Part shown: piece by piece, positions 1 through 64,000 of the stretch
Numbering within the stretch: position 1 is the stretch's first letter
Layout: each line of letters starts with the position of its first letter
From: Planctomycetaceae bacterium
GTDB taxonomy: Bacteria > Planctomycetota > Planctomycetia > Pirellulales > Pirellulaceae
DNA: 64,000 nt
Direction: 5' to 3'
Assembly: GCA_947463915.1 (NCBI GenBank)
Contig: CANHVO010000003.1
Location: 1 to 64,000 of the forward strand
Translations under genes and position numbers: made by a program
Notes under the pieces: model-generated
Databases searched by the model: none
Seen by the model: the letters and a program-made list of their open reading frames with translations, nothing else
What the model was told of the DNA's origin: nothing

Positions 1-179
1 GGACCTTAAATTCACTAAGATCAATTGCATCGCATCCCCAGCCCGTTGGGCTGGGCTATGTAAATTGCTGGGCCGCTGGCCCGGAAGCACAGAAAACGTG
101 CAACTTCAAAACTAGCGCGTCGTGCTGGCTCGGTATATCGGAATGAAAACCCAACAGAGCGAGCCGTAGGGAGTCCAAA

Positions 180-1367
180 ATGACCTCAATTACCTTGTTC
201 TCCAACGAGCGAGAAAAAGATCGCTTTCGCATCGCGTTTCGAGCGGCAAGTTTTATCTTTGCCATGATCGTACCGTTTCTAGTTGTCGCTCAAGTTTCGA
301 CCGCACAAGAAAAAGCAAGCCAAGAAAATTCAGCACCGAAAGCGGTGCCCGAAGCCGCCTCCAAATTCATCGAAAGGGCGAAAGCCGAAGGCGCATCGGT
401 TTGGATAGAAAATGGCAAATTGATCTTTTTTCATCAAGCCGAAGCGGACAGCGTGCAAGTCAAAATCACGACGCAAAGCAAGCCAATGAAGAAGATTGCA
501 GCGAGCGACGTTTGGACTTGCCAAGTAGCGTTGCCCAATGTCGAGAAAGGGATGATGAGCTATGGTTTTATTGCAACGACGAAGGGAAAGCCCGTGGGGG
601 GGGGCGGCCAGCGATTTTGGCGTGGCCCCAAAGCCCCTAAGCCATTGCGAGTTGGCGATTTGTTGACCGGCTCTGTCGAGCACCACGATTTCGAAAGTCT
701 TTCCTTAGGCGAGACGAGGACAGTCAGCGTGTATCTCCCAAGCCCTAGTCGCAAAATCGAGCTCGTCGTTTACATGTCGGACGGAGATGCCACTGAGGGC
801 TACGCACACATCTTGGAGCCGCTCATGGATTCAGGCGAGTTACCACCGATCGCTTTGATTGGGACGCATAGTGGTGTGTATCGCGGCGACATCGAATTGA
901 GCCGTGACGACACGCGTCGCAATGTCCGAGCACTTGAATACGTTCCCTCGCTCGATCCTAGTCGGTTTCAACAACATGAAACGTTCTTTACTCAAGAGGT
1001 ATTGAGTTGGGCTGAGACAAAGTACCCATTGCCGACTTCAGCGGAATCGCGAGTGGTATTCGGATTTTCCAACGGTGGATCTTTTTCGGCAACGATGGGG
1101 ATTCGTCATCCAGAACTCTACGGTTCGGTGATTGCATGCGCGATCGCCGGTGATCGGTATGATTTGAGCAAGAGCCCCAAGCTTTCAAATGAGTTCTTCT
1201 TGGTGACTGGCACATGGGATACTCGCTTTCATAGTAACGTAGAGTACTTGCACAAAACACTTAAGAGGGCGAAAGTGAAATGCAGTCTCGCCGTCCGCGC
1301 AGCAGATCATGACGGCAAAATGTGGCAGGAAGAATTCATCTCCGCCTTAAAAGCGATTGCCAAATAG
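180..1367 (+). CDS. Putative esterase, enterochelin-esterase-like alpha/beta hydrolase, secreted
   Basis: 395 aa ORF with N-terminal hydrophobic signal, GFSNGG nucleophile elbow, C-terminal ADHDGKMWQEEF region typical of the esterase D/Fes-like family. Confidence 0.8.
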   Translation: MTSITLFSNEREKDRFRIAFRAASFIFAMIVPFLVVAQVSTAQEKASQENSAPKAVPEAASKFIERAKAEGASVWIENGKLIFFHQAEADSVQVKITTQSKPMKKIAASDVWTCQVALPNVEKGMMSYGFIATTKGKPVGGGGQRFWRGPKAPKPLRVGDLLTGSVEHHDFESLSLGETRTVSVYLPSPSRKIELVVYMSDGDATEGYAHILEPLMDSGELPPIALIGTHSGVYRGDIELSRDDTRRNVRALEYVPSLDPSRFQQHETFFTQEVLSWAETKYPLPTSAESRVVFGFSNGGSFSATMGIRHPELYGSVIACAIAGDRYDLSKSPKLSNEFFLVTGTWDTRFHSNVEYLHKTLKRAKVKCSLAVRAADHDGKMWQEEFISALKAIAK

Positions 1368-1499
1368 CGAATTCGGACTCATTGTCGCACACAGTCTTCC
1401 GATAGTTGAAGTTCCACGGGGACTTGCTATATTCAAAGCGTGGAGGACGAGCTTTCGAGAGTTGGTCGGCATTTTTGTCGACGGGAAAGCTGAGTTGCA

Positions 1500-2225
1500 T
1501 TGATCGGTTTTGTTGGCGGAATCAAATTCAAGTTTCTATGGCATAAGGCAGTTGCGTGTTCGCTTCTGTTCTGTTTTTGTGCTGCCATCTTGCCAATTCC
1601 GGTCCCTACATTTCATGTTGCCGATTCGCTTGCGTCGGAAAGATTTCCCTGCAAGGGTAGTTCTTGTGGCTGCAAGTCGGCAGAACAATGCTGGACCAAT
1701 TGCTGTTGCAAATCACCGTCCCAGCGTCTGGCGTGGGCCCAAAAAAACCAAGTAACGCCACCGGAATACGCCGTCTTGGAGGATGCTCCACGAAAGAAAG
1801 CGGTTCAAACCACTTGCCCGGAAGAAACGGGCGGTGCAACCAAGGGAGAGAATTCGTGTTGCAGCAAAGTTAGCAAGGAATCGCCCAAAAAAAGCTGTTG
1901 CGTGGAGCGTCCTAATCATGAAACGAAGGTGAGCAGCAAATGCTGCGAGACCAAGACAACGGCTCAAAAGATAACTTCTCACAAGACCACAAATTCCAAG
2001 CAAGCGTTGGGTAAAAGGGAACGATCTGTGGTTGTGAGTATGCTCGCTTTGAAATGCCAAGGTGCAGACTCGGTTTTCACGCAGCTTCCATGGATGATAT
2101 CATCGGTTCGTATCGAGCCCATTTGTGTGGATCATTTAGACTCGCATCATTGGCCGTTTGCCAGGTTGCTTCTCTCCGTCGAATGCGAGCCGGATACTCC
2201 GCCACCCAAACGTCGATTCTCCTAG
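1500..2225 (+). CDS. Cys-rich hypothetical exported protein (possible metal binding)
   Basis: 241 aa ORF, N-terminal hydrophobic segment, Cys clusters CKGSSCGCKSAEQCWTNCCC and repeated SCC/KCC motifs; TTG start, exact start uncertain. Confidence 0.55.
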   Translation: MIGFVGGIKFKFLWHKAVACSLLFCFCAAILPIPVPTFHVADSLASERFPCKGSSCGCKSAEQCWTNCCCKSPSQRLAWAQKNQVTPPEYAVLEDAPRKKAVQTTCPEETGGATKGENSCCSKVSKESPKKSCCVERPNHETKVSSKCCETKTTAQKITSHKTTNSKQALGKRERSVVVSMLALKCQGADSVFTQLPWMISSVRIEPICVDHLDSHHWPFARLLLSVECEPDTPPPKRRFS

Positions 2226-2536
2226 GTTGTCGATTCGTCTCGCAGCAAACGAGCATTCGTGCCTGTGCTTGCAGTGACATCTCGCCCTATCTCTTTGCAA
2301 CTGCAAAAAATGAACTCGCGATCAATGCGTGAGATTCACGATCCATTGTAGTAACTTTGCACGAACGCACAGCCTGACGTAAACGGTCCGGTATGGCGTG
2401 CTTGCTCGGAGTTTCACTCGTCCTCCACAAGCGAGTTTTTCTTCCGTACCAAGCGCGCCGTTCCGAATCGGAAACGGTGGCCGTGGCGATGCCAACACTC
2501 TCACTCGCACTCATCCAAACAACAAAAAAACAAGTC

Positions 2537-3649
2537 ATGAAAGTCCATTTTCCATTCACTCGTACGCTTCGGAAACACTGTGCGTTTACGTTGGTCGAGC
2601 TACTCGTGGTCATCGCAATCATCGGAATTCTCGTCGGGCTTTTGTTGCCAGCGGTTCAATCTGCCCGTGAGGCAGCCAGACGAATGCAGTGCGGCAATAA
2701 TATTCGTCAATTTGCGCTCGCGATGCACAGCTATGAATCGGCCTACCGAAAGTTTCCAATGCAAGGAACCGTCGATGTCGATTTTTCGGTCCAAGCTAGA
2801 CTGCTTCCCTTTGTCGAGCAAACCAACATTCACAATATGCTCGACTACACCAAGCCAGCCTTCAGCGGCCCTTTTAATGCCAAGGTTCCTAACCCTCTCT
2901 TTGTGAATGCGTTCGCTCAGTCCATTTCGTTTTTCCTGTGCCCAAGCGATCCGGCTCCTGGTGTATCCAGTGTTCCCGTAAATGGGACCAACTATTCCTA
3001 TGGCGGCATCAATTACATGGTCAGCTATGGCAGCGGGACCAGCACCAACTACGATCTGCGTTGGACAACGGACGGAGTCGTTTTCCAAAACTCGAGGCAA
3101 GGATTTCATAGTATCTCCGACGGAGCATCCAATACGATCATCTTGAGTGAAACGGTTCGAAGCGTGGGTGATGATGTCACGCTTCCACTAGGACAGATCC
3201 CGAAGTTTCCATATCAGCTAACATTGAACGGTTCCAGCGGCGTAAGCTCCGCGCTCAACTCGACCCCAGGGCTCCGGGCAACCGGTGGTGGCTGGTCAGG
3301 ATATGTGAACGCAAATGGGATGATCGCGAATCCTGATTTGAGCGTTTTTTGGAAATCGTTTAACACTTGGCGAGGCGGGGCAAGCACCGCATTGCGAGGA
3401 CGCGGAATCTCTTGGGCGTTTAATGGTTCGATCAATTCGTTGACCAATGGTTATCAACCTCCCAATAGCCGTATTCCTGATTTGGTAACGCACCATACTG
3501 GATTTTTTGGCCCACGAAGTTTCCATACAGGCGGAGCGAACGTAGCCAAGGCGGATGGTTCTGTCGAACTGCTTGCCAATGGAGTCGACGCTGGAATATG
3601 CCAGGCGCTGCATAGCTGCAACGGAGGCGAAGTTGTTAATAGCTATTAA
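2537..3649 (+). CDS. DUF1559 domain-containing protein with type II/IV prepilin-like N-terminus
   Basis: [36 protein letters not shown] motif and C-terminal [14 protein letters not shown]; in-frame ATG at 2537 preferred over the ORF-track start at 2393. Confidence 0.92.
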
Positions 3650-3707
3650 GCGATTTTCGGCAAATGTCCTCCCCCTCACCCAAATTCGGTAACGCTGTGA
3701 AGCAATT

Positions 3708-3778
3708 TGTAGCGAAACTCGTCAAGAGTTTCGGTGGTTTAGCAGATGCAGCCGAAAGTCTTGACGACTTTCGCTACA
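3708..3778 (+). repeat. Imperfect palindromic repeat family R1 (TGTAGCGAAACTCGTCAAGAGTTTCGG...GCAGCCGAAAGTCTTGACGACTTTCGCTACA), copy 1
   Basis: Same element at 5402-5482 (reverse) and 52118-52190 (forward). Confidence 0.9.
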
Positions 3779-3884
3779 CAAAAGGCCGACATTGACTTTT
3801 GATGTTTGTCGTTTTGTCCGGTTCGGGCTTGTCCCGACCGGACACCGTTTTGGTGTTCTAATGGGCCGCGCGATGAGAGCAACA

Positions 3885-3931
3885 CCTCCGGATTCGTCGC
3901 ACCGCCAAAGGCGGTGCGGCGAATCCGGAGG
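3885..3931. repeat. Long hairpin CCTCCGGATTCGTCGCACCGCC-aaa-GGCGGTGCGGCGAATCCGGAGG
   Basis: 22-bp arms with one mismatch, 3-nt loop, intergenic. Confidence 0.85.
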
Positions 3932-3955
3932 CAGGCAGTCGGGCGGCGTGACCGT

Positions 3956-4010
3956 AGAACGCCAAAGCTGCGGACGGGGGGGCAAGCCCCAGCCGTCCTG
4001 AAATGCTTCA
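3956..4010 (+). repeat. Dispersed repeat R2 (AGAACGCCAAAGCTGCGGACGG...CCGTCCTGAAATGCTT), copy 1
   Basis: Near-identical inverted copy at 7001-7053. Confidence 0.85.
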
Positions 4011-4060
4011 CAGCGTTGCCTAAAAGGGGCGAGTGGAGCTAAGTCAAAAACATTTGGGTA

Positions 4061-5359
4061 ATGGCAAGGCTAATGCCGTACGTCCAATCTGTTGTCCAAC
4101 CACTTTTTTCAAAGCCACTTTTATCCATGCACTTGTTACGATTCACGACTCACTCGGTCATCTTGATGTTTTTTTCCCAATTGGCTTGCGCCGAAACGCC
4201 GGCCGAAATTTACCAGCGGCGAGTCATTCCGTTGCTGCAGTCATCGAAGGCAAGTAGTTGCTCTGAATGCCATCTTCAAGGAGTCAAGCTGGATGACTTC
4301 CTCACCTCCGATCCTAAGAAGTCGTTTGCTTCGTTGCGGTCGCTTGGCTGGATTGATGTCGAGAATCCTCCGGAGTCCAAGTTGCTGCAGTTCATCGCCA
4401 AGAAGCCTGACAAATCAAGCGAACTGATGGATCAGGTCCGCAAGTCGGAACTCGAGGCCATTGGTCAGTGGATTGATGCTGCCGTCCGAGATCCTGACTC
4501 GTTGAACGTTCCGCTCCCAAAGCTCAACGACCTCAAACTGGACGAAACGTTGATCCAACATGCGAGAAAAGACCGCGTTCTTTCGCGTTTCGTCGATGTC
4601 GTTTGGTCGCAATTGGAGCGTTGCGCCAATTGTCACTCTCCAGAACGCAATGCGAAGCAAGTTGAAAAGAATGGATCGAAAATGAGTTGGATCGTTCCCA
4701 ATTCGCCGGGCGAGACACTCCAATTGCTAGAGGAAAGAAAGCTGATCGACATCGAACAACCTGAGGCAAGCTTGCTCAAGACAAAGGCCTTAGGGCTGGA
4801 CGATCATGGCGGTGGAGTGAAGTTTCCTGCAGAGGGACACACGGATCGAGAGTGGGGGTGTTTTCTGGAGGACTATGCCGCAATCAAACGAGCTCGCTAT
4901 AAGTCTTCGGGTGATGTACCAAAATTTGATTCCATTCGAACTTGGAGGACGGGCCTCCATCTTCGGATCAAGGAGTTGCCACAGCTACCGCCAGGACAAT
5001 ATGCGGTCATTCGGATGCATCGAATCAATGCGGTGGGCATGGTCGACGAGGAACCGATTGCGATCGGCGAGGGGCGAGTCTCGAAGGATGGGACAAGCTG
5101 GAGTTCTTCGATCATGATTCTGGAGCCTTCGAAGCAACGGCGATCGCAGGCAAATCCAAATTGGGTTGCTTTGTTACCAGAAGGGAGCCGTTATCAGCTT
5201 CGGTGGATTGTCGTTGACGACTCGACTTCTACGCTCGAAAAAATCATCTCGACGCGATCTGCCTCGCGAATCGAAATTGACTCGCTTTGGAAATCGGGGC
5301 ACAGTGCCGCCAAAACCATTTCGTTCGAGAACTTCGAACCGATTCAGTCGCAGAAGTGA
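4061..5359 (+). CDS. Cytochrome c-type haem domain protein (planctomycete cytochrome-like)
   Basis: 432 aa ORF, signal-like N-terminus (alternative start 4127), two CxxCH motifs (CSECH, CANCH). Confidence 0.78.
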   Translation: MARLMPYVQSVVQPLFSKPLLSMHLLRFTTHSVILMFFSQLACAETPAEIYQRRVIPLLQSSKASSCSECHLQGVKLDDFLTSDPKKSFASLRSLGWIDVENPPESKLLQFIAKKPDKSSELMDQVRKSELEAIGQWIDAAVRDPDSLNVPLPKLNDLKLDETLIQHARKDRVLSRFVDVVWSQLERCANCHSPERNAKQVEKNGSKMSWIVPNSPGETLQLLEERKLIDIEQPEASLLKTKALGLDDHGGGVKFPAEGHTDREWGCFLEDYAAIKRARYKSSGDVPKFDSIRTWRTGLHLRIKELPQLPPGQYAVIRMHRINAVGMVDEEPIAIGEGRVSKDGTSWSSSIMILEPSKQRRSQANPNWVALLPEGSRYQLRWIVVDDSTSTLEKIISTRSASRIEIDSLWKSGHSAAKTISFENFEPIQSQK

Positions 5360-5401
5360 ATGGCCGAATCGCCTTCGACAAGTGCTAAAAACACACTTTT
5401 C

Positions 5402-5482
5402 TGTAGGGAATGTCGTCAAGACTTCGGCTGCATCGCATAAACCACCGAAACTCTTGACGAGTTTCGCCACAAATTGCTTCAC
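5402..5482 (-). repeat. Palindromic repeat family R1, copy 2 (inverted)
   Basis: TGTAGGGAATGTCGTCAAGACTTCGGCTGCATCGCATAAACCACCGAAACTCTTGACGAGTTTCGCCACAAATTGCTTC is the reverse complement of copy 1. Confidence 0.88.
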
Positions 5483-5542
5483 GGCGTTCTCGTCCGCTGG
5501 TTCCTTCTGGGGACGCAATGCACCGGAGGCTCCTGTCTCCTG

Positions 5543-6550
5543 CTACTCGCCGATGACTTCGCCACCGGCCCTAGTTCCCAGTGCCCGCCACGTTACCGCT
5601 TCGATCGAGTTGCTAATGCTGCGAACAGAACTGTCCATGAACGCTACTTGAACAAGCCCAACGTGATGACTGCGGCTGGTAACGACGGCATACGTCGGAA
5701 CCGAGGTGGATCGCCCCTCTCGCATGCTATTGAAGTCAATATCGTAAGTTTTGTCGCCTACTACGTATGGGCATTTTGTGTTGGGAGTAAACGTCGTCGT
5801 AAAGCCAGTCTGATGGATTCGGGCGTCGACCCATTCCGTATGTCCTGAATCAACTTTGAACTCCCCACCAAACGTACCGAGTTGACTCGGCAGCGTTGGC
5901 ACAGCAGCCACACCAGACGGGTTGCCACCGTCGCGCAAGTAGGGCGTGAATGCTTTGACCTCCGCGATACCAAGCGTATTACTTAGTCCGTCTGTGATTT
6001 CCGGGATGCTGGTCGGTTTGTTAACTTGAAAGACACCGGTGCTCTGTCCGACGGGAGGTTGGTAGATATGCCATAGCCCGACGTTGCCCGCATAGTTCAA
6101 CGGATAGTGTGTGAAGGTCGGGCCATCTGGTCGCTCGCGATCGTTGGGTTCACTTGGGCAAAGTAAATAGGAAACCCTTACCTTGGCGACGTTAGGCTGC
6201 TGACTGATCGGGAGCTTGAAGTCGATCAGGTTTTGAAGATTGGACTGCTCACAGAATGGTAGCAGCTTGGTATGGAAGCTCCAATAAACGGAACTACCTG
6301 TGGAAACATAATCACCGAGGGGTGGAAATCGCCTTAATGCAGATTCGTGATTGTGCAATGCGATTCCGATCTGACGAAGATTGTTGGAGCATTGCATCCG
6401 GCGAGCCGCTTCGCGTGCGGATTGCACAGCAGGCAAAAGTAGCCCAACGAGAATCCCAATAATGGCAATGACCACCAGCAATTCGACCAAAGTAAAGGCG
6501 TTTTGATGGCGATTCTTCGATTTGGTATGGAACATGTGCCAGCGATTCAT
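5543..6550 (-). CDS. DUF1559 domain-containing protein
   Basis: [42 protein letters not shown]; 335 aa. Confidence 0.93.
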
Positions 6551-6635
6551 GGGTGCTTCAATCTAGTGTTTGGATGCAAAACTTCGACCCGGCATCGAGC
6601 CAAGCAGATCCGCATGTGTTTTTCGTGTCAATTAG

Positions 6636-6706
6636 CCGATGGGCGCTAGCACCGGTTTTCAAATTGCTCGACATTTGTCGAGAACCGGGGCTAGCGCCCC
6701 ACGGCT
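6636..6706. repeat. GGGCGCTAGC hairpin element (gggcgctagcaccggttttc...gaaccggggctagcgcccc)
   Basis: Inverted arms; related GCTAGC/GTTAGCG-type sequence near 29520-29585. Confidence 0.6.
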
Positions 6707-7000
6707 ATTGGTTTGTTTCTCTCGAAGACTCATGCCGAAATGCTTAGATCGCCTTGGACAAGCGAGTAAGTCGTCGCGACTTTCAAGAAGGGTAGCAAAA
6801 CCACAAGCGGGAGCTAGACAGTCACCAACCTCTTCCGTTGGTGCCGAATTATACCCTATCTCGTAAAGTTCGTTTTAAGATGCCGTGAAGAGCAAGTTAA
6901 GCATCTGCGGTTCAAAGAGCAAGCTACATCGGGAAACCTGACTAGTCGTTTGATCCCAAATTGCGTAGAACGTGCTGAACCCCAAAAGGGCAGCGGAGTA

Positions 7001-7053
7001 AAGCATTTCAGGACGGCAGGGGCTTGCCCCTCCGTCCGCAGCTTTGGAGTTCT
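7001..7053 (-). repeat. Dispersed repeat R2, copy 2
   Basis: AAGCATTTCAGGACGGCAGGGGCTTGCCCCTCCGTCCGCAGCTTTGGAGTTCT is the reverse complement of the 3956-4010 copy. Confidence 0.85.
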
Positions 7054-7117
7054 AAATTCACATTGCCTGATCGCATGCCTTCGGGCTGTTGATTTAGTGC
7101 ATTTTCCAAATTCATTT

Positions 7118-7184
7118 CGTTTAACAGTCAGCCGTAGGCGTACTGTCAAAGCTGCAGAGTACGCCTTCGGCTGACTGTTAAACG
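7118..7184. repeat. Long hairpin CGTTTAACAGTCAGCCGTAGGCGTACT ... AGTACGCCTTCGGCTGACTGTTAAACG
   Basis: 27-bp arms, one mismatch, 13-nt loop, intergenic. Confidence 0.9.
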
Positions 7185-7365
7185 ACTCAATCAACAAGCC
7201 CCGAGCTCGTTGGGGGCCAGTTAAAACCAAGCTGAGAAAGTGAGACGGCCTCTAAGCCCGAGCCGGACAAAACGATAAAAGGGGAATCAAGCTTTTGTCC
7301 GAAACGCATCGTTGTAATGATATTCCCAACGATTGTTCTTGACTGGAAACTGCACAAGGGAGAGT

Positions 7366-8370
7366 ATGTTGAAAATCGTACGTACGGATCGAGAACTTGA
7401 AATGACTCTGGTGGACGCTCGACTACGCGACTTGGGAGCGACGCTTGTGACATTGCCTGATGGCGTTTCGGAGGCTGAGTTGTCTCGAGAACTCGCCGAT
7501 GCGGATTTGCTGCTCATGTGTTACACCAGGATAAGTAGGAAAGTCCTTGAGAATGCGCCCCGTCTCAAAGCGATTATTAAGTATGGCGTTGGCATTGATG
7601 CAATCGATATCGATGCAGCTCGAGAGCGTGGCATTCCTGTCGTCAATATTCCGGACTATGCGGAGGAGACGGTAGCCGAGGGAGCTTTTGCATTGATGAT
7701 TGCGTTGGCCAAGCGATTTAAGACGATTCAACATGCCATGCAACAGGATGGCTGGGCTTGGCCGGAGTCGCGATGGTTGGCAAATGATCTCGCTGGCAAA
7801 ACCCTTGGCCTCGTCGGCGTAGGGCGCATCGGCACCAGCATGGCTCGTATGGCAGGCGCGTTCCGAATGCGGGTTGTGGGATACGACCCGCCTGCTAAGA
7901 ATATTTCAGCCGAGCGTTTTCACGACCTTGGTGATATGCTTGAAGAGTGCGATTTTGTTTCGGTGCATTGCGTGTTAAATGCCCAAACAAAAGGTCTGAT
8001 CGGTGAGGCCGAATTCTCTCGGATGAAACCCAGTGCGTTCCTAATCAACGTCTCGCGTGGCGAGATTGTGAACGAAATGGCACTTCTCCATGCATTGCAG
8101 TCTGGCAACATCGCAGGAGCAGCGCTTGATGTTTATGGGCAAGAACCGCTTACCAAAACCGGTCATCCACTTTCTGCTTTCTATGCGATGGACAATGTGC
8201 TTGTTTGGCCACACCTGACCTTTTACACGCAAGAGGCCATGCGCCGATTGGAGGAGGAAACGTTGGCGAGGTGCATCGAGGCCATCGAAGGACGCATGTT
8301 AACCGTGAAGTCGCATGACCCTCGACTTCGCGCTCAGACTGTGGGCGTGGTGTTTGAGCCGAAGTTGTGA
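7366..8370 (+). CDS. D-2-hydroxyacid dehydrogenase (phosphoglycerate dehydrogenase-like)
   Basis: GLVGVGRIGTSMARMAGAFRMRVVGYDP Rossmann motif, NVSRGEIVNEMALL, AALDVYGQEP; ATG at 7366. Confidence 0.93.
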   Translation: MLKIVRTDRELEMTLVDARLRDLGATLVTLPDGVSEAELSRELADADLLLMCYTRISRKVLENAPRLKAIIKYGVGIDAIDIDAARERGIPVVNIPDYAEETVAEGAFALMIALAKRFKTIQHAMQQDGWAWPESRWLANDLAGKTLGLVGVGRIGTSMARMAGAFRMRVVGYDPPAKNISAERFHDLGDMLEECDFVSVHCVLNAQTKGLIGEAEFSRMKPSAFLINVSRGEIVNEMALLHALQSGNIAGAALDVYGQEPLTKTGHPLSAFYAMDNVLVWPHLTFYTQEAMRRLEEETLARCIEAIEGRMLTVKSHDPRLRAQTVGVVFEPKL

Positions 8371-8691
8371 ACCTAAACGCCTGGCCCTGCTGCTCGTCAA
8401 AGGATCTCTTGAGACGCGGTAGTGAGACAGTTACCTCGCGTTGCCATTTGTCGACGTAATCGATAGCTCGTTCCTCGACCGCTGGTTCCAACATTCTTTT
8501 CGGTGAACCATGTCGAGTGAGGTCCGTGACAAGCGATGGATTGCATTGGATTCCCCTAAGCCGGGACGTTGCAAGTGGATGTCACGAAATCCGCGACACA
8601 GCATTTTGTACCGACTTATGGACAACCAGCCGTCGGCCGTCGATGCCAATTTCTATGCAAGGCAAATCAAACTTAAAGTTTTTGTGAGTTG

Positions 8692-8705
8692 GGTACAGTT
8701 CTTGC
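8692..8705 (+). promoter_or_regulatory. Weak sigma-54 -24/-12 candidate (GG-TACAGTTCTT-GC)
   Basis: GG-N10-GC spacing with TTGC -12 element, about 70 nt upstream of the 8774 start; -24 box degenerate. Confidence 0.35.
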
Positions 8706-8773
8706 CTAACTTGGCCGTCATCAAATGCCGCGTTCCGAAAATCAAGTTTGAGAGAAAAAGACAAGAGTTGTTG

Positions 8774-9361
8774 ATGAATCATTCCGAGCATTTTAGCGTC
8801 CTCATCGTAGGCAACGAACTTAACGCTTGGTCGGGACTCGCTAATGAACTTGTGCTAGAGGCAGATGTTATTGAAACCGCCGCGGACGCCAACGAGGCGC
8901 TCACAAAGTTCGCTGCCAGGAAACATGAGATGGTCCTAATCGATCTTCAAAAATATAGCATCTTAACCGAACTCGAATTGCTCGAGCGTATCATGCAATC
9001 CAATCCACAAAGCGCGGTGATTGTGATAACTGCCAATGGAAACGTCGAAGCAAGAGTAAACGCCATGAAGGCTGGCGCCTTCGACTGGATTGCGAAACCC
9101 GTCGATCTCAACTTTGTTCGTCAGCAAGTTCGGAAGGCTCGCCAACACTATCAGCTTCAGCGTGAAAATCAGAAAACCCAAGTCTCTCACCAGAATGGTC
9201 AAATGTGCAATTCACTTGCGAAAGCGATGAATGACTGCGAAAAAAACACAATCCTGCAGGCGCTCGAAAAATGCAATCTCCACCGGGAGAACACAGCGAA
9301 AATGCTGGAGATCAGCGTTCGATCGCTTCACTATAAGATGAGGAAACACGGCATTCACTAG
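8774..9361 (+). CDS. Atypical receiver-domain protein with C-terminal Fis-type HTH (PrrA/RegA-like architecture)
   Basis: Receiver-like fold with LID, ITANG, AKPVD, and HTH LEKCNLHRENTAKMLEISVRSLHYKMRKHGIH; ATG at 8774 preferred over 8510. Confidence 0.83.
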   Translation: MNHSEHFSVLIVGNELNAWSGLANELVLEADVIETAADANEALTKFAARKHEMVLIDLQKYSILTELELLERIMQSNPQSAVIVITANGNVEARVNAMKAGAFDWIAKPVDLNFVRQQVRKARQHYQLQRENQKTQVSHQNGQMCNSLAKAMNDCEKNTILQALEKCNLHRENTAKMLEISVRSLHYKMRKHGIH

Positions 9362-9381
9362 TGGTGCGATTCTTAGTTAAC

Positions 9382-9439
9382 GTGGGATAGGCTTCCAGCC
9401 TGTCGGTACTTCGGTTGACAGGCTGGAAACCTATCCCAC
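9382..9439. repeat. Long hairpin GTGGGATAGGCTTCCAGCCTGTC-N12-GACAGGCTGGAAACCTATCCCAC
   Basis: 23-bp arms with a single mismatch, 20 nt after the regulator stop; may act as terminator or REP-like element. Confidence 0.88.
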
Positions 9440-9602
9440 ATCAATAAAATCAGTTTTTTGATCAAGGTCAATTAGAGAAAACGGTACTAGTTATTGCGCA
9501 TCGGTCTGACGTTCCGTGATCCGGACGCACTAAGATTTTGAGCATTTGCCCGTGCGATCAATTCAACTCAATAGTTAACAATACGATGATTACGAATCCG
9601 TA

Positions 9603-9665
9603 GCCGAGGTCGCCATACTTTGGACGTACTGAAAGAGTTCCTCCAATCTCTGGCGAGATCGGCTA
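9603..9665 (-). repeat. GTAGCCGATCTCGCCAGAG repeat family R3, single inverted copy
   Basis: gtagccgaggtcgccatactttggacg...ccaatctctggcgagatcggcta. Confidence 0.8.
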
Positions 9666-9683
9666 GGAAGATTCGGTTGCTTT

Positions 9684-9884
9684 TCATCGCTGAAGTAGTT
9701 CTCTCCCTAACATTCGCTTTGATTCCTCGTTGATTTTTTGCGCTTCGGTCTGTTCTTCGTCAATCACCAACGACACCTGAGTTTTGGTCTTCTGGCTTAG
9801 TTTTGATGAAGAGGAAGTTGATTCTGAATAGCTCGACGCCAGAATTGCCGTCAAAACCGACAACCAAATTGGTGAATTAAACAT
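9684..9884 (-). CDS. Small secreted/lipid-anchored-size hypothetical protein (66 aa)
   Basis: Hydrophobic N-terminus MFNSPIWLSVLTAILASS, AAGGAG Shine-Dalgarno 8 nt from ATG, strong sigma-54 promoter match upstream. Confidence 0.55.
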   Translation of the reverse strand: MFNSPIWLSVLTAILASSYSESTSSSSKLSQKTKTQVSLVIDEEQTEAQKINEESKRMLGRELLQR

Positions 9885-9954
9885 GTTTGCAACTCCTTAT
9901 TGCTTGTAATGAAATCTGCGTCGTTTAAAACGCACTGGACTACGCAGAGTTCAA

Positions 9955-9972
9955 AAGCATCTGCCGTGCCAT
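9955..9972 (-). promoter_or_regulatory. Sigma-54 -24/-12 promoter candidate (ATGGCACGGCAGATGCTT)
   Basis: GG-N10-GC with TGGCACG -24 box and TGCT -12 box; about 70 nt upstream of the 9884 start. Confidence 0.6.
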
Positions 9973-10252
9973 TGGTCAAGAATGTGCGTCACCCTCTTTT
10001 TATGCCGCAGATTTAGTAGCAAAGGGAACATGCTGGAAGCGAAAAACATGGTCGTGCGACTCAATCCCAAAAAGTCACAACGGTTCATTGGTTCGATGAC
10101 TTGGCTGGTGCCGAGTAAAAATCGATCAAGCTGAGCAATGAATCACCGCGGACAGCCGCAAATTTTTTTTCGGGTGATGCATCCTGGCGTCTGAAGCAAG
10201 CTCTCAATTGGAAAAGCGTCTTTTTTTGCTGAGTGAACCATGAATGTTTACC

Positions 10253-10269
10253 TTGGCACAACTTTTGCC
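10253..10269 (+). promoter_or_regulatory. Sigma-54 -24/-12 promoter candidate (TTGGCACAACTTTTGCC)
   Basis: GG-N10-GC with TTGGCAC and TTGC boxes, upstream of the RND operon. Confidence 0.65.
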
Positions 10270-10396
10270 TACTTGCGTCCGCCAGGCAATTACTTCCAAC
10301 GCAAGCAATTCAGCAATGCAATCCAAACGGCTTTGGGCCGGACGTGCACAGAACCAGCCCGACATGAGCCGCATAACGCGAAAACAACGAAAACAG

Positions 10397-11605
10397 ATGA
10401 GTCCAATTCGATCGAGGTTTCTCTTGCTCCTTCCATTGCTGTACTCGGTTCTTGGCTGCGAGAAGCCGAAGGAGGAGGTTCCGCACGAGCACCACAGGAT
10501 TTTGGTTACCAATCCGATGGTGAAAGACACCGTCAACACTCAGCAGTTCGTTTGCCAAATCCACTCTTATCGCCACATCGAGGTTCGCGCTTTGGAAAGT
10601 GGCTACCTCGAGGCGATCCAGGTCAAAGAGGGGCAGGCCGTAAAGAAGGGGGACTCTTTGTTCAAGGTAGTCACGACCCTCTACGAAGCTAGGCTGGAAG
10701 CTGAAATGGCCGAAGCTCAACTTGCTCAGATCGAGCTTGCAAACACCCAAAGGCTTTTTCAGCAAAACGTGGTTGCGCAACCGGAAGTTGCGCTGGCCCA
10801 AGCCAAGCTTGCCAAAGCAAATGCCAAAGTAAAGTTATCCCAGGCTGAATTGAATTTTGCTAATATTGCGGCTCCCTTTGATGGAATTATCGACCATCAG
10901 CGTCATCAGCAAGGCAGCTTGATTTCAGAGGGGGACATTCTAACGACTCTCTCGGACAACAGTGTGATGTGGGTTTATTTCAACGTTCCTGAGTCCCGGT
11001 ATCTTGACTATCAAGCGAGCCCCGACAAAGACAACATCAAGGTGGAACTGGTGCTTGCCAATGGTCAGAAGTTTTCGCAAGCAGGGAAAATTGCAGCAAT
11101 CGAAGCGGACTTCAATAACGAGACAGGAAATATCGCCTTTCGTGCGGATTTTCCGAATCCCGATCGACTTCTGCGTCATGGTCAGACTGGCACCATTTTG
11201 CTTAGCCGCATTGCCAAGGACGCTGTGGTCATACCTCAGCGTGCATCGTTCGATATCCTCTCAAAGAAATACGCATTTGTGGTCGAACCTAGTTCGAGCG
11301 ATCACGAACAGGGCGACAGTCAAGCAAGCGCAGCGGGCAATGCCGAAGCGCAGCCTTTGGCCGAGAACGGATCACATGAAAAGCAAAGTAGCGATGAAAA
11401 GCATGGTATATCTGGAATCGTTCGACAGCGTGAGATTGTGGTGCTGAGTGAGCAGGATGACATTTTTCTGATCAAGGAGGGACTTGGAGCCAACGACAAG
11501 ATCGTTCTAGAAGGTGTTCGCCAAGTTCGCGACGGTGAGGAAATTGAGTATGAGTATCAAACACCAGAACAAACACTCAAGCAACTCAAATTCCACGCAG
11601 AATAG
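10397..11605 (+). CDS. RND efflux periplasmic adaptor (membrane fusion) lipoprotein
   Basis: MSPIRSRFLLLLPLLYSVLGC lipobox, biotinyl-lipoyl hairpin, LSQAELNFANIAAPFDGIIDHQRHQQGSLISEGDILTTL; ORF open from 10244. Confidence 0.9.
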   Translation: MSPIRSRFLLLLPLLYSVLGCEKPKEEVPHEHHRILVTNPMVKDTVNTQQFVCQIHSYRHIEVRALESGYLEAIQVKEGQAVKKGDSLFKVVTTLYEARLEAEMAEAQLAQIELANTQRLFQQNVVAQPEVALAQAKLAKANAKVKLSQAELNFANIAAPFDGIIDHQRHQQGSLISEGDILTTLSDNSVMWVYFNVPESRYLDYQASPDKDNIKVELVLANGQKFSQAGKIAAIEADFNNETGNIAFRADFPNPDRLLRHGQTGTILLSRIAKDAVVIPQRASFDILSKKYAFVVEPSSSDHEQGDSQASAAGNAEAQPLAENGSHEKQSSDEKHGISGIVRQREIVVLSEQDDIFLIKEGLGANDKIVLEGVRQVRDGEEIEYEYQTPEQTLKQLKFHAE

Positions 11606-11620
11606 GTATCTTCGACAACC

Positions 11621-14600
11621 ATGTTTGCAAAAATCCTTCATCGGCCTGCGTTGGCTATCGTAATCTCGTTGATCATTTTATTCCTGGGTGGGTTGGCAAT
11701 CAAAACCTTGCCGATCTCACAGTTCCCAGATGTAGCACCTCCGAGCGTAGTGGTATCGGTTTCTTTCCCTGGTGCTAGCGCCAATGTTTTGGTCGACTCG
11801 GTGTTGGTGATTTTGGAACAATCGATCAATGGTGTTCAAGACATGCGTTACATGATCTCCGATGCCACAAGTGCAGGTGAAGCAACGATTCAAGTCGTCT
11901 TCGAACCTGGGACGAATCCTGACGTAGCGGTCATGAACGTAAATACGCGGGTTCAAGCCGTGAAGAATAATCTTCCTCCCATTGTTGATCGCGAGGGGAT
12001 TATCGTCATGCAGAACATGTCAAGCATGTTAATGTATGTAGACCTCTACAGCACGGACGAAAAGGTAGATCAGAACTTTCTCTACAACTTCGCAAATGTA
12101 AATGTTCTGCCAGAGATCAAACGCATTCAGGGTGTGGCACGACCGACAATCCTCGGCAACCGAGCGTATGCGATGCGGCTCGAATTGAATTTGGATCGGA
12201 TGCGAGCCTACGGTGTATCCGCCGAGGATGTGATGAAGGCGGTAGCTGAGCAAAGCATGATTGGTTCTCCAGGACGTCTTGGACAGGCTACCGGAACGAC
12301 GTCGCAAACGATTGAGTATGTGTTGACCTGGGGCGGGCGCTATGACAAACCAGAACAATATGAAAACATTATTCTCAAGGCAAACCCTGAGGGGGAAATC
12401 CTTCGCATGAAGGACATCTCCAAGGTCTCGTTGGGCTCTTCCTTTTACGATCTTTACTCGGACCTTGATGGCAAGCCGTCTGCGGCGATTGTACTCAAGC
12501 AAACCCCTGGTTCCAATGCTTCAGAAGTCATTGACAAAGTAAAGGAGAAGCTCAAGGAGATCCAAAGGGAATCGTTTCCACCTGGCATGGCCTATGAGAT
12601 CAGCTACGACGTATCAAGCTTTCTAGATGCGTCCATTGAGAAGGTTTTGCACACGCTTTTCGAAGCCTTCATTCTAGTATCACTTGTGGTCTTCCTGTTC
12701 CTCGGGGACCTTCGCAGCACGCTTATTCCGATCCTTGCGGTCCCGGTGTCCTTGATTGGCGCATTCTTTTTCATGCTGATGTTCGGTCTGTCGATTAACT
12801 TGATCACACTTTTTGCGCTCGTCCTAGCGATCGGGGTGGTGGTGGACGATGCGATCGTCGTCGTCGAAGCAGTGCACGAGAAAATGCATACAAAACACAT
12901 CGGCCCCTATCGAGCAACGCAGGAAGTAATGCACGAGATCAGTGGTGCCATTATTGCAATCACGATGACCATGACCGCGGTATTTGTGCCTGTCACTTTC
13001 ATGACTGGACCTGTGGGTGTTTTCTACCGGCAGTTCGGTTTGACCATGGCCATGTCAATCGTTCTTTCTGGCTTGGTCGCATTGACGCTGACACCTGTCC
13101 TGTGCGCAATGATCCTCCGACCTCACACTGCACACCGGGGCAACAATGCTTTGGTTGGATTTGTGAATCGCAGTATTCATAAAATCTCAGGCCGTTTTGC
13201 AAATGGGATACGCATCTTGCTTGCCATTCTGCTTGGATTTGCGGCGGGCTATGGTGTTTACCGACTACTGAATGTTGAGATAGTACACCACTTGCTTTCG
13301 GAGCAGATTCCGCTCAACGAAACGCTCATTTTGTGTATCTCTGTGGCTATGGCCTTGCTTTTCACTCTAACTTTTCGTTCGATACTTTCAGGTTCTGGTC
13401 CAAATGAAGTGAAGATCCGTGGTCCACTTGGGATGTGCCTCCATGTTTTTAATCGCATTGTCGAGTTTGTTACAAATGGTTACGCCGGAATTCTACGACT
13501 GGTCGTCCCTCGCCGCGTGTTGACCATGCTCATCGTTGGCGGATTCGGCTATGGTATATTTGTCGTGAACGGATTGCTACCTTCCGGATTTATCCCGCTC
13601 GAAGACCAAGGGGTCATCTATGGAATCATTCAGACACCACCAGGTTCCACTCTCGAGTACACGAACGCGAAGTCGCATGAATTGCAAGCGCTCTGCAAGT
13701 CGTTTGATGAAGTGACAACGGTGTCATCGATCGCTGGGTACGAGATTTTGACTCAAGGCCGAGGTTCGAACGCTGGTACGTGCCTCATCAACCTTAAGCC
13801 CTGGGTAGAAAGGAAGTTGACATCGAAAGAGATCATCGCAGAACTGGAGAAGAAGGCGAGCAAGATCGCCAATGTCAAACTTGAGTTCTATGAGCCACCC
13901 GCCGTTCCCGGCTTCGGTGCAGCCGGGGGTTTCTCCTTGAACTTGCTCGACAAGACCAACAGTGGCAACTACGCCCAGATGGGTGAGGTCACCGATAAAT
14001 TCATTGCGGCCTTAGAGAAACGCCCTGAACTTAAGGGTCTATTTACCTTCTTTGCAAGCGACTATCCGCAGTACGAGTTAGTCATTGACAATGACGCTGC
14101 CATGCAGAAAGGTATTTCGATTGCCGACGCGATGAACAACCTATCGATTGTTGTCGGCAGCACATGGGAACAGGGATTTGTGCGTTTCGGCCAGTTCTAC
14201 AAAGTTTACGTCCAGGCAGCGCCTGAGTTTCGGCGACTTCCAAGCGATCTCGACAACATGTTTGTCAAGAATGACAAAGGCGATATGGTACCGTACTCAG
14301 CATTCTTGAAGTTAAAAAAGAAGCAAGGCTTGAATGAAATCAGTCGCTATAACCTCTATACCACGGCTGCTATCCAGGGTGCACCCGCATCTGGCTATAG
14401 TACTGGCCAAGCGATCGCGGCGATCCAAGAAGTCGCTAGGGAATCGCTTCCTCGCGGATTCGATATTGACTGGCAGGGCCTTTCCTACGACGAAGCCAAA
14501 AAAGGGAACACGGCAATTTACATTTTTTTAATCGTGATTGTCTTCGTCTATTTGGTTTTGGTCGGTCAATACGAGAGTTTTCTGTTGCCTCTTGCCGTCA

Positions 14601-15079
14601 TCATCTCATTGCCGATCGGGCTTTTCGGCTCCTTTTTGTTTTTAAGAGCCATGGGCCTTTCCAACGATGTTTATGCCCAAATCGGCCTTGTCATGCTGGT
14701 TGGGCTGCTAGGCAAGAATGCAATCCTCATTGTGGAATTTGCAGTGCAGCGCCGTCATGAAGGAGTAAGCCTAATCGATGCCGGGGTTGAAGGCGGGAAG
14801 TTGCGATTCCGACCAATCTTGATGACTTCATTCGCCTTCATCGCAGGCATGATCCCTCTCGTTCGGGCGACAGGCCCAGGTGCAATCGGAAATAGGACCA
14901 TTGGTACGACTGCGGTCGGTGGGATGCTGTTAGGAACCGTCATTGGAGTGCTTGTCATCCCAGGGCTGTACTACCTTTTTGCAAAGATTGCGGACGGACG
15001 CAAAATCCTCAAGGACGAGACCGATCAGCCATTAAGCGAGCGCTTCGAACATGACTCGATCGTGGCTGACGGTCATTAG
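11621..15079 (+). CDS. RND efflux pump inner-membrane permease (HAE1/AcrB-like)
   Basis: 1152 aa; N-terminal FAKILHRPALAIVISLIILFLGGLAIKTLPISQFPDVAPPSVVVS, VVDDAIVVVE, GLLGKNAILIVEFA motifs. Confidence 0.97.
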   Translation: MFAKILHRPALAIVISLIILFLGGLAIKTLPISQFPDVAPPSVVVSVSFPGASANVLVDSVLVILEQSINGVQDMRYMISDATSAGEATIQVVFEPGTNPDVAVMNVNTRVQAVKNNLPPIVDREGIIVMQNMSSMLMYVDLYSTDEKVDQNFLYNFANVNVLPEIKRIQGVARPTILGNRAYAMRLELNLDRMRAYGVSAEDVMKAVAEQSMIGSPGRLGQATGTTSQTIEYVLTWGGRYDKPEQYENIILKANPEGEILRMKDISKVSLGSSFYDLYSDLDGKPSAAIVLKQTPGSNASEVIDKVKEKLKEIQRESFPPGMAYEISYDVSSFLDASIEKVLHTLFEAFILVSLVVFLFLGDLRSTLIPILAVPVSLIGAFFFMLMFGLSINLITLFALVLAIGVVVDDAIVVVEAVHEKMHTKHIGPYRATQEVMHEISGAIIAITMTMTAVFVPVTFMTGPVGVFYRQFGLTMAMSIVLSGLVALTLTPVLCAMILRPHTAHRGNNALVGFVNRSIHKISGRFANGIRILLAILLGFAAGYGVYRLLNVEIVHHLLSEQIPLNETLILCISVAMALLFTLTFRSILSGSGPNEVKIRGPLGMCLHVFNRIVEFVTNGYAGILRLVVPRRVLTMLIVGGFGYGIFVVNGLLPSGFIPLEDQGVIYGIIQTPPGSTLEYTNAKSHELQALCKSFDEVTTVSSIAGYEILTQGRGSNAGTCLINLKPWVERKLTSKEIIAELEKKASKIANVKLEFYEPPAVPGFGAAGGFSLNLLDKTNSGNYAQMGEVTDKFIAALEKRPELKGLFTFFASDYPQYELVIDNDAAMQKGISIADAMNNLSIVVGSTWEQGFVRFGQFYKVYVQAAPEFRRLPSDLDNMFVKNDKGDMVPYSAFLKLKKKQGLNEISRYNLYTTAAIQGAPASGYSTGQAIAAIQEVARESLPRGFDIDWQGLSYDEAKKGNTAIYIFLIVIVFVYLVLVGQYESFLLPLAVIISLPIGLFGSFLFLRAMGLSNDVYAQIGLVMLVGLLGKNAILIVEFAVQRRHEGVSLIDAGVEGGKLRFRPILMTSFAFIAGMIPLVRATGPGAIGNRTIGTTAVGGMLLGTVIGVLVIPGLYYLFAKIADGRKILKDETDQPLSERFEHDSIVADGH

Positions 15080-15338
15080 CCAGGATGAGGAACTTCTGGA
15101 GGTAGCCACACAATTCGGACTACGAACAAACGCATGCAGGGTGAGTATCTTGGCTTACCCCTACAAGTTACGGCTGCCTCCACACAGTCTGCAAAATCTT
15201 GCACACTTCGTTTCAAAGTTGCAAACGAATATCTTTACATCACCCCAATACCCGTCAAGTAGTTGTAAACAGCGAGACGAAGATGGAGTTACTACCAGAC
15301 AGGGATTGTCCTGGGATTAACAGTCAAGGAATCGACAA

Positions 15339-16889
15339 ATGACGGTAACGGGCAAATTTCCGAGCAACAAGCTCACGAGGCGTTTTTTCGTTAGTTCGAT
15401 GGTTTCGGGACTTACGGCCGTAGGTGCGGGCTGCAAAATCCCTGGACTCTGTAGACCAGACCGAGCCCATCCAGTTCCGGATACATTCAACGGCGATATG
15501 AACTGGGACAGCTCTGCGTGCGTCGAGCTAAACGAGTTCTTCAATGACCCTATGCTAACGAGCTTGGTCTACCAAGCACTCGTCGATAACCAAGAGTTAA
15601 AGATCTTGGCACAGGACATTCGGATCGCGAACAACGAAGTTCTTGCTAGACGCGGTGCTTATTTCCCATTCGTTTTCTTTGGAGCCCGAGCGGGAGCAGA
15701 AAAGTCTGGTGATTTCACGCGAGAGGGGGCAGTCGAAAGCAATCTAATGGCTAGCGGAAAATCGTTTCCTGACCCGCTCCCCGATTTCCTGGTTGGAACA
15801 AATGTCTCGTGGGAGATCGATATCTGGAAAAAACTACGAAACGCTCGCAGTGCTGCTGCGCTTCGCTACTTGGGAACAAATGATGGTAGAAACTACGTTT
15901 TGACTCGTTTGATAGCGGATATCGCGGAAGAGTATTACGCTCTCTTGGCATTGGATAAGCAACTTGAAACGCTTGATAAGACGATTGAGCTTCAAGAAAA
16001 AAGCTTGGAGTTTGCAATGGCCAAAAAAGAGGCTGGTCGTGGAACTGAACTTGCCGTGCAACGGTTTCAAGCAGAAGTGCGAAAGAACCAGAGCGAGAAA
16101 CTAGTCATCGCGCAGGAGATTGTCGAAGCGGAGAATCGAATCAATTACATTGCCGGTCGCTTCCCTCAAAGGGTCGATCGTCGCTCGGTGGATTTCATCA
16201 ATCTGAATTTGCACTCATTGAGCGCCGGAGTTCCTGCGCAACTGCTTCAGAACCGCAATGATATTCGTCAAGCCGAACGGGAACTTGCTGCCGCGGGGCT
16301 CGAAGTGCAGGTGGCCCGGGCGAACTTTTATCCCTCCCTCAACATTAGTGCGGGCGTCGGCTATCGCGCCTTTGATGGCGGGTTTCTTTTCTCCACTCCA
16401 GCATCACTGGTTTACAACGCCTTTGGAGACGTGGTCGCGCCTCTTATCAATCGGGCGGCGATCAAGGCTGCTTACATGACTGCCAATGCAGAGCAATTGC
16501 AAGCGGTTTATCGATATCAGCAGACCGTATTGAATGCCTTTACAGAAGTGATGAACTTCATGAGTAAAGTCGAAAAGTATGGTCAAAGTATCGAGATTAA
16601 GAAGCAGCAGTTGGAATCGCTAGAAGCGTCCGTCGATTCCGCAACCAAGCTCTTTCAGAACGCACGAGCCGAATATGTCGAGGTACTTCTGGCGCAGCGC
16701 GATCTGCAGGATGCAAAGATCGTCATCATCGAAACCAAAAAGCAACAATTGGCCGCAATCGTCAACGCATATCAAGCTCTGGGGGGGGGTATGGTTCGAA
16801 ACTTCAGTACAACAAACTTCTTAGTTGCCAACAATAGTTTCGGCGAGAACACGAACGAAGTGGAAAATTCGCAGACAGAAACAAAATAA
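15339..16889 (+). CDS. Outer-membrane efflux factor (TolC/NodT family)
   Basis: 516 aa; IDIWKKLRNARSAA, RNDIRQAERELAAAGLEVQVARANFYPSLNIS; N-terminal TRRFFVSSMVSGLTAVGAGC. Confidence 0.93.
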   Translation: MTVTGKFPSNKLTRRFFVSSMVSGLTAVGAGCKIPGLCRPDRAHPVPDTFNGDMNWDSSACVELNEFFNDPMLTSLVYQALVDNQELKILAQDIRIANNEVLARRGAYFPFVFFGARAGAEKSGDFTREGAVESNLMASGKSFPDPLPDFLVGTNVSWEIDIWKKLRNARSAAALRYLGTNDGRNYVLTRLIADIAEEYYALLALDKQLETLDKTIELQEKSLEFAMAKKEAGRGTELAVQRFQAEVRKNQSEKLVIAQEIVEAENRINYIAGRFPQRVDRRSVDFINLNLHSLSAGVPAQLLQNRNDIRQAERELAAAGLEVQVARANFYPSLNISAGVGYRAFDGGFLFSTPASLVYNAFGDVVAPLINRAAIKAAYMTANAEQLQAVYRYQQTVLNAFTEVMNFMSKVEKYGQSIEIKKQQLESLEASVDSATKLFQNARAEYVEVLLAQRDLQDAKIVIIETKKQQLAAIVNAYQALGGGMVRNFSTTNFLVANNSFGENTNEVENSQTETK

Positions 16890-16893
16890 CCGC

Positions 16894-17110
16894 GTAGCCG
16901 ATCTCGCCCGAGTTTGGATAGAGTAAGCTCGTAGCCGATCTCGCCGCAGTTTGGATAGAGTAACCTCGTAGCCGATCTCGCCAGAGTTTGGATAGAGTAA
17001 CCTCGTAGCCGATCTCGCCAGAGTTTGGATAGAGTAAGCTCGTAGCCGATCTCGCCAGAGATCGGACGCTTTCATGCGTTGAGATACCACGCAGCCAAAG
17101 TCAGGCCACT
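16894..17110 (+). repeat. R3 family: 37-bp tandem array (GTAGCCGATCTCGCCAGAGTTTGGATAGAGTAACCTC) ending in one copy with the opposite arm
   Basis: Unit starts at 16894, 16931, 16968, 17005 and 17042 (exact 37-bp period); last copy followed by AGCCAAAGTCAGGCCACTTCGGTTACC arm. Confidence 0.92.
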
Positions 17111-17253
17111 TCGGTTACCAATAGCGGATTGAAATTGTCCTGGGTGGCAAATTTTCATCCAGCGCTGGCTATTACGCGAAGTTCTGTCCCCATGCACAGC
17201 GCCCTGTGCAAACCGCCAACAACACATTCCCTCTACGCTCCTGGCGCTTACGT

Positions 17254-18726
17254 CTAATCCATTTCCAGCTTGGCGGATCTTTCAAGCGACATACCAAGAG
17301 CCTCCATCCGGGTCCTTAGAGTTGTTCGTGTGATCCCAAGGCGTTTGGCCGCATGCGTTAGATTACCATTGGTATGTTCTAAAACCTCAGCAAAGATCTT
17401 CTGATCTACTATCCCAATTAGTTCACGATGAATGTCGTCACAACCGGTAGCTAGTAGGCTGCGAGTGAGTTCAGACAAGTTTACCGTGCCATTTCGGCTG
17501 CTCCGCGTTTCAGTCGATTCCATTGCGCGAGCTCCCGTTTTGACTTGGGATTCTGGCTTGCGAACGGAATCGGGGAGATAAGCTGGAACGATCACGATCC
17601 CGGTGGCGAGTAGCAACGCGTATTTGACGACGCTTTGCAATTCACGAACGTTACCAGGCCAACGATACTGAGTCATTAGATTCAATGCCTCGGGGGAGTA
17701 ACCAGAGATCTCTTTCCCGAGTTCTTTGGCAAACCGACGTAAGAAAAAGTTGGCTAACAGGACAATGTCTTCGCCACGCTCGCGGAGGGGCGGCAGCTGA
17801 ATTGTGTAGACATTCAGACGATAAAACAGATCGCTTCGAAACTCTTTATCCTCCATAGCTTGTTGAAGGTTGCGGTTCGTTGCCGCCACAATCCGTGCGT
17901 TGGTGTGGATCGTCTCAAGGCTACCCACACGTTCGAAGGTTTGATCTTGCAAAACACGGAGCATCTTTGTTTGCATGAGGGGAGTCATGTCACCGATTTC
18001 GTCGAGGAATAGGGTGCCGTCGTTACAGAGTTCAAACTTGCCCACCTTCTTGCGTTCAGCCCCCGTAAATGCCCCTTTCTCATGACCAAACAGTTCACTT
18101 TCGAGTAAGTTCTCCGGTATCGCTGCACAATTGATCGCTAGGAAACGTCCCGCGGATCGCTGACTGTATTGATAGATAGCTCGTGCAATGACCTCTTTGC
18201 CCGTCCCACTTTCGCCCAAAATCAACACGGTTACGTTTTGACGAGCAACTCGGCCGATGGAACGATAAACTTCCTGCATGGCAGGACAGCTTCCGATCAA
18301 TGGATCGCAGGACGCATCTGTTTGCTGCTCATCGGTGGAGTCGTTCGGGACGACCGCTGGAGTCCGTGTCATTCGACTGGTTTCGGCCGCTTCCTCGACC
18401 AGTTTGATCAAACTATCGGGATCAAAGGGCTTAAGGATGTACTCGAACGCCCCTCGCTGCATCGCTTCGATCGCTGTTTGTGAAGTGCCTCGCCCTGTCA
18501 TGAGAATGATAGGGACTTTTGCATCGATAAGGTGCAATCTCTCAAATGTTTCCATTCCCGACATGTCCGGCAATCGGATATCGCACAGCACCACATCCGG
18601 CGTGGAGCTTCGGAACGCTTCCACACCTTGATGAGCCGTTAGACAAGTCGTGACTTGATCATCTGGAAACGTCATTTCGATGGTTTCAAGAATCATGGGC
18701 TCGTCATCAATAACTAGTAAACGCAT
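17254..18726 (-). CDS. NtrC-family sigma-54-dependent response regulator
   Basis: REC domain, [33 protein letters not shown]-terminal Fis HTH. Confidence 0.97.
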
Positions 18727-18771
18727 AAAATCGGTTGTCGCTGTTTTTGTCTATAGTGTGGAATTTCTTTG

Positions 18772-19146
18772 GTAGCCGATCTCGCCAGAGATAGGCATTT
18801 TCTTCGTAGCCGATCTCGCCAGAGATTGGAGGGTTACGGAATCGGTTGTTGGTGCATCCAAAGTCTGGCGACTTCGGCTACGGGGTTTCGGATCGTAGCC
18901 GATCTCGCCAGAGATTGGAGGATTGCGGAAAGGGTGTTGGCGTGTCCAAAGTCTGGCGACTTCGGCTACGGGGTTTCGGATCGTAGCCGATCTCGCCAGA
19001 GATTGGAGGGTTACGGAAAGGGTTGTTGGTGCGTCCAAAGTCTGGCGACTTCGGCTACGGGGTTTCGGATCGTAGCCGATCTCGCCAGAGATTGGAGGAT
19101 TGCGGAAAGGGTTGTTGTGCGTCCAAAGTCTGCCGACTTCTGCTAC
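18772..19146 (+). repeat. R3 family: 88-89-bp tandem palindromic array in the HK-RR intergenic region
   Basis: Unit starts at 18806, 18895, 18983 and 19072 plus a leading partial; each GTAGCCGATCTCGCCAGAGATTGGAG...TCCAAAGTCTGGCGACTTCGGCTAC. Confidence 0.93.
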
Positions 19147-21692
19147 GGGGTCTTCTCTTTGTCTAAGACTTCACGAACGAGTCGAAGCAATTGCTCGTCA
19201 GTGTACGGTTTTGCCAGGAAGCCTTCAATGTCGAGCAAACGACCTTCCTCGCGACTTGGGCGACGCAGCCCGCTACTGGTGATGATCTTGGCGCTGGAAT
19301 GGATAGCGCGCAGGGACTCTTTTACCTGTAGGCCATCCATATTGGGCATCATCATATCAAGAATAATGCAATCGATTTCCGCAAACTGGCGTTGGTACGT
19401 TGCGATCCCTTCCAAACCGCCATTGGCCACTAAAACGCGATAGTTGTTGGAGACCAAGGTTTCCTCGGCAGCTTCCAGTATCAAGGCTTCGTCGTCGATG
19501 AGCAGAATCAATTCGCCATTGCCAACAGGAATCACTGGCGACTTCATCGGAGCAGCCTCGAGCTTGTTGGTTATCTTCGAACTCGGCAACAAAATCATGA
19601 ATTTACTACCGCTCCCTTGCTCGCTGTAAACTGAGATATCGCCACCATAGGACCGCACGATTCCGATCGATGTTGCGAGCCCCAAACCGGTCCCTTGGCC
19701 CTGTGGTTTCGTCGTAAAGAACGGATCAAAAATCCGATCGATGATTCCCTTTGGGATTCCATGACCTGTATCTGAAACCGAAATAAGGATATGCAAACCT
19801 TCTTTTAGAATGTCGCTTCGTGAAGCTCGAGATGCATTTACCACAAAGTCTTCAGCCTCAATCAGCAACTCCCCGCCGTCGGGCATCGCGTCGCGAGCAT
19901 TGATGGCCAAGTTCATGACCACTTGTGACAACTCGGTGCTGTCGCCGTCAATACGATGGAGTGCAACGGGAACTGTCACTTTCAACTTAATGGATTGGGG
20001 TAATGTATGTCTGAGTATCTCTTCTAATTCCGATAGAATGGCAACGACATCGATCTGCTTCCAATCGGTTTTTTCTCCTCCAGCAAAAGCCAACAGTTTT
20101 TGGATCATTCTCGCGCCACGATCTGCACTTGCAATGATATTCTCCGTCAACCGTTCAGGGGATTTGCTTCCTCGTTGAAGCAATCTCGCACTCATGATGA
20201 TAGGGGTTAGAACATTGTTTAAGTCGTGCGCAACACCACCGGCCAACGTGCCAATGCTCTCTAGACGTTGAGAACGCCGCTCACGGGCTTCCTCGCGTAC
20301 GCGAGCCGTCACGTCGATCATGAGCAAGAGTTGAGCGACGGGCATATGATTGCTGTCGAAAATTAAAGAACGGCGTTGTTCGATCACAAGATCTTGACTG
20401 TCACTACCGGCCTTTGAAAACGTGGCGGTATGGGAGCCATTCTCCAATAAAATTTTCCGACCATCGCGCCATTCGCCTTCTCGCTGATTGAAGACCAATT
20501 CAACGATACTCTTCCCGATAGCGGTTGCTTTCGAGATTTCAAAGAGCCTTTCAGCTCCCTCATTCCAAGACTGGATACAATCATCGAGATCGCAAACAAC
20601 GATTCCTTCGTTTACTTTGTCGAGGATAGATGCATATTCCCGCTCGCGCGCTTTTAGCTTTTCAGTTTCTGAGATATCGCGGAACTTTATTGTGGCGATG
20701 TGGTCCTTCTCCAGCGTCGTCCAGACGACAGAACCTTCGCATTGCAATTGCACCCCATCGATTCGTTGAATGGGAAGCTTTGCCAAGGATTGCTCGCTTT
20801 GCCGACCACTGCTCTTTAGTTCATCACCACGGAATCCTGCCGGCAAAAAGTCTTTCAAGTTCCAGTTGCGACCTGCGTCTCGCTCTAAGTCCACCCCTAA
20901 AATTTTAGCCGCGGCAGGATTCATGTAGCGAATCGCAAGGTCGTCGCTGCAAGTCAATATTCCCTCGAAAGCAGACTCGATTACGGCTTGAAGCTCATGC
21001 TGATGTTTGACCAACTCGAGTTCCGCATGATCCCGTTTCCTGCGATCAACGACTGCTGCCAGTCCGACAATTGCAATTAGCGTTAAGGCTAAGAGATTGC
21101 CGATAGTGATGGTTGTGCGCGAAATTGCTGTGCGAGAACGCAGAAGAGCTTCGCCCTCCCGAAGCTTCCCTTCTTGGATTGCCAAAATGGACTGGCATGC
21201 TTGACGCGCACCTTCCATCGCCGCCTTGCCCCGGCCAGATTTGACAAGCGCCAGCACTTCATCACTAACTCGAATCTCGCGTTCGCGGCCCCTTAGCTCG
21301 ATTGTTGCGGCAAGGTGCGCTTGCTGCTTTTGGAATGAATCGCCCAACGCAATCACGTGCGCTCGCGTTTGAGGATCTTCGGACGCTCGATCCGATAGCT
21401 TCTCTAAATATTCTGTGGCTTTTCGAACGCCAGAATAATGGGGCTCCAGAAAAGCCGGATCACCAGTCAACAAGAATCCTCGTTGTCCAGTTTCAGCGTC
21501 CGTCATCGCTGAAAGTACTTCCTGGGTCGCCTCTCGCACCTCATAAGCCTGAGACGCAGTTTCCTCCGTTCTTCGAATCGCAAGGGTGTTTATAAAAGTA
21601 ACGATCGCAAATACCGCCACTGCGAGAAAAGCCGTGATGATGGCGGAGGGTAGCAAATACCCTTTGGCATTTAGTTTCAACGGGGGGAGCAA
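19143..21692 (-). CDS. Hybrid sensor histidine kinase (CHASE3-like, PAS, HisKA, HATPase, REC)
   Basis: TDAETGQRGFLLTGDPAFLEPY-type CHASE3, GGVAHDLNNVLTPI, GHGIPKGIIDRIFDPFFTTKPQGQGTGLGLA, C-terminal LILLIDDE...LDMMMPNMDG. Confidence 0.96.
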   Translation of the reverse strand: MLPPLKLNAKGYLLPSAIITAFLAVAVFAIVTFINTLAIRRTEETASQAYEVREATQEVLSAMTDAETGQRGFLLTGDPAFLEPHYSGVRKATEYLEKLSDRASEDPQTRAHVIALGDSFQKQQAHLAATIELRGREREIRVSDEVLALVKSGRGKAAMEGARQACQSILAIQEGKLREGEALLRSRTAISRTTITIGNLLALTLIAIVGLAAVVDRRKRDHAELELVKHQHELQAVIESAFEGILTCSDDLAIRYMNPAAAKILGVDLERDAGRNWNLKDFLPAGFRGDELKSSGRQSEQSLAKLPIQRIDGVQLQCEGSVVWTTLEKDHIATIKFRDISETEKLKAREREYASILDKVNEGIVVCDLDDCIQSWNEGAERLFEISKATAIGKSIVELVFNQREGEWRDGRKILLENGSHTATFSKAGSDSQDLVIEQRRSLIFDSNHMPVAQLLLMIDVTARVREEARERRSQRLESIGTLAGGVAHDLNNVLTPIIMSARLLQRGSKSPERLTENIIASADRGARMIQKLLAFAGGEKTDWKQIDVVAILSELEEILRHTLPQSIKLKVTVPVALHRIDGDSTELSQVVMNLAINARDAMPDGGELLIEAEDFVVNASRASRSDILKEGLHILISVSDTGHGIPKGIIDRIFDPFFTTKPQGQGTGLGLATSIGIVRSYGGDISVYSEQGSGSKFMILLPSSKITNKLEAAPMKSPVIPVGNGELILLIDDEALILEAAEETLVSNNYRVLVANGGLEGIATYQRQFAEIDCIILDMMMPNMDGLQVKESLRAIHSSAKIITSSGLRRPSREEGRLLDIEGFLAKPYTDEQLLRLVREVLDKEKTP

Positions 21693-21798
21693 TGATGTCG
21701 CCTTATCTTACGGATTTGCAAAAAAATCGAGTATCACCAATTCCCGGTTTGTTCTCGATTTGTGTCTCATTCGCTGAATTGGAGCCGCACCGATTGCT

Positions 21799-21821
21799 TT
21801 GGCATGCAAAGTGCATACCAA
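21799..21821. promoter_or_regulatory. Palindromic, bidirectional sigma-54-like site (TTTGGCATGCAAAGTGCATACCA)
   Basis: GG-N10-GC on both strands; minus-strand TTGGTATGCACTTTGCA faces the kinase gene. Confidence 0.5.
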
Positions 21822-21865
21822 AAAAACTCGTTTTGTGTAGGCTTTTTCGATCCTTGTAAAGCACG

Positions 21866-22291
21866 GTGATTCAGCTGGTTATTCACATTACCAAACATGT
21901 TAGCGTGGCGAGGGCCTATTCGGTATCCACTGGCAAATGGTGGGGGTGCAATTGGCCAACGCTTTTTGGGCCAATGCAACTGCAACTGGAGAATGTTCGG
22001 GCACGGCAAGCGAGACTTGTTGCCGCCGCGACTTCCGGTAAGGAGTCGGAAACGTGGTATGCCGCGGAGAAATATCTGCTGCTTATCGAAGCAGATGCGG
22101 CCGCTGCGGAGAAGTTCGCTTTGGAAGCAGTCAATCAAATATCCAATGGAATGGGGAGTGAAGCGCTGGCATCTGCCGAAGCGGCAGTAGCGTTGGAATC
22201 GAAGCACAGGAACAGTAAGACGTGGAGACCGCTGCGCGAAGCCATTGTCGCCGAATTGGCTCAAAATGCTGGCGGTTGTCCGGGGGGCTAG
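21866..22291 (+). CDS. Hypothetical protein, Ala-rich helical
   Basis: 141 aa ORF; alternative start at 21974; composition plausible but no family recognised. Confidence 0.35.
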   Translation: MIQLVIHITKHVSVARAYSVSTGKWWGCNWPTLFGPMQLQLENVRARQARLVAAATSGKESETWYAAEKYLLLIEADAAAAEKFALEAVNQISNGMGSEALASAEAAVALESKHRNSKTWRPLREAIVAELAQNAGGCPGG

Positions 22292-22352
22292 TCCGGGCCG
22301 ATCAAAGTTTGGTCGGTTCGGCTTATTCTAGTCCAATCTATGGAAATTCTAA

Positions 22353-22442
22353 GGTAGCCGAAGTTGCCAGACTTTGGACGCAGACAAATGCATCCAATCT
22401 CTGGCGAGATCGGCTACGTTATGGTGAGATCGGCTACGTTAT
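22353..22442 (-). repeat. R3 family, inverted copy with a duplicated arm
   Basis: gtagccgaagttgccagactttggacgc...tccaatctctggcgagatcggctacgttatggtgagatcggctacgttatgg. Confidence 0.88.
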
Positions 22443-22587
22443 GGCGAAACATTGATTCGATATTAAGCTCCGGTGGACGCATGATCGGTGCCCAAAATGA
22501 ACTTGCATCGGATGCATTCTGACTGCTATCCAAGATGGTCTGATCGAATGAACGATTGGAAACAGAATTCAGTAAGGAGACATCGCT

Positions 22588-23451
22588 TTGAATGCAAGGT
22601 ACAACAGTGCGCCTCAGCCACATCTGGTCGTAGCTGGCTTAATGGCAATGGCCATGGGTATCTATTATTTTGCAATTCAAAGCAACTCGCCCTCTTCGTC
22701 ACCAAGTGTCGAAAACTTTGAATCTGTGGACGGTTCTCCTGCGTGGTCCGGCGAATCGCCAAACGAAATGCATATGACCACGGGGGTTTCAGCGGAAAAT
22801 GGCGAGTCAGAAATCCTACCTCCTACCCAATCCATGGTTTCGCATCGAAGCGATCGAGAACAACCATCGCGGGCAACGATTGCAAGCCCTCTGGAATTCG
22901 GTCGAAACGGGACGGATTTCTCACAAACTGCTTCCCCACCTTTACAGGGAGATATTCAGGTCTTTTTTTCACCCAAGGGTGGATGCACGACGGCTATCGT
23001 CGCGGAATTGAATCGAGCACAGCATCAGGTTATGGTTCAGGCCTATTCCTTTACATCGGAACCAATTGCTGCTGCGTGTGTGGCTGCGCACCATCGTGGT
23101 GTGCAAGTTTTTGCAGTACTGGATAAGAGTCAAGAATCGGAGCAGTATTCCGCCGCCGACTTTTTAGTCAATTCTGGGATCACTACCTTGATTGATAGCC
23201 AACATGCGATCGCTCACAACAAAGTCATCTTGATTGATGGGCAAACGCTAATTACAGGAAGCTTCAACTTTACCACCAATGCGGAGCAATCCAACGCTGA
23301 GAATCTGCTGATCATTCGCAATCATCCTGCTCTTTACCACGAATACGAAAAGAATCTGCAGCACCATGCGGAACACAGTAAACCGCACGTGCCTCGCGGA
23401 TCTGTGAATAATTCTGCTGATCGCGGAAGCCATCCTTCGAAAAAGCGATAA
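22588..23451 (+). CDS. Phospholipase D-like (Nuc-type) protein with membrane anchor/signal
   Basis: Single HKD motif HNKVILIDGQTLITGSFNFTTNAEQSNAENLLII; N-terminal hydrophobic segment. Confidence 0.88.
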   Translation: MNARYNSAPQPHLVVAGLMAMAMGIYYFAIQSNSPSSSPSVENFESVDGSPAWSGESPNEMHMTTGVSAENGESEILPPTQSMVSHRSDREQPSRATIASPLEFGRNGTDFSQTASPPLQGDIQVFFSPKGGCTTAIVAELNRAQHQVMVQAYSFTSEPIAAACVAAHHRGVQVFAVLDKSQESEQYSAADFLVNSGITTLIDSQHAIAHNKVILIDGQTLITGSFNFTTNAEQSNAENLLIIRNHPALYHEYEKNLQHHAEHSKPHVPRGSVNNSADRGSHPSKKR

Positions 23452-23845
23452 TCTCTCTCGAGTGAAACCGAGAAAAGTCGTTGGTCTGAATTTAGCCGAG
23501 TCGGTCAATCTCACGCCGCTTCGCGATCCAGATTGAGTGCGTCAAGACGCGTTTCTTCCGCAGATGCTTTGTTTCAGGCACAATAGCTGTATCTAGAAAA
23601 CGGCACGTGATGTGCGACACGTGCTAGCACTGGTCCTTTGGCTACAGCCGACAAAAATAAGCCTGAGCGCTGGCCGAGTTCTTTCGGCTAGCAAAAATCG
23701 GCTAGCGTCTAAGGCTCATGAAAACGAATCCGACATGTCGGCTGTGACCTATTGGGCATTACCAGCTTGACATTGCAAGTGTATCTCGAACCCAAGCGTC
23801 AATTCTAGGGGCAAAGCGGTTTCCTAAAAGAGGATATAACTCAAC

Positions 23846-26800
23846 ATGAACCTACCTGAGCAGTTTTCGTCCGGCTCAAGAGCCTCGCCTTCGTTTGTGG
23901 TTGGTATCGGGGCGTCGGCCGGCGGATTAGAGTCACTGGAAAAACTATTTCAGAATTTACCCGCCGACACCGGCATGGCTTTTGTCATCATTCAGCACTT
24001 GTCGCCCGACTTTAAGAGCATGATGTATGAGTTGCTGGCACGCGATACGAAGATGGATATCCACCGCGCCGAAGACGGGATGCATCTCGAGGCCAATAAC
24101 ATATATTTGTTGCCGCCCAAAAAAGAGATCATTATTGCCGGCGGAGAACTTCATCTGATCGATAAGGACTTGAGCAAGGGCCTTACCTTGCCGATCGATC
24201 GCTTCTTTGAATCGCTCGCTCGCGAGTGCGGTCCACGTGGGATTGCGATCATTCTTTCGGGTAGCGGCTCGGACGGATCGAGAGGGATTCGGGATCTCTC
24301 TCAAGCAGGCGCCTTGGTTATTTGCGAAAGCGAGACCACCGCCAAGTTCGATGGCATGCCGTTGAGTGCGCAAGCGACCGGACTTGTGGATATGGTTCTC
24401 TCGCCTCAGGAGATGGGCAAAGCGTTGATCCAGCACGCCGCCAACCCACTCGATGCCAAAAAGAGTGGCGATTTGGCTTATCGAACGGAACAGGATCGAT
24501 TGGGGCTACGCGGAGCTGATGCGATTTATGAACTCTTTCGCCACGAATACGATTTAGATTTCTCTGTCTATAAGGAAGCGACCGTTCAGCGAAGGATTAG
24601 CCGGCGTGTTGCTATGTCGGAAACGCCGAACATTGACAGTTACGCGGAACGGCTACGGAACGACAAATCGGAACTCAACTCACTCTATCAAGACTTGCTA
24701 ATCGGTGTGACTCAGTTCTTTCGCGATGAAGAACCTTTCCAATACCTTCAGGAGACAGTTTTGCCCGAATTGCTGAGAAAGCGAGCGCTGGACAGGACAA
24801 TTCGCATTTGGGTTTCGGCTTGTGCGACGGGTGAAGAAGCGTACTCATTGGCTATTCTGTTTCATGAGGCGTTCGAAGCTGCCGGTCGGCCACCTCAGCT
24901 TAAGATTTTCGCGACGGATGTTCACAAGAAATCGTTGCATCAGGCTGGGCGGGGAATCTTCCGAGAGGAGTCGATGAAGCATGTTTCAAATCAACGTCGA
25001 AACCGCTATTTCGTTAGGCACAACGATGTCTACCAAATATCGAATGACATTCGCGAAATGATTGTCTTTGCTCCACATAACTTGTTGAGAGACGCCCCCT
25101 TTACTGATTTAGATCTAGTCTCATGCCGCAACTTGTTGATCTACTTTCAGCCTCCCGCTCAGACGAAAGCGCTTTCCTTGTTCCACTTCGGCCTGAACAC
25201 CGGTGGGATCTTGTTCTTGGGAAGCAGCGAATCGCCCGGGGAGCTTGCAAGCGAGTTCGAAACGATCCATGACCGCAATAAGGTCTTTCGCAAATGGCGA
25301 CAAGCACGGTTGCCAGCGGAAATCCGAGTTCCATCCGTTCGTACAGTAGGTCTCGGTTCACCTTCTGCTGCACTTCGAAGTTTTGCGATTCCCAACAAGA
25401 CTGCCGACGTAGGGTTGCTAAAAGTTTACGATCATTTGCTCAGCAAATACATGCCACCCAGCTTGCTCATTAACGAAAAACGCGAGCTGGTGGACAGTTT
25501 TGGTGGGGCGGAAAAGCTATTACGTCTCCCGTCGCGTCGCCCCTCTTTGGATGTGTTGGATCTCATCGATCCCGGCTTGCGAACGACGCTGGTCGGAGCG
25601 CTCCAGAGAGTATTGAAGACGGAGTCTCAAGTTTGCTTCTCAGGCGTAAAGATGACGGGAGAGTCTGGGGAGCACACCTATAATCTAACTGTGGAGCCAT
25701 TCCAAAACCCTTCCTCGCATGCGATCCAGTACTTGCTAACTTTCGATCCCGTAGAGCAAGTGGTTCCGATAGATGCGTCGGAATTTGAAAAAGCCCCTGA
25801 TGTCAACGAGATTTCGAAATCGCACATGCAGCAATTGGAAGAGGACCTGCGTTACACCAAAGAAAATCTCCAGGCCACCATCGAAGAGCTCGAGACCAGC
25901 AACGAAGAGCTTCAAGCCACCAATGAAGAGTTAGTAGCTTCGAATGAAGAGCTGCAAAGTACTAACGAAGAACTCCACTCCGTCAACGAAGAACTCTATT
26001 CGGTTAATGCTGAACACCAACGCAAAATTGGCGAATTAGCCGAGGTGAATCACGACATGTACCACCTACTTGAGAATACCGATGTCGCAACGATATTCCT
26101 TGACCGCGATCTGCGTATTCGCAAATTCACATCGCGCATACGTCGGATCTTCGACCTGATGGATCAAGACGTCGGTCGCCCAATCTCCAGCTTCGCGCAT
26201 CGAATCCAGCTTGACGATATGCTGGATCGTATCAAGCAAGTCAGTGAAAATGGTGATCTGTTCGAGTCCGAAGTTCACACCGCAGATGGGATTTGCTACT
26301 TGCTACGCATTCTTCCGCATCGCGTGGACCAGTCGATTCATGGAATCGTAATCGTACTCGTGGACTTAGCACCACTTGAAGATCTCCGGGGCCGATTGCG
26401 ATGGATGTCTTCCATCGTGGAGTCGACAGATGACGCGATTGTTGGTGAAGATTTGAATGGCATTATCACTAGCTGGAATGCCGGGGCTCAGAGTCTTTAT
26501 GGGTACTCGGCTGGAGAAGCCGTTGGAAAGCACGTATCTCTACTTGTTCCTGTCGGGCGCGAAGCCGAAATAGAAGATTACTTGACGCATGTCAAGAATG
26601 GAGAGTCCGTTAAAACCTTTGAAACCATTCGCATTCGCCGGGATGGAGAGCAGGTCTATGTTTCGCTGACCATCTCGGCGGTTCGCGATGCCCTCAATCG
26701 AGTGATCGGATTATCAAAAATAGCTCGCGATGTTACGGAACGAGTGGATGTGGAGGCAAAACTGCGTGACCAAGCGAAACAGCGGGACATGTTTTTGGCG

Positions 26801-27916
26801 ATGCTTTCGCATGAGTTGCGAAATCCGTTGAGTGCAGTGCTGACAGCAAGCCACTATTTGAGCGACCAACGGGCGACGCCGACCAACCATCCTCGCGCTA
26901 TCGCAACAATCCAACGCCAGGCGTCGATGATGGCGTCGTTGCTAGATGACTTACTCGATGTTTCGCGGATCTCGCTTGGCAAAATCGAGTTGACGTTGAG
27001 CGTCTTCAACCTCGTCGATCTGATTGAATCGATTCGGGAGACGACCTTACCCGAGATCACGTGCCACCAAGCGAACCTTCAGTTCGTTATCGAGGACCAA
27101 GAGCTGTTTGTGCACGCGGATTGGTCTCGCTTAATTCAAGTGCACGTTAACTTGATCCACAACGCAGCAAAATACTCCCCGCCCGGCAGCCCCATTGATG
27201 TGACGATGAAAGCGGAAGACGGAATGGCGGTGGTGACGGTCCGCGACGAAGGTTCTGGGATTCCAGCGGATTTCTTGCCTAAAATCTTTGAACCCTTTGT
27301 CCAATCGGATGAAACACTTGACCGCTCCGAAGGAGGTTTGGGGGTAGGCTTAACACTCGTAAAATCCCTGGTCGAATTGCATCGCGGAAGCATCGAAGCT
27401 TTCAGTGAGGGGCGGGATAGCGGCAGTACTTTTTTGTTAAAGATCCCACTGACAAATCCTCGCCTTTCTGGGAGAGAGCCTCCTAAAAGTGTTTCGACGG
27501 GCCTCCAGCCAAAGGATGGACAATCGCAAACGAAATTCAACTCAAAACGAATCGTTCTTGTTGAGGACATCGATGACAATCGAGAGATGCTCCAGTCAAT
27601 CCTGGAACTCGACGGACACGAAGTCGTTTCTGCCATGGATGGGGAGGCGGGATGCGATGCAATCCGTAGTTTTAAGCCGGATATTGCGTTGATCGATATC
27701 GGCTTGCCAGGTATCGACGGTTACGAGGTTGCACGCAAGGTTCGCCTTGATTCTTCCTGCGAGAAAGTTCGACTCGTTGCACTAACCGGCTACGGTCAAA
27801 GCTCTGATATAGCAAACGCTCGAGCAGCTGGCTTCGACGAGCATCTAGTAAAGCCGGTCGATCCTACTGCTTTGGCGAAGATTATTGAATGGCACGAGCC
27901 GCCTACCGTGGATTGA
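23846..27916 (+). CDS. CheB-CheR-PAS-histidine kinase-REC fusion protein
   Basis: 1356 aa; GIGASAGGLESLEKLF (CheB), VSACATGEEAYSLAILFHEAF (CheR), coiled coil EELETSNEELQATNEEL, LSHELRNPLSAVL (HisKA), C-terminal REC. Confidence 0.97.
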   Translation: MNLPEQFSSGSRASPSFVVGIGASAGGLESLEKLFQNLPADTGMAFVIIQHLSPDFKSMMYELLARDTKMDIHRAEDGMHLEANNIYLLPPKKEIIIAGGELHLIDKDLSKGLTLPIDRFFESLARECGPRGIAIILSGSGSDGSRGIRDLSQAGALVICESETTAKFDGMPLSAQATGLVDMVLSPQEMGKALIQHAANPLDAKKSGDLAYRTEQDRLGLRGADAIYELFRHEYDLDFSVYKEATVQRRISRRVAMSETPNIDSYAERLRNDKSELNSLYQDLLIGVTQFFRDEEPFQYLQETVLPELLRKRALDRTIRIWVSACATGEEAYSLAILFHEAFEAAGRPPQLKIFATDVHKKSLHQAGRGIFREESMKHVSNQRRNRYFVRHNDVYQISNDIREMIVFAPHNLLRDAPFTDLDLVSCRNLLIYFQPPAQTKALSLFHFGLNTGGILFLGSSESPGELASEFETIHDRNKVFRKWRQARLPAEIRVPSVRTVGLGSPSAALRSFAIPNKTADVGLLKVYDHLLSKYMPPSLLINEKRELVDSFGGAEKLLRLPSRRPSLDVLDLIDPGLRTTLVGALQRVLKTESQVCFSGVKMTGESGEHTYNLTVEPFQNPSSHAIQYLLTFDPVEQVVPIDASEFEKAPDVNEISKSHMQQLEEDLRYTKENLQATIEELETSNEELQATNEELVASNEELQSTNEELHSVNEELYSVNAEHQRKIGELAEVNHDMYHLLENTDVATIFLDRDLRIRKFTSRIRRIFDLMDQDVGRPISSFAHRIQLDDMLDRIKQVSENGDLFESEVHTADGICYLLRILPHRVDQSIHGIVIVLVDLAPLEDLRGRLRWMSSIVESTDDAIVGEDLNGIITSWNAGAQSLYGYSAGEAVGKHVSLLVPVGREAEIEDYLTHVKNGESVKTFETIRIRRDGEQVYVSLTISAVRDALNRVIGLSKIARDVTERVDVEAKLRDQAKQRDMFLAMLSHELRNPLSAVLTASHYLSDQRATPTNHPRAIATIQRQASMMASLLDDLLDVSRISLGKIELTLSVFNLVDLIESIRETTLPEITCHQANLQFVIEDQELFVHADWSRLIQVHVNLIHNAAKYSPPGSPIDVTMKAEDGMAVVTVRDEGSGIPADFLPKIFEPFVQSDETLDRSEGGLGVGLTLVKSLVELHRGSIEAFSEGRDSGSTFLLKIPLTNPRLSGREPPKSVSTGLQPKDGQSQTKFNSKRIVLVEDIDDNREMLQSILELDGHEVVSAMDGEAGCDAIRSFKPDIALIDIGLPGIDGYEVARKVRLDSSCEKVRLVALTGYGQSSDIANARAAGFDEHLVKPVDPTALAKIIEWHEPPTVD

Positions 27917-28225
27917 GTCATTTGTCAAAAATCATCATCTCGCTGCGGACGCATCTGCTAGCAAACTCAAAAAACAACTGGCAATCGACCTTGACTCCAG
28001 AGTGCGATTGCATTCCATTAAGAGCCAATCGGATTGTAGCACGGCGAGAAGGATATCACTCAATCAGCAGTTAGTTTTCGGCTGAACCCCCGCGATGCCG
28101 GGCGTGACACAAACCAACCGGACATTTTCAAACAATGTTCGGAAATCATGGAATGAGCCGAGGAGCGAACCTAGGTCACCAATGATGGTGCGTCCTGGAA
28201 AGGCTTCGGTTACGGAGACCAAAGA

Positions 28226-29101
28226 ATGTTAGTGCTTTCTCGTCGTGCCAGTGAGACCATTCGTTTTCCCCAGCTTGGGATATCAGTTTCTATTCTCTCG
28301 GTCAAGGGAAATCGGGTTCAAGTTGGCGTCGATGCCCCAGCTCAGATTCAAATTGTTCGGAAGGAACTCGAGTCAGTTGCTGATACGAACGGAAAAGATG
28401 GAATGGCGAACTCGATCGTCAGCAATTCACTCGCCAGTGTAAAGTCATCCGAAGAAAAACATGCATTGAAGAATCGCTTAAACCGAGCAATGCTCGCGTT
28501 GCAACTTACCCAAAAACAGCTTTCGGCAGGGCAGTTGGAATCAGCCGACAAAACTCTTGCTTTTGCGTTAGCCAGATTGGCGGAACTAGAGGACGGATCT
28601 TGTTCGAAAAATGAATGCGAGATAGCTTCAACGTTTGCAGATTCATTTCCTGCACCAAAGGAAATGTCAGGCGGCTCAACTATGTCGCTATCAAGTCGCG
28701 CTACAGCAAAACCTATCGAAGTTTTGCTAGTTGAAGACGATCTGAACGAACAAGCGCTTTTGAGAACGCTTTTGGAAATGGAAGGATACCGTGTCCATAC
28801 CGCTAAGAACGGGCGCGAAGCTTTGGAATGCCTAAGTCGCAGTAGGCCGGTCTGTGTACTACTCGATATGATGATGCCTGAATGTGATGGTGCAGAGACG
28901 CTTGAGCGTATTCGAGCGATTTCTCGATTCAACGAACTTCCTGTTTATGCTGTCAGTGGCACCTCTCCCGAATCTGTGGGCGTCTCCGTTGGAACGGATG
29001 GGGTCGACGATTGGTTTCCTAAGCCACTCAATGCGTCACGCTTGGTCCAGCACATGCGCCGACGATTCTCTGACCTAGGTAATGTAAATAGTGCCTACTG
29101 A
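28226..29101 (+). CDS. CsrA RNA-binding domain fused to a response-regulator receiver domain
   Basis: N-term MLVLSRRASETIRFPQLGISVSILSVKGNRVQVGVDAPAQIQIVRKELE (CsrA); C-term VLLVEDD...VLLDMMMPECDG...FPKPL (REC); SD GGAG. Confidence 0.93.
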   Translation: MLVLSRRASETIRFPQLGISVSILSVKGNRVQVGVDAPAQIQIVRKELESVADTNGKDGMANSIVSNSLASVKSSEEKHALKNRLNRAMLALQLTQKQLSAGQLESADKTLAFALARLAELEDGSCSKNECEIASTFADSFPAPKEMSGGSTMSLSSRATAKPIEVLLVEDDLNEQALLRTLLEMEGYRVHTAKNGREALECLSRSRPVCVLLDMMMPECDGAETLERIRAISRFNELPVYAVSGTSPESVGVSVGTDGVDDWFPKPLNASRLVQHMRRRFSDLGNVNSAY

Positions 29102-29151
29102 TGCGTCTGGCTGTTTCCATCTTTGAATTCTGGCGAACTGACATCTGATCC

Positions 29152-29406
29152 TCAGTCGATTGGCAGTTCGCGAACGACGATAAGGTTGCTCACTATACGT
29201 CTACTGGTACACCTTCTTACGACCTCCTGGGCAACTTGCTTAATGTGATGGGAGTCGCAGCTCCCGCGGATCACGATTCCATCATCGGAAACTGCAATTG
29301 CAAATGACCGCACTTGATTGCCAAGGATTTCAGCAGCGTCCATTTGCAAGTCCAGTGCGTACAAGTCGTTTTCGCTAGGATTGCTGCTTTCTCCCGCAGA
29401 TGTCAT
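29152..29406 (-). CDS. BON-like small domain protein
   Basis: VSDDGIVIRGSCDSHHIKQVAQEVVRRCTSRRIVSNLIVV pattern resembles a BON domain. Confidence 0.55.
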   Translation of the reverse strand: MTSAGESSNPSENDLYALDLQMDAAEILGNQVRSFAIAVSDDGIVIRGSCDSHHIKQVAQEVVRRCTSRRIVSNLIVVRELPID

Positions 29407-29735
29407 TTGAGATCTTCTGGCCTCACTAAGGGTAACGTAACACGATAGTTAACAATGGAATGATTCAGCAAATGCTGTTCCCCAAGTTAGCCGTCTTACG
29501 TTCCTTCTGGTTTTTAGCATTAGTCCCGGCTCTCGCCGAATATCGAGCAATTGGAAAACCGGGGTTAGCGTCCAACGGCGTATCATCGCGGAAAACCGTC
29601 CCCGTTCAAATATTGTTCGGGGCTGCTATTTTTTGACCAGCGGGCTCATATCCGACGGGATGCCTTTTGGCTTTTCCCCCTACAAATACCGAATCTCCAA
29701 TGGTTAGAGGACGAAAATTGAGGAGATTGCTCGAG

Positions 29736-29751
29736 TGGCACGAAGGTTGCA
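29736..29751 (+). promoter_or_regulatory. Strong sigma-54 -24/-12 promoter candidate (TGGCACGAAGGTTGCA)
   Basis: Near-perfect match to TGGCACG-N4-TTGCW with GG-N10-GC spacing. Confidence 0.75.
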
Positions 29752-29894
29752 TTTCTACTTAGATCAGTTGCAGCTCCTTGTTGTTCAACAAGCGGTTGAT
29801 GTTGAGTTTTCCCGTGGTGTGCGACTTTGCTCAACCTCAAGCCGATCTTTCTAGAGTTGTACGGAAAAGTCGCGTAAGAAAAGGAAGTGGTACT

Positions 29895-30092
29895 ATGTTA
29901 CGATCTGTTCGCATGATGTTCATGTTGGTTGTCGCCACAGTGCTGACTGTCTCTGCGGCAAACGCTTCGCCAAGTCTTGTCCGCGATTCCGTGTCGCGTC
30001 ACAATCACGCTGAGCAAGGTTTCTTTCAAGGGAACCCTCACGCTGGATCGCACCATTTCGCAACACCTCAGCGTTGGTTTCGACTTAGGTAG
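29895..30092 (+). CDS. Small secreted His-containing peptide (65 aa)
   Basis: MLRSVRMMFMLVVATVLTVSAANA signal peptide; AAGGAAG ribosome-binding site; ORF track start 29778. Confidence 0.5.
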   Translation: MLRSVRMMFMLVVATVLTVSAANASPSLVRDSVSRHNHAEQGFFQGNPHAGSHHFATPQRWFRLR

Positions 30093-30248
30093 ATGACGCG
30101 AGGCAGATCGGATTTATTGACAATCTGTCCGATCCTATAGAGGTAAACGTACTTTTGAAAAAGGAGGTGTGGAATAAATGATTTTTCGTTGAGTCGGATT
30201 CGATGAGGAAGCTGCGTCGAGTTTCTAAAGAGATCCCAAATCCTTTTT

Positions 30249-30288
30249 GGCCAGCGAAAGCAATTGCTCCCGCTGGCTGCTTTTTTTT
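30249..30288 (+). terminator. Rho-independent terminator
   Basis: GCCAGCG-N14-CGCTGGC followed by TGCTTTTTTTT. Confidence 0.75.
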
Positions 30289-30335
30289 AGAGAGTTAGCG
30301 GTGCAGACTACAGCTCAATGCAAAGGGTTGCTAAA

Positions 30336-31925
30336 TCAGCGGAAAGCGCGCGACAATCGTTGTCCATTCGACGAGATTTCAGACCGCAGTTGATCGATCT
30401 CTCGTAACTCTTGATCGAGGTCAATTTCCGATTTACTAGTCGCAATCCCTTTGGCTTGTTCGCTCGCTAACGAAGCGTGCTCGATCGCATGTTCCAGTAG
30501 TTCCAGTTTTTTCCTCAGCAGATGGGCCTGCATCTGCTGGTAGGGCCGTAAATCAAAGGATCGAAGCGCATACCCGACCTCTAACTTGCGCGACCACTCT
30601 TCGAGGATCGGGATCCAAAGCAATGCACGTTTGTAATCTCGACTCGTTGCACCCGACAATACCTCTGTCCTGGCAAGACGCATTTCCTCAAGTACCTCCC
30701 TCGGTGATGGATAGTAGGCATAACATGCAACGACGCTAAAGGCGACCAATCCGGCCAAGCAGGTTATCCCCACAACCCGCGGCGAAACGGCGCGATTCCA
30801 ACCGCTCTGTTTTATGTACGTGGCCCCGAAGTTTTCTGTTTCTTGTCGCTCCATCCAGCCTTGGAGTCGAAGCCTTACCACCCATCCGAATATCGCCATC
30901 ACGAGCAGCACACCGACACCGATGCGATCGACCACTCCAATGGACTCGGCTAGTTTGCTAAAGAGGAGTTCCGCAGTTAGTCCCTGGCTTGAATGCAAAG
31001 GGTTGGTGTAAACGTCGAATGCATGAGTATGTCCAGCGGGCTCGACACCGGGCGGTATCAGAGGTCGCTCTACTGCATAGGCAAAGCCAACTATCACAAG
31101 GAACAATACGGTAAACCAGGTCAGTGTTGGTTTGATTCCATAATTCGAAGCAATCCACCATAGCGTCGCGAAATTCACGCCGGTGCCTAACAGCAGCAGG
31201 CAAAAGGCCGCACCAGGCGAGTTTCCATGAGCGAACATCATCCCAAGCTGACTCATCGTTAGCATCGGTGGAGCGTAAATCGGAATCGCCACGACCGCCA
31301 TTTTCAATGGTGCTAACGGATCAAGTTGTTCGACAGAGCTTTGCAATGCGCCATGTGGCAGCAGAAATCCGAGAAGAAACAATCCCAAGAGAGCGACGAC
31401 CGTCAACCCGCCGGTCGGTCCGCACAGTTCTCGAGCCATGTACAAAAACGTCAACGCTACTCGGCGAAGTCCGATCACTTCTGGATCCTTCGGAGGATCC
31501 ATCGGTTTCCAACTCGTCAATCGGTCCCACACCATCCCCAATGCAGTCACTACCCCCAAAGAAGCGAGTGCAAAGCCGATAATCACGTACGGTCTGGTTA
31601 GCGTTAACCCGTAAAGCAACGAAAGGGGATTGAATAACGGTGCCGAAAGCGCAAATGCCGTGATGGCTCCGGGGCGAATTCCCATTCGCTTCATTTCACG
31701 CAAAATCGGAATGACGCCGATCGAGCAAACCGGTAACAGCATGCCGATCAACCAGGATTGTGGTAACGATCGCCAGCCATTGCCGCCAAACAATCGAAGG
31801 GTGCCAGCGGTGCCCAAATAGTATCGGAGCAGCCCAGCAATAAACAGCCCAACAATCATCGTTGGTGCCGCCGAGGCTAACCCTTGAACGAAGCGCATAA
31901 AACCGCCAGCAAGCATTACATCCAT
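30336..31925 (-). CDS. Permease of the ArsP_1/COG0701 family
   Basis: MLLPVCSIGVIPILREMKRMGIRPGAITAFALSAPLFNPLS; start at 31925 preferred (ORF extends to 32030). Confidence 0.85.
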   Translation of the reverse strand: MDVMLAGGFMRFVQGLASAAPTMIVGLFIAGLLRYYLGTAGTLRLFGGNGWRSLPQSWLIGMLLPVCSIGVIPILREMKRMGIRPGAITAFALSAPLFNPLSLLYGLTLTRPYVIIGFALASLGVVTALGMVWDRLTSWKPMDPPKDPEVIGLRRVALTFLYMARELCGPTGGLTVVALLGLFLLGFLLPHGALQSSVEQLDPLAPLKMAVVAIPIYAPPMLTMSQLGMMFAHGNSPGAAFCLLLLGTGVNFATLWWIASNYGIKPTLTWFTVLFLVIVGFAYAVERPLIPPGVEPAGHTHAFDVYTNPLHSSQGLTAELLFSKLAESIGVVDRIGVGVLLVMAIFGWVVRLRLQGWMERQETENFGATYIKQSGWNRAVSPRVVGITCLAGLVAFSVVACYAYYPSPREVLEEMRLARTEVLSGATSRDYKRALLWIPILEEWSRKLEVGYALRSFDLRPYQQMQAHLLRKKLELLEHAIEHASLASEQAKGIATSKSEIDLDQELREIDQLRSEISSNGQRLSRAFR

Positions 31926-31953
31926 TGTATGGTTTCCGAAATGATAGTTTGTT

Positions 31954-32406
31954 TCAATTAATCGTATTGGTAGCTGGCAGTTTGGCGTGTGATTCGCGAA
32001 GCAAAACAACAAACCGCTCGATATCCTCACGGCAATCGCTCAGAGAAATGTCTTCCGCACTGAGATGATGCCGAAGAGTCTCACTCAATTCGTAAAGGGG
32101 TACCCATTCGAGTTCAGGCAAATCGGTATCGGCGGCCACTTCCGGTACCCACGTAATCAGGTCCGACAATTCGTCACGGGTTGTTTCGAGCGACTCCTTG
32201 GTTTCGAGTAGGCCGAGACGTTGTTCAATCTTTTGCGCTGCGTCTTCCATACTTTGTGGCCAATGAGGCGGCAATTCGTGATCCATTTCATGCAGGGACT
32301 CCTTTTCTGCTACACAACCCAAGCTGGAGGCTGTTAGTAGTAAAATGAAGCTCCACCATCGGCGGATTGGAAACACTTGTCTTAGCAACTTATGTGACTG
32401 ATTCAT
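31954..32406 (-). CDS. Hypothetical lipoprotein
   Basis: Lipobox-like LLLTASSLGC; 4-nt overlap with the upstream gene. Confidence 0.72.
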   Translation of the reverse strand: MNQSHKLLRQVFPIRRWWSFILLLTASSLGCVAEKESLHEMDHELPPHWPQSMEDAAQKIEQRLGLLETKESLETTRDELSDLITWVPEVAADTDLPELEWVPLYELSETLRHHLSAEDISLSDCREDIERFVVLLRESHAKLPATNTIN

Positions 32407-33359
32407 CGGTAGCTTGGCGCTTCTACTTCCTTCAAAATGGACTCGATAACACTCGAAGCGGGTTGACCTCGCGTGATCAAACGAACACCTACAACTGGGA
32501 TGGCTACGGCTTTAATATCGTCAGGAATGACAAAGTCGCGATTCTGGAGCAACGCCCAGGCGCGGGCGACTCGCTGCCAAATCAGCATGCCTCTAGGACT
32601 CAGGCCAAGCGAGACCGATTCATGGTTTCTTGTGGCTTCGCATAGATCTACGAGATACTCTTGAACCGCAGGCGCAATACGAATTCCCTGAGCATGATTT
32701 TGAAGCGCTTGCAGCGTGTCTAGGCTTAACGATTCGCACGAGTCTGATGTACTGTTATGCTGCGAGTCGACTTGATTGAGGATCGCAATTTGTGCAGCAC
32801 GATCTGGGTAGCCAATTTCGAGCTTCATCGAAAATCGATCGAGTTGAGCCTCTGGCAAGGGATAAGCTCCATGACTTTCAATCGGATTCTGCGTGGCGAT
32901 CACAAAGAATACCGGTGACAAAGGCCGAGACTCGCCGTCAATGGTTACCTGTCGCTCCGCCATCGCTTCGAACAAGGCGCTTTGAGTTCGTGGAGTCGTT
33001 CGGTTGATTTCGTCCGCCAGAAGAATGTCGGAAAACACAGGGCCATGATGGAATTCGAACTCGCGCGTCTTCTGGTTGAACATGTTGAACCCAGTCACGT
33101 CCGTCGGCAGCAAGTCCGGCGTACATTGGATTCGAGCGAACTTGGCGCCAAAACAGCGAGCAATGGCTTTGGCTAAGGTTGTTTTTCCCAGACCAGGCAG
33201 GTCATCGAGCAGTAAGTGCCCGCCCGCCAATAAGCATGCGATCACCAATTCCATGCGGTCGGCTTTACCTAGCAAAACCTGATTGAGTCGCGAACGAAGC
33301 AAATCGATTGAGTGCTTGTCATTGGTGGAAGTTGAAATGGGTTCGTGAATCGCACTCAT
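32403..33359 (-). CDS. MoxR-family AAA+ ATPase
   Basis: GGHLLLDDLPGLGKTTLAKAIA, DEINRTTPRTQSALFEAMAERQVT, FVIATQNPIESHGAYPLPEAQLDRF. Confidence 0.96.
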   Translation of the reverse strand: MSAIHEPISTSTNDKHSIDLLRSRLNQVLLGKADRMELVIACLLAGGHLLLDDLPGLGKTTLAKAIARCFGAKFARIQCTPDLLPTDVTGFNMFNQKTREFEFHHGPVFSDILLADEINRTTPRTQSALFEAMAERQVTIDGESRPLSPVFFVIATQNPIESHGAYPLPEAQLDRFSMKLEIGYPDRAAQIAILNQVDSQHNSTSDSCESLSLDTLQALQNHAQGIRIAPAVQEYLVDLCEATRNHESVSLGLSPRGMLIWQRVARAWALLQNRDFVIPDDIKAVAIPVVGVRLITRGQPASSVIESILKEVEAPSYR

Positions 33360-35818
33360 GCCAATTGCCCTTCGGTCATTCGTTTACTTCCTCGTCGTAA
33401 CGCTTTTGTTGTTAGTCCATGCCAAACGCTGGCAATCGCCGCTTGATCGTTCTTCGACAGTCGACTTGTTCCACCAAACCAGATTCGATCTGCCGACTCC
33501 AAATAAAGCTGTACGTGATAACTGAGATCGCTTGGCAGGATCGTTCGGAAACGATGAAGATGTTCTCTGAGCAGAATCCCCTTTGCCCTCGGGATACCGG
33601 CAAGTCGGCAGCGTAGTTCGAGAAGCCAAGTTAACCAGGAGATGCGCAGTCGATCATTTAGTAGAAACAGGACTGGAAACGCAATCCAACTCGCCCATTC
33701 GACCAGCAAGCTTCTCAGCAAGAAAAGGCACAGTGCGGCTGATGAAAATGCCAGTGTCCACATTGCGATTGCCCAGCGATTTTGTTTTATTCGATACCAG
33801 ATGCTGGCAGAATACGGTGGGGTCTGGTAACCCGGTGATGGCTCAAGAGGAATCCAATAACCATGCCCAACATCGATTTCTAACCATGCGTGAGCATCGC
33901 TGGGCAAGATGGCAATTTCTCCTTCACGAGCGACATAGTGATTTGGATTTGCGTAAAAACCAGCGACGAATCGCGTGCGATAGCCGAGATGGTCCAGCAT
34001 CAGAGTTGCTGCTGTGGCAAAGAGATAATCTGGGCCGCGTCGATCAAGCAAAAACTGGTTCAATACCCCAGACTCCGAATTTGCGATCGAGTCCCTTAAA
34101 ACCGATTCATTGGTACGATCAAGCACAAACTGAGAGCGCAAGCCGGATACGACGGACTGAACTTGTTGCCAACCGCGTGGCAGATTGCCTGCATAATCAT
34201 GAGCCAATTGGTTGAGTGCGAGCTGGCAGTTGTCTGATAGCTGCTTGTGGGATCTCCCTGGAGAACAGTTACGCACCAAGTCCTCAAGTCTTTCCAGATC
34301 GATTCGGCTGTTGATCATCCTGACGACCGTGTAGTCCGGTACGTGTTCGCGATTGGGCATCATCAAACAATCGTCGAACGAGATCTCAAAAAAGTCTTGT
34401 TGGTCGATTTGGTCGATGCACCACAACTGCATCCCCTGTCGCGAAGGGATTGTTGGCGAGCGATAGCGCGTAAACTTGATAGCCTCTGGGAGCGAGTCAA
34501 CGAACGGGCTTATTGAGTTCTGTACCGATGTTCCACCAGGACCATACCAACTCTGCTTTCCAATGACGGTGCATTCGATCGCTCGGGTAGAGGCACTGGA
34601 ATTTACTTCGGCGTTCGACCAAGTGGCACCATCAAAGTGAGAGAATCGTTGTGCTGCCAAGTGCGTACCGCTCTCGCCTTGCCAAAACATCAGCGATTCC
34701 CCCACCAAGTCATCTACCGGTTTGCGCTCATCCGGCAGTTCGCGTTCGATACTAAACTCCGAGCCGCTCGCAGATCGGTTGCCTTCGGTAGACTTTCCGT
34801 CTTCGCTCTCCCTGTTCTGAGGCGACAGGGCTTGTGCACGCTCCACACGTTGCAGTCTCTTCTTTGGCTCGCCAAACTCATCGCTAAAGACATCAAAAAG
34901 ACTTGGTTTCTCCGAGTCCAGGAATATGTCGGTCTCAACGGCACCGAAGGAAGTCGCGTGCTTTTTTGCCGCGACGAGAGCGTCGCCGTTTCCTACTCCG
35001 CTTCGGGCTGCCGAGTCCTTGCCTGTCGTGCCACCGCTGGTTGGCATCAACTCCGCCTTGAGTTTCCTGATCACAGGAATACGGCCAGCAACAAACGACG
35101 ATCCAACCAAGAAAACAATACATCCAAACAGAGTGAACACGATACGCTGAAACCTAGCTGGCTGGATTCCAACCGCTGCCGCCGTTTCCACCTGGGACCA
35201 GTAATTGTTGACCAACCACCAAAGGCACAGAATGCCCCACAGTAGAGAGAACCACAAAGCGAATGGTGAATCCGATATGAAAGTTGCGAATAGCGTCAGG
35301 AAGCCGCTGCAGATTACCGACAAACTTAACGTTCGCATTTGAAAGGAAAGCAACGCTATTGCTAAACTGCCCCATCCCAAGCAAGTTAGCATTACCATCT
35401 CGAACCCGTTGCCATTTCCCAGTTGTTTTGCGATCGGATTTGCAATCCAAGGCGTTGCGACAGAAGCGATCATGAATAGAACACTCCATGTGTTCGACTT
35501 CGTGGACCAAAGCTCCTTTGCCCCGACGTCCTGTCTCGGCACCGAACGTCTTACGAGCCATGCGGATAGCAGCAGAAAAAAAAGACAGCAGACGGATTCG
35601 ATGGCAATCACGATCAAGCTGTCGTAACTCAGCCGACGATGCGTTAGCAATAGAATGGCAACAATTGCCATGCTAATCGTTCCTGTTCGGCGACGTTCGA
35701 GTTCTCTTGAGTCTCGAGTGATTGAATCAACAGCCCGCCTACGTACGAGCCTCTCGAGCTTGGGTACGACCTCGTTGCTAGCTGCGGATGACGACGCGTG
35801 AAGCAAAATGTTAGACAT
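33356..35818 (-). CDS. Transglutaminase-like (TgpA-like) membrane protein
   Basis: N-terminal TM segments, RGPDYLFATAATLMLDHLGYRTRFVAGFYAN...DAHAWLEIDVGHGYWIPLEPSPGY; start 35818 overlaps the DUF58 stop. Confidence 0.92.
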   Translation of the reverse strand: MSNILLHASSSAASNEVVPKLERLVRRRAVDSITRDSRELERRRTGTISMAIVAILLLTHRRLSYDSLIVIAIESVCCLFFLLLSAWLVRRSVPRQDVGAKELWSTKSNTWSVLFMIASVATPWIANPIAKQLGNGNGFEMVMLTCLGWGSLAIALLSFQMRTLSLSVICSGFLTLFATFISDSPFALWFSLLWGILCLWWLVNNYWSQVETAAAVGIQPARFQRIVFTLFGCIVFLVGSSFVAGRIPVIRKLKAELMPTSGGTTGKDSAARSGVGNGDALVAAKKHATSFGAVETDIFLDSEKPSLFDVFSDEFGEPKKRLQRVERAQALSPQNRESEDGKSTEGNRSASGSEFSIERELPDERKPVDDLVGESLMFWQGESGTHLAAQRFSHFDGATWSNAEVNSSASTRAIECTVIGKQSWYGPGGTSVQNSISPFVDSLPEAIKFTRYRSPTIPSRQGMQLWCIDQIDQQDFFEISFDDCLMMPNREHVPDYTVVRMINSRIDLERLEDLVRNCSPGRSHKQLSDNCQLALNQLAHDYAGNLPRGWQQVQSVVSGLRSQFVLDRTNESVLRDSIANSESGVLNQFLLDRRGPDYLFATAATLMLDHLGYRTRFVAGFYANPNHYVAREGEIAILPSDAHAWLEIDVGHGYWIPLEPSPGYQTPPYSASIWYRIKQNRWAIAMWTLAFSSAALCLFLLRSLLVEWASWIAFPVLFLLNDRLRISWLTWLLELRCRLAGIPRAKGILLREHLHRFRTILPSDLSYHVQLYLESADRIWFGGTSRLSKNDQAAIASVWHGLTTKALRRGSKRMTEGQLA

Positions 35819-37154
35819 GAACGGTCTCCGATAGCCAATGGTTGAGTTGGCTGGTGATGTCCTTGTCGAGATCGATGAGTCGAGACGCGTCACGACGCTG
35901 CCTCAATCCTCTGCTGTGCATTCCGATCTCCACGTTCACAAAGGCTGAGGGATGTTCGGATTCGCTTTGGCATGGCGGCGAGATCGAAATCCAACAAACG
36001 CCGTTCCCTTTCGGAGAATCGCTCCTCGAAAAAGCTTGACTTTTTGCTGAATCCGACGGGCCATCTAAAGGTATTTCTGCCAATTGTTGCATGGTCGGTT
36101 TTCTGCCTGCCGCACTTTCGGAGACTCCGCATAGCTTTCGATCGATGAGCAATCGATACGGTAGATGTCTTGCTGAGAGTAATTCGACAAGACTTGCGGC
36201 GATGCGGACGCGCCACGCCAAATTCTCGCGGCTCTCCAAGTCTGTGCCTTGGCAACGCGATGTTGACAAGTGAAGTTCGATGGATTGGTTTTGAGGACCG
36301 CCCCGCTCGCAGACAACAAGATAATCTTGTCGTGCGGAATGCGCCCAATGAATGTTCTTGAGCGTATCGCCTCTTCGGAAATCGCGAACCCCGAGAAAGT
36401 CTCCATGGGTTGACGTTCGATTGCCGACACCAAGGTCTGAGAGTTGGTCACCCGTAAACTCAAATTCCTCTGAAATCGGAATCAACAGAGGAAGCACGGT
36501 GACCGGACTCAAATCTCGAATCTCACGTCTCGCGGTCCAAATTCCAAATGGAAATGCACAAGTAATCTTTGGCCCTTGCTTGGGATAGCGTCCTCGGTAC
36601 TCTGCTGAAATCGGCAATCGATACGTTGCGGTGGAGAACGCTGGAATACGCTCAAGAGCTGCCTCGGGTAAGGCTGAATTGTTATCGGAGCCGGCCTTGG
36701 CCGACGATTCTGCAAGATACCCTTCGACCATCAATCCCATGATCGGCAGGGGCAAGTAATTTCGAACGCTCAGTTGCAAATAGGAAGATTCTCGCTCATG
36801 CAATTCACCGCAAGCTGGATGAAGCTTGCAATTGACACAACGCGTTGCCAGCCACGGAAACCCCATTCCAAATGCGATTACTGCCGATAAACCTGCCGCG
36901 AGAGTCCAGCCCATGGGACTGAAAAACGCGCCCACCAAGATGCTTGCCAGGGTAGCTAAAACGAACCAGCCAATAGGCTCTTTGAGCCAATACACAAAAC
37001 GATTTGCCCAGGGACAAAAGTCGGTTGTCAGCAATTGCGACAATCGGCTGGTTGCCTTGGTCACTTCACCGGCCATCGCCATAATGAACGCACCTTCGGT
37101 ACGAGAGACCCCTTGCAGAAATGAACTTGTGCCATCGCTTTGGTGAGCTATCAA
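35811..37154 (-). CDS. DUF58 domain-containing protein
   Basis: GDFLGVRDFRRGDTLKNIHWAHSARQDYLVV; operon with MoxR and transglutaminase. Confidence 0.93.
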   Translation of the reverse strand: MIAHQSDGTSSFLQGVSRTEGAFIMAMAGEVTKATSRLSQLLTTDFCPWANRFVYWLKEPIGWFVLATLASILVGAFFSPMGWTLAAGLSAVIAFGMGFPWLATRCVNCKLHPACGELHERESSYLQLSVRNYLPLPIMGLMVEGYLAESSAKAGSDNNSALPEAALERIPAFSTATYRLPISAEYRGRYPKQGPKITCAFPFGIWTARREIRDLSPVTVLPLLIPISEEFEFTGDQLSDLGVGNRTSTHGDFLGVRDFRRGDTLKNIHWAHSARQDYLVVCERGGPQNQSIELHLSTSRCQGTDLESRENLAWRVRIAASLVELLSARHLPYRLLIDRKLCGVSESAAGRKPTMQQLAEIPLDGPSDSAKSQAFSRSDSPKGNGVCWISISPPCQSESEHPSAFVNVEIGMHSRGLRQRRDASRLIDLDKDITSQLNHWLSETVHV

Positions 37155-37301
37155 CTAGCCAAGGGCGATGTGCTTAGCGGAGCAGCCCAGGCTGTCCCTT
37201 TTCAATGACCATCACTTCGATGCTTTGAATTTGAGTCACACCACGTGGCAAAACCATCAGGCCAATTGCGTCAACCACAAACAAAACAAACAACGCGCGA
37301 T

Positions 37302-37757
37302 CTAGGCGACGGGTGGTCCTCGGACAGAAAGTCCGTAAAGAAAAATGGCAGCAGTCGGGGTGCTGTCACGGTCAATGCACAATCGCTGCGTTGGTAGCGG
37401 TTTCCAATCGATCACCTGAGTGAACGTGAACAACGCATTGCGAGTTGCAAAGAAATTCTGGCAGATACTACAGTGATCGCAATCATGCTCATCGGCTGGA
37501 GATGGCTGCTTTGATTCATGGCTTGCATTTTGGGAGCGGTCACAATGTTGATGGTGACAACTGCAAGACTTCGCCTCCAATTGAGCAATCGACGAGTTTT
37601 GATGCTTTTTGGCCGTCGTGCAACCTACGTGAACTAACCCTATCCAATTGCTTATCAGCAACGCAGTTAGAACAAGGTAAGTTGTGAAAGTACGCGAGGG
37701 CAAAGGCTGGATCCCAGGGTTGCGATAAACAACGAAAGGCAATCGATTGCAGGACAT
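37302..37757 (-). CDS. Cys/His-rich hypothetical membrane protein (DUF2946-like composition)
   Basis: Single TM plus CSCHHQHCDRS...DEHDCDHCSICQNFF. Confidence 0.5.
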   Translation of the reverse strand: MSCNRLPFVVYRNPGIQPLPSRTFTTYLVLTALLISNWIGLVHVGCTTAKKHQNSSIAQLEAKSCSCHHQHCDRSQNASHESKQPSPADEHDCDHCSICQNFFATRNALFTFTQVIDWKPLPTQRLCIDRDSTPTAAIFLYGLSVRGPPVA

Positions 37758-37910
37758 TGAGAGCGGAACGGTCCTGCGCCGGAAGATCTGATTCTCGCTG
37801 GTTCATACGAAATGTCAAGCATTACGGTTCATGACGCTCTACCTCGAATAAATGAGTTCATGTTGATCAATGATTTTCTTTCGCCTTCTTAAAGGCTTGA
37901 CGGACTAGTC

Positions 37911-37953
37911 TCAAAGGCCTGTCGGCCAAGTCTCAAAGGCCTGTCGGCCAGGT
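37911..37953 (+). repeat. Short 22-bp tandem duplication TCTCAAAGGCCTGTCGGCCAAG
   Basis: Two near-identical copies with GGCCTGTCGGCC hairpin plus a related upstream segment. Confidence 0.8.
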
Positions 37954-37969
37954 AATGGCGAACTGTTTA

Positions 37970-38097
37970 GTCACCCTCCCACTGGGAGGGTCGAGCGTAG
38001 CGAGGGGAGGGTGAAGTGCCAGCAGCCAATGAGCAAGTCACTTCACCCTCCCCGGGCCGAAGGCCCGCCCCTCCCAAAAAAGGGAGGGTGACTTGGC
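37970..38097. repeat. R4 family palindromic repeat (GTCACCCTCCC...GGGAGGGTGAC)
   Basis: gtcaccctcccactgggagggtcgagcg...gggagggtgaagtg...cacttcaccctcccc...gggagggtgac. Confidence 0.85.
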
Positions 38098-38158
38098 CGA
38101 GATTTCCAAAATTCACTTGACGAAACGATCAAGTATCGTAAAGTTGACGGACGGTCAA

Positions 38159-38186
38159 TCAGTCGGTTGATCGATTGAGCGACTGA
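38159..38186. promoter_or_regulatory. Inverted-repeat operator candidate TCAGTCG-N14-CGACTGA
   Basis: Perfect 7-bp arms just upstream of the ArsR/SmtB gene. Confidence 0.4.
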
Positions 38187-38200
38187 ATGGGGTGCGATAG

Positions 38201-38575
38201 GTGCGGTTGAACGACGAGAATGACCAGGAAGAAGAGGTTGGCTGCGTGGGCGAGCAGCACGAAAGTGCGATATCCGTTGAGCAGCCTGCTGATGACAAGA
38301 TTTGTGGTCGAGCAGCGGGGATTTTTCGCGCGCTCGGGGACTTGAGTCGGCTTCGTCTTCTCTCGTTATTAGCCCAGAGGGAAATGTGTGTAACCGAACT
38401 GACTGAGCGACTCAAGGACAATCTTCCAGCGGTGTCGCAACGGCTCAAACTGCTGCGGGGAGAGCGCATCGTCTCGACGCGACGGCAGGGGAAGCACATC
38501 TATTACCGGTTAACGGACAGCCATATTGCACATTTGATTGCCAATGGTTTAGCTCATGGCGAAGAGCCTGACTAG
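38201..38575 (+). CDS. ArsR/SmtB-family metalloregulatory repressor
   Basis: CVTELTERLKDNLPAVSQRLKLLRGERIVSTRRQGKHIYYRL and alpha5 metal motif DSHIAHLIANGLAHGEE; GTG start. Confidence 0.92.
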   Translation: MRLNDENDQEEEVGCVGEQHESAISVEQPADDKICGRAAGIFRALGDLSRLRLLSLLAQREMCVTELTERLKDNLPAVSQRLKLLRGERIVSTRRQGKHIYYRLTDSHIAHLIANGLAHGEEPD

Positions 38576-38621
38576 CAAGCGTGTATTCTCGGATCACAAT
38601 TTCGAAGGGAAAGAACAAAAA

Positions 38622-38966
38622 ATGAGTCATCAACACGATAATCATAGCCATGTCCATGGAGCCAACTGCGGGCATACCGCGATCCAACATGGCGATCACG
38701 TTGACTTCTTACACGATGGTCATTTGCACCATCAAACGGCTTCCGGAGTCGTCGAAGAGCACACTCTTGAGGTGACAGCTGCAAACCCAACCAGCTGCTC
38801 TAACGGCCATGCATGCAGCGGCCACGATGCGGCGCACGTTCATGGTCCAGGGTGTGGCCACGAAGCGGTTCCTCACGGTGACCACATTGACTACTTGGTT
38901 GATGGTCATCTGCACCATCAGCACAATGGGCATTGCGACAATCATGGTGTCGTAAGCCTCGTATAG
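38622..38966 (+). CDS. His-rich metal-binding protein with internal duplication
   Basis: Two copies of HVHGxxCGHxAxxHGDHxDxLxDGHLHHQ; ATG at 38622. Confidence 0.8.
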   Translation: MSHQHDNHSHVHGANCGHTAIQHGDHVDFLHDGHLHHQTASGVVEEHTLEVTAANPTSCSNGHACSGHDAAHVHGPGCGHEAVPHGDHIDYLVDGHLHHQHNGHCDNHGVVSLV

Positions 38967-39066
38967 CTCGGCGACTAGCTAGGCAACAAAATTGGCGGCG
39001 ACGCCGTTTTGTCGCAACTCCGCCTTAGCCGTGTTAGCCCAATTGGCGTTGAATTAAGCCTGTACT

Positions 39067-39146
39067 CGTAGCTGAAGTTGTAAAACTTCCTGGAGTTCGA
39101 GGCGATTAAGGAACTCTCACGAGATTCCACTACTTGCTAACTCAAC
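39067..39146 (+). repeat. Dispersed palindromic repeat R5, copy 1
   Basis: CGTAGCTGAAGTTGTAAAACTTCC...GGAACTCTCACGAGATTCCACTACTTGCTAACTCAAC; second copy 53693-53772. Confidence 0.85.
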
Positions 39147-39451
39147 GCCTTCGCCGTGCTAGCCGGCTCTTTCGCCCGGATGTCTCGATTTTCTGCATTC
39201 GATCCGTGCCGGTTTGTTTGGCTGGACTTGATTGTTCATCGCTGCGATTCTCCGACTCTTCGGCCAGCATTCCCAATGATATTGCCGATACCCGCTCCGG
39301 CATCTTCTCTTTTCTCCATCACCCTGGCCTTGTCTCCATCATCCTGGTCGATGGGCGATTGCGTTGTCATAGCGACGGCCTGAAAAGGCCGTCCTAGTTG
39401 CTGATTGTTGCCAACCGAAGCAATAAAAACAATATCGCACAAGATTTCCTC

Positions 39452-39470
39452 TTGCATAACAATTGCATAT
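39452..39470. promoter_or_regulatory. Zur-like operator candidate TTGCATAACAATTGCATAT
   Basis: Shares the TGCA...TTGCATAT pattern with 49191-49209; adjacent to TATTAT -10-like sequence. Confidence 0.4.
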
Positions 39471-39713
39471 TCGTATTATAAGCATAAGCAACGTTGGTTG
39501 CGTTTGGTTTCGAAGTTCGAAGTTTGGACTTTCAAGGCGATTGCTAGCGCAGCTCCGAACGCGTTTCGGGCAATGCGAGGAATCCTCCACGATCGTTGAG
39601 CCAATACCAAGACCGCTTGCTTAATCGCTGCCGGAACTCAAGGAGTTATCTCTCAAAGAGTTCGATTTCATTTCCCTTAGTCGTTCACTTAGTCAATGAA
39701 GGAATCCAGTGGC

Positions 39714-41087
39714 ATGAATACCACTCTGCGAAGCGTATCTTTGTTTCTCGCTTGCGCCCTACCGAGCGCCGCAATGGCTCAATCCAAACAGGAGGGTAGC
39801 TCAAACAACAAGGCGCCTCGACCTGTGAGCCGATTGATTTGGCAAGACAATGCGGACCAAACCGTCCGATGGGGTGATTTGCTGCGAAGCGCGGAAGGCT
39901 TTTCGATCAAATCACAAGCTGTTTCTGGGTTTCCCAAGCTCGATGCGGCGAAACAGAGTTTCGTTCAAATGGAGGATGTCATGGGGTTGGTGGTCGTTGG
40001 GGTTCACGACAACGACAACGGCAATTTCCAAAGCGGATGGGTCGCGATGAATTCGGGCGTTGAAGAGGAGGAGCACGGCAACCATTCGCATTGGCACTAC
40101 AAGAAGCAGCCCACGGTAGCCGTTTCGAAACTTGACGCCGATCAAGGCAACCCGGCGCATGTCTACGAATACCAGGGAGATGTTATTCTGGCAAATGACA
40201 AAAAGAACGGCTTCACGATCCTGCCGTCGCTCGCTTTGCTCAAGTCTCCATCTGCTTCTGCCGCTCGCTTCTATTCCGGTGGTGGAAATCACATCACCTT
40301 AGCGGCGGTTGATCGCAAGGTTTGTTATGCAACTTGGGCGGACCGGGATGGCGACAATCAAGGTCGTGTTGACGTTGTCCCGATCAATAGCACGTCAGCT
40401 CAATCTGGATATCGGATAAGGCTGCCAAGCGGTGGCTTGCACGGCGCGACATCCAATTCAGGTCGGGTTTTCTTTGCTCCATCCGACGGTATATGCTGGG
40501 TAGACGCGGACACGGCATTGGCCAGAAACGAAAAGACGACGGAAGTCCATCATCTCACATTGGGTGAAGACGCAGTAACAGGCAAGCCGAATCGCACCGG
40601 CGCATTCGCAAACCATGAACAATATGTTTTGTTCACGACAGGAGCCAAAGACGCTGCCTCTCTTTGCATGATTGATGCCAAATCGCCAAAGCCTTCTGTG
40701 ATGAAGTTGTCGGTGCCGACTGCTGAAGGTCTTTCGCTGACGACACCTAAGTGCGTGAAGACGCTAGCTGGCAAGCACTACGCGTTCCTATTTAGCGACC
40801 GACGTGGCAGCGAGGCGATTGAAACATTGACAATTGTCGATCTCGATCCCAATGGGGATGGAAGTTTGGCCGATGCAAAAATCGCCAAAACGATGCCGGT
40901 AGGGGCAAGCAAAATCGAGGGGCACAGTGGGCACCATGAGATTTGCTTCTCTGCCAATCGTCGTATGGCTTTCTTGACCAATCCAGGGGATGGTTCGATT
41001 TGGGTTGTGTCGTTGGCAAGTCTCGAAGTCGAGAGCAAGAACCAGGTAGCAGGAACACCGACACACATTCTCGCGATCGGTGGCTAA
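39714..41087 (+). CDS. Exported beta-propeller-like protein, possibly AztD-type zinc metallochaperone
   Basis: Signal peptide MNTTLRSVSLFLACALPSAAMAQ; EEEEHGNHSHWHYKKQPTVAV His-rich loop; GGGNHITLAAVDRK and EGHSGHHEICFSANRRMAFLTNPGDGSIWVVSL propeller motifs. Confidence 0.7.
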   Translation: MNTTLRSVSLFLACALPSAAMAQSKQEGSSNNKAPRPVSRLIWQDNADQTVRWGDLLRSAEGFSIKSQAVSGFPKLDAAKQSFVQMEDVMGLVVVGVHDNDNGNFQSGWVAMNSGVEEEEHGNHSHWHYKKQPTVAVSKLDADQGNPAHVYEYQGDVILANDKKNGFTILPSLALLKSPSASAARFYSGGGNHITLAAVDRKVCYATWADRDGDNQGRVDVVPINSTSAQSGYRIRLPSGGLHGATSNSGRVFFAPSDGICWVDADTALARNEKTTEVHHLTLGEDAVTGKPNRTGAFANHEQYVLFTTGAKDAASLCMIDAKSPKPSVMKLSVPTAEGLSLTTPKCVKTLAGKHYAFLFSDRRGSEAIETLTIVDLDPNGDGSLADAKIAKTMPVGASKIEGHSGHHEICFSANRRMAFLTNPGDGSIWVVSLASLEVESKNQVAGTPTHILAIGG

Positions 41088-41214
41088 TCGCGGCGTCGAC
41101 TTGGCAAATTCAAAAGCGGGAAAATGGCTAACGACACATGTTTGAGTTGGGGCAGCAGATTTCAATCCGCCTTTCCATTTACAGCGGTTTCTTAAAACAG
41201 GGTTTTGTTAAAGG

Positions 41215-42261
41215 GTGTACGAAATGAAGATGTCTTTTATTAGGTCACAACGCCGGGCATTCACTCTTGTCGAGTTGTTGGTGGTGATTGCAATGATCGG
41301 GATTTTGGTTGGGCTATTGTTGCCAGCTGTGCAATCGGCACGCGAAGCCGCAAGACGGATGCAATGCTCCAACAACCTGCGGCAGCTTGGACTCGCAACT
41401 TTAAACTATGAATCCACCTTCAAGCGGCTGCCGGGGTTAACGGGCTCAAGTTCTTTTTCTCCGCAGGCTAGGATTCTCCCTTATATCGAGCAGGGAAATC
41501 TTTCGAACTTGATCGATTACAGCATCCCGCTGTATGTCGGGCCGGCATTCGCTGCTAGGCTCAATCCTTTGCATCGAGTTGCCGCGGGTACGGTTTTGCC
41601 TGTTTTTCAATGCCCGAGCGATCCGGCGGATCCGTTCTTTGACTCACTTCTTCCAGATGGAACGGTCGCCAAAGTAGCCGGCTTGAACTACATGTATTCC
41701 TACGGTAGCGGCACTGGTACAAACTACGACGACCGCTATCAGACAGACGGATTTGTTTGGGAAAACTCCTTCGCGCGACTCGCCGCGATCACAGACGGCC
41801 TGAGCAACACCGTCATGCTCTCAGAGACGCTCAAGGGCGACAAAATTGTTTCGACAGGGGCGATGCCAAAAGCACCGCATCGTCGAATCGGTTCGTGGAA
41901 CGGCTCCTCGTCGAATCCGCCTGGTGTGCCTGGATTTGTGCTGGGTGGGACCATTCGCGATCCGGACTTGGCTGCGATTTCCGCCACGATAACTTCATGG
42001 CGCGGACTTCGTGGTGAAAACTGGATTCGCGGCGTTCCCTACTCGGTTGTAGCAAACGGCTATCTGACGCCCAACAGTCGTATCCCCGATGTCAACGTTC
42101 ACGGACGCGGTTGGTTTGCACCTCGCAGCATGCATACGGGCGGAGCTCAAGTGACTTTAGGAGATGGAAGTACACACCTGCTAAGCGACAGTATCGATCG
42201 AGCGATTCATATCGCCTTGCACTCGTCGAATGCGGGCGACACCGCAAGAATTGACAACTGA
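41215..42261 (+). CDS. DUF1559 domain-containing protein
   Basis: [46 protein letters not shown] or ATG start. Confidence 0.92.
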   Translation: MYEMKMSFIRSQRRAFTLVELLVVIAMIGILVGLLLPAVQSAREAARRMQCSNNLRQLGLATLNYESTFKRLPGLTGSSSFSPQARILPYIEQGNLSNLIDYSIPLYVGPAFAARLNPLHRVAAGTVLPVFQCPSDPADPFFDSLLPDGTVAKVAGLNYMYSYGSGTGTNYDDRYQTDGFVWENSFARLAAITDGLSNTVMLSETLKGDKIVSTGAMPKAPHRRIGSWNGSSSNPPGVPGFVLGGTIRDPDLAAISATITSWRGLRGENWIRGVPYSVVANGYLTPNSRIPDVNVHGRGWFAPRSMHTGGAQVTLGDGSTHLLSDSIDRAIHIALHSSNAGDTARIDN

Positions 42262-42290
42262 CGTTGGGTATGCAAAGCAGAAAGATAGAC

Positions 42291-42683
42291 ATGCGATACA
42301 TTGCCTTTTTTCTCGTGTGCAGCCATTTGTTCCTAAGTGGTTGCGGCGCAAAGCCGACGCATGTCGTTGGTGGAACAGCCGGCAGTTTAACTGCCGGCGA
42401 GTTACCGATTCCCGACTTCGAGATCAAGGTTTACAAGACGGGCAGTAGCGTCCCTTTGGGATTTGGGACCTCCGGAAAAGATGGCACGTTTCGGCTGGTG
42501 GACCCCAAAGGAGAGGGCTCGTTATGGCTAGCGCCCGGCGAGTATGTCTTCACACTCGAGTCGCTCGGTCCAGTTCGCCCTCCTTTGTCGCCTGCCTACA
42601 TGAACGTAACCAAGACACCTCTCAAGGTGAACTGGAAAGAGGCCGACCAGTCGCTTGAACTAAAAATCCCTGCCTTCAAATGA
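42291..42683 (+). CDS. Hypothetical lipoprotein
   Basis: MRYIAFFLVCSHLFLSGC lipobox; directly follows the DUF1559 gene. Confidence 0.75.
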   Translation: MRYIAFFLVCSHLFLSGCGAKPTHVVGGTAGSLTAGELPIPDFEIKVYKTGSSVPLGFGTSGKDGTFRLVDPKGEGSLWLAPGEYVFTLESLGPVRPPLSPAYMNVTKTPLKVNWKEADQSLELKIPAFK

Positions 42684-42704
42684 ACTTTTGTGCCAGGAGC
42701 AAGG

Positions 42705-42862
42705 AAAGTCACCCTCCCAAGTGAAAGTCGACTTCCCTCAGGAAAAGTCACCCTCCCTCGGGGAGGGTCAGCCGCAAGGCTGGGGAGGGTGAACTGATTT
42801 GAACGATTGCTGTCGGCACTTCACCTTCCCCTCGCTCGACCCTCCCTTAAGGGAGGGTGGCT
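42705..42862. repeat. R4 family palindromic repeat
   Basis: Repeated GTCACCCTCCC / GGGAGGGTGA(A/G) arms between two CDSs. Confidence 0.8.
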
Positions 42863-42894
42863 AACCCCAATCTTCCACTCACAGGAACATCAAA

Positions 42895-44514
42895 ATGTCA
42901 AAACGATTTTCAAGACTATTTGCTTGCGCTTTATACTTTGGCTTCTCCATCTCAGCACAGGTTGCATTTGCAGATTGGCCATCGTTTCGAAACGGCGGGG
43001 CTTCGCACGTTGCCTCGAATCTGGCAACGTCATGGTCGTCGAATCAAGGAATCGCGTGGCAGCGAGAGTTGATCGGCTATGGCCAATCCACTCCCGTTGT
43101 GCGCGACGACAAGATCTATTTGGTCGCAGTCGAGGGTGCGATGAAAGACAACTGCGTCATTCAATGCCTCGACATGAAGAGCGGTAACGAATTGTGGAAG
43201 TACTCTTTCGAGTCCTCAAACAAGGCACCATCAAATTACGCAGCCTCGCGAGCGGCGCCGACACCGATCGTCGACAACGACGCGGTCTACTCATTCTTTG
43301 AAAGTGGCGATGTCGTTGCCGTCGATCACAAAGGCAAGAGACTATGGCAGCGCAACTTAACTGCCGACTATGGCAAATTCGAGAACGGCCATGGACTGGG
43401 AGCCTCTCCAGTGCAAGCGAAAGGGCAAATGATTCTCAACATCGAGCACAAAGGTCCTTCTTATTTGCTCGCCCTAGACAACAAGACTGGAGCAACGGTT
43501 TGGAAGACCGATCGCCCCTCTTCGTCCTCGTGGTCATCGCCCATTGTGGTAGATGAGCAGGGTAGCGAAACGGTCATCGTTAGTTCTGCTGGAACGGTGA
43601 TGGCTTACAACGCAGCGAATGGGACACAACTCTGGGATGTTGGCGGTTTGGATGGCAACTCGGTGCCCTCACCAACCATTCATGGTTCGAAGCTCTTGGT
43701 CGGAGCACGGTTGCCAGAGTTTGCGGACGAAAACGGTGGAGGTGGTCAATCCAACTGCTGTATCAATTTAGCAAAGCTGACCGAGGGCAAGCCTGAGTTT
43801 CTATGGCGAGCAGAGAAAGTTACCAGCGATTACGCGAGCCCCGTCGTATGCAGTGATTGCGCTTACTACATTAGCAAGGCTGGTATTCTGTTTTGCCTAG
43901 ATGTTAACAGCGGAAAATTGCACTATTCCAAGCGACTTGGAACACAATGTTGGGGGACGCCCATCGTATCGCAAGATCGCATTTACTTCTTTGGCAAGGA
44001 TGGAAAAACACTGGTGCTCAAATCCGGTACCGAGTACGAAGTGCTCGCAACCAACCAGCTATGGGATCCCGCCAATCCACCTAAGCCAGAAACCTATGTT
44101 GAGGGAACTAGATCGGAGCGGCGAGGAACGACCGAGGGAGGCCCAGCACCCGAAGGAAGTTCTGCGAGTTCGGGAAGCCCGAGCGGAAATCGCGGCAGCG
44201 GCCGAGGCGGTCCTGGAGGAGCAGGCGGTCCAGGAGGCGGCATGATGGCAATGTTGGCAGCCGCGGACAAGAATGGGGATGGCGCATTGAGCGCTGTGGA
44301 GATTCCGGTCGACTTCAAACCGATGCTTGCACGCATCGACAAGAACGGAGACGGCAGTCTGGATAAAGACGAGATGAAGGCGATGGCTGAAAGCTTCGCG
44401 GCACGGCGAGCCGATTCCGCATCCGAAGCTCGCGATCCAATCGTCTATGGAGCAGTAGCATCCGAGGGCAAGATCCTCATTCGAACCGGGACAAGACTCT
44501 ACTGTATTCAATAA
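42895..44514 (+). CDS. PQQ-binding-like beta-propeller protein with C-terminal EF-hand pair
   Basis: DWPSFRNGGASHVA, repeated PVVxDDKIY-type blades; DKNGDGALSAVE and DKNGDGSLDKDE. Confidence 0.93.
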   Translation: MSKRFSRLFACALYFGFSISAQVAFADWPSFRNGGASHVASNLATSWSSNQGIAWQRELIGYGQSTPVVRDDKIYLVAVEGAMKDNCVIQCLDMKSGNELWKYSFESSNKAPSNYAASRAAPTPIVDNDAVYSFFESGDVVAVDHKGKRLWQRNLTADYGKFENGHGLGASPVQAKGQMILNIEHKGPSYLLALDNKTGATVWKTDRPSSSSWSSPIVVDEQGSETVIVSSAGTVMAYNAANGTQLWDVGGLDGNSVPSPTIHGSKLLVGARLPEFADENGGGGQSNCCINLAKLTEGKPEFLWRAEKVTSDYASPVVCSDCAYYISKAGILFCLDVNSGKLHYSKRLGTQCWGTPIVSQDRIYFFGKDGKTLVLKSGTEYEVLATNQLWDPANPPKPETYVEGTRSERRGTTEGGPAPEGSSASSGSPSGNRGSGRGGPGGAGGPGGGMMAMLAAADKNGDGALSAVEIPVDFKPMLARIDKNGDGSLDKDEMKAMAESFAARRADSASEARDPIVYGAVASEGKILIRTGTRLYCIQ

Positions 44515-44568
44515 TCCCTGGTCTGAAACTCGCCATCGCGAGTTGGCAGAATAGCATGCACGCAAAAC

Positions 44569-45060
44569 TCAGTTTAACTGCGCCATTTGGGCTGTGACAT
44601 ACGACGCAAAGCAAACCCAGCCTAAATGCGGAAGATGGCAGCAGACACTGAGCCAAATTTTTTGCCATGCGACAGTGGAAACCAATACCACCAAAAGCAA
44701 TGCTAGGGTGACTGCAATGCCGGTTGACAGCCACAAATAGTGCAAGTAGGTAAAGCAAAACGTGTAGCTCATGTTCAATACAAGAGCTCCTAAAATCAAA
44801 CCAACCTGTTGCGCCTTCCACTTGATCGGTTGATTGGATGCCAGCGATGCGGCCGTGCCCAGGCCTGCAAGCATAAAGATGGTCGTCCAAATCAAGCCGA
44901 TCTTTTTTTCAACTGTGCGAGGCAGGATCTCAGGACGTACCAATGATCGAAACCACTCGCTTTGTGTATCGTTGGGTAGTTGAGCCAGAAACAGAGCGAT
45001 AACGGCCACGAGTAAGCACAACAGGGTGGTTCGCAAATGAGTACGTTGGAATGGATTCAT
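44569..45060 (-). CDS. tspO: TspO/MBR family protein
   Basis: LVRPEILPRTVEKKIGLIWTTIFMLAGLGTA...PHLGWVCFASYVTAQMAQLN. Confidence 0.82.
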   Translation of the reverse strand: MNPFQRTHLRTTLLCLLVAVIALFLAQLPNDTQSEWFRSLVRPEILPRTVEKKIGLIWTTIFMLAGLGTAASLASNQPIKWKAQQVGLILGALVLNMSYTFCFTYLHYLWLSTGIAVTLALLLVVLVSTVAWQKIWLSVCCHLPHLGWVCFASYVTAQMAQLN

Positions 45061-45333
45061 GCTGGCTTTGGTGGGTTAAGAGGTTGTTGAATCAGTCATG
45101 GCTATTGGTAAACAGATTTCCTCAATTTGGGAAGTGATTATTCAAAATCAATCCACCCCCTATTGTCGTTATCGCCATGAATTGCGATCCCGCCTCCAAT
45201 CGGCCGTGCGGCGTTGATCGGATTGCCGCTATTGGCAGAAAAACCAATCGTCTTGACTCGAGATGTTGTGATCGCAGGGTTTGAGTGGACAACCAACGTG
45301 CAGTCCATACCGATCAAAAACGAAGTGGGTCCG

Positions 45334-46119
45334 TCAGTTTTTCGGTCTGTCAAACGTTCCTGCTGGCAGCTCTTCGTTGTGGGTCACTTTCGTAAGTTTC
45401 ATGACCTGGGTTTGGCCAAGGACTTTTTGGGTGGTTGTAAACGGCATCCTCACACCATCCACTTCACGAAACTCATCAAAAGCCATTTCGACTGCGATGG
45501 CTCCCATCGGGCTAGTGATCTGCATCTTGGATTGCACTAGCAGTTTTGATTTTTTATCAAAATAGTTTGTCTGTAAATGGGTTGAGTCTTTGGGTTTGAG
45601 CTCAACCACCCACGTATCTTTCTCTCCGACTTTCTCTGTGCCTATCGTCTTGACCGACTCATACAGATCCTTCCATTGGGCATCTGACTCAAAGAGGGCT
45701 CTCCTCATTGTTTCCTTCTTTTCTTCGCCAGCAAGTATTCGGTTGCCGCTGATCACCGAGGACTCCCAAGCGGTTTCGCCGTCCGTTCCTTGCATGATCT
45801 CGCCAATCCCGGGAATCTCCATGCGCACCATTAGTTTATTGGGGGCTTGTTGTATGGTGGTGAGATTGCCCGTGATGCCGGCTTCCTTCATTTCGATCGT
45901 ACCCTCGGAACGCCGTGTGCGGAACTTCTTAAGGTTTGCATTGACGCCGATCGCGTCCGCATACGCTTCCATCAGACTTTCGCCTGAGGGCATTTCCGCA
46001 GTTTCGCTATTCGATTGAGCGGGAGTTTTCGCAACTTTTTCTTGAGCCAAGAGTCTCGGCGACCATAGAGACAGACAGGCCAATGCGAGAGCGGCGAATT
46101 TAAAACGTGTGTAGTTCAT
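45334..46119 (-). CDS. Secreted LolA-like/outer membrane lipoprotein-sorting-like protein
   Basis: Signal peptide, LMEAYADAIGVNANLKKFRTRRSEGTIEM...DGETAWESS...DEFREVDGVRMPFTTTQ. Confidence 0.75.
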   Translation of the reverse strand: MNYTRFKFAALALACLSLWSPRLLAQEKVAKTPAQSNSETAEMPSGESLMEAYADAIGVNANLKKFRTRRSEGTIEMKEAGITGNLTTIQQAPNKLMVRMEIPGIGEIMQGTDGETAWESSVISGNRILAGEEKKETMRRALFESDAQWKDLYESVKTIGTEKVGEKDTWVVELKPKDSTHLQTNYFDKKSKLLVQSKMQITSPMGAIAVEMAFDEFREVDGVRMPFTTTQKVLGQTQVMKLTKVTHNEELPAGTFDRPKN

Positions 46120-46182
46120 GGGATTGACCTTTTGGAAAGATTGTTAACAAATTGAGACGAACAGTAGTTTAGGTTTTTGTGA

Positions 46183-47643
46183 TTATCGAACTGGCTTGTC
46201 TGAGCGTATCCACCGTATGGCTGCTTCCACATCCAAGTCTCGCCCCTCGAGCAACGATTTGCTATCGAGTTCGATAATTTCATTTGGAACCACGCCATTG
46301 GACTCGAGAGACTTGCCGCCGGCAGACGTGTAGCTGGCAAAGGCATATTGAAAACCAGAACCGTAAGCAAGCTTTTCAACAATAGATGGAAGTGCCATCC
46401 CAGCCGATGGTCTGCCAAAGACTCTTGCTCGGCCAATGTCTTGTAGGCCGCCCGCCAGAATCTCGGAGGTGGACATCGATAGTTCATCCACTAGGACTGC
46501 GACTTTCCCTTGAAACGTCTGCTCGCGAGGAATCAACGTAAAACGCAATGCCGCATCGCGCGTGTTCATGGTCCCGAGGTACACACCTTCTTCTCTGACC
46601 AAAAAGCCCCCCAGTGAAGAAGCCATAAAGGCGATGCCGCCTGGATTCCCGCGTAGATCAACGATAAGACCAGGTGCATTCGATTGTTCGGAAAGCAATT
46701 GACTCAGTTGGGGAATGACGCTGGGCGGATCGAAGAAACTGCTCAGCTGGAAGTAGGCGATCTCACTGTCGACAACCCGCGTGTTGCACTCGACAAAAAA
46801 CGGTGGCAGATTTCCTAGTACGGCTCGTTTTCCAGCAGGCTGGCTGAAAACGAGTTCTGTTTCCGTTTCGACGCCGTTTGCATCGGACCAAACAAAGAGG
46901 GAGGACTTGCCGATATCACCTTTCTCCACCGAGTTTAGTACCAGTTGTTTCAATAGCGTCGGGGAGTAGGCGGGAGAGTCCAGTTCGTCGATCTTGTTTA
47001 ACTGGTCGATGATGGGTTTGCCATTGATGTTCAACAGAACCCAACCTTGCTTCACTTCTTTCATGCCTGCGGGCGATGTAGGATTCACTCGCCATACGGT
47101 TGGTTTTTGGTCCACCATTCGCAAGGAAACACCGATCGAACCACTGCGATCTTCGTTTGAGCCCAACGGCTCATATTGCGACGCGGGAATAATCCCGAAG
47201 TGGGATTGCTTGAGTCGCCCTAGCATCTCGTTCAGGATCTGGTCCGCCTGGGCCGCGTCGCTCGCCGTTGCGATCCGAGGCTCAAACTCTTCACGAATCC
47301 GTTTCCAATCCAGTCCATTGGGGTTGTTTTCCCAGTGTTTGGAATCGATCGTTTTCCATACTTGTTCAAAGGCTAAAAGGAAAAGATCTCGGGGGCTATC
47401 TTGTGCGGGCGCATCCTCGCGGTTCAGCGACAGGGGACCGTCGTCGATCGGTTCGTCGGGGGTATGCACCTGCTCGGTTTGGAGCAAGTCTGGAATGGTG
47501 CCTTGAATTGACGAGGCCGCGGAAGCCTTTGTCGTGTATAGGGATCGATATCCGAATCCGACTCCTTGGACGACGACCAAAAACCCTAACATGCCAAACA
47601 AAAACGCACTCATTCGGACCGAAAATGAACTTTTGCAACTCAT
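46183..47643 (-). CDS. S41-family C-terminal processing peptidase
   Basis: GLIVDLRGNPGGIAFMASSLGGF, VAVLVDELSMSTSEILAGGLQDIGRARVFGRPSAG. Confidence 0.93.
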   Translation of the reverse strand: MSCKSSFSVRMSAFLFGMLGFLVVVQGVGFGYRSLYTTKASAASSIQGTIPDLLQTEQVHTPDEPIDDGPLSLNREDAPAQDSPRDLFLLAFEQVWKTIDSKHWENNPNGLDWKRIREEFEPRIATASDAAQADQILNEMLGRLKQSHFGIIPASQYEPLGSNEDRSGSIGVSLRMVDQKPTVWRVNPTSPAGMKEVKQGWVLLNINGKPIIDQLNKIDELDSPAYSPTLLKQLVLNSVEKGDIGKSSLFVWSDANGVETETELVFSQPAGKRAVLGNLPPFFVECNTRVVDSEIAYFQLSSFFDPPSVIPQLSQLLSEQSNAPGLIVDLRGNPGGIAFMASSLGGFLVREEGVYLGTMNTRDAALRFTLIPREQTFQGKVAVLVDELSMSTSEILAGGLQDIGRARVFGRPSAGMALPSIVEKLAYGSGFQYAFASYTSAGGKSLESNGVVPNEIIELDSKSLLEGRDLDVEAAIRWIRSDKPVR

Positions 47644-47795
47644 CGGAATTCTCCAACAACTCGTGACGATTTATTAGGCCGCTAGTACATAGCCGTCGAA
47701 ACCGAGCGGTCAGAGCGCAAAAAAATCTAAAATTTTCGACCATGCGTCTCGCCATATGGGTGCGATCCCAAGACGGAACCTCTTTTGAACAATGA

Positions 47796-48206
47796 AGACA
47801 TGAGATCGTCATCGTTCTCAACACAGCAGATCGAATTGAAACCGAGGAGATGGAGGAGCTAAAGCGATTCATCCTGCATCTGAATCCGTACGCCCAAATC
47901 CTGCAGAGTCAGTTTGGGCAAGTGGAATTGAAGAGTGTTCTTGGTACGGGGACCTACAACGAGGAATGGGCCGAAGGGCATCCGAACTGGCTAGCTGTCC
48001 CTCGCGGTTCCGAGCAAAGCGAAGTGGACGAATATGGAGTCGAGTCCTTTATCTTTGAAGCACGCAGTCCTTTTCATCCTGAGCGATTTGTACTGGCCTT
48101 GAGCATTGACGATGGGACCTTAGCGGGCGTTATGAGGTCCAATGGTTACTGCTGGATCGCGACTCATCATTCAGAAGCGTGGATATGGCCGCTATGGTCG
48201 TGGTGA
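47796..48206 (+). pseudogene. Truncated CobW/COG0523 (G3E) GTPase remnant
   Basis: In-frame EIVIVLNTADRIETEEMEELKRFILHLNPYAQIL ... FEARSPFHPERFVLALSIDDGTLAGVMRSNGYCWIATHH; P-loop half missing, stop just upstream, 3' end runs into the opposing ZIP gene. Confidence 0.7.
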
Positions 48207-49168
48207 TCATGATTGTGGCCGGAATGGTTTCCATGTGCGGCGTCGTCCAACGCCTGGCCGCTATGGTTATCGCCGCTGTGGTTATGGCCAGGCAAATTCT
48301 CGATACCGATGGCAATCGCGACGCCGAGCAAAAACGCCGTGGTCAACTTACCGCGGTCGTGTGAGTGAAAAGCGACTTCGGGAAGCAAGTCAGCCAACGC
48401 GATGCCGATAAAAAAGCCAGCTGAGATCGTTAAGCCCCAGCCGAGAATGCTCGAACCTGGCGCAAACGAGGTGGCTCCAAAATAGAAGGCCATGGCGCCT
48501 GCCGGACACGCGAGCGAGAACGCGATGTTCGCCGCATTCTGCGCTCCCTTGGGCCAATTCTGTTTGTTCATTACGGACGTGATCGCAAAAGCATCCAGTG
48601 GCTTGTGAAGCAGAACAGCTAAGAAAGTCCCTAAACCGGCTAACCCCAGCCAAGATCCATGGGCGGCATCAGCAATCACGCTACTCGCAAGCGCCACTCC
48701 ATCGACCAGGGTGTGTAAGAGAAGTCCCAAGAAAAGACCTGCCCAACTGATCCCTTTGATCTCGGAATCTTGAATCGCGTGACCATGATCACAGCCCACA
48801 TGTTGATGAGCATGTCCAGTCGTCTCCACCCCCGCATCGCTTTCCGCAACCACCTGCACGCTGTGATCGTGGGTGTGGAAGAGGCGAATGAGCAGGAACA
48901 TGACCGTTAATCCGATCAAGGCACCAGTACCGGCCTGCGAATAGGACTGCAAGACTTCGCCGCCATGAGGTAGCAAGTGCAGCATCGCAATGCCTATCAT
49001 CAAGCCACCGACGCCACTCATCAGCATCTGCGTTCGAAGGTGGGTCATTCGGAGCAAGGACGACAATTTTCCGCCCGCAACCGAAGCGGCGGCGATCAAC
49101 AAACAATACAGTAGGAGCAAAAAGGAAGGTGGCATCAAAGGCGATTCTCGTGGCATTGGAAACAACAA
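48167..49168 (-). CDS. ZIP-family metal transporter
   Basis: LLHTLVDGVALASS...ILGWGLTISAGFFIGIALADLLPEVAFHSHDR, His-rich C-terminus GNHSGHNHDHHDHSGHIHASE. Confidence 0.92.
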   Translation of the reverse strand: MLFPMPRESPLMPPSFLLLLYCLLIAAASVAGGKLSSLLRMTHLRTQMLMSGVGGLMIGIAMLHLLPHGGEVLQSYSQAGTGALIGLTVMFLLIRLFHTHDHSVQVVAESDAGVETTGHAHQHVGCDHGHAIQDSEIKGISWAGLFLGLLLHTLVDGVALASSVIADAAHGSWLGLAGLGTFLAVLLHKPLDAFAITSVMNKQNWPKGAQNAANIAFSLACPAGAMAFYFGATSFAPGSSILGWGLTISAGFFIGIALADLLPEVAFHSHDRGKLTTAFLLGVAIAIGIENLPGHNHSGDNHSGQALDDAAHGNHSGHNHDHHDHSGHIHASE

Positions 49169-49190
49169 TCAAGCCGCATAGCATACGCTC

Positions 49191-49209
49191 ATGCAATGAT
49201 TTTGCATAT
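49191..49209. promoter_or_regulatory. Zur-like operator candidate ATGCAATGATTTTGCATAT
   Basis: Perfect ATGCAA-N5-TTGCAT inverted repeat 22 bp upstream of the ZIP start codon. Confidence 0.5.
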
Positions 49210-49272
49210 TCCAGAACCGGCTGAAAATTCCGGTGGCAAAGGTGGATCTTTGCATGGTTTCAATGCTACAAA

Positions 49273-49580
49273 GGTTCTCCGGATCAACCAGCACACGCAA
49301 TTTCGTCACCTCTCCCAACGGAGTTCGTCACCTCTCCCAAACGAGTTTGTCACCTCTCCCAACGGAGTTGGGGGAGGTCGAATGGAGCCTTCAGCGACAT
49401 TCGGGAGGGGGCTTGAGCTCTGCAGGAGGCTCCTTGGAGCCAATTCGAAGCCGTACCCCCTCCCGGAAGCTGTACATACACCCTCCCACTCCCTCCCCCT
49501 CCCGGACGAGGCTAGCGCCCGTCCGACCTCCCCCAGCGAAGCTGGGAGAGGTGACTCTTGCTGCGCTGGGAGAGGTGACG
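49273..49580 (+). repeat. R4-related ~300-bp repeat block, left copy, next to DUF559
   Basis: TTCTCCGGATCAACCAGCACACGCAAtTTCGTCACCTCTCCC...GACCTCCCCCAGCGAAGCTGGGAGAGGTGAC repeated at 50069-50353. Confidence 0.93.
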
Positions 49581-50114
49581 TTACCGGCTTTTTGGGGAGT
49601 TAGTTAAGCGATGGGAGCGCATTCCGGATCGCACTTCAATATGTGGTCCATAGGTTGGCTTCAATCCCATCGATTTTGCGATCGCGATTGCAACGGCTTC
49701 GACATCGTCGATCACTTCTTCGTTGGAGAATCGCAGAACTCGCCATCCCTGTGCTTCAAGATACTGTTGACGATGAGTATCATCCTCGTACGTATAATCG
49801 TGATATCCACCATCGATTTCCACGATCAGTGCCAACTCGCAGCATGCAAAGTCAGCGACAAACGGGTGGACAGGGTGTTGTCGACGAAACTTTTTGTTGC
49901 ACAGCCGGTTGGCTCGCAGAACACTCCAAACCAAGGATTCCGCCCTTGTTTGGCGATTTCGTAACTCGCGAGCTTTGCGAATCAATTCCGTTGTCATCGG
50001 TTGGAGCTCCTCGTAACCATCAGGGTTGGGGAACCAAGAAACAGGATTTTCGGCATTATCGACGATGAGATTCTCCGGATCAACCAGCACACGCAACTTC
50101 GTCACCTCTCCCAA
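49581..50114 (-). CDS. DUF559 (Vsr-like endonuclease fold) protein
   Basis: RKARELRNRQTRAESLVWSVLRANRLCNKKFRRQHPVHPFVADFACCELALIVEIDGGYHDYTYEDDTHRQQYLEAQGWRVLRFSNEEV. Confidence 0.93.
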   Translation of the reverse strand: MGEVTKLRVLVDPENLIVDNAENPVSWFPNPDGYEELQPMTTELIRKARELRNRQTRAESLVWSVLRANRLCNKKFRRQHPVHPFVADFACCELALIVEIDGGYHDYTYEDDTHRQQYLEAQGWRVLRFSNEEVIDDVEAVAIAIAKSMGLKPTYGPHIEVRSGMRSHRLTNSPKSR

Positions 50115-50353
50115 CCGAGATTGTCACCTCTCCCAATGGAGTTGGTCACCTCTCCCAACGGAGTTGGGGGAGGTCGAATGGAGCCTTCAGCGACATTCGG
50201 GAGGGGGCTTGAGCTCTGCAGGAGGCTCCTTGGAGCCAATTCGAAGCCGTACCCCGCCCCGAAGCCTTACCCCTCCCGGACGAGGCTAGCGCCCGTCCGA
50301 CCTCCCCCAGCGAAGCTGGGAGAGGTGGCTTTTGCTGTGTTGGGAGAGGTGAC
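50069..50353 (+). repeat. R4-related ~300-bp repeat block, right copy, overlapping the DUF559 start
   Basis: Direct repeat of the 49273-49580 block. Confidence 0.93.
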
Positions 50354-50556
50354 TCCGGGGCGATGGCCCCTAAAAAGCCATAGCTCGACGGCAGCTTGCC
50401 AGCATTAGCAGACGTTTGCCCCCGAAGCAAAACGGAAAACCCGCTTTCCTCCTGCTTTTTCATTGGCTAAGTCCGCAGAAAACAATATAATCAGTCGGTT
50501 CAATACAGTGGGACTGCGATTGCATCTTGCTACTTTCGCCAAAAAAGGTGGTACAC

Positions 50557-51576
50557 ATGAGCCGTCATGGGAATCGGGTTACTTCGAAGAGCGGATTCAC
50601 CCTCGTCGAACTTTTGGTTGTTATCGCGATTATTGGAATGTTGGTTGGTCTGCTTCTTCCCGCGGTGCAATCCGCCAGAGAAGCGGCCAGAGCCATGCAG
50701 TGCAAAAACAACTTGCACCAGCTCGCATTGGCGGTCGACATGTTTCATGATGCGCAGAAAGCATACCCGCCCGCTCGATACCAACCGCGACCAGGCGACT
50801 TGCCTCCATTCGAATGCGGTGGCAAAGAAACAACTTGGCTCGTACGGATCATGCCCTATTTAGAGGCCGCCAATATGGAGCAACGATGGGATTACTCGAT
50901 TCCCTATGGAGACCACGCAGAACAAGTTCGCACTCAAACCCTTCCGGCATTTTGCTGCCCAGCTCGTCGATCAGCGAGTGACGCAGTCGGAATAGGCCAA
51001 TTGGTCGGTTCTGGAACGGTGTGGATTACACTGCCATGCGGCTGTCGGATTCCAGTTAAGGGGAGCGCGCCGGCCACTGGCACGGTTGGCGATTACGGTG
51101 GCAACCACGGTGACATATCACCTGGGGCCAGTGGACTAGCAACCGATTTCAGCTTTGGTGGCAATGGAAACGGAATCATCATTTCAAGCCGAGCGAATTG
51201 CATCAATGGCAGTCCGAGAAACTGGGCGGACCGCATTCGGCATTCGAGTGTGACGGACGGATTAAGCAACACGATTGTAACCGGCGAAATGCACGTTCCG
51301 ATTGGAAAACTGGGCCAGTCACCTCAAGATGCCTTCATCTTCAACGGCGATAACGTGTTTAATATGACTCGACTTGGTGGTCCAACGATGCCGATCGTCA
51401 AGGACTTGAGAAGCGAAGGAAACAGTTTGGTTCAATGGGGCAGCTGGCACGTTGGATTCTGTCAATTCGCATTCGCTGATGGCAGCGTTCGAGCGATTAG
51501 CACCAGTATCGATACCGATACATTGGGTCGATTTTGCAATCGAGCCGATGGCCAACCCGTCAGTGCACAAGACTAA
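50557..51576 (+). CDS. DUF1559 domain-containing protein
   Basis: [39 protein letters not shown] at 50557. Confidence 0.93.
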
Positions 51577-51577
51577 T

Positions 51578-52063
51578 ATGCAACTGAATTTACTACTTCC
51601 CCTTTTTGCGATTCTGTTTTTTGTAAGTGTGGGATGTGGCGATGGTCGCCCACCTGCTTACCCAGCCAAAGGAAGAGTCGTCTTTGCGGACGGCTCGCCT
51701 GTGAAGGTTGGGACAGTCGAAACAAAGTCGAGACTGCATGGAGTTCAAGCCACCGCGTCAATCGAACTCGACGGAAGTTTTGTATTCACGACGTACGCGA
51801 AGGATGACGGTGCCGTCGCGGGACCACACGATTTGGTTGTGGTTCAGTTCGTACAAGCAGAGAATATCATTAATCATAAGCCCTCTACGCTTGGGGTTGT
51901 GAACCCAAAGCACGCATCGTATGCAACCTCTGGTCTGCAAATCGAGATTTCGCCAAACAAGCAAAACGAGTTGGTGATCGAGGTCGAAGGAGTGCCCAAA
52001 CCCAAGAATGGGAATGCCAAAAGCGATCACGAGCAAGGGATCGGCGGGCACACCAAGGAGTAG
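51578..52063 (+). CDS. Hypothetical lipoprotein (DUF1559-linked)
   Basis: MQLNLLLPLFAILFFVSVGC lipobox; GRVVFADGSPVKVGTVETKS; 1 nt after the DUF1559 stop. Confidence 0.78.
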   Translation: MQLNLLLPLFAILFFVSVGCGDGRPPAYPAKGRVVFADGSPVKVGTVETKSRLHGVQATASIELDGSFVFTTYAKDDGAVAGPHDLVVVQFVQAENIINHKPSTLGVVNPKHASYATSGLQIEISPNKQNELVIEVEGVPKPKNGNAKSDHEQGIGGHTKE

Positions 52064-52117
52064 GCAACGTCCCCGTTGGACAACGCGGCGAAGCACTCTA
52101 TAGCGGAAGATGCATTT

Positions 52118-52190
52118 TGTAGCGAAACTCGTCAAGAGTTTCGGTCGTCAAGGCGATGCAGCCAAAAGTCTTGACGACTTTCGCTACACA
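52118..52190 (+). repeat. Palindromic repeat family R1, copy 3
   Basis: TGTAGCGAAACTCGTCAAGAGTTTCGGTCGTCAAGGCGATGCAGCCAAAAGTCTTGACGACTTTCGCTACA. Confidence 0.9.
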
Positions 52191-52263
52191 AATGCCTGCC
52201 TACTACCATACAATGTCGGGATTAAAACCGTTTTTTGTAATGGTCAAATCATTGGATCGGCAC

Positions 52264-53664
52264 ATGGACAAATCACCCGTTGGTCTCTCGCGCCGCGCGT
52301 TTGTCAATCTCGCAGGAGCGTCCGCGTGCGCGCTAACCATCGCGGGCTTTGACCAAAAAAGATTGGCCACCGGGGCGAAAACTCTCGATTTCCAGCCGAT
52401 TCGATCGTGCATCTTTTTGTTCTATTATGGTGGGCCAAGTCATATCGATACGTACGACATGAAGCCCAACGCGCCTGCTGAAATACGAGGTGATTTTCGG
52501 CCGATTTCCACGAACGTCCCAGGCCTACAGATTTGTGAACATTTGCCACGTATGGCTCGGGTCATGGACAAAGTGGCTGTCATCCGAAGCGTCCATCACA
52601 GCGCAACTTTACACGACTCAGCATCGATCCATGCATTAACCGGCCGGCCACTGGATGGAACTGATCGCGAATTGTTTGAACCTATACCGCAGTTTTACCC
52701 CAGTTATGGTAGCGCGGTAGCGTACATGAAACCGCAAACGGCTTCGCACGTTCCTTATGCAGCTTTGCCGTTTGTGTTTCAAAACGTGGTTCCCACGCCT
52801 TGCCAGGGAGGTGGGATGCTGGGCAATACTTGGGACCCACTACGGATTGATGTCGATCCGATTGCAAAGCACTATCTCGCCGACGCATTAGGGCTTCGCG
52901 ATGGAATGAATTTGGGGCGAATGGCCGAGCGACGTGGATTGTTGTCGCAACTCAACGCTTCGCATCGATCGCTGGATTCCATGAGTCGCTATCATGATCG
53001 AGCCTTGCAACTGATCGAGTCCGAATCGATTCGCAATGCGTTGGACATTTCTCGCGAACCGGAGTCGGTACGACAGCGTTACGGTTTTGGCAGCGATCCC
53101 ACCGACAAAGGAGAGGTCAACGGCGGTGGCGCCGAAATGGGTTTCGCAAGACAAATGCGAGGCCAGAATCTATTGCTTGCTCGTCGACTGGTTGAGGCAG
53201 GGGTTCAGTTCATCAATATCTATGACTGTAAGCAGCAAGGGCAAAACTGGGACGCACATGCAAATGGCTCCAGTCAGCATAAAAACTATCTGCTCCCACA
53301 GGCCGACCAATCCCTTTCTGCATTAATCGAAGATCTCGATCAGCGAGGGCTTCTTGAGTCAACACTTATTGTGGCCTCAGGTGAATTTGGAAGGACTCCG
53401 AAAATCAATACCACGGCGGGCCGCGACCACTGGCCTCATTGCTATTCCGTTGTAATGGCTGGGGGCGGCGTTTGTGGTGGAGCGATCTATGGTGCTAGCG
53501 ATAAACAAGGTGGCTATCCCATCAGCGATCCGGTCACACCTGGCGACATAGCAGCGAGCATTTATTGGCGATTCGGTATCAACCATTCCGTGGACATCCA
53601 CGATCCACTTGGCCGGCCTCATCGACTAGCAATCGGCGAACCGCTTCGCAAGCTTTTTGTGTAG
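52264..53664 (+). CDS. DUF1501 domain-containing protein, Tat-type signal
   Basis: LSRRAFVNLAGASACALTIAGF, YYGGPSHIDTYDMKPNAPAEIRGDFRPI, VVASGEFGRTPKINTTAGRDHWPHCYSVVMAGGG. Confidence 0.93.
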   Translation: MDKSPVGLSRRAFVNLAGASACALTIAGFDQKRLATGAKTLDFQPIRSCIFLFYYGGPSHIDTYDMKPNAPAEIRGDFRPISTNVPGLQICEHLPRMARVMDKVAVIRSVHHSATLHDSASIHALTGRPLDGTDRELFEPIPQFYPSYGSAVAYMKPQTASHVPYAALPFVFQNVVPTPCQGGGMLGNTWDPLRIDVDPIAKHYLADALGLRDGMNLGRMAERRGLLSQLNASHRSLDSMSRYHDRALQLIESESIRNALDISREPESVRQRYGFGSDPTDKGEVNGGGAEMGFARQMRGQNLLLARRLVEAGVQFINIYDCKQQGQNWDAHANGSSQHKNYLLPQADQSLSALIEDLDQRGLLESTLIVASGEFGRTPKINTTAGRDHWPHCYSVVMAGGGVCGGAIYGASDKQGGYPISDPVTPGDIAASIYWRFGINHSVDIHDPLGRPHRLAIGEPLRKLFV

Positions 53665-53692
53665 TCCGGTCCTCGTAGAGGAATCCGCTCCT

Positions 53693-53772
53693 CGTAGAGG
53701 AAGTTGTGAAACTTCCTTGATTTTTAGGGGCCGGCGGAACTCTCACGAGATTCTGCTACTTGTTAACTCAAC
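53693..53772 (+). repeat. Dispersed palindromic repeat R5, copy 2
   Basis: CGTAGAGGAAGTTGTGAAACTTCC...GGAACTCTCACGAGATTCTGCTACTTGTTAACTCAAC. Confidence 0.85.
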
Positions 53773-53788
53773 TCCACCGGTTTTAGCT

Positions 53789-55573
53789 CTACTGAGGCTT
53801 TGGGCCGTCGTTGGTGAACTTGATCCCGAGTTCGCGAAGTTGCTTGGCGGAAACTTCGGATGGAGCCCCCATCATGAGGTCTTCTGCCTTTTGGTTCATC
53901 GGGAACAAGATAACCTCGCGGATATTGGGTTCGTCCGCCAGCAACATCACAATACGATCTACGCCTGGAGCAGAGCCACCGTGAGGCGGTGCGCCGAATT
54001 TGAAGGCGTTGATCATGCCTCGGAACTTTTCGTCGACCAAACTACGATCGTATCCAGCCAGCTCAAAAGCCTTGTACATGATGTCGGGTTTGTGATTTCG
54101 GATCGCGCCCGATGAGAGCTCGATACCGTTACAAACGATGTCGTATTGGTATGCCAGGATATCTAGCGGGTTCATTGTCATGAGCGCTTCCATCTCCCCT
54201 TGGGGCATGGAGAATGGATTATGGCTGAAGATGACCTTTTGTTCTACTTCGTCGAACTCGTACATAGGAAAGTCGACGATCCAACAGAATTTGAAGGTGT
54301 TCTTTTCGATCAGATCGAGTTCGACGCCGACACGGGTACGAGCCAGCCCTGCAAGTTTGGCGGCCTCCAAAGGTTTACCGCAAGAAAAGAAAACTCCATC
54401 GTCGGGTCCGAGTCCCATTTGCTTGACGATTAGGGCAACTCGTTCGGGGCCGAGGTTTTTGGCGATGCCGCCGCCACCTTCGCCACCTTTGAAGTTGATG
54501 TAACCAAGGCCTGCAAAGCCTTCGTCTTTGGCCCATTGGTTGGTGCCGTCAAAGAAGCTTCGTGCTCGGACACCTGCACCAGGAGCTGGGATGGCGCGAA
54601 CGACCGACCCATCCTCGATCGCCTTGGCGAAGACAGCGAAGCCGCCACCGCGGAAAATTTCGGTTACGTCAGAAATCTCGATTGGGTTACGCAAGTCGGG
54701 TTTGTCGTTCCCATATTTCAACATCGAATCCTTGTAAGCGATGCGTGGAAATGGCGGGGTAGTCACATCGCGTTCGCCCGAGAACTCTTCGAAGACGCCG
54801 TAAAGGACGGGTTCGATGGCGGCGAATACGTCCTCTTGAGTGACGAAACTCATTTCAAAGTCGAGCTGATAAAATTCGCCAGGCGATCGATCGGCCCGAG
54901 CGTCTTCGTCGCGGAAACAAGGAGCGATTTGGAAGTAGCGGTCAAAGCCGGCCACCATGAGCAATTGTTTGAACATTTGCGGAGCTTGTGGCAACGCATA
55001 AAACTTGCCTGGGTGGATTCGGGATGGAACCAAAAAATCGCGAGCACCTTCCGGGCTCGAAGCCGTCAGGATAGGTGTTTGGAATTCCGTGAATCCTTGG
55101 TCGATCATTCGTCGGCGGAGACTAGCGATGACGTTGCTCCGTAGAACGATATTGGCGTGAAGTTTTTCGCGGCGAAGATCGAGGAAGCGATTTCGTAAAC
55201 GAATTTCTTCAGGATATTCTGCGTTTCCGAAGACGGGTAAGGGAAGGTCGGCGGCTTCGGACAAAAGTTCAATGGCGGTGGCGCGGACTTCGATTTCACC
55301 GGTGACTAGATTCGGGTTGATAGCATCGTCGGCGCGTGCATTCACTTTGCCGTCAACTCGTATCACCGATTCGCTGCGGAGGGATTCGGCTAGCGGAAAT
55401 GCAGCACTGTCTTTTTCGACAACGATTTGCGAAATTCCATAGTGGTCGCGCAAATCGATGAACAATAAGTTGCCGAAGTCTCTCTTGCGATAGACCCAAC
55501 CGGACAGACGAACATTTTGCCCCACGGAATCTTTTCGGAGCTGTGCGCAATGATGTGTGCGGTATGCGTGCAT
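53789..55573 (-). CDS. aspS: Aspartyl-tRNA synthetase (bacterial type, GAD insertion)
   Basis: [83 protein letters not shown]; start 55573 (ORF open to 55666). Confidence 0.97.
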
Positions 55574-55749
55574 TAAATTGTCGAATAGTGAGGGGTGCGT
55601 GCGGAAAAGTGGTCGCAATTGAACGGAAAGCAACTTATCGATAAGCTTGCCGATTCTCAACCCCAACGACTAATTGGACAGGATTTCTCCGGCGCCGTAT
55701 GATCGCACTTGCGGGTCATGACGCTCATTCAAAAAACAGCCCAACTTCT

Positions 55750-56358
55750 ATGATTTTACTGATCGATAACTACGACTCATTTACCTATAACCTGGTTCAG
55801 CGGTTAGGGGAGATCGACGCGTCGCTGGATGTCCGAATTTATCGCAACGATGAGTTGTCCATCGAGGAGATTCGCAAGATGCGGCCGGAGCGGATCATTT
55901 TGTCTCCAGGTCCTTGCACTCCAAATGAGGCTGGAATTTGTGTTCCGGTGATTGAGCAATTGCATTCCGAATTCCCAATTTTGGGTGTCTGTCTTGGTCA
56001 TCAATCAATTGGTCAGGCTTTTGGTGGAGAAATCGTGCGTGCCAAGCAGTTGATGCACGGAAAGACGGATCGGATTCAGCATGACGGCAAAGGGATGTTT
56101 GAAGGTTTAGACAATCCATTTGTGGCTACACGTTATCATTCCTTGGTCATTTCGCCCGAAAGTCTGCCTAATTGTCTTGAGGTTTCCGCTTGGGTTCACG
56201 ATACGCTTGGAAATCGGATTATTATGGGGGTCAGGCATAAAGAGTACGCAATTGAGGGCTGGCAATTTCATCCAGAGAGTTTCTTGACCGAGCCTGGTCC
56301 TAGATTGCTTGAGAGGTTTCTCACTTGGACTGGTCGTTCGGCCGTTTTGCATCCATGA
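55750..56358 (+). CDS. Anthranilate/aminodeoxychorismate synthase glutamine amidotransferase component
   Basis: MILLIDNYDSFTYNLVQ, LSPGPCTPNEAG, ILGVCLGHQSIGQAFGG, GWQFHPESF. Confidence 0.96.
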   Translation: MILLIDNYDSFTYNLVQRLGEIDASLDVRIYRNDELSIEEIRKMRPERIILSPGPCTPNEAGICVPVIEQLHSEFPILGVCLGHQSIGQAFGGEIVRAKQLMHGKTDRIQHDGKGMFEGLDNPFVATRYHSLVISPESLPNCLEVSAWVHDTLGNRIIMGVRHKEYAIEGWQFHPESFLTEPGPRLLERFLTWTGRSAVLHP

Positions 56359-56424
56359 TTTGCTGCTGCCTTTTGAATTTTGCGTCGAATCCTTTTTATC
56401 CTCCGCTAGATTAATCTGTCTGAA

Positions 56425-57966
56425 ATGCTCTGCGTAACCATTGCCCGAACTCGCCATAAACACACGATTGCAGAGCATTTACAAGTTGCCGAACAAGGTG
56501 CGAAGCTTGTCGAATTGCGGTTGGACTATATTGGCCGAAGCATTGATTTGAGCCGGTTGCTCAAGAATCGCCCGACGCCTGTGGTGCTGACTTGTCGTCG
56601 AAAAGAGGATGGCGGACGATGGGATCGGACGGAAGAGGAACGATTGATGCTCTTGCGTTCGGCCATCGCGATGGGGGTGGAATATGTGGATTTGGAAGAG
56701 GACATCGCAACCAAAATCCCTCGCTATGGCAAGACCAAGCGAATCGTCAGTGTCCACAATTTTGAAGGAACGCCTGTTGATTTGCAAACAATACATTCTG
56801 GTTTGGCGAAGCTGGATGCAGACATCGTAAAGATTGCGGTTCAAGCGAATTCGTTTGGCGATACGATTCGGATGCTGGAATTAATGAAATCGGCATCGGT
56901 GCCCACGATTGGGATTAGCATGGGCGATTATGGCACGCCGAGCCGCATTTTGGCGACGCGATACGGTGCCCCCTTTACTTTTTGCGTTTTCAGTGCGGAT
57001 CGCAAGGTGGCACCGGGCCAGCTCAGTTTTGATCAAATGAAATCGATTTTTCGCGCTGATTCCATCGACTCGGAGACGCAACTTTACGGAGTTGTTGCGG
57101 ATCCAGTTGCCCATTCCTACAGCCCTTTGATCCACAATGCGTCGTTCTTGGCAAACAAGCTGAATTTTAGATACGTGCCGTTTCGGGTTCCTGCCGAGGA
57201 GTTGGAGCTGTTTTTGTCGTGGTGCAAAGAAGAGAAGATTGGTGGTTTGAGCGTTACCATTCCGCACAAGCAGTCGATTTTGCCGATGTTAAGCCAGGCT
57301 GAATCAGCAGCCCAGGGAATTGGTGCTTGCAACACCGTCGTTTTTGCGAAAAACGAAGACAAGGAGCTCATTGGTTACAACACCGATTATCGGGCAGCCA
57401 TGGATTGTCTCACAGAAGCGATGGCGAAATGGACAGGCAAGCAAGAGCCATTCGAGCGGGAGTCGGTTTTGATATTGGGAGCTGGCGGCGTTTCGCGGGC
57501 GATCGGATACGGACTTGCACAGCGTCGAGCCAATATTACGATCACAAGCCGAAACAAGATGGCCTCCGAAGCGTTGGCAAAGCACCTGAATTGCCGCTGG
57601 GTGAATTGGGAGGAACGCCACGAGATCGAACCCAAAATCCTCGTTAATGGAACGCCAGTTGGCATGTTTCCCGAGATGGATGAGACCCCGTTTCAAACGA
57701 AAAACTTGCAAGGGAAAACACTGGTTTTTGACACCGTCTACAATCCTGAGCAGACATTGTTTCTCAAGGGGGCAAAGGCAGCAGGCTGCCCAGTGATTTC
57801 CGGATTGCAGATGTTTGTAAGGCAAGCGGCGTATCAATATCGTCTGTTTACCGGTTTGGAACCGCCGATTGACGTCATGGTCAAGACTTTGAAGAAAGCG
57901 ATCTCGCCTGTCAATTACCAGGATTTGGAAGAGGACGACGACCAGGATTCGAAGGCCGATTTTTAG
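56425..57966 (+). CDS. Bifunctional type I 3-dehydroquinate dehydratase / shikimate dehydrogenase
   Basis: AroD half LVELRLDYIG...VVLTCRRKEDGG...KIAVQANS; AroE half GVVADPVAHSYSPLIHNASF...VTIPHKQSILP...GAGGVSRAI. Confidence 0.95.
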   Translation: MLCVTIARTRHKHTIAEHLQVAEQGAKLVELRLDYIGRSIDLSRLLKNRPTPVVLTCRRKEDGGRWDRTEEERLMLLRSAIAMGVEYVDLEEDIATKIPRYGKTKRIVSVHNFEGTPVDLQTIHSGLAKLDADIVKIAVQANSFGDTIRMLELMKSASVPTIGISMGDYGTPSRILATRYGAPFTFCVFSADRKVAPGQLSFDQMKSIFRADSIDSETQLYGVVADPVAHSYSPLIHNASFLANKLNFRYVPFRVPAEELELFLSWCKEEKIGGLSVTIPHKQSILPMLSQAESAAQGIGACNTVVFAKNEDKELIGYNTDYRAAMDCLTEAMAKWTGKQEPFERESVLILGAGGVSRAIGYGLAQRRANITITSRNKMASEALAKHLNCRWVNWEERHEIEPKILVNGTPVGMFPEMDETPFQTKNLQGKTLVFDTVYNPEQTLFLKGAKAAGCPVISGLQMFVRQAAYQYRLFTGLEPPIDVMVKTLKKAISPVNYQDLEEDDDQDSKADF

Positions 57967-58521
57967 ATGATGGCAAAAAAATTGGACGGCAAAAAAGTTG
58001 TTTTACCCCTGAAATCTTTTTGCCATCGAATGTTTTTGCCGAATTCAGCAGCGACAAGCAACGCATTTGCTTATCTAAATCGCCAATGGAGAACTTGGCG
58101 TTTGTCACGCCCATACCCGAACAGGGTGGCTGGTGAGTCCGTCGGAGCTTATGGCGAGCGGGTCGCGGCCATTTTTCTGGAACGCAACGGCTACATCATT
58201 CTGGAGAGGTCATACCGGCTGAAGTCGGGCGAGATCGATGTGATTGCGGTTTGGGAGAGGCGTGTGGTGGTTTTCGTGGAGGTGAAAACTTGGGCGGAAC
58301 GCAAGGAAAACACCGGTGGCCCGAGTGACGCGGTCGACGAGACCAAGCAGGAGAAGATATCGAAAACGGCCATGCATTACATGAAACGCCATCGACTTTT
58401 GGAATCCGCTGGTCGTGCGGACGTGATTGAAATCGTCTTGGGGAATGCCCCGAATCGGCCGTTCATTCGGCATTTTGAGAATGCGTTTGAAGCGGTTGGC
58501 GAATTTCAGATGTTCTCGTGA
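57967..58521 (+). CDS. yraN: YraN-family (UPF0102) nuclease-like protein
   Basis: GAYGERVAAIFLERNGYIILERSYRLKSGEIDVIAVWERRVVVFVEVKTW; N-terminal ~25 residues come from a repeat, so the start is uncertain. Confidence 0.85.
   Translation: MMAKKLDGKKVVLPLKSFCHRMFLPNSAATSNAFAYLNRQWRTWRLSRPYPNRVAGESVGAYGERVAAIFLERNGYIILERSYRLKSGEIDVIAVWERRVVVFVEVKTWAERKENTGGPSDAVDETKQEKISKTAMHYMKRHRLLESAGRADVIEIVLGNAPNRPFIRHFENAFEAVGEFQMFS
57972..58040. repeat. A/T-rich nested inverted repeat R6, copy 1
   Basis: GGCAAAAAAATTGGACGGCAAAAAAGTTG...ATCTTTTTGCCA...GTTTTTGCC. Confidence 0.85.
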
Positions 58522-58554
58522 GTTGGTGTACCGCCTCTAGGCGGAAGTGCGGCT

Positions 58555-58637
58555 GGCAAAAAAATTGGAGGGCAAAAAAATTGCTTCACGCCCGAGTCTG
58601 CTTGCCCCCGAAGTCTTTTTGCCACTCCGTTTTTGCC
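58555..58637. repeat. A/T-rich nested inverted repeat R6, copy 2
   Basis: GGCAAAAAAATTGGAGGGCAAAAAAATTG...GTCTTTTTGCCA...GTTTTTGCC. Confidence 0.85.
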
Positions 58638-58659
58638 AAATTGAGGCTGGGGCTGACTA

Positions 58660-59124
58660 CTAGTTCTGGCTGCAAACCTGCAGTCTTAACTCCCAGTCCA
58701 GTTCGTTTTCGCTTGTGACTTTTGTCAAGCTTACGATCGCCAGGACAAGTGGACTTTGCTCCTCCATTTTCCAGTGGAACTGTAGATTCAAAACAAGCAA
58801 TTTCTCCGAGTGCGTTACCCATTGAACAGCTCCCCTTAGCACTTGGCTGACAGTCCCTCGGTTACCCGCAATTGGGCCTTCGTAGGTCAGGTAGATCGGG
58901 CGGTGGTCGGGTAATTGCGTTGCGGCAGTTGCTTTTCCCCAGTCCTGAGGTGGTGCGGAAACTTCAAAAGTCAGTAACTGCGTTTTTTCAGGAGAGGGTT
59001 GTTCCACGAGCAGGTCCCAGTGGGACTTGCGATTTGAGCCCGAGGGGAATTGGTGATAGAGGACGACAAATTGCAAACTTGGAAAATTTTTTCCGAATTC
59101 TTCAAGAGTTGAGTTTCCACCCAT
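58660..59124 (-). CDS. LigD-type 3'-phosphoesterase-like (DNA polymerase ligase-like) protein
   Basis: FVVLYHQFPSGSNRKSHWDLLVEQ...LTFEVSAPPQDW...LPDHRPIYLTYEGPIAGNRGTVSQVLRGAVQW. Confidence 0.7.
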   Translation of the reverse strand: MGGNSTLEEFGKNFPSLQFVVLYHQFPSGSNRKSHWDLLVEQPSPEKTQLLTFEVSAPPQDWGKATAATQLPDHRPIYLTYEGPIAGNRGTVSQVLRGAVQWVTHSEKLLVLNLQFHWKMEEQSPLVLAIVSLTKVTSENELDWELRLQVCSQN

Positions 59125-59510
59125 ATGGTTCGGAACCTTTCCCGGTTCTTGGCATCCAATTGGACGTCAAAGGCCACAAAATCGTCGTGTTCTGTGGGTG
59201 ATGACGAATGTAGGAGACTGGTTTCTGCAAAATATGCAGCTTTTTCCATCGCAAGGAAGTCGGTTCGACCCATTCTTTAGGGTGGTTTCGTACCGTTTTG
59301 CCGTTGTTGAACTGCGATGGGGGGTAGCACAAGTTTGCATCCATATCCTACGCAACTATACTAAAAAACGATTCGTCGCGCGGCCCCCAGAACGATTAAT
59401 GTGGATTAATCCACCTTTGAGCAGACTTGGGGCGAGCAGCAATTTTCATAGCCTTGCGGGATTTGTTTCTCGTGAGGGGTTCCTGGTTACCTTTGCACTG
59501 AGGGTTGGTG

Positions 59511-62500
59511 ATGACCATCCGCTGGTTTCGCAACAAGAATTCGGTTCAATTCAATACTCGCGCTCAGGCAGAGGCACGCGCTCAAGCGAAAAGTAGCGAA
59601 CAAAAGCGAGGTAAGCTCCGTCGCTTTTTGCTTGAGATGTTGGAGCCTAGACAGTTGATGGCGGTGGGGCCGCAGCTGATAGGCATTCAGCCGAACAACA
59701 GCGATCTGTTAGAAAATGGCGAGACGTTGGTTCAGTCGCCGCGGGAGCTTCGTTTTCGCTTTGACGATGCTCAGGTCATTGATCAGGCGACCATAAACGG
59801 TATCCGCATCACGCGGTCTGGTGGTGATGGTACGTTTGGGCTGGCGTCGGTTCAAAGCGATTTCGGCAGCAATGGTAAGGTGAATATTCAATTGACTGCC
59901 ACTGAGCTTGGCAAGTCGTACAACGTGGTTGTTTCGCAGTCATTGGTTTTGGGGTTGGGGGCTGCGCCGAACGTATCGGTAACGGGGGGTCTGCTCTCGA
60001 TCGTTCTGAATGGCAATCCTTCTTCGCCGACGACGGCAGACCAGTTGGTGAGCGCGCTCAACACCAGTGCTTCGGGAGTCTCCGCGAAGATCAACGGTGG
60101 CCTAGGGTCGACTCCCATTGGGACCAACGCTGTTTCGGGCTACTCGCCACTGCGGCTTAATAGTGTGAACGATGTGGTGGTGGTTCCTGGGGCTGTTTTG
60201 GTGGGCCAAAGTCCGGATGAAAACGAGGTCACGGTACGGTTCGCGGAGAATTTGACCGATGACAATTATCGAGTTGAGATATTCGGTTTTGATGACCCAG
60301 GCCTTGGTATCGTCGGTTTGAGAAATGTCTCCAAGACCGGTGGTTTGGGAGACTTCTTTAAGCCATCGGATCCGCGAACGCGACAGGACACGATTGATTT
60401 CCGATTGGATCTTGGGCCTTTGGTGCTTGCCGTTGTTCCGCAGCCGGTGAGCAGGGTTAACGGTCAGTTGCAGCAGCTGCGCGACACGATTGTTGTGCAT
60501 TTCGATTCAGACAAACTGCTGGTTGAGAATGGTGCCGATGGCAATCCTACGGCCCGCTCGGTTGAGAACCCAGCGTTCTACAAATTGATTCTTACCGCGG
60601 ACACCGTTCGAAGCACGGACGATGTCACTGTCTCTCCAGAGAAAGTGACCTACAACGCGGCGACTAACACGGCTACATTGCGATTCAATAGAGACATCAA
60701 TGATTTAGGTGGAACCGGCGTTGGACCGGCAACCTTCCGATTGCGAATCGGCACACGTGAAACAACGGCCATGCAGCCGGTGCGGCAAGAGGCTGCAGCG
60801 ACTGTTATTTCCGATTTGAACACTGCTGGGGTGGTCAAGTTGAGGTTTACGTCAAAACAAATTGGTGAGTTGGGAAGTGGCGTTCAAGTCGCGTTCACCA
60901 ATACCGGAAACGCGGGGCCGTCGGTAACGACCGCGGGGCGCGTCGTCAACGTGAATATTGGTGGTTTAGCGGTAACAGCTCAGGAGGTGTTCGATGCAAT
61001 TCGAGTTTCTCCTGCTGCGGCTGCATTGGTAAGTGTTGACCTTGAGCCAGGCAGTAATCCGGCAGCAATTGTCGGCAACCGAACGCTTTCCTACTCGCCG
61101 CTTACCTTGTTGGGGTTGGGTAGCTCGTTTGATACCGCTACCGAACTTGGGGCAATCGGTTCGGCCTTCACAACTCAGACGAACCTGATTCTTTCTTCGT
61201 CGATTGACCCAGAGAAATTCGTCTTGGATCTTCCAGGTGCTGTTGACGATCCGGGGCAGCGAAACTTGGCCTCCAATCTTGTGGGTGGATTCGAGGACCA
61301 CGTTAATCCGACTTTTGGTGCGGACGCGACTGACGGTATTACGACGATCTATTACAACTTTAGGTCGACTTATGCCTTTACTAACAGCGGCAATCCACTG
61401 ACCAACGCGATCACTGCGGATCAGAAGGCCCGTACTCGAGAGGTTCTCTCGCTTTGGGCGAAGTATATCGGCGTGCAGTTTGTGGAAACTGCGGATTTGG
61501 GAATGACTTTTGCCTCAGGTACGGTTTCGAGCCTGCGGGCTGTCGGAGGGACACAGTTCCAAGACGAAAGCGCGCAAGGATTTGGCGTTCGAATCGACAA
61601 GACGTTCCAGAATTCGCTTGTCGTTCTTTCGGCGACCAATAATTGGGGGACCGAGTACGGCGCCAGTTACACTCGCACCATGGCGGCCGCGGTGGGTATG
61701 GCGCTAGGGCTTCAGCATGCTGGTGATTTGCCTGAAACCACCCTAATGCGTTTGGATCCTACCTTCCTTGCAGGGTCCGGGCCTTTGACGGATATCAATG
61801 ATATTCAGTTGACTGCGAACGATGAGAGATATGAGCCAGTGCTACCTGGCAACCAAGACGTATTGCATGGCAGGTACCTGCATCGGCCCGACGGATCGGA
61901 TATCGATCTTTATCGATTCGAAGTGAGTCTCGAGGCTGGTCGGTCGGGTCTTTTGACAGTAGAAACCTACGCGGAGCGATTGACCAACAGCAGTGCACTC
62001 AACACGAACTTGCAGCTCTACCGTCAAACGCAAGCCCGTGCTAGCACCTATCTGGGTAACGTTGCGCTGGAATTGCAATTTGAAGCGGTGAGGTCGGGTG
62101 CCCAGGGCAATCAATTGCAGATTTTCTTCACGCAAACAAGTCGCGGTGATGCATCAAAGCCGAGTGTTTTGACGTTTCCTAACGCGATCAGTATTGACTT
62201 GAACGCCACGCCGGGAGCGGAGAGCACGGTTCAGGACATCATCGATGCAATTCGATCTTCGCCAGCAGCTAGCTCGCTCGTCCGTGTCAGTTTGACGAAG
62301 GGCTTGGGCTTAGAAAACACTCGGGTCGGCAACAATGTTTTGACTCAAAATCCAGTCGTGCTTACAGGCGGCAAGATCGAGCTGATCTCTCAAAACGATG
62401 ATTACTTTAGCCAAGATTCGTTGATGAAAAGGAGCTTGTCGTCTGGCGTTTACTACATTGGGGTTAGTGCGAGCGGCAACGATAATTACAACGCATCGAT

Positions 62501-64000
62501 TCCTGGAACGGGCTTTGGTGGCCAATCGCAAGGCAACTATGAATTGCGATTGGAGTTCCGTACTGCCGTAGAAGGTTCAGACACGATTCAAGACCTTGCG
62601 GGTGCAAACGGCAGTTCGATCGGGCTTGATGGGGATGGAGATGGGGTTCCTGGCGGAACATACAATTTCTGGTTTCAAACCAGACCTCTCGACCGTACCT
62701 TGAGTTTTAACGCAGGCGGCAGTAGTGCCATCGAAGGTCGAACCGTAACGGTAACGGGGGCAAATGGTATCGTTCAAACGTTTGAATTCAGTAGCGATTT
62801 GAACGTATCTCCAGGCCGAATTCGTATTCAGTATTCCAACGCAAGCACCCCTGCTCAGATGGCGAGTGCCCTGGCTACCGCAATCAACTCGCGGACCCAA
62901 CTGGGCGTTGTGGCAACCCCTACTGGTGCCAATCTGCGACTGACCGGAGAAAGAACAATTGTTGTTGATCCGCTTCTCAATTTGATCGACGTAAATGGAA
63001 GGACGATTTTTGTCGATAAGTCTGCAGGCCCAAATGCGGACGGAAGTCTTGCAAGGCCGTTCAATAACATTTCTTCTTCGCTCGTGCCAAACGCGTTCGG
63101 TGCGACGCACCCTGGTGACATTGTTCGCATTGTTGGCAATGGTGGAACAGACGCGAACTTGGCGACCGTGGGCGATAACTTTGCTTACGAAATCGGTTTA
63201 GGTTTGCTGCCCGGCTCGGTTTTGTCGGATGGTGCGACGATGGATGTGCCTCGAGGGGTAACGACCATGATCGACGCTGGTGCCGTCTTTAAGTTGCGAA
63301 ATGCTCGAATTGGTGTTGGTAGTTCTAATCTGAATATCGATCGATCAGTGGGCACTCTGCAAGTTTTGGGTTCCCCGCTACTTTTGGATGCTGCAGGCAA
63401 TTCAGTACCAAACACGAGCGGTGGTCGAGCCGAAGGCCGTGTCTTCTTCACATCCTGGCTCGACGAGTCTATCGGTCTTGATAACTACCAACCGACCACT
63501 TCTCCGGCCGCTGGCAATTGGGGAGGGATTTCGTTGCGCCGTGATGTCGACAGTTCCGCAGGGCGGCAGGATCTCGAAGACCAGGGCATTTTCTTAAATT
63601 ACATTAGTCATGCCGACATTCGGTACGGTGGTGGTACGGTCAACGTTGAATCCGTTTCCCAACCGGTCAATCCCATCGAGTTTGTCGGTTCACGACCGAC
63701 GATTGTAAACAATATCGTCACTCGAAGTTCAGGGGCAGCAATTAGCGCTGCACCTAGCAGTTTCGAAGAAACCAATTTCAATGAGCCGCGATTTCAAATC
63801 AATGGTTCCTTTGTCAGTGACTACAATCGCGTTGGCCCGGATATCCATCGAAACACGCTGCTGAACAATTCCATCAATGGACTCTTTATTAAGGTCGATG
63901 CTCAAGGGTTAAATGTTCCCGGGCGTTTTGACGACATCGACATCGTGCATGTCCTGACGGATACGTTGCTTGTCAGTGGCGCGGTTGGCGGAGCGATTTT
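59511..64000 (+). CDS. Giant LEPR-XLL-type surface/adhesin protein, truncated by the window end
   Basis: Frame verified by hand from ATG 59511 to the end; LRRFLLEMLEPRQLMAVGPQLIGIQPNN, repeated beta-rich modules; absent from the ORF track because it is open at the 3' edge. Confidence 0.9.
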   Translation, partial: MTIRWFRNKNSVQFNTRAQAEARAQAKSSEQKRGKLRRFLLEMLEPRQLMAVGPQLIGIQPNNSDLLENGETLVQSPRELRFRFDDAQVIDQATINGIRITRSGGDGTFGLASVQSDFGSNGKVNIQLTATELGKSYNVVVSQSLVLGLGAAPNVSVTGGLLSIVLNGNPSSPTTADQLVSALNTSASGVSAKINGGLGSTPIGTNAVSGYSPLRLNSVNDVVVVPGAVLVGQSPDENEVTVRFAENLTDDNYRVEIFGFDDPGLGIVGLRNVSKTGGLGDFFKPSDPRTRQDTIDFRLDLGPLVLAVVPQPVSRVNGQLQQLRDTIVVHFDSDKLLVENGADGNPTARSVENPAFYKLILTADTVRSTDDVTVSPEKVTYNAATNTATLRFNRDINDLGGTGVGPATFRLRIGTRETTAMQPVRQEAAATVISDLNTAGVVKLRFTSKQIGELGSGVQVAFTNTGNAGPSVTTAGRVVNVNIGGLAVTAQEVFDAIRVSPAAAALVSVDLEPGSNPAAIVGNRTLSYSPLTLLGLGSSFDTATELGAIGSAFTTQTNLILSSSIDPEKFVLDLPGAVDDPGQRNLASNLVGGFEDHVNPTFGADATDGITTIYYNFRSTYAFTNSGNPLTNAITADQKARTREVLSLWAKYIGVQFVETADLGMTFASGTVSSLRAVGGTQFQDESAQGFGVRIDKTFQNSLVVLSATNNWGTEYGASYTRTMAAAVGMALGLQHAGDLPETTLMRLDPTFLAGSGPLTDINDIQLTANDERYEPVLPGNQDVLHGRYLHRPDGSDIDLYRFEVSLEAGRSGLLTVETYAERLTNSSALNTNLQLYRQTQARASTYLGNVALELQFEAVRSGAQGNQLQIFFTQTSRGDASKPSVLTFPNAISIDLNATPGAESTVQDIIDAIRSSPAASSLVRVSLTKGLGLENTRVGNNVLTQNPVVLTGGKIELISQNDDYFSQDSLMKRSLSSGVYYIGVSASGNDNYNASIPGTGFGGQSQGNYELRLEFRTAVEGSDTIQDLAGANGSSIGLDGDGDGVPGGTYNFWFQTRPLDRTLSFNAGGSSAIEGRTVTVTGANGIVQTFEFSSDLNVSPGRIRIQYSNASTPAQMASALATAINSRTQLGVVATPTGANLRLTGERTIVVDPLLNLIDVNGRTIFVDKSAGPNADGSLARPFNNISSSLVPNAFGATHPGDIVRIVGNGGTDANLATVGDNFAYEIGLGLLPGSVLSDGATMDVPRGVTTMIDAGAVFKLRNARIGVGSSNLNIDRSVGTLQVLGSPLLLDAAGNSVPNTSGGRAEGRVFFTSWLDESIGLDNYQPTTSPAAGNWGGISLRRDVDSSAGRQDLEDQGIFLNYISHADIRYGGGTVNVESVSQPVNPIEFVGSRPTIVNNIVTRSSGAAISAAPSSFEETNFNEPRFQINGSFVSDYNRVGPDIHRNTLLNNSINGLFIKVDAQGLNVPGRFDDIDIVHVLTDTLLVSGAVGGAI

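Follow-up and report, generated by a model that had tools for sequence, protein, structure and literature searches.

A DUF559 nuclease gene set between REPIN-like hairpin repeats in a planctomycete, and its recurrent association with such repeats across bacterial phyla

The window, a stretch of 64,000 nucleotides from a Planctomycetaceae bacterium (contig CANHVO010000003.1 of assembly GCA_947463915.1; genome G000), contains a DUF559 nuclease gene bracketed by two direct-repeat blocks (49272–49579 and 50068–50353; Table 1). The neighboring open reading frames, judged from their translations, encode a ZIP-like transporter and a DUF1559 protein. The two blocks are 95% identical over 194 nt (49272-49465 / 50068-50261) and 93% identical over 89 nt (49491-49579 / 50265-50353), and a 22-bp indel separates these two stretches. 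The original prediction, a block–DUF559–block arrangement in direct repeat with the stop codon of the gene abutting the left block, is borne out on both counts, with Pfam placing DUF559 on the minus strand and the TAA touching the block. Within each block two hairpins lie in inverted orientation, and the outer ends, GTCACCTCTCCCA...TGGGAGAGGTGAC, are perfect; the arms scored well below shuffled controls in single-strand folding (z of -3.7 and -4.1). Allowing at most one mismatch, TCACCTCTCCC matches 11 times in the window against 1.05 matches expected, and 10 of these 11 lie inside the two blocks. Other tandem or palindromic repeats in the window (TCGTAGCCGATCTCGCCAGAG / CTCTGGCGACTTCGGCTACG, at 16887-17060, 18804-19151 and 22402-22447) form a distinct repeat family.

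Table 1. Positions of the DUF559 gene and the surrounding repeat features in the window
Feature	Position	Strand	Description
DUF559 nuclease gene	49581..49997	minus	ATG at 49997, 138 aa, stop TAA 49581-49583; Pfam PF04480 E=1e-34
Left repeat block, REPIN-like	49305..49579	.	three 22-bp TCACCTCTCCC copies, arm, non-coding loop, arm, end TGGGAGAGGTGAC
Right repeat block	50101..50353	.	93-95% identity to left block, 22-bp indel
Hairpin arm GTCACCTCTCCCAACGGAGTTGGGGGAGGTCG, left block	49349..49380	.	single-strand fold z=-3.7
Hairpin arm CGACCTCCCCCAGCGAAGCTGGGAGAGGTGAC, left block	49524..49555	.	inverted relative to the other left-block arm
Hairpin arm, right block	50145..50176	.	from repeat comparison
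Second hairpin arm, right block	50298..50329	.	from repeat comparison
Gene-side leader, 33 nt	50068..50100	.	duplicated along with the block
Leader duplicate past left block	49272..49304	.	no DUF559 gene behind it; synteny with G146 ends here

The start of the gene differs from what had been proposed, namely start codons lying within the repeat. In a sister species (G146), an in-frame TAG separates the repeat from the gene; the conserved sequence starts at the ATG, downstream of an AGGAG-type ribosome-binding site. Given this broken frame and the point at which conservation starts, the supposed N-terminal peptide MGEVTKLRVLVDPENL is most likely an untranslated leader. A second copy of the DUF559 N terminus had also been claimed; a duplicate of about 33 nt of the gene-side sequence does exist beyond the left block, although it most likely represents duplicated leader DNA and not coding sequence. 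Measured from the ATG, the comparison with the G146 orthologue gave a Ka/Ks of 0.062, and the gene is under strong purifying selection, as expected for a working enzyme.

In the Pfam search the protein matched DUF559 and MTES_1575 only, and it had no match to the Y1 HUH transposase family (PF01797). Its AlphaFold model (pLDDT 85) was closest in a Foldseek search of PDB folds to Neisseria NGO0050 (3hrl) and to the catalytic domain of the homing endonuclease I-Bth0305I (3r3p; E 7e-5, TM 0.75 on target), and a sequence-profile search likewise ranked these two first (E 1e-5 for I-Bth0305I). The fold had been anticipated to be that of Vsr, which came behind I-Bth0305I, at rank 12 with an E of 0.05. 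Residues D49, E60, D62, H66 and D73 are among those invariant in an alignment of 16 DUF559 sequences, a set that would fit a metal-dependent nuclease; the alignment with I-Bth0305I retains the E60 and D73 positions, but not every DUF559-invariant residue. A DUF559 gene has already been assigned to the EDxHD homing family (PMC9403480). Some cyanobacterial DUF559 genes (L357, on a Synechocystis plasmid, and L351) adjoin BREX- or DUF1156-type genes and lack strong inverted arms framing them, and from such neighborhoods the family may also include defence-linked members.

The block–gene–block arrangement recurs in the sister species G146, beside the same DUF1559 gene, at about 85% DNA identity. 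Since it occupies the orthologous place, the arrangement is older than the split between the two species. The opposite flank differs, with the ZIP-like transporter in G000 and, as read from translations, a dehydrogenase-like gene in G146. The outer limit of the left block is precisely where synteny stops (window 49168-49305 versus L099 3070-3130), suggesting that the repeats are recombination points. A search for an empty site at this locus found none among the relatives, in every one of which the DUF1559 side was conserved and the other side different. In G146 the orthologous place lacks a DUF1501-like gene that, in the window (52156-53664), separates the DUF1559 gene pair from aspS.

Blocks of the window type are found at about a dozen other sites in G000 and at several in G146. 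Within the clade these blocks were not equally common with and without DUF559, since three congeners that have no window-type DUF559 gene (G136, G166 and G105) contained zero copies. Several gene-less copies (C467, C137 and C504 in G000, and G146:C98) still have the 3' end of the DUF559 gene, its final 34–74 nt, next to the block. In C504, the block and the final 74 nt together form a unit that recurs in tandem every 324 bp. The 3' remnant in C504 scored 73, where shuffled sequences reached at most 28. A candidate 5' remnant there lacked significance (score 11, with shuffles reaching 20), and we claim the 3' remnant alone. With their DUF559 3' ends, these copies are MITE-like derivatives of the unit that carries the gene.

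G000 has just one further DUF559 locus, C208, where three copies follow one another in tandem at a 681-bp period; two of them carry stop codons, and the copy at C208:6511 is intact. A different hairpin (CTCCCCTTCTCCTCC…GGAGGAGAAGGGG) with the tag GATGAGGAGG frames them on both sides in inverted orientation. Gene-less copies of this second repeat number in the dozens in G000 and G146, and many form inverted pairs whose members lie about 200–240 bp from each other, the loop between them being non-coding. The two DUF559 types of the window genome are 36% identical, and each has its own repeat. Another dispersed repeat, about 49 bp long (TCCGGCTGAAGCCGGTACACCAGCTTTTAGCTCAAGG), occurs around position 7800 of C208 and at about 20 places in G000, with many copies also in G146 and the congeners.

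We surveyed 149 genomes of the window organism's family, 80 of which had a DUF559 match; the loci fetched from these yielded 79 testable stand-alone genes. Inverted arms were scored as present when they reached a score of at least 40 within 350 bp of the gene. As a control we used 2076 matched pseudo-genes in place of mispaired flanks, which were unsuitable because all flanks share the motif. The proposed association of DUF559 with the repeats was found: inverted arms lay at 51 of the 79 genes versus 0.3% of the pseudo-genes, and inverted or direct arms lay near 63. Among the 16 apparent misses, five are near-identical genes of a single tandem array in G021, with arms further out (230–420 bp), and some DUF559 loci in the family have no arms. 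DUF559 and repeat units form tandem arrays in several genera. In the one genome sampled for occupants (G105; 298 ORFs in 400 kb, a region picked partly around its DUF559 array), DUF559 is the near-exclusive occupant between arms: three DUF559 genes, one spurious spacer ORF and one gene beside the array lay between strong arms, with one weak ORF elsewhere.

Hairpins of the form CCTCTCCC-N3–20-GGGAGAGG numbered 679 in total, versus 18 for the reversed pattern. At least three of them were present in 22 of 50 genomes with a stand-alone DUF559 gene versus 9 of 99 without (p=2e-6, counting related genomes as independent), and about a third of the genomes without a stand-alone gene still hold at least one hairpin of this class. 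Three genomes of genus g43 (G043, G090 and G129) have 23-28 hairpins each and no DUF559 gene, and in their congener G140 the gene is broken by a stop; in this genus it looks as if the enzyme was lost before the repeats.

Repeat and protein also vary together. Across 39 loci of the family, arm similarity tracked protein similarity (Mantel r=0.44, p=0.0005), as it did when genera were compared with one another (r=0.31, p=0.0005). Among pairs of DUF559 genes from one and the same genome, arms are shared (0.58-1.0) by the seven whose proteins are similar, and not by the eight whose proteins are dissimilar (0.12-0.45).

In relatives the gene is found in the loop of repeat cassettes; elsewhere the loops of such cassettes are non-coding. 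G075 and G011 are syntenic at 91–94% and have one DUF559 unit in common. G075 has a second unit, 9.3 kb from the first; at the syntenic site G011 lacks it and has instead an array of blocks that share these arms but contain no gene. Given that the two G075 copies are more alike (90.8%) than either is to the G011 copy (86–87%), a gain of the second unit in G075 is mildly favoured by the sequences. Recombination between flanking direct repeats, deleting the gene, could also produce such cases of presence and absence, which may thus be gains or losses. A REPIN at G146:C46 corresponds to a single hairpin at G000:C197, with the junction inside the hairpin, and in this sole clean pair there was no target-site duplication. 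A DUF559 unit at G146:C29 is missing from the corresponding place at G000:C274, which has a different ORF; this 0.95-kb reading frame (6418-7366; L320) is alpha/beta hydrolase-like by eye. C137 and C274, considered as clean empty sites, proved polymorphic but rearranged.

Outside Planctomycetota, where the contig scan for DUF559 used a closer protein set, a 16-protein alignment being too diverse, inverted arms at the same threshold framed 24 of 47 loci versus none of 1573 controls, and about half of the loci had no arms. Arms in Bacteroidota are often CCTCACCCC-NN-CCCCTCTCC…GGAGAGG, and those in Thiobacillus, Armatimonadota and Planctomycetota are often a hairpin followed by GGGGTGAGG. Outside Planctomycetota, a CTCTCC-type hairpin with a GGGGTGAGG tag is a frequent form of the arms. 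In 12 genomes of Bacteroidota, Armatimonadota and Thiobacillus the motif of tag plus hairpin occurs in about 400 copies, many in close inverted pairs, versus 0 matches to the reversed control. Plasmid-borne DUF559 genes (Azospirillum, Deinococcus, Sphingomonas and Novosphingobium) had inverted arms in half of 10 cases.

We consider it probable that the DUF559 gene and its hairpin repeats constitute one selfish, REP/REPIN-like element that is driven by the nuclease. The original prediction held that the nuclease and the palindromic repeat move or amplify together in a REP-like manner; the association, the tandem arrays, the DUF559 remnants and the co-variation of repeat and protein all support this, and from them we infer cleavage and movement. 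In such an element, a hairpin with a short conserved tag is one repeat, and two inverted repeats make a cassette, the interior of which is either non-coding (non-autonomous and MITE-like) or holds the DUF559 gene (autonomous). In the window's own family, the gene sits between two such cassettes. The nuclease would recognise, and then cut or nick, its cognate hairpin and tag in gene-less copies. A copy with the gene would then serve as template for mending the break, the arms supplying the homology, and the gene would thereby be copied into the repeat, as in homing. The same breaks could give rise to tandem gains and losses between close relatives. A RAYT-like step of direct excision or insertion by the nuclease is a less favoured possibility, as no duplication of the target was observed.

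Several other explanations would account for parts of these data. The gene might be a passenger, perhaps a repair or defence nuclease that was merely trapped among repeats spread by RAYT or by recombination, and then amplified by unequal recombination of the direct repeats. Direct repeats always allow tandem duplication, and in Caulobacter a DUF559 protein is reported to serve the host in a manner akin to mismatch repair (PMC12907096). RAYT-type Y1_Tnp genes were present in all ten genomes tested, but none of ten such genes had the DUF559-type hairpin nearby; their flanks hold unrelated repeats, with several RAYT genes having different repeats of their own, and RAYT as mobiliser of the DUF559-associated repeats is unsupported. 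A passenger would also have to be reconciled with the near-exclusive occupancy in G105, the co-variation of arms with the protein inside single genomes and the recurrence of the association across several phyla, and we judge this explanation unlikely. We think it distinctly improbable that the nuclease acts as a RAYT-like transposase, directly excising and inserting the hairpin-flanked unit without homologous repair. Inverted arms around the gene and dispersed two-arm copies do resemble REPtrons, as the hairpin with its unpaired tag resembles the REP design, but neither a target duplication nor a clean empty target was found at the sites compared, and gene and non-coding loop alternate between the same arms, as homology-driven replacement predicts. 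Moreover, we know of no strand-transfer chemistry in a PD-(D/E)XK-type nuclease.

The remaining explanations concern the window or the genomes' composition. That the window holds an immobile, old local duplication, in tandem, of a repeat carrying the gene start would agree with the orthologous block–gene–block in G146, which is hence not recent; it is very hard to maintain against the dispersed copies, the remnants of the gene at other sites and the recurrence of this design across many genera and phyla. A compositional artefact, with purine-rich hairpins common near any gene in such genomes, can draw on the abundance of the CCTCTCCC/GGGAGAGG class in some genomes, but the low rates in matched pseudo-genes and the scarcity of reversed-pattern matches, in the family and beyond it, leave this scarcely credible.

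The nuclease-driven element that we favour shares with the REP/REPIN and RAYT systems (REPtrons) its dispersed hairpin repeats, inverted pairs, gene-less copies and a dedicated nuclease gene between repeats. The REPtron enzyme, however, is a Y1 HUH transposase, whereas DUF559 has a homing-endonuclease/Vsr-like fold, and the REP tag is GTAG, in contrast to GTCAC, GATGAGGAGG or GGGGTGAGG in the DUF559 repeats. I-Bth0305I, an EDxHD homing endonuclease, is likewise a small selfish nuclease and is similar in catalytic-domain fold and by profile match, although the DUF559 genes here lie outside any intron or intein, have no DNA-binding tail and are paired with hairpin repeats. MITEs and IS elements also combine an autonomous gene copy, non-autonomous deletion derivatives and inverted ends; unlike them, the DUF559 unit has no DDE transposase, and no target-site duplication was seen in its one clean pair. 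CGTC-tagged REPs are short palindromic repeats that similarly have no known dedicated transposase, but they differ in tag and sequence and were not linked to DUF559 in the report describing them (PMC3733652). The tag GGGGTGAG of many DUF559 repeats fits the GGGGWSAS motif reported for TIRYT ends (PMC3733652), which could be a link or chance. Neisseria NGO0050 (3hrl) and E. coli YcjD belong to the same DUF559 family, and in the papers we found a repeat partnership is undescribed for both. Our literature search, which covered sources other than subscription journals, found no paper linking DUF559 to repeats.

A wider proposal, which we regard as about evenly balanced, is that DUF559 proteins of homing-endonuclease fold home into and multiply hairpin repeats as a widespread, hitherto unrecognised class of selfish repeat system spanning Planctomycetota, Bacteroidota, Armatimonadota, Chloroflexota and Proteobacteria, each lineage with its cognate hairpin and tag. 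Such a class would explain many orphan CTCTCC/GGAGAG families without RAYT. Many bacterial genomes hold hairpin repeats for which no mobilising enzyme is known. If DUF559 partners the CTCTCC/GGGGTGAGG class, these repeats would gain an engine that is not a transposase, and a large domain family of "unknown function" would gain a role. A 138-aa protein and short hairpin oligonucleotides would suffice for a direct test of the prediction. If it is true, REP-like repeat systems would have arisen around two enzyme folds unrelated to each other.
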